Origin: Candidatus Mediterraneibacter surreyensis
Lineage (GTDB): Bacteria; Bacillota; Clostridia; Lachnospirales; Lachnospiraceae
Length of the DNA: 33,867 nt
Assembly: GCA_019118885.1 (NCBI GenBank)
Contig: DWYB01000051.1
Span: 1-33,867 of the forward strand
Direction: 5' to 3'
Under the pieces are notes generated by a model. It was not told where the DNA came from and did no database searches. It saw nothing but the letters and a program-made list of their open reading frames with translations. Below, one piece after another: positions 1 through 33,867 of the stretch. Position 1 is the first letter of the stretch. Each line of letters opens with the position of its first letter. The translations under genes and the position numbers were made by a program.

Positions 1-171
1 CACTCTCAATATTTAGTTCGCAGCCAATCCAATATAGCGGAATGGTCTGTTAAGGTTACCCTTTTTCACTACTGTAAAAATTATAACTTTTTTTCATATC
101 ACCTCTTGACATTTCTTAGCTGGACTTTTTAGTCAGGATAATTATACCACATTCGCAGATTGCTTTAAATT
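1..171 (-). promoter_or_regulatory. Possible promoter and leader of a gene running off the left edge
   Basis: On the minus strand a TATAAT-like -10 lies at 141-146. It is followed by a good ribosome site (AGAGGTGAT, 98-106) and an ATG at 97. The frame from that ATG closes after only 13 codons (56-97), so it could be a leader peptide, a broken gene or chance. No recognisable -35 is seen. The rest of the segment shows nothing assignable. Confidence 0.25.
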
Positions 172-209
172 AAAAAAGAGAATAACTCCAGAAAACCGGG
201 ATTATTCTC
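172..209 (-). terminator. Rho-independent terminator of dapF
   Basis: Read on the minus strand, a stem of about 12 pairs (arms 178-189 and 198-209) with a short C/G-containing loop is followed at once by six T residues (172-177). It begins 12 bases after the dapF stop codon, so it ends the dapF transcript. Confidence 0.85.
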
Positions 210-221
210 TCTTGATGTCTC

Positions 222-1058
222 TTATTCCATCCACTCTCCGTCAAATACAACTTCCGCAGGCCCCGTCATATAGACTGTGTCTTTCTTCCGGTCCCACTGT
301 ATCTGCAGATCGCCGCCCAGAAGTTTTACTGTCACATCGTTCTCTGTCAGTCCGTTGAGTACGGAGGAAACTGCAACCGCACACGCGCCGGTTCCGCAGG
401 CGAGTGTCTCACCGGAGCCGCGTTCCCATACGCGCATCTCTACAGTGTTCCTGTCCAGCACCCTTACGAACTCTGTATTGACCCTGTTCGGAAAGCGCTC
501 ATGATTCTCGAATTTCGGTCCGATCACCTCAAGCGGGAGTTCCTTTACATCACAGTCCACATATACAACCGCATGAGGATTCCCCATAGAAACACATGTC
601 ATATGATATTCCTGCCCATCTACAAGAATAGGAACATTTACCGCTTCATCTCCCTCTGCCACGACAGGGATCTTTGCTGGTTCCAATTCAGGTTTCCCCA
701 TATCAACTTTCACCAGCTTAACTTTTCCGTTCTCCACAGTCAGGTCAAGATATTTGATACCGCCCAGTGTCTCCACCGATATCTGCGTTTTATCCGTCAG
801 GCCATAATCATACACATACTTTGCCACACAGCGGATCCCGTTTCCGCACATTTCCCCGCGGGAGCCGTCTGCATTGTACATTTCCATCTCAAAATCCGCC
901 TTATCAGACGGATTGATCATGATCAGACCGTCAGCCCCGACCCCGAAATGCCGGTCGCTGATCTTTATCGCAAGTTCAGACGGATTTTCTATCTTTTCTC
1001 TGAAACAGTTCACATATACATAATCATTGCCAAGGCCCTGCATTTTTGTAAATCTCAT
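222..1058 (-). CDS. dapF: Diaminopimelate epimerase
   Basis: Interconverts LL- and meso-diaminopimelate in the cytoplasm, the step before lysine and the peptidoglycan precursor. The protein has 278 residues, normal for the family. Both catalytic cysteines are visible: Cys71 in the MCGNGIRC motif and Cys221 in LACGTGAC. The N-terminal KMQGLGNDY motif is also typical. Two ATGs are possible. The one at 1058 is preferred because the AAGGGG ribosome site lies about 7 bases upstream of it, while it nearly touches the ATG at 1064. The gene has its own terminator, so it is probably monocistronic or the last gene of a transcript. The next gene upstream (ANTAR regulator) ends about 110 bases away and no strong promoter is seen between them. 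Confidence 0.97.
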   Translation of the reverse strand: MRFTKMQGLGNDYVYVNCFREKIENPSELAIKISDRHFGVGADGLIMINPSDKADFEMEMYNADGSRGEMCGNGIRCVAKYVYDYGLTDKTQISVETLGGIKYLDLTVENGKVKLVKVDMGKPELEPAKIPVVAEGDEAVNVPILVDGQEYHMTCVSMGNPHAVVYVDCDVKELPLEVIGPKFENHERFPNRVNTEFVRVLDRNTVEMRVWERGSGETLACGTGACAVAVSSVLNGLTENDVTVKLLGGDLQIQWDRKKDTVYMTGPAEVVFDGEWME

Positions 1059-1169
1059 AATCATACCCCTTGCTTTCCAATTATTATTCCACCATCATTA
1101 TACACACTAACCGGCGGAAATCCAACCGAAAGCCGTCCGATTTATTTAACTAAGCAATTATTTAGGCTT

Positions 1170-1718
1170 CTATTTATCCATCACAGTCAATATCATACGA
1201 GCTGTCTCCACCATATCCGTACCGCTTTCCATGCTGGTCTTCTGCACATATTTATGTGCCTCATCTTCGGTCATATGATTGCGTTCCATCAGCAGGGCTT
1301 TTGCCTCTTCTATGATCTGACGATCTTTCGCGCTTCTCAGCTTTCCCGATTCACGTTTTTTCCGTCTACGCCGCTCCTGTGTCTGCTGGATCATCTCAAT
1401 CGTATTGACCAGATCATATATTTTAATCGGCATGGGAAGTCCTACAACACCATCCGGAAGCCCATCAGACCATTTATCAGCCGGTGCGATCAGGAGGATT
1501 TCAAATCCGGCCGGAAGATATTCCCTCATCTGTGTATAATGCATATCCTGCATTCGATCCGCGCAGACCACGATCCCGTCGTTCCACATCTCCGCATATT
1601 GAAGCACTTTGGCTCCCGTCTGACAGACAGCAGATACTTCGAACCCGGATTTTACAAGGATATTTCTTATATTTACTGCATTTTCCCGCTTTGAAAATGC
1701 AACTATGATATTACTCAA
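1170..1718 (-). CDS. ANTAR-domain response regulator (NasT-like)
   Basis: A predicted RNA-binding antitermination regulator of 182 residues. The first about 120 residues form a receiver-like domain and the C-terminal about 55 (from KDRQIIEEAKALLMERN to ETARMIL) form the ANTAR three-helix domain that binds tandem hairpins in leader RNAs. The chosen start is TTG at 1718, because a near-perfect AGGAGGTGA lies 7 bases upstream and family members begin with MSNIIVAFS-like sequence. An ATG at 1769 in the same frame would add 17 unconserved residues. The receiver lacks an obvious canonical phospho-Asp context, as in many NasT homologues. It lies downstream of glnA on the same strand, an arrangement that suggests control of nitrogen genes, with the glnA leader hairpin as the obvious local target (inference). 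Confidence 0.88.
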   Translation of the reverse strand: MSNIIVAFSKRENAVNIRNILVKSGFEVSAVCQTGAKVLQYAEMWNDGIVVCADRMQDMHYTQMREYLPAGFEILLIAPADKWSDGLPDGVVGLPMPIKIYDLVNTIEMIQQTQERRRRKKRESGKLRSAKDRQIIEEAKALLMERNHMTEDEAHKYVQKTSMESGTDMVETARMILTVMDK

Positions 1719-1763
1719 ATCCGTGTCACCTCCTGCTGTCTCATAGTTTCTGCCGCTTTCCGT

Positions 1764-2046
1764 AAGCATGCTTGCGCGTCGCCCCGCCTCATTTTCTCTT
1801 TCTGCTCATGCTCACAGTTCGATTCCGCCGTATGCGGCTCCATCTCACTGTATGGCGTCCGCCATATGCCGGTTTTGCCATCTGCCGCCTTTTGCAAGCT
1901 AGCTTGCTCGTCGGCCCGCTGCCTTCCTCTTTCTGCTCATGCTCACAGTTCGATTTCGCCGTATGCGGCTCCATCTCACTGTGTGGCGTCCGCCATATGC
2001 CGGTTTTGCCATCTGCCGCCTTTTGCAAGCTAGCTTGCTCGTCGGC
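1764..2046. repeat. 131-bp-period direct repeats with palindromic ends
   Basis: Two 120-bp copies (1796-1915 and 1927-2046) differ at only about two positions and are separated by an 11-bp joint, giving a period of 131 bp. Each ends in the palindrome GCAAGCTAGCTTGC followed by TCGTCGGC. A diverged copy of this end (AAGCATGCTTGCGCGTCG) lies at 1764-1781, so a third, mostly lost unit is likely. The repeats fill the space between glnA and the ANTAR regulator. Frames stay open through them on both strands, but the period is not a multiple of three and no start with a ribosome site is seen, so coding is unlikely. They resemble interspersed intergenic repeats. Confidence 0.85.
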
Positions 2047-2064
2047 AGATGGCAAAACCGACGC
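2002..2064. repeat. 18-bp perfect inverted repeat downstream of glnA
   Basis: CGGTTTTGCCATCTGCCG and its exact complement flank the terminal palindrome of the second 131-bp repeat, making a long cruciform-capable hairpin. It starts about 15 bases after the glnA stop codon. It has no T-tract, so it is more likely an RNA-stabilising or processing stem than a classical terminator. Confidence 0.7.
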
Positions 2065-2079
2065 ATGAGCAGACTGGTA

Positions 2080-3411
2080 TCACACCTTGTACAGGTAGTT
2101 TTCGATTTCCCAGTCTGTTACCTGCATGCAATATGCTTTGTACTCTTTTTTCTGAGCTTTAATAATCTTATGCGCCAGATCTTTTCCGAGTACTTCCTGT
2201 ATTAATTCATCTTTTTCCAGTTCTTCTACTGCCTCTTTAATTGATCTGGGCAGTTTCTGTACGCCAAGCTCCTCACGACGCTCCGATGACATTTTCTGAA
2301 TGTTTTCATCAATGCAGTCCGGAGGCATGATCTGATTTTTAATACCGTCCAGTCCGGCCATAAGAAGCACTGCCAGGGCAAGATACGGGTTAGCCGTTGC
2401 ATCCGGGCTTCTCAGTTCGATTCTGGTATTCTCTCCTCTTCCTGACGGCACGCGGATCAACGGGCCTCTCGTCTTTGAAGACCAGCCCATATAAACCGGC
2501 GCATCATATCCCGGCACAAACCGCTTATATGAATTGACTGTCGGATTCGTAATGCAGGTGATCGCTTTCATATGTTTCATCAGACCGCCGATGAAATAGT
2601 ACCCATCCCTGCTCAGCCCGTTCGGATCTGTTTCACTTTGGAATGCATTCACTCCATCACGGCTTAAGGACAGATTAATGTGCATACCTGATCCGTAAGT
2701 CTCAATCTTCGGTTTCGGCATAAACGTAGCATGAAGGCCGTGCCTCTTTGCAATCGTCTTTACCACCATCTTAAACGTCATAAGATTGTCGGCTGTCACC
2801 AGGGCCTCGTCATACCGGAAATCGATCTCGTGCTGTGCCGGTGCGATCTCATGATGAGACGACGTAATCTCAAATCCCATCTCCTCCAGAGTCAGCACCA
2901 TATCGCGTCTTGCATTCTCCCCGAAATCAACCGGCCCGATATCAAAATATCCCCCTCTTTCATGTGTAAGAGTCGTGGGAAGTCCGTCTTCATCCGTATG
3001 GAACAGGAAAAATTCACACTCCGGTCCTGCATTGAGTGTGTAGCCGAGCTCAGCGGCATGTGCGATTGCTTTTTTCAGCACATATCTCGGATCCACCTCG
3101 TATGGAGTTCCGTCTGTCCGGTATACATCACAGATCAGACGGGCCACCTTTCCCTGCTGCGGACGCCATGGAAAAATCTCAAATGTACTCAGATCCGGAT
3201 AAAGATACATGTCTGAGTCTTCCTCTCCGGAAAGCCCGTCGAGAGAAGAGACGTCGAACATACACCGGTTATCCAAAGCTTTTTCAAGCTGGCTGACGGT
3301 CACAGCCATATTCTTCATGGTTCCGAAGATATCCGTAAACTGAAGACGGATGAAAGCGACATCCTCTTCTTCCACAAGACGCAGAATATCCTCTCTTGTG
3401 TAATTATGCAT
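2080..3411 (-). CDS. glnA: Type I glutamine synthetase
   Basis: Condenses ammonium and glutamate to glutamine with ATP, the core of ammonium assimilation. It is a cytoplasmic dodecamer in this family. The 443-residue length is standard for Firmicute GS-I. Visible motifs are the N-terminal beta-grasp with RLQFTDIFG, the metal-site segment NAGPECEFFLF, the ATP/glutamate segment GSGMHINLSLS, and the C-terminal RSPDATANPYLALA. The ATG at 3411 is chosen because AAAAGGAGG lies 9 bases upstream. An in-frame ATG at 3432 lies before that ribosome site. The gene has its own consensus promoter and a leader hairpin, and an ANTAR regulator follows, suggesting nitrogen-responsive antitermination (inference). 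There is no sign of the adenylylated GS-Ibeta insertions. Confidence 0.97.
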   Translation of the reverse strand: MHNYTREDILRLVEEEDVAFIRLQFTDIFGTMKNMAVTVSQLEKALDNRCMFDVSSLDGLSGEEDSDMYLYPDLSTFEIFPWRPQQGKVARLICDVYRTDGTPYEVDPRYVLKKAIAHAAELGYTLNAGPECEFFLFHTDEDGLPTTLTHERGGYFDIGPVDFGENARRDMVLTLEEMGFEITSSHHEIAPAQHEIDFRYDEALVTADNLMTFKMVVKTIAKRHGLHATFMPKPKIETYGSGMHINLSLSRDGVNAFQSETDPNGLSRDGYYFIGGLMKHMKAITCITNPTVNSYKRFVPGYDAPVYMGWSSKTRGPLIRVPSGRGENTRIELRSPDATANPYLALAVLLMAGLDGIKNQIMPPDCIDENIQKMSSERREELGVQKLPRSIKEAVEELEKDELIQEVLGKDLAHKIIKAQKKEYKAYCMQVTDWEIENYLYKV

Positions 3412-3442
3412 AAAATGAAACCTCCTTTTCATCTTGAGCTTC

Positions 3443-3483
3443 TAAACACAAAAGGGCGTTCTCCACCTGAAGAAAACGCCCTT
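3443..3483 (-). terminator. Attenuator-like terminator hairpin in the glnA leader
   Basis: On the minus strand arms AAGGGCGTTTTC (3472-3483) and GAGAACGCCCTT (3452-3463) pair over 12 positions including one G-U, with an 8-nt loop, followed by TTTTGTGTTT. It lies about 30-40 bases upstream of the glnA start and only about 6 bases after the predicted transcription start. It therefore sits inside the glnA transcript and not at its end, and could act as an attenuator. It could also stop readthrough from the GH13 gene upstream. Confidence 0.75.
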
Positions 3484-3488
3484 GTTTC

Positions 3489-3524
3489 GTCATTCATTAT
3501 ATAGTCTGTGTTCTTAAATGTCAA
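3489..3524 (-). promoter_or_regulatory. Consensus sigma-A promoter of glnA
   Basis: On the minus strand, TTGACA (3519-3524) and TATAAT (3496-3501) are both perfect and exactly 17 bases apart. Predicted transcription starts near 3489. The site lies between the stop of the GH13 gene (3557) and glnA, so glnA is an independent unit. Confidence 0.9.
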
Positions 3525-3556
3525 ATCATTCTTCAACACTTTAGCCGTCTTTATTT

Positions 3557-5680
3557 TTACAGTTTCTTCTTCATCCAGAAGAATCCCCATCCCGGAAGAT
3601 CAACCGTCACCAGTTCATTCTTTCCACCGCTCAGCAGATTCGTATACTCTGCTTTTTCCGGCATCCATACCGTCTTCGGATAGTCGCTGAAATTAAACAC
3701 AGCATGAAGTTCTTCTCCTTCCGCTCTGCGGACGATCCAGAGAATGGACTGGTCACTGTAATCTTTCGTCCACACTTCAGCGTCTGCATTAAATACAGGC
3801 TCGCTTCTGCGGATCTTTTCCAGTTTGCCGAGGGCGTTAAAAATACGTCCCTGTACACTGTTCTTGTCTTTGATATTTTCCACCAGATCCCAGTTGAATT
3901 TTCCTCTGTGGATATAACGGGAATCCGGCGCTTTCTCAGGATCATCTTTGTATGTATAGTCATTGACCTGTCCGACTTCATCTCCGCTGTAGAGCATCGG
4001 GATTCCGGACTGGGACAGCATATACGCATGGAGCATCACATCTTTTGTGATCGCCCAGTCCATCTTCTCATCATTCTGTTCAAAGCCGGCGCTCTCGATG
4101 CCGCACATAGATGCAGTAGTTGCACAGAATCTTGCATCTCCCGTCACCGGATCCTCATTATAGAGCTCGCCCCGGCTGACACTTCCCTCGGTCTTGCCCT
4201 GGAAATAGTCGTTCAGATATTTCTTATGAGGCACTTCCTCCATGCCCCATGTTTTCAAAGTATCATAATCCAGTCCCCATCCGATATCATCATGGCATCT
4301 CAGATAATTCAGGAATGTATACTCTCTCGGGAGCGAACATACGATATCCATCTGTTTTCTGAGGAGCCGGATGTCTCTTGTGGCAACAGTATGCCATGTA
4401 GTCGCCATAGTCGTAACATTATAAAGCATATGGCATTCCGGTTTCTCGACCGTGCCGAAATACGGCGCCACTTTATCAGGCTCCATAACAACCTCTCCAA
4501 GCAGTACAATTCCCGGACACACGATCTCGCCGATCATGCGCATCATACGGACAATCGTATGTACCTGAGGAAGATTTCTGCAGTTTGTCCCCAGCTCTTT
4601 CCAGATATACGGCACGGCATCGATACGGATAATATCCATCCCCTGATTTGCCAGATATAGGAAATTGTACATCATCTCATTGAACACGCGCGGATTACGG
4701 TAGTTCAGATCCCACTGATACGGATAGAACGTTGTCATTACATAATGTCCGAGCTCCGGGAGATAAGTGAAGTTACCCGGTGCAGTCGTCGGAAACACCT
4801 GCGGAACCGTCTTCTCATATTCCTGCGGAATAGACGGATCTGCATAGAAGAAGTATCGGCTCATATATTCGCCGTCTCCCTGACGCGCTCTTCTTGCCCA
4901 TTCGTGATCTTCCGATGTATGATTCATGACAAAATCCATGCACAGGCTGATACCTTTATCATGGCATTTTTCTGCGAGTTCCGCCAGATCATCCATCGTT
5001 CCCAGCTCCGGTTTCACCTTGCGGAAGTCAGCTACCGCATAACCGCCGTCCGAACGGCCTTTCGGCGAGTCAAGGAAAGGCATCAGATGGATATAGTTGA
5101 CATTGCATTTCTCAATGTATGGAAGCTTCTCCTGTACGCCTTTGATATTCCCGGCAAAGTTATCAATATACATCATCATGCCCAGCATATCGCGCTTGCG
5201 GTACCATTCGCCCTCAGCTTCACGCTCGGCATCAAGTTTTTTCAGCTTCTCATTACGCTCGTCGTAATAGCGTTTCATCTGACCGCACAGCTCCGCAAAC
5301 ATATCGTCATTGCCGTACAGTTCCATATAGAGCCAGCGCAGCTCATCATGATGGCGTCCCAGCCTCTCCATGAAGATTCTGTCTTCTTCCTCTTTTTTCT
5401 TCGCTGCCGCCTCTGCCGCTTTCGCTTTTTTCTCTGCTTCTGCTTTCTTCTTTGTAGCTGCCTTCGCCTTCTTTTCCGCTTCCGCTTTCTTCTTCGCCTC
5501 TGCTTCGGCTTTCGCTTTTGCCTCTGCTTCCGCTTTTGCCTCCGCCTCTGCTTTAGCCTTCGCTGCTTTCTCCTCCTCGGCTGCCGCCTTAGTGTCTTCT
5601 GACGCTTTTACGCTTCTTGTAACTGTTTTTGCTTTTGCCGCCGTCTCTTTCTTTCTTGCGGCTCTTGATTTCTTTGCCAT
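3557..5680 (-). CDS. Amylosucrase-family glucosidase (GH13 subfamily 4) with Lys/Ala/Glu-rich N-terminal arm
   Basis: Predicted sucrose-active GH13 enzyme of 707 residues. Members of subfamily 4 cleave sucrose and transfer or release the glucosyl unit. Residues 1-100 are a low-complexity K/A/E arm, largely AEAEAKAKAE-type repeats and probably helical or coiled coil. The recognisable enzyme starts near residue 105 with the helical amylosucrase N-domain, followed by MDFVMNH (249-254), the nucleophile Asp354 in IRIDAV, the acid/base Glu396 in LLGEVV, and Asp464 in CHDDIG. FYPYQWDLNYRNP is characteristic of amylosucrases. There is no signal peptide, so it acts in the cytoplasm. It starts 16 bases after the alpha-galactosidase with a GGGGGA ribosome site and is co-transcribed with it. 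It plausibly consumes sucrose left after galactose removal from raffinose. Polymer-forming versus hydrolytic activity cannot be told. Confidence 0.9.
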   Translation of the reverse strand: MAKKSRAARKKETAAKAKTVTRSVKASEDTKAAAEEEKAAKAKAEAEAKAEAEAKAKAEAEAKKKAEAEKKAKAATKKKAEAEKKAKAAEAAAKKKEEEDRIFMERLGRHHDELRWLYMELYGNDDMFAELCGQMKRYYDERNEKLKKLDAEREAEGEWYRKRDMLGMMMYIDNFAGNIKGVQEKLPYIEKCNVNYIHLMPFLDSPKGRSDGGYAVADFRKVKPELGTMDDLAELAEKCHDKGISLCMDFVMNHTSEDHEWARRARQGDGEYMSRYFFYADPSIPQEYEKTVPQVFPTTAPGNFTYLPELGHYVMTTFYPYQWDLNYRNPRVFNEMMYNFLYLANQGMDIIRIDAVPYIWKELGTNCRNLPQVHTIVRMMRMIGEIVCPGIVLLGEVVMEPDKVAPYFGTVEKPECHMLYNVTTMATTWHTVATRDIRLLRKQMDIVCSLPREYTFLNYLRCHDDIGWGLDYDTLKTWGMEEVPHKKYLNDYFQGKTEGSVSRGELYNEDPVTGDARFCATTASMCGIESAGFEQNDEKMDWAITKDVMLHAYMLSQSGIPMLYSGDEVGQVNDYTYKDDPEKAPDSRYIHRGKFNWDLVENIKDKNSVQGRIFNALGKLEKIRRSEPVFNADAEVWTKDYSDQSILWIVRRAEGEELHAVFNFSDYPKTVWMPEKAEYTNLLSGGKNELVTVDLPGWGFFWMKKKL

Positions 5681-5699
5681 GATTTCTGTCCCCCGTATC

Positions 5700-7883
5700 T
5701 TAATCTGCCTGTACGAAATGCCACTGATATGCCTGATATTCTCCGTGAAGCACCGGCTTCGGCACGCCTGCTTCGCGCAGGGCTGTACTGTTGTACAGTT
5801 TACCTGTCGTTGTCTCGCGGTACATTGTATTTTCTTTCAGGCCCTTCACCTTTATATAATCCACCGTCATATTGGCGTGCTTCTTAATACCTACTACCTG
5901 AACCAGCGCTTCTCTCTGATCCTCCGATACAAACTCCCATGCTCCCTGATTATCTGTCTGAGGATTTGTAAGACGGTAGTAGAGTCCCCGCTGAACCAGT
6001 GCGGCATATTCTTTATACTCTGCGATCTGACGACGGATCTCTGCTTTTTCTTCTTCACTCAATTCATTCAGGTTCAGTTCATATCCGAATGTGCCGGCGA
6101 GGGCTACTGTCCCCCGTGTCTTCATCGGCGTCACTCTCTCTGTCTGATGGTTCGGCGAAGCCGATACATGGGATCCCACACAGGAAGCCGGATAAATAAA
6201 CGATGTTCCATACTGGATCTCCAGTCTGTCAATCGGATCTGTATTGTCACTGCACCAGATCTGCGGCGTGTAGTACAGCATACCGGCGTCAAACCGTCCG
6301 CCGCCGCCGCTGCATCCTTCAATCAGAATATTCGGATACCGGTTCACCAGACGTTCAAGGAAATCATAGAGTCCCAGCACATAGTCGTGCAGCACCCGTC
6401 CCTGACTGTCCGCCGTTGCAGAGTACACGTCTGCAATGCTCCGGTTCATATCCCATTTGATATATTCCACATTTCCCTGATCCAGTACAGAGCAGATCTG
6501 ATTGTAAATATAGTCTACTACTTCTTTTCTGGAGAAATCAAGAACAAGCTGATGTCTGGAGCGATTCGGGCGGCGTCCCGGTATGACGAATGCCCAGTCC
6601 GGATGCTCACGGTAGAGATCACTGTCCTCATTCACCATCTCCGGTTCGATCCAGATACCGAATTTCAATCCCATTGCATTAATCTTTTCGATCAGTTCGC
6701 CCAGTGTGCAGCCAAGTTTTTCTTCATTGACCTTCCAGTCTCCCAGCCCGCGCAGCTCGCTGTCACGCTTGCCAAACCAGCCGTCGTCCATTACAAACAT
6801 CTCGATTCCCAGTTTTGCCGCCTCAGAAGCCAGTTTCAGAAGAGACTCGCCTGTGAAATCAAAGTAGGACGCCTCCCAGCTGTTTAACAGGATCGGTCTT
6901 ACAATCTCCTTATATTTTCCTCTGCAAAGATGCGTGCGGATACAGCCGTGAAGATTCTGGGAAAGTTTCGCAAGCCCCTCAGAAGAATAACTCATAATAA
7001 CCTCCGGAGACTGGAATTCTTCTCCTGCCTTCAGCGGATATGCAAACTGCTCCTCAGAGAGTCCCATAAGAAGTCTTGTCTGATAATACTGATCCTGACC
7101 GGCCTCGCTCTGGAAACCGCCGCTGTAGACAAATGCCATTGCATAACAGCTTCCCGCATCTTCGGTTGTCTCATGTTCCGCCATAATAACAGCCGGATTG
7201 TACTGATGGCTGGATGAGCCCCTAAGGCTGCCGATCTTCTGCACCCCATGTCCGACAGGCATTCTCTGCATATTTCTCTCCATGGCATGACGCCCGTAGA
7301 AAGTAATAAAATCATACTGTCCGCCCACCATATCCAAACATGCCGGAGCAAGCTTCTTCACAGAAATATGTCCATTGCTTCCATTTACAATCTTAACACT
7401 GCGGGTAATAATATCATATTCCGGAAGCACACCGTAAAGCAGCACTGCCTGTACGCCGGTCACGCGGTCCTCCAGAACCACCTCAAGGGTCTGAGCTTCA
7501 TCATCATCCGCATACACTGCCGGAAGTCCTTCCAGAACATATTTCCCATCGCGTATGCTGTGACTTTCATATCGGAAATCACTGCAGTAGGTACGGTCCG
7601 TATTTTTAATAATGCATGCCGGAGTGCGGTAATCCCCTGTCCCCAGTGAAGGGAATTCCTGCGGCAGTGAGTCCATAGAATAAGTCTTGTCATTTCCTGC
7701 GTCATACGGATTGCCTGAAAATCCTCTGTCATAATATGTCAGAAGATAATCCATGCATCCCTCTGCTGTTTTTCCATAATACAGGTGCAGCAGAAATCCG
7801 TATTTGTCTACCTGCATCTGATAAGTTGTGTTTCTGGTATGAAGAGTAATTGTCTTCTGCGCCTCATCATAAATTATGCTCAT
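5700..7883 (-). CDS. Alpha-galactosidase, GH36
   Basis: Releases terminal alpha-1,6-galactose from melibiose, raffinose and stachyose. The 727 residues match the bacterial GH36 subgroup I size (about 730, tetrameric enzymes such as AgaA of Geobacillus). Domains are an N-terminal beta-supersandwich (about 1-320), a TIM barrel (about 325-640) and a C-terminal beta-sheet. The nucleophile is Asp478 in YIKWDMNR and the acid/base is Asp546 in WCSDNTD. MDDGWFG (365-371) and IEGCSGGGGRFD (521-532) are family hallmarks. No signal peptide is present, so hydrolysis follows uptake by the adjacent transporter. Start at 7883 is supported by TTAGGAGAG upstream. It begins the two-gene enzyme part of the operon, after a terminator that separates it from the transporter genes. 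Confidence 0.97.
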   Translation of the reverse strand: MSIIYDEAQKTITLHTRNTTYQMQVDKYGFLLHLYYGKTAEGCMDYLLTYYDRGFSGNPYDAGNDKTYSMDSLPQEFPSLGTGDYRTPACIIKNTDRTYCSDFRYESHSIRDGKYVLEGLPAVYADDDEAQTLEVVLEDRVTGVQAVLLYGVLPEYDIITRSVKIVNGSNGHISVKKLAPACLDMVGGQYDFITFYGRHAMERNMQRMPVGHGVQKIGSLRGSSSHQYNPAVIMAEHETTEDAGSCYAMAFVYSGGFQSEAGQDQYYQTRLLMGLSEEQFAYPLKAGEEFQSPEVIMSYSSEGLAKLSQNLHGCIRTHLCRGKYKEIVRPILLNSWEASYFDFTGESLLKLASEAAKLGIEMFVMDDGWFGKRDSELRGLGDWKVNEEKLGCTLGELIEKINAMGLKFGIWIEPEMVNEDSDLYREHPDWAFVIPGRRPNRSRHQLVLDFSRKEVVDYIYNQICSVLDQGNVEYIKWDMNRSIADVYSATADSQGRVLHDYVLGLYDFLERLVNRYPNILIEGCSGGGGRFDAGMLYYTPQIWCSDNTDPIDRLEIQYGTSFIYPASCVGSHVSASPNHQTERVTPMKTRGTVALAGTFGYELNLNELSEEEKAEIRRQIAEYKEYAALVQRGLYYRLTNPQTDNQGAWEFVSEDQREALVQVVGIKKHANMTVDYIKVKGLKENTMYRETTTGKLYNSTALREAGVPKPVLHGEYQAYQWHFVQAD

Positions 7884-8012
7884 AATCTGTCTCTCCTAAT
7901 CTGTGAATATTAACTAAAATGTGTCCTTACTTCATTGGAAAGGCATGCGGACGCCTGCCGGACATATGTCTGCTCGTGCAAGCACGGCAGCCGCCTGCCG
8001 GGCGTATCGCAC
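7884..8012. other. GC-rich spacer with repeated decamer
   Basis: The segment between the transporter terminator and the alpha-galactosidase contains CGCCTGCCGG twice (7952-7961 and 7992-8001) and a small GCTCGTGC/GCACGGC hairpin. No convincing promoter for the downstream enzyme genes is seen. Confidence 0.4.
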
Positions 8013-8056
8013 AAAAAAGGGCGGGTGAATGTACTTCACGCACATAACACCCGCCC
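8013..8056 (-). terminator. Strong intrinsic terminator after the sugar ABC transporter
   Basis: On the minus strand GGGCGGGTG (8048-8056) pairs perfectly with CACCCGCCC (8019-8027), followed by six T residues. It lies about 30 bases after the stop codon of the last permease. It should make the transporter genes more abundant in mRNA than the enzyme genes downstream. Confidence 0.92.
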
Positions 8057-8088
8057 GGTAAGACGCGCGGATGCGCATCGGGGCTCAC

Positions 8089-8931
8089 TTATTTCACAGC
8101 ACCGTTTACCACACCGTTGATGATCTGTTTCTGGCAGATCACGTAGAATATGATGATCGGAATCAACGCCAGCAAATAAGATGCGAACGCCAGATTATAG
8201 TTCGTACCGAACTGTGTCTGGAACGTCAGCTGTGCCAGCGGCAGTGTGTTCTGTCCTTTTCCTGACATAATGATCAACGGAGTCATAACGTCATTCCATA
8301 CAGCCAGAGCCGTGATTACTGCTACTGTTGCGTGCATTGGCTTCATGATCGGGAAGATGATCTTCCAGAAAGTACGCCATGTGCTTGCTCCGTCCACTCT
8401 CGCCGCTTCTTCAAGCGCGATCGGGATGTTTACAAGGTATCCTGTATAGAGAAGTAAGTTCATCGGCATATAGAATACCACATAAAGGATAATAACGCCA
8501 GCCCAATTATCAAGGTGCATCTCTGCAGTCTGTTTTGCCAGGGGCATCATCAGGATTGCAAACGGCACAAACATACCGCTTACAATGAAAAGATAAATCA
8601 GGTTATAAATCTTACTGTGCGCTTTGTTTCTTCCCACTGCATATCCCATAAGAGAATGAAGGAGCAGGCAGAGCACTACAGTGCTGATCGTTACAAGAAG
8701 GCTGTTCCCGAGGGAGCGCCAGAAATCGGTCAGCTCCATAGCCTGTGCAAAGTTGCTTAAGCTCCAGTGTGCAGGCAGCGACAGGATTCCGGAGATACTG
8801 TTCGTCATCTCCGTAGGCTGTTTGAACGCGATTACAATCGTCATATACAGCGGAAATGCCACCGTAATAAGACCGATAAACAGAAGGATCGTAATGGGCC
8901 AGTTTACTCTTGCTTTCATTTTCTCATACAT
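8089..8931 (-). CDS. Sugar ABC transporter permease, MalG/MsmG type
   Basis: Second inner-membrane permease of a carbohydrate uptake (CUT1) ABC importer, 280 residues with six predicted membrane helices. The ATPase-contacting EAA loop is visible as EEAARVDGASTWRTFWKIIFPIMKP around residues 175-200. The start overlaps the stop of the upstream permease (TAATG), showing translational coupling, with AAGGAGGAA upstream. No ATPase gene is encoded nearby, so the transporter presumably uses a shared MsmK-type ATPase elsewhere, as is common in Firmicutes. Confidence 0.93.
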   Translation of the reverse strand: MYEKMKARVNWPITILLFIGLITVAFPLYMTIVIAFKQPTEMTNSISGILSLPAHWSLSNFAQAMELTDFWRSLGNSLLVTISTVVLCLLLHSLMGYAVGRNKAHSKIYNLIYLFIVSGMFVPFAILMMPLAKQTAEMHLDNWAGVIILYVVFYMPMNLLLYTGYLVNIPIALEEAARVDGASTWRTFWKIIFPIMKPMHATVAVITALAVWNDVMTPLIIMSGKGQNTLPLAQLTFQTQFGTNYNLAFASYLLALIPIIIFYVICQKQIINGVVNGAVK

Positions 8932-9803
8932 TATAACTGTTCCTCCTTCTTACTTGATATAGACATCTGCGCTACGGAAATCGCAACGATCACGATGAAA
9001 AATACAACCGCATTCGCACTCTGATAACCGAAACTTCCACCTGACAGACCATTGTTGTAGATCAGGTAGGAAATCGACTCTGTACTCTGCTCCGGCCCGC
9101 CCTTTGTCATAGCCATGATCTGATCGAATACCATCAGGAAGTTCTTGACGCACAGAACCATGTTGATCGTAAAGAACGGAATGATCAGAGGGAATGTAAG
9201 GTATCTGAACTTCTTCCAGCCTGTAGCTCCATCCAGATCGCCTGCTTCATATACATCTTCCGGCACTGTCTGAAGACCTGAGATGTAAATGATCGTATTC
9301 ATGGCGATTGACTGCCATGCACACACAATCACGATCGCGATCCATGCCGTCTTGCTGTTTGACAGCATACTTCCGCTCAGAGCGTCGATTCCGAGAGCCT
9401 CGCCAAGCCCCGGAAGGATATAGGTAAAGAAATACTGGAAGATATAACCTACAACCAGCGCTCCGAGTACATTCGGAACGAAGTAAGCCGCTCTTAAGAA
9501 TGTCTTTCCTTTAATCTTGCTGTTCAGGCCAAGGGCAAGGATCAGACTGATCACGTTCGTCAGGATCGTCGCCACAACAGCCAGTTTAATCGTGAACAGG
9601 TATGACCCGCCGATTCTGGGATCTGTAAACAGATCCATATAGTTTCTGAATCCGACAAAATCATATGTACCAAAGCCTTTAAAATTCGTAAAACTGTAGA
9701 TCACACCGCGGATCAGCGGTACTGTATTGAAGCAGACAAACAGTGCCAGAATCGGTATTGTGATCAGCATATATGTCCGCTTGCTGTCATTTACTTTTTT
9801 CAT
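8931..9803 (-). CDS. Sugar ABC transporter permease, MalF/MsmF type
   Basis: First permease of the CUT1 importer, 290 residues with about six transmembrane helices. The EAA motif is seen as YEAGDLDGATGWKKFRYLTFPLI near residues 190-210. Start at 9803 has AAAGGAG upstream and follows the binding-protein gene by 19 bases. It pairs with the downstream MsmG-type permease to form the translocation channel for alpha-galactosides. Confidence 0.93.
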   Translation of the reverse strand: MKKVNDSKRTYMLITIPILALFVCFNTVPLIRGVIYSFTNFKGFGTYDFVGFRNYMDLFTDPRIGGSYLFTIKLAVVATILTNVISLILALGLNSKIKGKTFLRAAYFVPNVLGALVVGYIFQYFFTYILPGLGEALGIDALSGSMLSNSKTAWIAIVIVCAWQSIAMNTIIYISGLQTVPEDVYEAGDLDGATGWKKFRYLTFPLIIPFFTINMVLCVKNFLMVFDQIMAMTKGGPEQSTESISYLIYNNGLSGGSFGYQSANAVVFFIVIVAISVAQMSISSKKEEQL

Positions 9804-9822
9804 AATCTACCCCGCTCCTTTC

Positions 9823-11106
9823 CTAGTCGGAAGTTCCGTGTTCTTCGTTGTATTCCTGAACCTCACGGATAATATCTCTGTTATATCTCTGCCAGTCTTT
9901 ATCAAACTTGGCAAGGAATGCATCCACATCCTTATTGATGATCAATGTCTGGATCTGTGCGTCAACAGCCATCTCTGACGGATAATAGTGATCCTGATAA
10001 TCCGTCATGTTGCCGGACTCGATGTAGGATTTCATACCGTCAAGCATGGGCGCCAGCTCAAAGTCACCCTCCTTACAGGGAACAGCATTCTGATCATCGA
10101 TATATGCCTGGATATTTTCATCTTCCATCAGGAAATCGAGTACCTCATATGCTTCTTCCTTATGCTCGCACGCAGCGGTAACGGCAAACATAAGGTCTAC
10201 ACCGGAGTTCAGTGTATTCTTGTCCGCATCGTCATTACCCGGTGTTACGAACGAATCGATGTTCATATCCGGATTTACGGAAAGAATCTGCGGTACTGCA
10301 TAACTTCCGATCGGGTACATTGCAGACTCACCGTTTGCAAACGCCGTACACGCATCATTATAACCATAAGCAACCGGATCGTCCGGTCCGTAGCTTACCA
10401 GCTCAAGACACTTCTCAGCCACCTCTCTGTAATTGTCCGTAAATGTCGTCTCGCCTGCATTGACCTTCTTACACGTGTCGGCCGGCGCAAGATCTACTGC
10501 AAGAGAGTTCCACGGCGCCAGACAGGTCCATGTATCACGGAAACCGAAATAGAACGGCAGGATTCCCTCTGACTTGATCTCCTCACACAGGTTGATCAGT
10601 TCATCCCAGGATTCAGGAATCTGCCAGCCGTGCTCTTCAAACATATCTTTATTGTACAGGATACCTGCTGCATTTGCTACATAGGGCACACCAAACACTC
10701 CGTCTTTCGGAGTGATCTCAAGGTTCTCCAGAATATCCAGATATGACTGCTTTACATCCGCCAGTCCCGGATAATCAGATACATCTGCAAGAATATCCGC
10801 ATCAACATAGTAAGAATAGTTAATATCTCCGCCTATTCCGATGATGTCCGGATAATCCTCACGGACGAACCTTGTTCTCATGATCGTGCTTGCATCGTTC
10901 GGAGAACTGATGGTCAGGTGAATGTCGTCGTGAGTTGCATTAAACTGCTCTTCCACCTGATCGAAGTACGTTGCCGCCTCCGGCTTGTACTGCAGGATCT
11001 CGATTTCCGTCACTCCGCTGTTCTCGTCCGAACCGCATCCCGGAAGAATCACTGCTGCAAGCATGGACGCTGCAAGTACCGCACTGATCGCTTTTTTCTT
11101 TTTCAT
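9823..11106 (-). CDS. Extracellular sugar-binding lipoprotein, MsmE/RafE type
   Basis: Membrane-anchored solute-binding protein that delivers the sugar to the two permeases. It has 427 residues with a Lys-rich N-terminus, a hydrophobic segment and the lipobox LPGC, giving an acylated Cys24 after signal peptidase II cleavage. The rest has the extracellular solute-binding family 1 fold pattern. Start at 11106 is preceded by GGAAGGAG. It is the first gene of the operon and is read from the divergent control region shared with the AraC regulator. From operon context the ligand is likely an alpha-galactoside such as raffinose or melibiose (inference). Confidence 0.93.
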   Translation of the reverse strand: MKKKKAISAVLAASMLAAVILPGCGSDENSGVTEIEILQYKPEAATYFDQVEEQFNATHDDIHLTISSPNDASTIMRTRFVREDYPDIIGIGGDINYSYYVDADILADVSDYPGLADVKQSYLDILENLEITPKDGVFGVPYVANAAGILYNKDMFEEHGWQIPESWDELINLCEEIKSEGILPFYFGFRDTWTCLAPWNSLAVDLAPADTCKKVNAGETTFTDNYREVAEKCLELVSYGPDDPVAYGYNDACTAFANGESAMYPIGSYAVPQILSVNPDMNIDSFVTPGNDDADKNTLNSGVDLMFAVTAACEHKEEAYEVLDFLMEDENIQAYIDDQNAVPCKEGDFELAPMLDGMKSYIESGNMTDYQDHYYPSEMAVDAQIQTLIINKDVDAFLAKFDKDWQRYNRDIIREVQEYNEEHGTSD

Positions 11107-11189
11107 AGTTGTTTCAGCTCCTTCCTTTTAGCTTTTCCACTTATGAAATTATTATAACATTATAAAAATTTTATAAAATATCTGGATTA

Positions 11190-11225
11190 TCTGTGTTTTA
11201 TACCACAATGCGACTTATATGTCAT
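11190..11225 (-). promoter_or_regulatory. Predicted promoter of the alpha-galactoside operon
   Basis: On the minus strand ATGACA (11220-11225) and TATAAA (11197-11202) are 17 bases apart, each one mismatch from consensus. One arm of the AATGCGAC inverted repeat falls in the spacer and the other lies just upstream of the -35, a layout expected for AraC-type control. Confidence 0.65.
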
Positions 11226-11247
11226 TTTTGATAAGTAGGGTCGCATT
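11207..11247. promoter_or_regulatory. Inverted-repeat operator candidate for the AraC regulator
   Basis: AATGCGAC (11207-11214) and its exact complement GTCGCATT (11240-11247) are separated by 25 bases, and inner TTAT/ATAA blocks extend the symmetry. The site lies between the divergent binding-protein and regulator genes and overlaps the operon promoter. Assignment to the AraC protein is inference from position. Confidence 0.6.
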
Positions 11248-11340
11248 TGGGAATATTTTAGTTTATAATCTCTTTAAAAGCGGAAAATCATATTAAGAGG
11301 ATAAACAAAACATGCCTTAAAACAGAAGGGAGAATTCTCT

Positions 11341-12192
11341 ATGAACGATTCTGTATTTACTGTATTCCCAAGCGAAAATTTCGTTGATCTGTGCCTGTAC
11401 CAGTTCGGAAGAGAACAGTGCCCGCCCGCTTACTCTTTCGGACCGGCAACGAGAAATCACTATCTCTTTCACTATGTCCTGTCCGGAACCGGAAAACTGA
11501 TCGCCGACGATTCGAAAGGAGAATCGCACGAATATCAGATTCACAGCGGTCAGGGATTTATGATCTTCCCCCGTCAGATCACAACTTATATTGCAGACGA
11601 AAAGCTCCCGTGGGAATACACATGGCTGGAATTTGACGGAATGCGCGCAAGAGAAGTGATTGAAACATCAGGAATGAGCCCGGACCATCCGGTCTATCAC
11701 GCTTCGCATAAAGATCTGCGGGAAAGCATGGCTGACGAGATGACTTACATTTCAGACCATGGAAACTCCTCTTCTTTCCACCTGATCGGACATCTGTATC
11801 TCTTTGTGGATTACCTCGCCCGTTCTTCCGCAACTACACAACTTACCTCCGGCGGAAAAGTGCGGGATTTCTATATCAAAGAAGCGCTGAACTATATTGA
11901 ACAGAACTTCCAGAATGATATCACCGTAGAAGGTATCGCTTCTTTCTGCGGGCTGAACCGAACCTACTTCGGCCGGATTTTTAAAGAAACGGTAGGAAAA
12001 TCACCTCAGCAGTTCCTGCTCAACTATCGTATGACAAAAGCTGCAGAACTGCTGAAACTGACTAATCTTTCCATCAGTGATATCGGAAATGCCGTAGGCT
12101 ATCCCAACCAGCTGCACTTTTCAAGAGCATTCAAAAATGTGTTTGGAATATCTCCAAGAGAATGGCGTAATAAGAATCATGTGATGAAATAA
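11341..12192 (+). CDS. AraC-family transcriptional regulator (MsmR/RafR-like)
   Basis: Probable sugar-responsive activator of the divergent alpha-galactoside operon. The 283 residues comprise an N-terminal cupin ligand-binding domain (about 20-165, with HYVLSGTGKL and FMIFPRQ) and a C-terminal double helix-turn-helix (about 180-280), ending with the AraC signature GYPNQLHFSRAFKNVFGISPREWR. AAGGGAGAA lies 7 bases before the ATG. A TATAAT at 11264-11269 is a likely -10 with a poor -35. The stop codon lies directly next to the large inverted-repeat element at 12193-13055. Confidence 0.93.
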   Translation: MNDSVFTVFPSENFVDLCLYQFGREQCPPAYSFGPATRNHYLFHYVLSGTGKLIADDSKGESHEYQIHSGQGFMIFPRQITTYIADEKLPWEYTWLEFDGMRAREVIETSGMSPDHPVYHASHKDLRESMADEMTYISDHGNSSSFHLIGHLYLFVDYLARSSATTQLTSGGKVRDFYIKEALNYIEQNFQNDITVEGIASFCGLNRTYFGRIFKETVGKSPQQFLLNYRMTKAAELLKLTNLSISDIGNAVGYPNQLHFSRAFKNVFGISPREWRNKNHVMK

Positions 12193-13055
12193 ATTTTGAT
12201 TTTTCGGACTGAATGCCAATGGGACAAGGTCCGAAACCAGACGGAGACGAGGCAATGAAATACTTTTTAAGATAACCGGCATGTGCTTCAGGCTCCGCTC
12301 CGTAATTCGGGGAAAATTAAAGGTTCTGAAAGCTGACTAAAAGCAAAGTCTGAAAATGGGAAACTCGTCTTCGACTCAAACACCCCATTTTCAGGCTTAA
12401 CGTCATCATTCAGAGCCTTAACTTTTCCATCGAATTACTTCGAAGTTGCCTTCCTCACATACCAGTCATCTCTTTAAAGGCTTTCAATGCCTCGTCTCCA
12501 TCTGTTTCTGCTTTATCGGATTCGGCAGCCAGTCCGACAAATATGAAAGCTAAAGAAACCGGTTAAAGGGGTAAATAATAGAGAAGAAGTTATTTATTGG
12601 TTTGGCGGAGAACCGTTTCCGGTTATGGAGATTTCTGGTTCCGCTTGTTCGTTTTATATCTGCAGAGAACATCCCGTGTCAAGCCTGCGAAGCACCTGTT
12701 TATAGGCAAGGGCTTGACACGGGATCTTCCTGCAGATAAATATTAATCAAGCGGACCTGAAATCAATTCGGCTCGAATTCGAACCGACAGATCAACAAAT
12801 CCTATATCGGCCGAAACAATGAGATCATAGTCGGGGAAGTCGCTTCTTCTACCCGTATGCATGAGAATTTTCGGAATGGGAAAGAAAGCAGCCGGGAGGC
12901 AGGTATTGCGTACGCACCGTTGGAGCAGCGTCGATACTTAGAGCGCGTCTTTTGCGCTCTTATGTACCGCTACGCTGCGACCGAATGAAAATGTGTGCGT
13001 TAGCAATACCTGCCTCCCGGCGGATACTTTATCAGTCCGAAAAATCGGAATTTTC
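12193..13055. ncRNA. Large nested inverted-repeat element, candidate structured RNA of about 850 nt
   Basis: This gene-free stretch between two convergent stop codons is almost entirely made of long complementary arms. Closing stem: 12198-12212 with 13032-13046, 15 perfect pairs. Inside it, in order: a long rod (12233-12260/12482-12508, then 12263-12285/12456-12479, 12302-12309/12431-12438, 12311-12329/12410-12428, 12348-12360/12384-12396); a small hairpin (12557-12562/12619-12624 with 12572-12578/12590-12596); a second rod (12630-12647/12748-12764, 12657-12665/12730-12738, 12671-12685/12711-12725 perfect); a near-palindrome at 12768-12787; and a third rod (12891-12909/13003-13021 perfect, 12925-12931/12972-12978, 12940-12946/12954-12960). 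No long open frame is found. AATTTT lies at each outer edge (12192-12197 and 13049-13054), so a transposed element with terminal repeats is the alternative. The strand is undecided, with a slight preference for minus. Confidence 0.6.
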
Positions 13056-13535
13056 TTAAACCAGCTCTATCGCCTGTTTCCCCGACAGATGTTCTATCGC
13101 CATCTCCAGCATGCATAGCGGCTTCCATTCCCGTTCGATGGCTTGATCCCGGTTTTCGGCTGTGTCATCAGGGGCATATTTAACCGCCAGCTTTTCAATG
13201 GCAGAGCGTTTCTCTGTGTCGTCTTCCACAATGCGTATTCTGCCGAAAGCGATGACGCTGCGGAAGTATGTAGTATATTCTGCCGGCACGATCTGATCCT
13301 GATCGATGACACAGAATGAAGCTTTGGCATTTTTTAACATGGCGTCGATCTTATGACCTCTTTTTGCACTGTGGAACCAGAGCTTCTCACCGTCATAGAC
13401 ATAACTTACGGGCACTGCATAGGGGTAACCGTCATCTCCATGGAGAGCCAGAACTCCTGATGTTCCATTGTATAATATACTGTCACATTCTTCTTTTGAT
13501 AATTTCTGCTTTTTTCTGCGCATTTCGCGAAACAT
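13056..13535 (-). CDS. Pyridoxamine 5'-phosphate oxidase-fold flavoprotein
   Basis: A 159-residue split-barrel protein of the PNPOx-like/NimA-like group, expected to bind FMN or F420-type flavins. The family signature is seen in GVLALHGDDGYPYAVPVSYVYDGEKLWFHSAKRGHKIDAM (residues about 30-70) and in SFCVIDQDQIVPAEYTTYFRSVIAFGRI. Similar proteins are often annotated as nitroimidazole-resistance proteins, but the substrate is unknown. Start at 13535 has GGGAGGAAA upstream. Its stop codon touches the structured element, and transcripts reading past the stop would enter that element. Confidence 0.88.
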   Translation of the reverse strand: MFREMRRKKQKLSKEECDSILYNGTSGVLALHGDDGYPYAVPVSYVYDGEKLWFHSAKRGHKIDAMLKNAKASFCVIDQDQIVPAEYTTYFRSVIAFGRIRIVEDDTEKRSAIEKLAVKYAPDDTAENRDQAIEREWKPLCMLEMAIEHLSGKQAIELV

Positions 13536-13650
13536 AGTATTTCCTCCCTGAACTGTTCCGATTTATTTCCAATAATATCATATTGTATACGAAAATGAAA
13601 ACAGATACAATCAGTCCGTAATAATAAAACAGAAAGGATTGAGACGGAAG

Positions 13651-16600
13651 ATGAGGAAAGTAAGAGCCTTGCTGGCAGCGGCGGTACTGATGTGCGGACT
13701 CTTATGGATTGGAGCAGATGTATTCGGGGCAGACAATCTGGAAATGCAGGTGTCGTCCGGGACGACGGAAGCGGCGCCCGGAGAGGATATTACACTAACA
13801 TTTTCGCTTGCCGGCTATGACGATATTCAGGAGGGGATTTACGCGCTGGAAGCGACTCTTGAATATGATACAGATATTTTTGAAACTGTGGAAGAGCCGG
13901 ATTTTGAGACATTGTCCGGCTGGGAGCAGCTTCGGTATAATGCCGATAACGGGCAGTTTGCAGTGATCAATAAGAATGGGAGCGTGGAGGACGAAGCTGC
14001 ATTTCAGCTGACATTGACTGCAAAGACTCAGACTGAGATAAAAGAGACGACAATTACGCTCAAGAATGTTTCTGTGTCTGAAGGAAAAGAAGATATTTTC
14101 CTGGAGGATACTGAATTTCAAATGGCGGTAGATTCAGATGAGCAGCCGGAGAACGGCGGCGGGGAGGACGTACCGGAAGAACCGGATGAAACGCCGGAGG
14201 ACTCTGATGAACAGCCGGAAATTCCAGAAGAAAATCCAGAGGAGACACCGGAAAGGCCGGATGAGGTTCCAGACGGCACGGGAGAAGTATCCGGAGATGA
14301 TAACAGCAGCGTGGAAGATGACCAAAACGGAATGTCTGAAAATATAGAAGATTCTCAGACGAATGCAGATAGTGAAGATCCAGTGCAGATGTCGACGGAA
14401 CAGCAGTCCGGAGACCAGGAGAAGGTACAGACCGGGGATACAACTGGTGGGCTCATCTTTTTTGCCATGCTGCTTCTGGTATCCCTTTCGGTATTGGGAG
14501 GAATTCTAGTCACCAGAACAAGAAAAAGAAAACAGAATAAGAATGGCCCGAAGATACTTGCCGGGCTGATCCTATGTAGTATACTTGCCGTATCAGCAGG
14601 TATCCGAACGGAGGCGGCAAGAGAAAAGGGAGATGTAGACAGGGATGGAAGTATAGATTATACAGATGTGGAATTGATCCAGAAGCACTTAATCGATCTG
14701 GAGATTCTCGGACAGGACGCTCAGGAGCCGGCAGATCTCAATGATGACGGGAAACTTACAGTGACTGATCTGGCGCTTCTCGTCCGCATGATTGAAAACC
14801 GGACGGATGACGAGACCCCCCCAGACCCGGAAGACCCGTCAGAACCCGGAGAGCCGTCGGAACCTGAAGAACCCTCAGAACCCGGAGAGCCGTCGGAACC
14901 TGAAGAACCCTCGGAACCCGGAGAGCCGTCGGACCCGGAAGGCCCATCAGAACCCGGAGAGCCGTCGGAACCTGAAGAACCAACGGATCCGGAAGAGCCG
15001 GCAGAGCCGGAAAATCCGTCGGATCCGGAAGAACCTGAAGAGGAGATACAGGAAGCTATCGAGCTCAAGGATATCACAGATACAACTCTGTATTACAGTG
15101 AAGGTGGAAAGACAGAGGAGATAGACATACTGGATATTACAAAAGGGCTTCCGGAAGATCCGGAGAATTACTTTGCAGTGATCGGGATGGAGAGCCTGCC
15201 GGATCTTTATACGGGGATCTCGGAGTTCAGACAGGAAAAAAGCGGAACAGTTTCGGCGGTGATCGATCAGGAAAATGTGATCCGGTATGATGCCGACGGA
15301 AACCGCATAGAAGAGTATGCTTTTCCGGTCGCTTACAGAGATAAAGAGGGTGAGCATCCTCTGATCAAGAGCGCCCAGGAGCTGTTTGATAAGATGGCAG
15401 CCGAACCGAAGGGAACATTTGAACTGACGGAGAATCTGGACGCTTCAGGAATTTCTGCGGACGCCCCTGCGGTTGCAGGCACGTTTACCGGGGAGCTGGA
15501 TGGAAACGGCTTCCGGATACGGAACCTGCCAACTTCATTATTCGGCACGCTGAGCGGGGCGCATATCCATGACCTTGTGATCGAGGACGCGGCGGTCACT
15601 GCTCAGAGAAGCGGAATCCTCGCCAATTTTATCCAGAGACAGTCTATCGTAGAAGATGTTTTTATTATAGATTCTTCGGTGTCAAACAGTGTGGATGAGA
15701 TGGGGGCTTTTGCGGGTAAACTTTCGGACTCAACGATACGCAGAAGCGCCTCTGTCAATGTTTCGTTAAGAGGACTGGTGGCGGTCGGCGGAATCGTCGG
15801 CAGGACGGAGGCGGGAGCTCTGATCGAAGACTGTTATGTTACAGGCAAGGTGCAGGGAACCTACGACCACCCGAGTCTTGGAGCCAGAACAGGAGGAATC
15901 ACCGGCTGGCACGGAGGAGGAAAGATCAGCCGCTGTTATACGAATGCAGAGATCATTGCTCCGGCGAAAAAAGGAAACGGTGGTATCATCGGCGGGCCGA
16001 ATACAGGAAGTCCGGTGATTGAGTACAGTCTGAGCATGAGTACGGGAGCAGGCTTCCGGATTGCTGGATTCGATGTCCTGGAAAGTGTGAAAGAGGTATA
16101 TGAGTATTCCGGTTCCGGCAGTGCAACAAATGTGACGGAGGCCAATGGAAACAATGTAAAAGAAACAGATGCGGTTTATGATCGGACATTTTATGAGGAT
16201 ATCCTCGGGTTTGACGGAAAGGTCTGGGATTTGGAGGGGCTTGCTCTTAAGAAGCTTCCGATACTGTCAGATTCTCCTGTCGAGGACAACAGTTACGGAA
16301 TCCCTTCCTATAATGAAGTGAAAGACCACGAAGACTATCAGGCGGAGAGGGAGACGGTTTATGCCAATATGGCGGAAATCATGCCGTTCGCGGACACCGC
16401 GCTGTGGGTAGAATATGGAAACGGGCTGTCCGGATCAGACCCTCTTGCGGCAAAGAAGATCAAATACGTGCTGCCTCTTGACGGGCAGGGAACGTATGTG
16501 GCGGGAATCCACAGGGAAACACCGGGAAGAGCGGTAAAGATCCGCGTCATATTTGAGGATGATACGAGGCAGGAATATTCCCTTACTGAAGCAAAATTAG

Positions 16601-17028
16601 TGGGAAATATCGTGGCGTCTTACGGAATCGAAGGGCAGAAGTTCCCTTATCAGTTCCACAATTATGCGGCGGCTTTCGATGAGAGTGTCCTATCCGGTCT
16701 GACGGCACTGGCTTCCGGGTATGACTATAATACAGAAATCGCAGGGATCACGCAGGAAGATGAGAGCCGTCTGTATACGGACTATTATAATGAGAGTGTG
16801 AAGGGAAAACTGGAGCGTGTGCTGGCGGATCTGTTCACTTCTCAGGAGAGGTATCCGTCTTACTGTGCACACCCGGCTGTGCAGGCGCTGACAGAAGAAC
16901 GCATGAAAGATGAGGAAGAGCTGAAACGCTGTCTGTACTCATACAATTATTATGATAAATGGTATCACATCGATTACGATGGCATAGTATTGAGCGATCT
17001 GATGTTTTTCGGAAAGGAAGTACTGTAG
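13651..17028 (+). CDS. Large surface protein: cohesin-like domain, membrane hairpin, dockerin, Pro/Glu repeat and M26 peptidase N-terminal region; catalytic domain missing
   Basis: 1125 residues from the ATG at 13651; an upstream in-frame TTG at 13639 abuts the ribosome site. Order: signal peptide (1-26); cohesin-like beta domain (about 30-160); acidic Pro linker (162-258); VQTGD, a degenerate sortase-like motif, then a membrane segment (266-288); a short basic loop; a second membrane segment (301-317); a dockerin with two calcium loops, GDVDRDGSID and ADLNDDGKLT (about 326-383); Pro/Glu repeats (386-470); then a region with GLUG-like repeats (GGIVGRTEAGALIEDCYVTG) and an end resembling Peptidase_M26 N-terminal domains of IgA1-protease/ZmpB proteins (NYYDKWYHIDYDG). 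No HExxH zinc motif is present. The protein stops where M26 enzymes continue, and gene fragments follow, so this is probably a truncated enzyme that may survive as an adhesin. Confidence 0.75.
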   Translation: MRKVRALLAAAVLMCGLLWIGADVFGADNLEMQVSSGTTEAAPGEDITLTFSLAGYDDIQEGIYALEATLEYDTDIFETVEEPDFETLSGWEQLRYNADNGQFAVINKNGSVEDEAAFQLTLTAKTQTEIKETTITLKNVSVSEGKEDIFLEDTEFQMAVDSDEQPENGGGEDVPEEPDETPEDSDEQPEIPEENPEETPERPDEVPDGTGEVSGDDNSSVEDDQNGMSENIEDSQTNADSEDPVQMSTEQQSGDQEKVQTGDTTGGLIFFAMLLLVSLSVLGGILVTRTRKRKQNKNGPKILAGLILCSILAVSAGIRTEAAREKGDVDRDGSIDYTDVELIQKHLIDLEILGQDAQEPADLNDDGKLTVTDLALLVRMIENRTDDETPPDPEDPSEPGEPSEPEEPSEPGEPSEPEEPSEPGEPSDPEGPSEPGEPSEPEEPTDPEEPAEPENPSDPEEPEEEIQEAIELKDITDTTLYYSEGGKTEEIDILDITKGLPEDPENYFAVIGMESLPDLYTGISEFRQEKSGTVSAVIDQENVIRYDADGNRIEEYAFPVAYRDKEGEHPLIKSAQELFDKMAAEPKGTFELTENLDASGISADAPAVAGTFTGELDGNGFRIRNLPTSLFGTLSGAHIHDLVIEDAAVTAQRSGILANFIQRQSIVEDVFIIDSSVSNSVDEMGAFAGKLSDSTIRRSASVNVSLRGLVAVGGIVGRTEAGALIEDCYVTGKVQGTYDHPSLGARTGGITGWHGGGKISRCYTNAEIIAPAKKGNGGIIGGPNTGSPVIEYSLSMSTGAGFRIAGFDVLESVKEVYEYSGSGSATNVTEANGNNVKETDAVYDRTFYEDILGFDGKVWDLEGLALKKLPILSDSPVEDNSYGIPSYNEVKDHEDYQAERETVYANMAEIMPFADTALWVEYGNGLSGSDPLAAKKIKYVLPLDGQGTYVAGIHRETPGRAVKIRVIFEDDTRQEYSLTEAKLVGNIVASYGIEGQKFPYQFHNYAAAFDESVLSGLTALASGYDYNTEIAGITQEDESRLYTDYYNESVKGKLERVLADLFTSQERYPSYCAHPAVQALTEERMKDEEELKRCLYSYNYYDKWYHIDYDGIVLSDLMFFGKEVL
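14827..15040 (+). repeat. Tandem 36-bp repeats coding a Pro/Glu/Ser spacer
   Basis: Near-identical units built on the 12-residue pattern GEPSEPEEPSEP repeat about three to four times, grading into PTDPEEPAEPENP-type variants. They form a rigid, acidic spacer between the dockerin and the M26-like region and are a likely site of length variation between strains. Confidence 0.85.
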
Positions 17029-17059
17029 ATCGAAGAAATTCAGGCGTTAATGCACATGA

Positions 17060-17285
17060 GAAGTTTCCCGGCATATATAAAGGAAAAATGGACTTCTCTA
17101 AAGAAAGAATGTCCGTGAAATTACTTCTGGATGTGTCGCAGACAGAGCTTTTTATCAATGATGGTGAACTGGTTATGACTAACCTTGTATTTCCGGAAAA
17201 AAAATATGAGATTAAACTCTTTGTGGAAAATGGTACCGTCTTGATAGAGTCTTGTGTGATTTATGAATTGGAGGCATGTATGTGA
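17060..17285 (+). pseudogene. C-terminal remnant of a GH32 fructosidase
   Basis: In one frame about 70 codons encode YKGKMDFSKERMSVKLL, then LFINDGELVMTNLVFP and a final beta strand ending at a TGA. This is the pattern of the C-terminal beta-sandwich of GH32 sucrose-6-phosphate hydrolases and levanases (usual form: VEIFVNDGE..TSRIFP). No catalytic propeller (NDPNG, RDP or EC motifs) is present and there is no start with a ribosome site. The piece follows the truncated M26-like gene by about 30 bases, showing that rearrangement joined unrelated gene ends here. Confidence 0.75.
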
Positions 17286-17439
17286 TATAATCACTGTCGA
17301 AATTGATGAATTGCGCAGACTGTGGGAAATGGAATGAGGAATTGATTGGATGGAGAAAAAAGACTGGAACCTAGAAAGTGCCAAGGGCACTGGTCAGACG
17401 GGCTGGAAAAGAGCTTAGAGAATTCAGATGAGCTCTGTA

Positions 17440-17856
17440 TGGCAGAAGGAAGGGGGAAATTCCGTCATGTACGGTTCGGGTATTCGCCGGATAAAATTCT
17501 GATGAACAACATCAGTTTCACGGCACAGCCGGGGCAGAAGATCGCTATTGTCGGAAGTACAGGCGCGGGTAAGACTACGCTTATCAATCTTCTGATGCGG
17601 TTCTATGAGGTAAACGGCGGACAGATTTTTCTGGACGGCAGGGATACGGCAGATATGACATATGAAGATCTGCGGAGCAATTTTGGTATGGCGCTGCAGG
17701 ATACATGGCTTTTTGACGGCACGATCGCGGAGAACATCGCATATGGATGCCCGGGTGCTTCCCGGGATGAAATACATCATCGAACAAGGTGACCACAGAG
17801 GACTGCTGAAAGCCGGCGGAGCCTATGCAGAACTGTATAACAGCCAGTACGCATAA
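17440..17856 (+). pseudogene. ABC exporter ATPase fragment with internal deletion
   Basis: The first part (17440-17790) encodes an ABCB-type nucleotide-binding domain start: FGYSPDKILMNNISF, Walker A GSTGAGKTTL and a Q-loop ALQDTWLFDGTIAENIAYG. It then breaks at PGASRDEI. A second frame from 17767 gives the last 29 residues of such a protein (IIEQGDHRGLL..GGAYAELYNSQYA). About 120 residues holding the signature motif, Walker B and H-loop are absent, and the membrane domain is also missing. The joint lies at CGGGATGAAA, where both parts overlap. It cannot encode a working ATPase. Confidence 0.85.
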
Positions 17857-17881
17857 CTGGACTTGAAGTGTGCCTGATGGG

Positions 17882-17921
17882 TTCCAGTTCACTGCGTCTG
17901 TAACAGATGAGTGAACTGGAA
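17882..17921 (+). terminator. Hairpin after the ABC remnant
   Basis: TTCCAGTTCACT and AGTGAACTGGAA pair perfectly around a 16-base loop, 25 bases after the end of the ABC fragment. There is no T-tract, so termination is uncertain; it may be a relic of the original exporter gene end. Confidence 0.45.
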
Positions 17922-17931
17922 TAGTCATAAT

Positions 17932-17966
17932 CCCCCGCAGGAGAGCATATGCTTTCCTTGCGGGGG
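17932..17966 (+). promoter_or_regulatory. Hairpin that includes the ribosome site of the GH18 gene
   Basis: CCCCCGCAGGAGAGCA pairs with TGCTTTCCTTGCGGGGG with small bulges. The 3' arm GCGGGGGTGAT contains the only plausible ribosome site for the ATG at 17974, so folding would hide it. Confidence 0.55.
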
Positions 17967-17973
17967 TGATTTT

Positions 17974-19089
17974 ATGATTTACGTAGTAAAAAATGGTGAT
18001 ACGATGGAAAAAATCTCGAATGAGACGCAGATCCCTGTTCAGAAGATCATATCTGATAATCAGTTGATATACAGTGACAGACTTGTGCCTGGCCAGGCGC
18101 TGCTTCTTTTAGGTGAGGGAGAGACCGGCGGGCTTGGCGACGGGCGGATCATCGGCGGGTATGCTTATCCGTTTGTCGATCCGCCTGTGTTGGAGGAAGC
18201 GCTCACGGCACTGAGTGAAATGCTCATGTTTTCCTATGGATTTACATTTGAGGGAAATCTCGTCGCACCGATGCAGGATGACCAGTGGATGATCGAACGG
18301 ACAAAAAGTGCCGGAGCACAGCCGTGGATGGTCCTGACACCTCTTTCCTCAGAAGGAGCATTTAACAATCAGTTGATAAAAGTTCTTATGGAAAATCAGG
18401 AACTGCAGGATAGGCTGATCGAACAAATGCTTATAGTGATGCAGGAAAAAGGATATGAGGGATTGGATATTGATTTTGAATATATCCTGCCGGAGAACAG
18501 GGAGCAGTACGCACAGTTTGCCGGGAGAGCGCGGGAGAAAATGAACGAATACGGATATAAAGTGACTGTTGCTGTGGCCCCTAAAATATCAAACAGCCAG
18601 AGAGGAATCCTGGTAGAAGGCGTGGATTACGCTTTATTGGGTCAGAACGCGGATGCGGTATTTCTTATGACATATGAGTGGGGATATACTTACGGTCCGC
18701 CTATGGCCGTGGCGCCGCTCGACAAAGTTCGGGAGGTAGTGGAGTATGCAGTTACACAGATTCAGCCGGAACAGCTCATACTTGGTATTCCCAATTACGG
18801 ATATGACTGGACGCTGCCCTATGAGAGAGGAATCAGCAGGGCAAGATCTATCGGAAATGTAGAGGCTGTGGAGATTGCGGCAGAAAACGGCGCAACCATT
18901 GAGTATGCACAGATTTCACAGAGTCCATGGTTCACTTACCGTAAGAACGGAATGGAACATGTCGTATGGTTTGAGGATGTGCGGAGCATCACGGCAAAGT
19001 GGGAGCTGGTCAGAGAGATGGGGCTGTCAGGAGCAAGGTACTGGAATCTGATGCGGCCGTTCCGCGCCAACTGGCTGCTGGTAAGATGA
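17974..19089 (+). CDS. LysM-GH18 peptidoglycan hydrolase (SleL/YaaH-like)
   Basis: Predicted N-acetylglucosaminidase of the spore cortex-lytic YaaH/SleL group, 371 residues. One LysM domain covers residues 1-50 (YVVKNGDTMEKISNET) and the GH18 barrel follows, with the DxDxE motif in LDIDFEY and catalytic Glu169. The typical YaaH features LTALSEMLMFSYGFT and ILGIPNYGYDW are present. It has no signal peptide, as expected for proteins made in the mother cell and placed on the spore surface. Start at 17974 uses GGGGGTGA 4-8 bases upstream; upstream codons in the frame lack homology. This gene points to an endospore-forming host. It ends before a bidirectional terminator. Confidence 0.93.
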   Translation: MIYVVKNGDTMEKISNETQIPVQKIISDNQLIYSDRLVPGQALLLLGEGETGGLGDGRIIGGYAYPFVDPPVLEEALTALSEMLMFSYGFTFEGNLVAPMQDDQWMIERTKSAGAQPWMVLTPLSSEGAFNNQLIKVLMENQELQDRLIEQMLIVMQEKGYEGLDIDFEYILPENREQYAQFAGRAREKMNEYGYKVTVAVAPKISNSQRGILVEGVDYALLGQNADAVFLMTYEWGYTYGPPMAVAPLDKVREVVEYAVTQIQPEQLILGIPNYGYDWTLPYERGISRARSIGNVEAVEIAAENGATIEYAQISQSPWFTYRKNGMEHVVWFEDVRSITAKWELVREMGLSGARYWNLMRPFRANWLLVR

Positions 19090-19134
19090 ACTGCCAGAAA
19101 AAAAGTGTTTACAAATTATTCCTGTCTTATACGC

Positions 19135-19163
19135 AAAAAGCCGGTCTATGAGACCAGCTTTTT
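19135..19163. terminator. Bidirectional terminator between GH18 and MATE genes
   Basis: AAAAAGCCGGTCT and AGACCAGCTTTTT pair over 13 positions with one mismatch (C-A, or G-U on the minus strand) around a three-base loop. A/T tracts are on both sides, so it can end both convergent genes. It overlaps the stop codon and last codons of the MATE gene. Confidence 0.85.
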
Positions 19164-20480
19164 GTGTTTTACGATGTAGTATCCAATGCCCAGTGCGTCC
19201 GCCAGGAACCATCCGATGGGAACAGACCACCAGATGCCAACGACTCCGAAGACAGGGAGCGCTGACAGTGCATAGGCAAGGGCTACGCGAGTTCCGAGAG
19301 ACATGATCGTCAGTACAACAGACATACCCGGTTTTCCAAGCGCCCGGTATAGCCCGTAGAGCAGGAAAAGAATCCCGATCAGCGCATAGAAAGCGCCTTC
19401 GATGCGCAGATAGCAGACGCCTTCGGAAATGACGGCAGTCTCGCCGGAATCAATAAACAGTGACATCAGCGGATCGGCAAATAGAAAGACAAGCAATGAG
19501 ATCACAAGACTAAAAGCAACGGATGTCACGACTGCTGTCCGGATCCCTTTTCTGATACGATCTGTCTGCCCTGCACCGTAATTCTGTGCGATAAAAATAG
19601 AAAATGCATTTCCGAAATCCTGTACCGGAAGATAGGCGAAGGCGTCGATCTTTACCGCTGCGGCGAATGCCGCCATGATCGTTGTGCCGAAGCTGTTGAC
19701 CAGCCCCTGTACAGCGAGGATGCCGAGATTCATGATAGATTGCTGCAGACAGGTGAGAGCAGAAAAATTCGTGATTTCCTTTATGCGGGATCTGCGCAGA
19801 TGTATTTTCCCGTCCAGACAGAGCAGATGGGGAAATTTAATCCGTGTATAAACTGCAATGCCGATCCCCGATACATATTGGGAAATGACCGTTGCTTCTG
19901 CAGCGCCGGCGACACCGCGGTTTAACACTGCTACAAAGAACAGATCCAGTACGATATTCAGTCCTGCGGAAACCGCCAGAAAGATAAGGGGAACTACGGA
20001 ATTTCCGAGAGAGCGCAGGAGTGAAGCAAAAAAGTTATACAGAAAGATCCCGATTAGTCCGGCAAATATTACGATCAGGTAATCCTTCATTAATCCGGTC
20101 AGCTCATCCGGTGTGCGAAGAAAGCAGATGATCCAGTCGATACCTGCAAAGACGAGAATATTCAGCACAACTGTCACGACTCCGAGAAGAACGAAAGACG
20201 CCAGTATTCCTTCCTTGAGTGCGGTTTCGTCTTTCTGGCCGAACCGGATGGAGAATACGGTTCCGCTTCCCATGGCAAGGCCCAGCAGGATCGAAGTTAA
20301 AAACGTCATCAGCGAAAATGCCGAACCGACCGCTGCGAGGGCGTCTGCCCCGAGAAACCGTCCGACGATCAGCGTATCCGCAATGTTGTAGCACTGCTGC
20401 AGCAGGTCGCCGAGTATCATGGGAATGGCAAAACGCAGCATCGTTTTCATGACAGGACCGTGTGTCAGTTCATTTTCCAT
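19146..20480 (-). CDS. MATE-family multidrug/sodium antiporter
   Basis: Inner-membrane efflux protein of 444 residues with about 12 transmembrane helices in two MatE repeats. The N-terminal repeat begins ENELTHGPVMKTMLRFAIPMILGDLLQQCYNIADTLIVGRFLG, characteristic of the Firmicute MATE group; the motif recurs near residue 240. The ATG at 20480 is chosen because homology begins there; upstream in-frame codons to 20612 run through the divergent promoters. Its substrate is unknown. The divergent Lrp/AsnC gene may control it. Confidence 0.92.
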   Translation of the reverse strand: MENELTHGPVMKTMLRFAIPMILGDLLQQCYNIADTLIVGRFLGADALAAVGSAFSLMTFLTSILLGLAMGSGTVFSIRFGQKDETALKEGILASFVLLGVVTVVLNILVFAGIDWIICFLRTPDELTGLMKDYLIVIFAGLIGIFLYNFFASLLRSLGNSVVPLIFLAVSAGLNIVLDLFFVAVLNRGVAGAAEATVISQYVSGIGIAVYTRIKFPHLLCLDGKIHLRRSRIKEITNFSALTCLQQSIMNLGILAVQGLVNSFGTTIMAAFAAAVKIDAFAYLPVQDFGNAFSIFIAQNYGAGQTDRIRKGIRTAVVTSVAFSLVISLLVFLFADPLMSLFIDSGETAVISEGVCYLRIEGAFYALIGILFLLYGLYRALGKPGMSVVLTIMSLGTRVALAYALSALPVFGVVGIWWSVPIGWFLADALGIGYYIVKHKKLVS

Positions 20481-20531
20481 TTTAAATCCACAGCTTTCTT
20501 TTCGTAAGTTTATAATTAACATTCGTAATAT

Positions 20532-20560
20532 ATGATAATTCCAAACTGATAGAATGTCAA
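20532..20560 (-). promoter_or_regulatory. Promoter of the MATE gene
   Basis: On the minus strand TTGACA (20555-20560) and TATCAT (20532-20537) are 17 bases apart. Its -35 nearly abuts the -35 of the divergent regulator promoter, so one bound protein could affect both. Confidence 0.75.
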
Positions 20561-20562
20561 TA

Positions 20563-20592
20563 TTGACTCTTATTTTTGACACATAGTATAAT
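20563..20592 (+). promoter_or_regulatory. Promoter of the Lrp/AsnC regulator
   Basis: TTGACT (20563-20568) and TATAAT (20587-20592) are separated by 18 bases. Predicted transcription starts near 20599, leaving a leader of about 37 bases with AAAGGAGG before the ATG. Confidence 0.75.
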
Positions 20593-20635
20593 TGCAGATA
20601 AGGCAGAGCCATGAGGCAAAAAGGAGGTATTTCTC

Positions 20636-21094
20636 ATGTTTATGGACGGACTGGATGATCTGGACCGGAAAATCGTGAATCTGCTGATCCAGAATGCAAG
20701 AATGTCGTATTCGGAGATCGGTCAGCAGGTCGGGATTTCACGGGTGGCTGTAAAAATGCGCGTGCAGGCGCTTGAGCAGAAGGGCATTATTGAAGAATAT
20801 ACGACCATTATTAATCCGCAGAAGATCAGCGGTGCGGTCTCCTGCTATTTTGAGATAGAGACAAAGCCAGATACACTGGCGGAAGTGGCGGGTATTCTGG
20901 AGAAGAACGATACGGTCACCCAGATTTACCGCGTGACCGGAAAGAGCAGGCTCCATGTCCATGCAGTTGCCTCATCCAACGAGGAGATGGAAGATCTGAT
21001 CTGTAATACAATGGACAAGCTGCCGGGAGTGGTCGAGTGTACGTGTAATACGATCTTGTCAAGAATCAAGGATATTAAAGGACTGCGGCTGTGA
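20636..21094 (+). CDS. Lrp/AsnC-family transcriptional regulator
   Basis: A 152-residue DNA-binding regulator that usually responds to amino acids. The N-terminal winged helix (LDDLDRKIVNLLIQNARMSYSEIGQQVGISRVAVKMRV, about 4-45) is joined to a C-terminal RAM ligand/oligomerisation domain (about 65-145, VTQIYRVTGKSRLHVHAVA). A strong AAAGGAGG precedes the ATG; a second ATG two codons later is also possible. Divergent from the MATE gene and 52 bases upstream of cbiG, with which it may be co-transcribed. Its regulon is unknown. Confidence 0.92.
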   Translation: MFMDGLDDLDRKIVNLLIQNARMSYSEIGQQVGISRVAVKMRVQALEQKGIIEEYTTIINPQKISGAVSCYFEIETKPDTLAEVAGILEKNDTVTQIYRVTGKSRLHVHAVASSNEEMEDLICNTMDKLPGVVECTCNTILSRIKDIKGLRL

Positions 21095-21146
21095 CGGAGA
21101 AGGCAGGACAGGCAGCAGAGAAGTTTTAGAATAGAGGACGGAGTTA

Positions 21147-22277
21147 ATGAGCAGTTCAAAAAACATGAATATAATCGTTCTTAGTTTTACCGGAACAGGA
21201 ACAGAATTGAACAGACGGTTATGTGAAAAATTGAAGAAGAACTTTCATCTGGAAAGAGGTGCGAATGCGTGCATCGGATATGCACCGGAAAAATACGCGG
21301 GGGAGGGAATCCTGCCTCTTCCTGCTGATAAAGCAGCCCTGATCGGCAGCGGATGGGGGAAGTCAGCGTATGTTTTTATCGGGGCAGCGGGGATTGCCGT
21401 CCGGTATATCGCTCCGTGGGTGAAAGATAAATACACAGATTCCCCGGTGCTGGTGATCGACGAGAAAGGACAATATGTAATTCCTTTGCTTTCCGGTCAT
21501 GTGGGAGGCGCGGCAGCTCTGGCGGATGAAGTCGCGGATATGATCGGGGCAGTGCCGGTCCATACTACGGCCACAGATGTGCAGGGAAAATTTGCTGTAG
21601 ATGTGTTCGCCAAAAAAAATGGACTGGTAATTACGGACCGGGAGGCGGTCAAGAAAATATCGGCAGGACTGCTGAATGGAGAAAAGGCTGCATTATATAT
21701 AGAAGATCCGTTTGTCAACGTCACAGGAACACCTCCGGACGAAATTGTCCTTTGCGAGTCTTTTAAAAAAGCGGAACAGTATTCTTATCAAATTATTATT
21801 ACAGGAAGTTTAGAACAATATGTGAAGGGCAGAGAAAGCGAAGTAAAGGAACCGGAACAGGAAGGCTGCTCACTGCTGCTTCTTCCCCGGAATATTGCGG
21901 CCGGGATCGGATGCAGAAAAGGGATAGAAGAATCTGTTCTGGAAAACGGCTTTCTGGGAATCCTTGCTGAGAACGGGGTGGATATCAGACAGGTGAAAAG
22001 CATAGCCAGTATAAATCTGAAGAAAAATGAGCCGGCGCTTCTGCATCTCTGTGAAAAATACCGCATCCCGTTTGAAACATACACTGCGGAAGAGTTAAGA
22101 AGCGTATCGGATGTCACGACAGCATCGGAATTTGTGAAGAAGATAACCGGAGTGGACAATGTGTGCGAGCGGGCGGCAAGGCTTAGCTGCAGCGCCGGGA
22201 GCATGATACAGGGAAAACGTATACGGGAGGGAATGACAGCAGCGCTTGTGAAGTGCCCAATGGAGATTACATTTTGA
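21147..22277 (+). CDS. cbiG: Cobalt-precorrin-5A hydrolase
   Basis: Opens the delta-lactone ring of cobalt-precorrin-5A and releases acetaldehyde in anaerobic cobalamin synthesis. 376 residues in three parts: N-terminal domain (AALIGSGWGKSAYVFIGAAGIAVRYIAPWVKDKYTDSPVLVIDEKGQYVIPLLSGHVGGA split over about 55-140), a central domain and the C-terminal CbiG domain (NIAAGIGCRKGIEE to SDVTTASEF). It appears complete. Oddly, no other corrin-ring gene is nearby; the neighbours are an Lrp regulator and an XRE-Uma2 gene, and no cobalamin riboswitch is seen upstream. GACGGAG precedes the ATG at a usable distance. Confidence 0.92.
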   Translation: MSSSKNMNIIVLSFTGTGTELNRRLCEKLKKNFHLERGANACIGYAPEKYAGEGILPLPADKAALIGSGWGKSAYVFIGAAGIAVRYIAPWVKDKYTDSPVLVIDEKGQYVIPLLSGHVGGAAALADEVADMIGAVPVHTTATDVQGKFAVDVFAKKNGLVITDREAVKKISAGLLNGEKAALYIEDPFVNVTGTPPDEIVLCESFKKAEQYSYQIIITGSLEQYVKGRESEVKEPEQEGCSLLLLPRNIAAGIGCRKGIEESVLENGFLGILAENGVDIRQVKSIASINLKKNEPALLHLCEKYRIPFETYTAEELRSVSDVTTASEFVKKITGVDNVCERAARLSCSAGSMIQGKRIREGMTAALVKCPMEITF

Positions 22278-22446
22278 TATATGTGGACAATACTATTCCG
22301 GTATCTGCCGCGGCTGCTCTGATTATCTCCGGTGTCTTATCGAAAATCAGTTTTTTGAATCTATCCAAAAAGAGATAAATGCGTATAAATGGACAAATAT
22401 AGGATATATTTTGGATGAATTGCGGTTAAAATCAGTTGATACATAG
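22252..22446 (+). other. Open frame without start codon, possible gene relic
   Basis: After cbiG one frame stays open for about 64 codons and reads YSGICRGCSDYLRCLI..NQFFESIQKEINAYKW..GYILDELRL before a TAG. It has protein-like composition but no ATG, GTG or TTG near its beginning and no ribosome site, and it overlaps the cbiG end. I do not recognise the family; it may be the tail of a lost gene or chance. Confidence 0.25.
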
Positions 22447-22464
22447 ATCTCTATGCAGTATAAT
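22436..22464 (+). promoter_or_regulatory. Promoter and palindromic operator candidate of the XRE-Uma2 gene
   Basis: TTGATA (22436-22441) and TATAAT (22459-22464) are 17 bases apart. The spacer contains CATAGATCTCTATG (22442-22455), two 6-base arms around TC, a good site for self-repression by the helix-turn-helix protein downstream (inference). Confidence 0.7.
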
Positions 22465-22541
22465 AAGGACACGAAAAGATCTTATGGTGTGGATCGGGAC
22501 TTAGGAAACTTTCTACAGAAGCGGAAAGGAGAAGTGTGCTT

Positions 22542-23321
22542 ATGACGATCAGGGAGATGCAGGAGAGAAAAAAAGAGCTCGGTCTTACTTATGCACAGAT
22601 AGCGGAGCGGTCAGGGCTGCCGGTGGGAACGGTTCAGAAAGTACTCGGAGGGATTACCCTGACACCCAGATATGATACGATCATGGCGCTGGAGAGTGTG
22701 CTGGGTGAGGAGCCGCCTATGGCAGTGAGAGAGTCAGCCATACCGTATAATGTGAAGAAGCAGGGAGAATACACACTGGAGGATTACTATCAGTTTCCGG
22801 ATGACGTGCGCCTGGAGCTGATCGACGGCGTGATCTATTACCTGTCCTCACCGACGTCTGCCCATCAGCTCATCGGAGGCTATATATACAGCAGGATGCT
22901 TCAGCATGTGCTGAATCATGGCGGGGAATGTCTGCCGATGATCGCGCCAATGGATGTACAGCTTGACTGTGATGAAAAGACGATGGTAGAGCCGGATGTG
23001 CTCATCGTGTGCGACAGGGACAAGATTATCAACCGATGTGTGTACGGCGCCCCGGATTTTATCATTGAGATACTGTCAAAGTCTACGAAGAAGAAAGATT
23101 CCGTGATCAAACTGAATAAATATCTGAACGCAGGCGTGCGGGAATACTGGATGATCGATCCCATGAAAAAGAAGGTTATCGTATATGACTTTGATCATGA
23201 TGAATATCCGGTAGTCTACGGTTTTGATGCGAAAGTTCCGGTTGGAATCTGGAACGGGGAGCTGGAGATCGACTTCGCGGAAGTGTACGATCATGTGAAA
23301 TTTCTCTATGAGCGAAAATAA
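22542..23321 (+). CDS. XRE helix-turn-helix fused to Uma2 (DUF820) nuclease-fold domain
   Basis: 259 residues. An XRE-type helix-turn-helix occupies about 1-58 (GLTYAQIAERSGLPVGTVQKVLGG). The Uma2 domain follows from about 75 to 255. Motifs of the PD-(D/E)xK-like Uma2 fold are RLELIDGVIYYLSSPTSAHQ, VEPDVLIVC, APDFIIEILS and YLNAGVREYWMIDP. The ATG at 22542 lies 10 bases after GGAG; a GTG two codons earlier is only 4 bases away. Uma2 proteins are widespread and their role is unproven (nuclease or defence suggestions exist). A promoter with a palindromic spacer precedes it. Confidence 0.87.
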   Translation: MTIREMQERKKELGLTYAQIAERSGLPVGTVQKVLGGITLTPRYDTIMALESVLGEEPPMAVRESAIPYNVKKQGEYTLEDYYQFPDDVRLELIDGVIYYLSSPTSAHQLIGGYIYSRMLQHVLNHGGECLPMIAPMDVQLDCDEKTMVEPDVLIVCDRDKIINRCVYGAPDFIIEILSKSTKKKDSVIKLNKYLNAGVREYWMIDPMKKKVIVYDFDHDEYPVVYGFDAKVPVGIWNGELEIDFAEVYDHVKFLYERK

Positions 23322-23387
23322 GGAATACACAGAATATTCACTAAAATTAAAGAAGTATAAACAATTCTAAAATAAGTGATAAAGTCA

Positions 23388-23416
23388 CTGACAAAAGCGT
23401 ATTCTTCTGTTAAAAT
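23388..23416 (+). promoter_or_regulatory. Promoter of the 54-residue peptide gene
   Basis: CTGACA (23388-23393) and TAAAAT (23411-23416) are 17 bases apart, upstream of an excellent ribosome site and ATG at 23477. Confidence 0.65.
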
Positions 23417-23476
23417 GCAAACGTAACGTGAAACAGACATCGAAAGTTTGGGATTCAATTACAGGAGGAATGGATT

Positions 23477-23641
23477 ATGTCTTTAGAATATTATTATAGA
23501 TTAGTGAACAGCGGTATTGGTAAGAAAGTAAAAGAAGTCTTAAACGGACTGATTCCCGGATTAATCCCTGAGCCCGTGCCGGTAAGAGTACCGGTGAGAC
23601 AGCCGGAGAGGCGTCCCGGGGATTTCAGGAATGGCAGGTAA
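23477..23641 (+). CDS. Small basic Pro/Arg-rich protein of 54 residues, unknown function
   Basis: The frame starts MSLEYYYRLVNSGIGKKVKE and ends with a Pro/Val/Arg-rich tail (PEPVPVRVPVRQPERRPGD). It has a near-perfect ACAGGAGG 7-8 bases before the ATG, its own promoter and a terminator 43 bases after the stop, so it looks like a real single-gene unit. There is no signal peptide or membrane segment. I do not recognise the family; a short helix followed by a repeated PVPVRVPVR tail is all that is visible. Confidence 0.65.
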   Translation: MSLEYYYRLVNSGIGKKVKEVLNGLIPGLIPEPVPVRVPVRQPERRPGDFRNGR

Positions 23642-23683
23642 TGATTAAGAACAAGTGAAGAAGGATAAACAATAAGGAAAAGT

Positions 23684-23726
23684 GCCGCATCAGTTGAATT
23701 TCTCATCTGGTGCGGCCTTTGTCTTG
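23684..23726 (+). terminator. Intrinsic terminator after the small gene
   Basis: GCCGCATCAG (23684-23693) pairs with CTGGTGCGGC (23707-23716), including one G-U, followed by a T-rich run (CTTTGTCTT). Confidence 0.8.
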
Positions 23727-23791
23727 TGCTGTTTTTGAATTCGTGTTAGAGTAACAGATATATAGAACATTTGTTTACGGGGAGGATGAAG

Positions 23792-24757
23792 ATGAAAAAC
23801 GGGAAAAAGGCAGGGGCAATATGGTGTGCCCTGCTGTTTGCCTTTTCGATTGCGGCCTGCAGCAGCACGGGTGGGGGTACCGCGTACAGTGGTAATACTG
23901 CTGATAATAGTGCAGACAGCAGTTCTTCAGTACAGACTGCCGATACGGTGGATGATGTGCCGGAGTACAGCGGGGAACCCTATGTGGAGATCAACGACAA
24001 CCAGCCGGAGTTTGAGGAGTACGAACTGACTACAGTTCCTTTTGAAAACTACAGTGAACTGGACGAGCTGGGCAGATGCGGCGAGGCTGAGGCCTGCGTA
24101 GGAGAAGAGACCATGCCGACAGAAGACCGGGAGAGCATCAGCAGCGTAGAGCCCACCGGCTGGGAAAACGAGAAGTACGACATTGTGGACGGCGGATATG
24201 TGTATAACCGCTGTCATCTGATCGGATTCCAGCTCACCGGGGAGAATGCCAATGAGGAAAATCTTATTACCGGAACCCGCTATATGAACACGGAAGGGAT
24301 GCTCCCCTTTGAAAATATGGTGGCCGATTATATCCATGAGACGGACAATCATGTGCTGTACCGGGTGACGCCCATTTTCGAGGGAGAGGATCTGGTGGCT
24401 TCCGGTGTCCAGATGGAGGCGGAGTCTGTAGAAGACGACGGCGCCGGAATCTGTTTCAATGTGTATGTATATAATGTACAGCCGCAGATAACGATCAATT
24501 ATGCCACTGGAGAAAACTGGGAGAGCTCAGAATCCGAAGACGGACAATCTGTACAAGGCATTGATTCTGCATCTCAGGAAAATAAATCACAGTCAGCGGA
24601 ACAGACCTATATAATAAATGAAAATACAGAGAAGTTTCACGACCCGGACTGCTCCAGTGTGGAGGATATCAAAGAGAAAAATAAAAGAGAATTCACGGGC
24701 ACACGGGATGAATTGATTGAGGAAGGATACGAGCCGTGCGGAATATGTAAGCCGTGA
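23792..24757 (+). CDS. Secreted DNA/RNA non-specific endonuclease lipoprotein (NucA/EndA-like) with C-terminal zinc-ribbon-like domain
   Basis: 321-residue cell-surface nuclease. A lipoprotein signal ends at IAAC (Cys about 21), followed by a Ser/Gly/Ala linker. The nuclease domain covers about 60-240 with YNRCHLIGFQLTGENANEENLITGTRYMN (the DRGH-type site is NRCH here, as in Firmicute homologues, with catalytic His) and MLPFENMVADYI, very like streptococcal EndA-type proteins. The end (from about 265) has HDPDCSSVEDI and GYEPCGICKP, two Cys pairs resembling the Ada metal-binding domain. The ATG at 23792 is chosen, 6 bases after GGGGAGG; an ATG at 23786 touches the site. Likely role: degrading extracellular DNA for nutrients or uptake. 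Confidence 0.9.
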   Translation: MKNGKKAGAIWCALLFAFSIAACSSTGGGTAYSGNTADNSADSSSSVQTADTVDDVPEYSGEPYVEINDNQPEFEEYELTTVPFENYSELDELGRCGEAEACVGEETMPTEDRESISSVEPTGWENEKYDIVDGGYVYNRCHLIGFQLTGENANEENLITGTRYMNTEGMLPFENMVADYIHETDNHVLYRVTPIFEGEDLVASGVQMEAESVEDDGAGICFNVYVYNVQPQITINYATGENWESSESEDGQSVQGIDSASQENKSQSAEQTYIINENTEKFHDPDCSSVEDIKEKNKREFTGTRDELIEEGYEPCGICKP

Positions 24758-24827
24758 TGATAAATGGTAACAATTCTGTGTTATGGAAAGAGTAAAAAAT
24801 AAGAATAGCGAAAAGGAAGGGCTGAAT

Positions 24828-26018
24828 ATGGAGAAATATAAGAGAATATTTGTCATTGTCATGGATTCCCTCGGCGTGGGAGCTATGGATGACTCCCGGG
24901 AATTCGGGGATGTGGGCGTTAATACACTGGGGCATATTTCACAGTCAGTGGACAGCTTCTGTATGCCCAATCTTCAGAAAATAGGCATGGCGAACCTGAC
25001 GCCTTTAAAACAGGTGGAGCCGGTGGAAAAGAGTCTTGGATATTACGGAAAGCTGAACGAGAAGAGCCGGGGCAAGGATACGATGACAGGCCACTGGGAG
25101 ATGATGGGGCTTGAAGTCACAAAGCCGTTTAAGACATTTACGGAGCACGGATTTCCGCCGGAGCTGATTGCGGAGCTGGAGAAGCGGACAGGACATAAAG
25201 TGATCGGAAACAAGAGCGCCAGCGGAACGGAGATCTTAGACGAGCTCGGCGAAGAGGAGATTGCCACAGGACACATGATCGTTTATACGTCTGCGGATTC
25301 TGTTCTGCAGATCTGCGGGAATGAAGAGACGTTCGGTCTGGATGAACTGTACCGCTGCTGTGAGATCGCAAGAGAGATCACCATGAAAGACGAGTGGCGC
25401 GTAGGGCGCGTCATCGCCCGCCCTTATGTGGGAAAGAAAAAAGGCGAGTTCAAGCGCACAAGCAACCGTCACGACTATGCACTGAAACCATTCGGGAAGA
25501 CCGCTCTCAATGCTCTGCAGGACGCCGGCCTGGCTGTGATCTCGGTAGGAAAAATCCGGGATATCTTCGACGGCGAGGGCATCACCGAGGCGTATAAATC
25601 CAAGAGTTCTGTTCACGGCATGGAGCAGACGATCGGGCTGGCGCAGAAAGATTTCCACGGTCTGTGCTTTGTCAATCTGGTAGATTTTGACGCACTGTGG
25701 GGACACAGAAGAAATCCTCAGGGCTATGCGGAAGAAATCGAGAAGTTCGATGTAAATCTCGGGAAATTCCTGCCGCTTCTGAAAGACGATGATCTGCTGA
25801 TCATCACGGCGGACCACGGGAATGATCCGACATATACAGGCACAGATCACACAAGAGAAAAAGTGCCGTTCCTTGCATATTCCCCATCTATGAATGGAAA
25901 CGGTGAACTTCCGGAGACGGATACATTCGCTGTGATCGGTGCGACAGTGGCGGATAACTTCGGTGTGAAGATGCCGGAGGGAACGATCGGGGAATCACTG
26001 TTGGGAAAACTTTTGTAA
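24828..26018 (+). CDS. deoB: Phosphopentomutase
   Basis: Interconverts ribose (deoxyribose) 1-phosphate and 5-phosphate in nucleoside salvage. 396 residues, normal for DeoB. Metal-site motifs are seen at the N-terminus ([14 protein letters not shown]), in [12 protein letters not shown], and at the C-terminus ([24 protein letters not shown]). The ATG at 24828 follows AAGGAAGGG by 6-7 bases; an upstream in-frame ATG at 24783 lacks such a site. No other deo or pup gene lies next to it in this window, and no clear terminator follows. Confidence 0.97.
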
Positions 26019-26048
26019 TTTTTTATACTCAAAAAGAAAGAAAAATTC

Positions 26049-26077
26049 TTGACAAATGATATTTCTCACAGTATACT
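26049..26077 (+). promoter_or_regulatory. Promoter of tRNA-Trp
   Basis: TTGACA (26049-26054) and TATACT (26072-26077) are 17 bases apart, giving a start about 28 bases before the mature tRNA. Confidence 0.88.
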
Positions 26078-26111
26078 AAACAAGTGGCTTGCGAAAGGCA
26101 GGCCACGATAC

Positions 26112-26182
26112 AGGGGATTGGTCAAATGGTATGATAGGGGTCTCCAAAACCTTTGGTGGGAGTTCGATTCTCTCATCCCCTG
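26112..26182 (+). tRNA. tRNA-Trp (anticodon CCA)
   Basis: The cloverleaf is complete. The acceptor arms AGGGGAT and ATCCCCT pair over 7 positions. The anticodon loop is CTCCAAA on a 5-bp stem containing G-U pairs. The T arm GGGAG-TTCGATT-CTCTC and the discriminator base G fit bacterial tRNA-Trp. The 3' CCA is not encoded. Confidence 0.95.
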
Positions 26183-26189
26183 CTATTGA

Positions 26190-26236
26190 AAAGCCTTGGA
26201 AATGGCGTAAAATCGCTGATTTCCAGGGCTTTTGTT
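26190..26236 (+). terminator. Terminator after tRNA-Trp
   Basis: AAAGCCTTGGAAAT (from 26190) pairs with ATTTCCAGGGCTTTT (from 26218) and is followed by TGTTTTT. It separates the tRNA from the regulator gene downstream. Confidence 0.85.
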
Positions 26237-26320
26237 TTTATCAAAATACAAAAGGTAATCAAACGTGCGTTTGGGATGATAATCAGATTTATAAGTGACT
26301 GGAGTGAGGAATCTGAAATT

Positions 26321-26974
26321 ATGATGATAGGAATTATAGAAGATGACCGCCTTTTAAATCACGCGCTGAACAAAATGCTGACAGACAAGGGATATGATAC
26401 AACCTGTGCGCATTCCTGCGAGGAAGCACTGGGGCTGTCTGCTGACTGCATCGATCTATACCTGATCGACATCGGACTTCCGGATGGAGATGGATTGAAA
26501 TTATATCGGGACCTAAGAGCTGAAAAAGACGTACCGGCGATTTTTTTGACTGCCAGAGATGAGGAACAAGATATGTTGGCAGCTTTTGACACCGGGGCGG
26601 ATGATTATGTGGTAAAGCCCTTTTCCATGAAGGTGCTTTTGAAACGGATCGAAGTGGTACTTAAGAGAAATAAAGAGGGCGATGTCCTTACCTGCGGAGA
26701 CATCACCCTATATCCGGAGAAAAAGCAGGTATTTTCTGACGATGAAGAAATCTCTTTGACAGCGAAGGAATATCAATTGCTCGAGCTTTTTATGGCTAAT
26801 CAGGATCAGGTGTTGACAAAGGAGAACATTCTGGACCGGATCTGGGGTATTGACGGAGAGTTTGTGGAGGAAAATACATTAAGCGTTACGATCAGCCGGC
26901 TGAAGAAAAAGCTGGGACGTGAGCAGTCACATATCAGAAATGTTTTCGGCCTTGGCTACCGAATGGGGGAATAA
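26321..26974 (+). CDS. OmpR-family response regulator (first system)
   Basis: 217 residues. The receiver domain (1-115) has the acidic pair EDD near residue 8, phospho-acceptor Asp in LYLIDIGLPDGDG and the Lys in VVKPFS. The winged-helix DNA-binding domain (about 125-217) ends VSRLKKKLG-type with HIRNVFGLGYRMG. Start at 26321 (or 26324) has GTGAGGA about 10 bases upstream; the open frame continues upstream through the tRNA terminator and is not coding. It overlaps no gene and precedes its kinase by 4 bases, so they form an operon. Likely controls the ABC transporter downstream. Confidence 0.95.
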   Translation: MMIGIIEDDRLLNHALNKMLTDKGYDTTCAHSCEEALGLSADCIDLYLIDIGLPDGDGLKLYRDLRAEKDVPAIFLTARDEEQDMLAAFDTGADDYVVKPFSMKVLLKRIEVVLKRNKEGDVLTCGDITLYPEKKQVFSDDEEISLTAKEYQLLELFMANQDQVLTKENILDRIWGIDGEFVEENTLSVTISRLKKKLGREQSHIRNVFGLGYRMGE

Positions 26975-26978
26975 AACG

Positions 26979-27932
26979 ATGGATATTTCAGCATGGATTG
27001 CTTTCATGATCGGAATTGCAGCAGGTGGAAGTATCATATATATCCGTCAGAGAAAACTGCGCATGGAAGAGTTGGAGAAAGCGGCGGCGATGACGGAAGA
27101 TATTCTGGCAGGCCGTAAGCTCCGTACCTCTGCTCCGGGCGATGAGCTATTGCTTGCGCGGATAGAAAATCAGCTTGTGCGTATACAGGAGATGCTGGAT
27201 GGCAGAAGAAAAGAGGCGGAAAAAAGCAGGGATGAAATCCAGAAACTGATCTCGGAAATCGCACACCAGATGCGGACGCCTCTGACTAATATCGAAAGTT
27301 ACACTGGTTTTCTAAAGGATATGGCAGAAATAACTGAGCCGAAGCCGAAAGAAAGAGAACCAGAAAGCAATGCTGAGATTAGTTTGCAGTATGTATCGGC
27401 TCTGGAAGAAAGCGAGAGGAAACTGCATTTTCTGGTAGACAGCTTTGTGAAGATGGCTCGTCTGGAACAACATATCATCCAGATCCGTAAAAATGAGAGA
27501 GATCTGCTGAAGATGATCCAGAACACATTTGGGCAAATCCAGAACAGAGCGGAGAAAAAACAAATCCGGTTCCATATTACCATGCCGGAACAGGCCGTTT
27601 GTATTCATGATTCCAACTGGCTGGGGGAGGCGGTCTTCAATGTCCTTGACAACGCAGTGAAATACAGTGAATCAGGCGGCACGGTAGAAGTTTCTCTGAA
27701 GCAGAATGAAATGTATCTGAAACTTCAGGTGCGGGATTACGGGATCGGCATAGATGCGGGGGAAGAAAATCAGATCTTCCGAAGATTTTACAGAGGCAGG
27801 CGTGTGACAGGACAGAAAGGGTTCGGGATCGGGCTTTACCTTGCAAGAGAGATCATAAATCTCCACGGCGGTTTTATGATCTCAAAGAGAATGAGTCCCG
27901 GGCTTCTGATCGAAATGAATCTTCCTGTATGA
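26979..27932 (+). CDS. Sensor histidine kinase (first system)
   Basis: 317 residues with only one clear membrane segment at the N-terminus (ISAWIAFMIGIAAGGSIIYI) and almost no extracellular part, then a helical linker, the H-box IAHQMRTPLTNIES with the phospho-His, an N-box NVLDNAVKYSESGG, and G-boxes DYGIGI and GFGIGLYLA. The missing sensory domain suggests it senses through a partner, as kinases paired with FtsX-type ABC transporters do (inference from family). Start at 26979 follows GGGGGA by about 9 bases. Confidence 0.93.
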   Translation: MDISAWIAFMIGIAAGGSIIYIRQRKLRMEELEKAAAMTEDILAGRKLRTSAPGDELLLARIENQLVRIQEMLDGRRKEAEKSRDEIQKLISEIAHQMRTPLTNIESYTGFLKDMAEITEPKPKEREPESNAEISLQYVSALEESERKLHFLVDSFVKMARLEQHIIQIRKNERDLLKMIQNTFGQIQNRAEKKQIRFHITMPEQAVCIHDSNWLGEAVFNVLDNAVKYSESGGTVEVSLKQNEMYLKLQVRDYGIGIDAGEENQIFRRFYRGRRVTGQKGFGIGLYLAREIINLHGGFMISKRMSPGLLIEMNLPV

Positions 27933-28011
27933 GGCTGCTTTGCGAAGGCTGTCAGGAATTTGTAAGATTTACTGTTTATACTAGAGGAAAACAGCTATAG
28001 GAGATTTAGAT

Positions 28012-28710
28012 ATGGATATGGTAAATGCAGTAAATCTGAAAAAGTATTATGTCACTGACACCTATGAAGTCCATGCTTTGGACGGTGTGTCACTGACAGC
28101 AGAGGAAGGTGAATTCCTCGCAGTGGTCGGAACTTCGGGCAGTGGAAAGACCACTCTTCTGAATATGCTGGGCGGGCTGGATGTACCCGATTCCGGGGGA
28201 GTCTGGATCCGCGGAATCAGCCTGAAAGATCTGGACCGGGAGGAACGTACAGTATTCCGGAGACGAAATATCGGGTTTGTATTTCAGCAGTATAATCTGA
28301 TCCCGTCTATCAGCGTCTATGAAAATATTGTTCTTCCTCTCAGGCTGGACGGACAGTCCATAGATGAACGTTTTTTTGAAGAGATCACGGATCTTCTTGG
28401 CCTGACGGATAAGTTAGAGAGGCTCCCCGGCACTCTGTCCGGCGGTCAGCAGCAGAGAACCGCGATCGCAAGAGCGATGCTGACGAAACCGGCAGTCCTG
28501 CTGGCAGATGAACCCACAGGGAATCTGGACTCCGTTATCGGAATGGAAGTAACAGGACTTCTGAGATCCTGCGCCTCTCGATTCCACCAGACAGTAATCG
28601 TTGTCACGCATCAGGAGGAAGTAGCACAGATGGCGGACCGGATCATCCGGATGTCGGACGGACGGATCTGTGACACTGACGCGGGTCTCACCCGGGAGGT
28701 GCAGGCATGA
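28012..28710 (+). CDS. ABC transporter ATPase, LolD/MacB/BceA type
   Basis: 232-residue cytoplasmic ATPase with Walker A GTSGSGKT, Q-loop FVFQQYNLIPSISVYENI, signature LSGGQQQR, Walker B VLLADEPTGNLD and H-loop VTHQEE. This is the class that works with FtsX-like permeases, and the permease gene overlaps its end by 4 bases. AGGAGA lies 7 bases before the ATG. A TATACT -10 (27977-27982) with a poor -35 lies upstream, so it may have its own, activator-dependent promoter. Confidence 0.95.
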   Translation: MDMVNAVNLKKYYVTDTYEVHALDGVSLTAEEGEFLAVVGTSGSGKTTLLNMLGGLDVPDSGGVWIRGISLKDLDREERTVFRRRNIGFVFQQYNLIPSISVYENIVLPLRLDGQSIDERFFEEITDLLGLTDKLERLPGTLSGGQQQRTAIARAMLTKPAVLLADEPTGNLDSVIGMEVTGLLRSCASRFHQTVIVVTHQEEVAQMADRIIRMSDGRICDTDAGLTREVQA

Positions 28711-31532
28711 AGAGAAGAAACTACACTCCCAATGACAACCAGAATGTGATCCGTATGCTTGCTGCTTCATTTGCCGGATCGGCGAAAGGAAGAAACCGGA
28801 TCCTTTTTCTGACGGTGGTTTTGAGCATTATCACCCTGACAATGGTGTTCGGTATTTCACGGGGAAAGATCCGTTCGGAAGAGTTGAGTATAATACGGGA
28901 GAATGGAACGGCTGCGTCCGGAGTTGTGGAAAACGGAACTGCGTCCCAATATGCAGCACTTAAATCCCTGAATTATATAAAACAGACGGGCAGATGTTTT
29001 ACCGTGGGAGTGGCGAAGGCTGCAGAAAAGGATTCCGGTGCGGAGGGTGAAAAGGCTGCGGTCTGTACGATCAGATGGGCAGATACGGATGCATGGAAGG
29101 GCCTGCTTCGTCCAGCCTATACAAAGATTCAGGGAAGTTATCCCGAAAAAGAGTCTGAGATCATGCTTTCCGAAAAGGCGCTGAAGGTCCTGGGAATTAC
29201 CAATCCTCAGGAGGGCATGGAGATTCCGCTCCATGTTTCCATCGGGAATTTTCAGAGTTCGGAAGAAACATTTTTTTTGAGCGGCTGGTTTACTGATTAC
29301 AGTAATGAGGCTGCTCCGGGTTATATTTCAGAGGAAAAGCTGGATGCCTGGGGCATTCATCCTGATGATGAGGCGGATCTGGTCTTTCGTCAGTCGGACC
29401 GGCTTGGCTGGCAGGAAACAGAAGAACGGCTGTATGAAGACCTGTCTATGAAGGATCAGAGTCAGAAGATAACGGTAACCGATACGGCGGGATATCAGGC
29501 AGTGGCAGGTATAACGGGCGGTTATGGCATGGCATTTCTCGGAGCTGTTGTTACTTTATGCGGCGTCTTCTTCCTGTGCCATAATGTGCTGCAGATCTCA
29601 ATGGCAGGAGATATCCGGAAACTTGGACTCTTAAACACGATCGGCGCGACACAAAGACAGCTTTCTAAAATCTACTATAGCCAGATCCGGCGTATCCTTG
29701 TCTTCGGAACGGCGGCTGGTGCGGCTTTGTCTGCCTTTTTGCTTGCGGGAGTTATCCCGGCAATCCTTAGCAGCCAGTATTTCAGAGGAACAGGAGGAGC
29801 TGAGGGGGTTCGCCTTTTCGAGCCGGCGATCCTTCTGTTGTCCGTCCTCTTTACGGACGGGATCCTTCTGGCAGCGTCAGCTGGAGTGATCGTAAGAACA
29901 GTAAGGATGTCCTGTGTGGAAAGTACCGGGTATACAGGAACGCTTGGCAAAAAACGATCCCACAAGGAAAGAAAGCCGGTTTTCACGAAAAGAAAGCGGA
30001 CCTCGGCCGGGGAAATGCGTTATCTGGCGTGGAGAAATATTTCCGGTCACAGGAAACGGTTCCTTCTGACCGTGCTTTCCCTCTTCCTTGGTCTGGAAGC
30101 TTTTCTTGGAGCTGTTGTGATTACAGCAGGAAGCGACTATGTACATGTCATTGAACAACGTCCGGATTTCCTGATCGCGGGTCAGTTCAGCTCTTCCGGA
30201 CGTGAGCAGGGATATGGAGAGGAATATCAGACACGGGATGCAGGTCAGGATCCCATGTTGACAGAAGGAGACTGTTTTGATCTGCTGTATGATAATGATT
30301 ATGATGAATTCTCGCCCATATCTCCGGAGGTCAGAAAAGAACTGATGGAGATAGATGGAGTTGATTCGGATAAATCTTATATCATGGAAGGGGCTTATCT
30401 TTACACTGTGATCTCTAAAAAGGGAATCCGTCCGCTGGAGCAGGTATTTCTCGCAGAGGATGCTGAAGATGATGAAATGATCGAAGGATGGGATCAGGAT
30501 GTGGTCCAGACCCTGAAGGAGGATGAGATTGAATCTCTGAAAAAGTATGTGGAAACAAACAGCCTTCCTGTTGATATGGATTCTTTTGAAAAAGGCACCG
30601 GAGTTCTGATCCTTCATGATCATGCACTGTCTGCTGCGCAGGAAAAGTTAACGGAGGAAAGTGTAGGAGAACCGGTCTATTTTAAGACGATGATGTCACG
30701 GGAAGACAGGATCCGATGGAATAACATGACAGCTCAGAAACAAACAGAACAGGAAGAAGCAGGGGATTTCCAAATGAAACAGTCAGAGGACTTTACTTTA
30801 TGCGGGTATCTTGATAACCGAAGGGAAGATTTCCCGGAGATCCGGCAGACCTGGCACGGTTCAGAAGGAAGTCTGTATTTCCTGATCAGCGAGAAGGGAT
30901 TCCAAAGGATTCCCACAGAGAAGAAAACACTATACATGGAGCTGAACGTGGATCAAGAAAAGGAACCCTCTGTGAAAACCTCAATACAGAAAATCATTTC
31001 CGAAGAAAACCAGCGCCGGAGCCGGATGACGGAAACGGCATTTGATGAAGGAACCGGAGAAGCCGGAATCTTCTGTATCAGCAAGTCTGATCTGATGACT
31101 GAGGCGGCCTCCGAGATCCAGAGAAACAGGCTGATCCTCGGCAGTATTAGTGCTGTCCTTTTACTGGCAGGCTTTACAAACTATTTTAATGTGATGGTCA
31201 CAGGCGTTCTCGCAAGGGAAAAAGAACTGAAGATTATGGAAAGCATAGGCATGACAGTAAAGCAAAAGCGGACAATGATACAGGCAGAAGGAGGTTATTA
31301 TTGTCTCTTCACTGTGGGATTTTTGATGACTGTGGGGATGGCTATTCTTCTGATGATCCGATACTATATGGAACAGAAATTGTCGTATTTTAAATTTACA
31401 TGGCCCATATCCTGGATTCTCCTTTTGATTGCGGGACTTGCTATAATCAATGTGACAACAGCATGGATTATGTGTAAAGATGAGGAAGAAAATTCATCCG
31501 GAAAAGGAATACGGTTTTTGATGCCATTTTGA
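28707..31532 (+). CDS. FtsX-like ABC transporter permease
   Basis: 941-residue membrane protein with two FtsX-type segments. The N-terminal helix (NRILFLTVVLSIITLTMVFG) is followed by an extracellular part and a helix cluster near 275-400. A helix near 450-475 leads to a large extracellular domain of about 320 residues, and the final helices lie near 810-930 (SISAVLLLAGFTNYFNVMVTGVLAREKELKIMESIGMT). The last motif is a classic FtsX cytoplasmic loop. Partner of the upstream ATPase. Family roles include antimicrobial-peptide detoxification and sensing together with a kinase, which fits the flanking systems. The substrate is unknown. Confidence 0.9.
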   Translation: MKRRNYTPNDNQNVIRMLAASFAGSAKGRNRILFLTVVLSIITLTMVFGISRGKIRSEELSIIRENGTAASGVVENGTASQYAALKSLNYIKQTGRCFTVGVAKAAEKDSGAEGEKAAVCTIRWADTDAWKGLLRPAYTKIQGSYPEKESEIMLSEKALKVLGITNPQEGMEIPLHVSIGNFQSSEETFFLSGWFTDYSNEAAPGYISEEKLDAWGIHPDDEADLVFRQSDRLGWQETEERLYEDLSMKDQSQKITVTDTAGYQAVAGITGGYGMAFLGAVVTLCGVFFLCHNVLQISMAGDIRKLGLLNTIGATQRQLSKIYYSQIRRILVFGTAAGAALSAFLLAGVIPAILSSQYFRGTGGAEGVRLFEPAILLLSVLFTDGILLAASAGVIVRTVRMSCVESTGYTGTLGKKRSHKERKPVFTKRKRTSAGEMRYLAWRNISGHRKRFLLTVLSLFLGLEAFLGAVVITAGSDYVHVIEQRPDFLIAGQFSSSGREQGYGEEYQTRDAGQDPMLTEGDCFDLLYDNDYDEFSPISPEVRKELMEIDGVDSDKSYIMEGAYLYTVISKKGIRPLEQVFLAEDAEDDEMIEGWDQDVVQTLKEDEIESLKKYVETNSLPVDMDSFEKGTGVLILHDHALSAAQEKLTEESVGEPVYFKTMMSREDRIRWNNMTAQKQTEQEEAGDFQMKQSEDFTLCGYLDNRREDFPEIRQTWHGSEGSLYFLISEKGFQRIPTEKKTLYMELNVDQEKEPSVKTSIQKIISEENQRRSRMTETAFDEGTGEAGIFCISKSDLMTEAASEIQRNRLILGSISAVLLLAGFTNYFNVMVTGVLAREKELKIMESIGMTVKQKRTMIQAEGGYYCLFTVGFLMTVGMAILLMIRYYMEQKLSYFKFTWPISWILLLIAGLAIINVTTAWIMCKDEEENSSGKGIRFLMPF

Positions 31533-31551
31533 TGCCGAAATGAGGTATAAT

Positions 31552-31588
31552 ATCCCTGCTTTTATTTTGAGAAAGCAGGGATTGTTTT
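31552..31588 (+). terminator. Terminator after the FtsX permease
   Basis: ATCCCTGCTTT (31552-31562) and AAAGCAGGGAT (31572-31582) pair perfectly around a 9-base loop and are followed by TGTTTTA. It separates the first regulator-transporter block from the second regulator-kinase pair. Confidence 0.85.
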
Positions 31589-31606
31589 ATACGAGAGGGA
31601 AAAGGC

Positions 31607-32266
31607 ATGATAAAAATATTGATCGTTGAAGACGAGATCTCTATATCGAAAATGATGGCGATGAGTCTGAAAAGATCGGGATATCAATGTGACTGTGCAT
31701 ATGACGGCGAGGAAGCTGTGGAGAAAATTGGCAGAAATATATATGATCTGATTCTGCTTGATGTTATGCTTCCGAAAATAGACGGGTTTGAATTAATGGA
31801 GTATATCCGGCCGCTGGAGATACCGGTGATTTTTATTACGGCAAAGGATTCTGTAAAAGACCGGGTAAAAGGGCTGTGTATGGGAGCCGAAGACTATATC
31901 GTGAAGCCTTTTGAGATCATAGAACTTCTGGCCCGGGTAGACGTAGTGCTGCGCCGTTTCAGACTTACAGATGAGACGATGGATATATGCGGGCTCCACA
32001 TCGATCTGAGATCCATGCAGGTGACGAGAAACGGAAAAGAGATTCCTCTGACGAAAAAGGAATATGATCTGCTTCTTCTATTTGCAAGAAATCCAAACAC
32101 TGCACTTTACAGAGAAACGATCTATGAAAGAGTGTGGGGCGGAGAATTTGAGTATGGAAGCAAAGCGGTGGACCTGCTTGTACAGCGGCTGCGGAAGAAA
32201 GTGGAGTGGAGTCGGGAACTGAAGGCTGTGAATAAGGTAGGATACAGGCTGGAGGTGGACGGATGA
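31607..32266 (+). CDS. OmpR-family response regulator (second system)
   Basis: 219 residues. Receiver motifs: VEDE near residue 7, phospho-Asp in LILLDVMLPKIDG, and the Lys in IVKPFE. The C-terminal winged helix ends with AVDLLVQRLRKKVEW and KVGYRLEVDG. The stop codon overlaps the start of the kinase gene (ATGA), showing coupling. GAGAGGGAAAAGG lies before the ATG. It is only moderately similar to the first regulator, so this is not a recent duplication. Confidence 0.95.
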   Translation: MIKILIVEDEISISKMMAMSLKRSGYQCDCAYDGEEAVEKIGRNIYDLILLDVMLPKIDGFELMEYIRPLEIPVIFITAKDSVKDRVKGLCMGAEDYIVKPFEIIELLARVDVVLRRFRLTDETMDICGLHIDLRSMQVTRNGKEIPLTKKEYDLLLLFARNPNTALYRETIYERVWGGEFEYGSKAVDLLVQRLRKKVEWSRELKAVNKVGYRLEVDG

Positions 32267-33672
32267 AGTTCAGGATCAAGATTATGGCCTGTATGCTATG
32301 CCTTGTGAGTATAATATTTGGAGTTGGAAGCAGCGCCTTGATTCATATATCATTTCAAAATGGTTTGGAACAGGAAAGAAACTCCGCAGAGAATTCATAC
32401 AGACTTCTTATGTATACACTGCAGATGTCAGGAGAAATGGAGATCTTTTCCGAAGCGGAAGATATACAGGATACCCTCCGGCAGATAGCCGGACAGAGAG
32501 GAAATTACTGGGATTCTGTCTCGCTTTCCGACGGAAGCGACGTCCTGTATAGTCAGGGGGAGACAGCAGAGTATCTGACACAGTCAGAGGGAAGAGGAGA
32601 CGAGGGATCCTGTGTGGTTACTTTTTTTCAAACTGATAATGGCGGCAGATATATCAGAGTTTCAGGTGTCTTGTTGTCCGGGAAACAGAGGCTGTATTTA
32701 GATGCAGGTCATGATATTTCGGCTCTTTATGAAAATCGCGAATATCAACAGAAAGCTTATAGGATCATCTTTATGATTGCTATGATCTTGTGTGCATTTT
32801 TTTCGTATGGAACAGCATTTATATTGACCCGCCCTCTGTCCGGACTTGCAAAAGGAGCCAGAGAGATTGCAGAAGGCAATCTCTCGTTCCGGTCAGAGAT
32901 TTGTTCTGGTGATGAAGTTGGAAGTCTTTCAAAAGATTTTGACCGGATGGCAGACCGCATAGAGAACAATGTACGGGAACTTGAGCAGGCTGTGGAACGG
33001 CAGGAACGGTTCGTGGGGAATTTTACTCATGAGATGAAAACCCCCCTGACTGCAGTGATCGGATATGCAGATATGCTTCGCAGTCAGGAACTTTCGGAGG
33101 AGGAAAGACGTGATGCTGCGGACTATATATTCTCCGAAGGAAAACGGCTGGAACGTTTATCTATGAAACTATTGGATATTTATGTAGCGGATCAGACAGA
33201 AATCAAGATGTCCATGCAAAGTCCGGGTCGTATTGCGGGAGATGCGGTGGAACATTTCAGACCAGTCTGTGATAAGAAAAAAATCTTTCTGAAAGGGAAG
33301 TTCGAAAAAGGAAAATGTCTTCTTGAACCGGATCTGTTTCGTTCACTGACAATCAATCTGATGGATAATGCGTTCAAAGCCGTCGGGGAAGATGGTCATA
33401 TATGGGTATCGGTCAAGATGACGGATAACGGCTGCATACTTTGCGTGGAGGATGATGGACCCGGGATTCCAGCGGAAGCAAAAGCTCATCTGACAGAAGC
33501 GTTTTACCGGGTTGATAAGTCCAGATCAAGAAAACAGGGAGGCACCGGTCTCGGGCTGACTTTGTGCGCAAAGATCGTGGAACTGCATGATGGCTCACTC
33601 TCTTTTAAAAAACGCAGGGGCGGAGGAACAAGAGTGTACGCTGAGTTGAAAGGAGGACGATATGAAAACTAA
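32263..33672 (+). CDS. Sensor histidine kinase with extracellular domain (second system)
   Basis: 469 residues: membrane helix (about 6-28), extracellular sensor of about 130 residues, second helix (IIFMIAMILCAFFSYGTAFIL, about 168-188), HAMP linker, H-box NFTHEMKTPLTAVIGY with the phospho-His, N-box NLMDNAFKA, G-boxes DDGPGIP and GGTGLGLTL. Unlike the first kinase it has a full sensory domain. Its end overlaps the next gene by 11 bases, so all three (regulator, kinase, exported protein) are one operon. Confidence 0.95.
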   Translation: MKFRIKIMACMLCLVSIIFGVGSSALIHISFQNGLEQERNSAENSYRLLMYTLQMSGEMEIFSEAEDIQDTLRQIAGQRGNYWDSVSLSDGSDVLYSQGETAEYLTQSEGRGDEGSCVVTFFQTDNGGRYIRVSGVLLSGKQRLYLDAGHDISALYENREYQQKAYRIIFMIAMILCAFFSYGTAFILTRPLSGLAKGAREIAEGNLSFRSEICSGDEVGSLSKDFDRMADRIENNVRELEQAVERQERFVGNFTHEMKTPLTAVIGYADMLRSQELSEEERRDAADYIFSEGKRLERLSMKLLDIYVADQTEIKMSMQSPGRIAGDAVEHFRPVCDKKKIFLKGKFEKGKCLLEPDLFRSLTINLMDNAFKAVGEDGHIWVSVKMTDNGCILCVEDDGPGIPAEAKAHLTEAFYRVDKSRSRKQGGTGLGLTLCAKIVELHDGSLSFKKRRGGGTRVYAELKGGRYEN

Positions 33673-33867
33673 AACAGGAATGACTGTGATAGTGCTCCTT
33701 CTGACTTGGGCTTTTCTTACCGCAGGATTTTTCATGCCGGATTTTACAGGAAAGGCAGCGGATCAGAACCTGGCGGTGCAGACGGAGAGATTCGCCATAG
33801 AAAAAATGCCTTCATCAGCTAATGCAAGGCTGACAGATATGCTGATATTGGCAAAATCATTTGAAAA
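33662..33867 (+). CDS. Exported protein, N-terminal part only (cut by window end)
   Basis: The visible 68 residues start MKTKTGMTVIVLLLTWAFLT, a signal peptide or membrane anchor, followed by a polar segment. A strong AAAGGAGG lies 5-7 bases before the ATG, inside the kinase gene. Position directly after a regulator-kinase pair suggests an accessory sensor or a target membrane protein. I do not recognise the family from this fragment. Confidence 0.75.
   Translation, partial: MKTKTGMTVIVLLLTWAFLTAGFFMPDFTGKAADQNLAVQTERFAIEKMPSSANARLTDMLILAKSFE

What the first reader, a model, noticed from the sequence alone, without database searches (positions are those of the whole stretch)
12193..13055. 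An 850-nt nested inverted-repeat element fills a convergent intergenic gap: candidate new large structured RNA
Seen: at least a dozen complementary arm pairs, several perfect over 15-19 bp, are nested inside a perfect 15-bp closing stem (12198-12212/13032-13046), and almost no sequence is left unpaired. There is no long open frame. The layout of several long rods closed by one outer stem resembles large ornate bacterial RNAs (OLE, GOLLD, ROOL, HEARO classes), but no motif of those or of a group II intron domain V was recognised. It starts and ends at the stop codons of the flanking genes.
Basis: partly seen in the sequence, partly recalled or inferred. Interest (0 to 1): 0.85.

Follow-up and report, generated by a model that had tools for sequence, protein, structure and literature searches.

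The report
Modular hairpin repeat family of Clostridia
The stretch between two genes is one copy of a many-copy family of intergenic repeats that keep a precise folded shape while almost every paired letter changes; the folding looks constrained mainly in the DNA, and how the repeats spread is unknown.

Summary
The nested inverted repeats at 12193-13055 are real (fold z -17.7 and -18.6). They are not one 850-nt RNA gene. The stretch is a mosaic of three hairpin rods (A 12193-12549, M about 12634-12766, B 12866-13055) that recur, together or singly, in the genome and genus. A covariance model of rod A finds it in 48 of 58 genomes of the genus, up to at least 58 matches each, in 17 of 334 genera sampled in the family, own included, and more weakly across the class. 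Loops are conserved, stems are not: 40 of 40 pairs change on both sides with pairing kept. Rfam has no match. Wobble pairs are scarce compared with RNase P of the genus, so pairing seems constrained mainly in DNA; some sets lean to one strand and transcription was not testable. Copies often lie between convergent genes, show no target duplication of 4 nt or more in 19 copies, and in one closed genome are oriented with replication. Best reading: a non-autonomous, mobile or recombining hairpin-DNA repeat, unlike REP/BIME, MITE or attC. The enzyme was not found.

The parts
12193..13055 (.). whole composite element between the ends of two convergent genes; may begin at the AA of the TAA at 12190-12192
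   Evidence: inverted repeats; long homologous copies G000:C38 94% and G000:C27 81%
12193..12212 (+). left terminal inverted repeat ATTTTGATTTTTCGGACTGA
   Evidence: pair I3; located
13032..13055 (-). right terminal inverted repeat
   Evidence: pair I3; located
12193..12549 (+). rod A, one long hairpin with conserved internal loops; also occurs alone (right limit judged by eye)
   Evidence: separate matches over query about 6-375; CAGTCCGACAAATATGAAAG at 12530-12549
12302..12438 (+). core of rod A matched by covariance model R1 (this copy is one of its building sequences)
12362..12382 (+). apical loop AACTC-GTC-TTC-GAC-TCAAACA; on the minus strand a mini-hairpin GTC-GAA-GAC
12634..12766 (.). 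middle rod M (limits by eye), arms 12640-12665/12730-12755 and 12667-12685/12711-12729
   Evidence: two copies lack its centre, in G000:C33 and G000:C72
12866..13055 (+). rod B, arms 12891-12917/12995-13021; also occurs alone (left limit by eye)
12941..12959 (+). conserved apical hairpin of rod B GAGCGCGTCTTTTGCGCTC
12981..12995 (+). side mini-hairpin of rod B, AT-GAAA-AT, whose closing pairs covary among copies

Best explanation
A non-coding, non-autonomous interspersed repeat built from hairpin rods. Shown: it is multi-copy and modular; loops are conserved while stems change by compensating pairs; many copies lie between convergent genes, several directly at stop codons; no target duplication of 4 nt or more is seen in the best set; the neighbours scanned share no family; copies in one closed genome are oriented with replication. 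Inferred: the constraint acts on a folded DNA strand (a hairpin or cruciform formed when the DNA is single-stranded), recognised through its loops by an unidentified recombinase or transposase acting in trans; copies persist where they do no harm, between convergent genes or after stop codons, and exchange modules by recombination with one another.
For: Copy number: 44 matches in the window's genome, some of them one place on both strands; 48 of 58 genus genomes by model R2; 68, 17 and 56 matches in G043, G055 and G607. Structure: 37 of 39 pairs and 40 of 40 pairs with both-side changes; covariation score 0.956 against 0.12-0.16 for slid structures; unpaired columns 76% identical (18 of 52 at 90% or more), paired 58% (1 of 80). 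DNA level: in A5 (40 of 42 rows) G-U 34, A-C 37, other 48 of 1580 cells, whereas 15 RNase P sequences of the genus give G-U 152, A-C 5, other 10 (confirmed as RNase P class A); isolated stem mismatches in 25 hairpins of other genera G-U 13, A-C 17, other 43, RNase P 39, 2, 5. Minus-strand apical triloops are GNA in 72 of 104, GAA in 62 of 136 copies, the rule given for very stable DNA mini-hairpins (PMC4686876, passages). Spread: G043 has 19 copies of 812-963 nt with both ends found among 20 fetched, 90-97% best identity, at different sites, 0 of 19 with a direct repeat of 4 nt or more; the pdx/X gene pair has a gap of about 28 nt in G008 and about 590 nt with element in G057. Replication orientation: 42 of 56 copies in closed genome G607; 22 of 28 at convergent plus divergent sites.
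Against: No enzyme or autonomous copy was found. Some sets show a strand-specific wobble excess: isolated mismatches read on the plus strand G-U:A-C 9:23 (28 hairpins of the genus), 9:24 (42 of G607), 5:8 (10 of G043) and 4:39 (32 of G036, G002, G025 and one G000 locus), that is wobble on the minus strand, as RNA or single-stranded DNA from that strand, or biased mutation, would give. G607 apical loops are mostly AAA, not GNA. The replication bias puts the plus (AACTCG) strand, not the mini-hairpin strand, on the lagging-strand template. Tetraloops of the rod-B side hairpin look GNRA-like by eye, which RNA also favours. In G027, 1 of 7 copies has a 5-nt direct repeat (0.12 expected), and duplications of 2-3 nt are not excluded. 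Mobility is inferred from copies and sites; no clean single junction was seen, since the G008 gap does not align base by base.
Confidence: 0.5

Rival explanations
1. A family of structured non-coding RNAs (most likely from the minus strand of rod A) dispersed in many copies, acting as RNA.
For: Extreme covariation, conserved loops, absent from Rfam; minus-strand wobble excess in several sets; GNRA-like side loop in rod B (by eye).
Against: Wobble pairs far rarer than in RNase P and no excess in the broadest set (13:17); both orientations to co-directional neighbours, rod A 4 sense and 3 anti in the genus, rod B 5 and 15, though 11 and 4 in other genera; no promoter-like site inside the element, one at 11900-13300 against 2.0 expected; modular, variable length.
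Confidence: 0.22
2. Bidirectional transcription terminators or insulators between convergent genes that have grown large and spread by recombination.
For: 13 of 21 classifiable rod-A copies and 36 of 59 rod-B copies in the genus lie between convergent genes against 42 of 313 baseline pairs; copies start at stop codons at several sites; 4 terminator-like sites against 1.3 expected at 11900-13300.
Against: Termination needs only a short hairpin; it does not explain conserved internal loops with free stems, nor patchy presence (no match in 10 of 58 genus genomes), nor copies between divergent genes (5 of 47 classifiable in G607).
Confidence: 0.15
3. Conventional MITEs moved by a DDE transposase through their terminal inverted repeats.
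For: 22-nt terminal repeats with 0-6 mismatches in 19 G043 copies (perfect in 1); a DDE_3 and a YhgA-like transposase gene lie inside two copies in G027; a 5-nt direct repeat at 1 of 7 G027 copies.
Against: No direct repeat of 4 nt or more at 0 of 19 G043 copies; the DDE_3 gene is a nested insertion because L165 matches L160 without it; outer sequences differ between lineages while internal loops are kept.
Confidence: 0.08
4. Chance or assembly artefact: ordinary palindromes that share a common hairpin loop.
For: Several copies lie near contig ends of draft genomes; class-level hits other than G607 are only about 1e-4 to 1e-8.
Against: Single-contig genome G607 has 56 matches; covariation controls; 18 of 19 loci read from the class search carry the apical motif or a close variant.
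Confidence: 0.02

Closest known systems
REP / BIME repeats with RAYT (TnpA_REP) transposases
   Same: dispersed intergenic palindromes, mosaics, often after genes, no coding capacity
   Different: REPs are 20-40 bp, GTAG- or CGTC-tagged (PMC3733652, search listing); here rods are about 180-350 nt with several conserved loops. Y1 transposase loci of the genus show other hairpins in 16 of 20 by eye and no match to model R2 in 20 of 20.
MITEs
   Same: terminal inverted repeats, non-coding, multi-copy
   Different: no target duplication of 4 nt or more in the best set, no cognate transposase found, selection on the internal fold
Integron attC sites
   Same: at most works alike: identity lies in the shape of a folded strand, stems free to vary (PMC2727003, abstract start in search listing)
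   Different: no cassette or integrase was looked for; rods are longer and the loops here are conserved in sequence (length and boxes of attC recalled)
Large ornate bacterial RNAs (OLE, GOLLD, ROOL, HEARO)
   Same: size range and rod-like complexity (recalled)
   Different: no Rfam match; multi-copy mosaic, scarce wobble pairs

Membership tests
OLE/GOLLD/ROOL/HEARO or any Rfam family | covariance-model match | tested here: not met
   only a tRNA elsewhere in the window at gathering level; four sub-threshold matches to unrelated families at E up to 5
Structured RNA | compensatory changes in stems | tested here: met
   40 of 40 pairs
Structured RNA | G-U strongly preferred over A-C on one strand, as in RNase P | tested here: inconclusive
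   34:37 in A5, 13:17 in other genera, but minus-strand excess in other sets; RNase P 152:5
Structured RNA | discrete transcript | not testable with these tools
   no expression data
MITE (DDE transposon) | terminal inverted repeats | tested here: met
MITE (DDE transposon) | target-site duplication | tested here: inconclusive
   4 nt or more in 0 of 19 G043 copies and 1 of 7 G027 copies; 2-3 nt not resolvable
MITE (DDE transposon) | cognate transposase with the same ends | tested here: inconclusive
   two nested transposase genes only; no systematic search
REP/RAYT | RAYT gene flanked by the repeat | tested here: not met
   20 Y1_Tnp loci of about 4 kb: no R2 match; G049, G050, G035 and G054 have the element but no Y1_Tnp match
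Integron attC | integrase and cassette array | not tested
   no integrase search was run
Intrinsic terminator | GC stem followed by T run | tested here: inconclusive
   4 sites against 1.3 in shuffles at 11900-13300

The most novel reading that the evidence does not exclude
A Clostridia-wide class of mobile DNA whose identity is a folded single strand: a hairpin of about 150-350 nt with a fixed set of mismatches and loops, free stem sequence and a DNA mini-hairpin cap, copied in connection with replication by an unknown enzyme into the gap between convergent stop codons without a normal target duplication.
Probability: 0.3. Interest if true: 0.88.

Novelty: new variant of a known kind. Interest (0 to 1): 0.7.

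Why it matters
A repeat with up to tens of copies per gut-bacterial genome has no Rfam model, no paper of the library holds the loop strings searched, and the listings showed no title or abstract start that describes it (one search returned no paper). It keeps a shape rather than a sequence, so ordinary similarity searches miss it. It coincides with contig breaks in draft genomes, may drive gene-order change, and makes testable whether bacteria have a further class of folded-DNA element besides attC and REP.

Tried and rejected
Rfam scan of the whole window and a lenient scan of 12150-13100: nothing relevant. BLASTN against phages and plasmids: no match. Scan of viral contigs for the 19-nt apical loop: 60 stretches, mostly without a hairpin around the loop by eye; model R1 over 49 of the 60 gave two weak matches, L235 and L249; L236 looks like the family by eye but was not matched at E 0.01. 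RAYT as the mover: rejected. The DDE_3 (IS630-type by recall) gene as autonomous partner: rejected as a nested insertion. Conserved neighbour gene: 20 of the 33 flanking proteins listed were scanned; 6 had no Pfam match, and no family recurred between loci. tRNA control for wobble pairs: only 9 tRNAs and an uncertain register, not used. RNase P control: sequences were found by the class-B model below its cut-off; one search shows all 16 to be RNase P class A; 15 were used, because for L184 the wrong stretch had been cut. Papers: one search listed two, none; PMC8040213 (passages) reports 250 palindromic candidates among 3161 candidate RNAs of human microbiomes; its supplements could not be read, so this family might be among them. 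Rows dropped: two antisense self-hits from A5 for the wobble count (they remain in the count); 10 of 45 rod-B loci that were chance matches, truncated or rearranged. The rod-B orientation count and the baseline still include a few loci of unrelated organisms. The hairpin sets overlap in genomes and hold paralogues, so they are not independent.

Full report
Observation. The stretch 12193-13055 lies between an ORF ending at 12192 and a convergent one ending at 13056. By reading only, the left protein looks like an AraC-type regulator and the right one like a pyridoxamine-oxidase-like protein ('pdx' below). Seven inverted-repeat pairs were found. The fold is far better than shuffles on both strands (z -17.65 and -18.59) and with DNA parameters (z -15.52). 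Rfam at its own thresholds gives only a tRNA at 26112-26182; a lenient scan of 12150-13100 gives four sub-threshold matches to unrelated families.

A repeat family. The stretch has 44 matches in its own genome, some of them one place on both strands, including long copies at 94% and 81%. By BLASTN, 42 of 99 genomes (own included) have matches, in 2 of 38 genera (five candidates per genome scored, so a lower bound). Matches fall into blocks, about 1-375, 409-572 and 675-863, which occur alone, together or in other combinations. Of 66 named records with the rod-B loop, 30 are titled Mediterraneibacter and most of the others uncultured Lachnoclostridium or Ruminococcus, with a few chance matches.

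Rod A keeps loops and frees stems. Aligning copies by the apical motif showed constant internal loops around unrelated stems. In A1 (28 rows) 37 of 39 pairs have sequences with both sides changed. Model R1 found the rod in 19 of 397 genomes of the family, 17 of 334 genera, own included. Distant copies printed share, with variation, GTTTC / TAAG / GCTAAAAGC / AACTCGCTTCGCTCA(A/G)ACA / AACGC / CTAAG / TGCAAAT with otherwise unrelated, nearly perfect stems. On A5 (42 rows, two of them antisense self-hits) 40 of 40 pairs covary; the score is 0.956 against 0.12-0.16 for slid structures and 0.23 for shuffles. Model R2 found it in 48 of 58 genomes of the genus and none in 10, with up to 58 matches where 58 candidates was the cap, and in 20 of 391 genomes of the class, own included. 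Outside the family only G607 is strong (5.6e-13); of 19 loci read, 17 of them outside the family, 18 carry the apical motif or a close variant. A fuller search gave 68, 17 and 56 matches in G043, G055 and G607.

Rod B behaves alike. Of 35 copies used (45 found, 10 dropped), 38 of 47 predicted pairs show compensatory change, and a side hairpin xy-GAAA-yx varies in its closing pairs (GC/GC 9, GT/AC 7, AT/AT 4, AC/GT 3, one other).

DNA or RNA? If RNA folding on one strand were selected, G-U should greatly outnumber A-C in stems. In 15 RNase P sequences of the genus it does: 152 to 5 over predicted pairs and 39 to 2 for isolated mismatches; one search confirms their identity. A stricter count, on pairs predicted on both strands, is 13 to 4. 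Rod A gives 34 to 37 with 48 other mismatches in A5 and 13 to 17 with 43 other in 25 hairpins of other genera; rod B arms give 17 to 29 with 20 other, although pairs predicted on its plus strand alone give 77 to 16. Against a pure DNA reading: 9 to 23 (28 hairpins of the genus), 9 to 24 (42 of G607), 5 to 8 (10 of G043) and 4 to 39 (32, mostly G036, G002 and G025) all lean to wobble on the minus strand. Paralogues are not independent, and strand-biased mutation or single-stranded DNA from the minus strand would do the same, but so would RNA. On that strand the apical triloop is GNA in 72 of 104 triloop copies, GAA in 62 of 136, the rule given for extraordinarily stable DNA mini-hairpins (GNA or GNNA loop, at least two G-C pairs; PMC4686876, passages). 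G607 is an exception, mostly AAA.

Where copies sit. Of rod-A copies found by pattern in the genus, 13 of 21 with classifiable flanks lie between convergent genes and 1 between divergent ones; rod B 36 of 59 and 3; baseline pairs without element 42 convergent and 64 divergent of 313. In other genera it is 7 convergent of 26, in G607 23 of 47. Twenty flanking proteins in other genera show no family shared between loci. In G043, 19 copies with both ends found (of 20 fetched) begin near AAATCTGTATTTG and end in its approximate complement (0-6 mismatches in 22). A stop triplet, frame not checked, lies across the left end in 14 of 19. Direct repeats of 4 nt or more flank 0 of 19; in G027 they flank 1 of 7 (5 nt), against 0.27 expected for 4 nt or more.

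Site history. The convergent pair pdx/X has about 28 nt between matched ends in G008, about 590 nt with an element in G057, and elements of other make-up in further species. In the window's genome the partners are swapped: AraC-element-pdx here and pfkB-like-element-X on contig 38, whereas G002, G044, G012 and G019 have AraC near the pfkB-like gene and G057 and G008 have pdx beside X (in G044 pdx has yet another neighbour). Recombination between two 94% identical copies would leave this, but a draft-assembly error at a repeat cannot be excluded.

Replication. In G607, whose record starts with a DnaA-like frame (recognised by eye), 42 of 56 copies have the AACTCG strand along the leading direction (p 2e-4). 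At convergent plus divergent sites, where transcription does not set a direction, it is 22 of 28 (p 0.004; 55 of 56 copies examined). This supports a link with replication but puts the mini-hairpin strand on the other template. Only this one genome was tested.

Mechanism. Supported: a dispersed, modular, non-coding element under selection for a folded shape, tolerated near gene ends. Inferred: folding of single-stranded DNA recognised by a trans-acting enzyme. RAYT and the nested DDE_3 transposase were considered and rejected. The enzyme is unknown, so I put the DNA-hairpin reading at 0.5 and keep a multi-copy RNA as the main rival.

Noticed in passing
   Followed up: partly
window 12193-13055 and L002: Partner genes on the two sides of two near-identical element copies are swapped relative to related species; exchange at the repeats or an assembly error.
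   Followed up: partly
L160:2866-4155, compare L165: A DDE_3 (IS630-like) transposase gene inserted in the middle of a related palindromic element of about 760 nt in single-contig genome G027; L165 is the uninterrupted form.
   Followed up: partly
L158:124-2355: A YhgA-like (Transposase_31) gene lies between two palindromic element copies.
   Followed up: no
L126 and L397 (G026): Both the AraC and the pdx gene are followed by the same other hairpin sequence beginning AAATTCGTTAGGTTAGAATCG at a contig end.
   Followed up: no
L225, L227, L230 and others from viral contigs: The 19-nt loop AACTCGCTTCGCTCAAACA recurs in phage-like contigs in surroundings that do not look palindromic, two of them in groups of 13 and 12 records.
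   Followed up: no
window 17346-17792: Reading frame that by eye looks like a truncated ABC-transporter ATP-binding domain.
   Followed up: no
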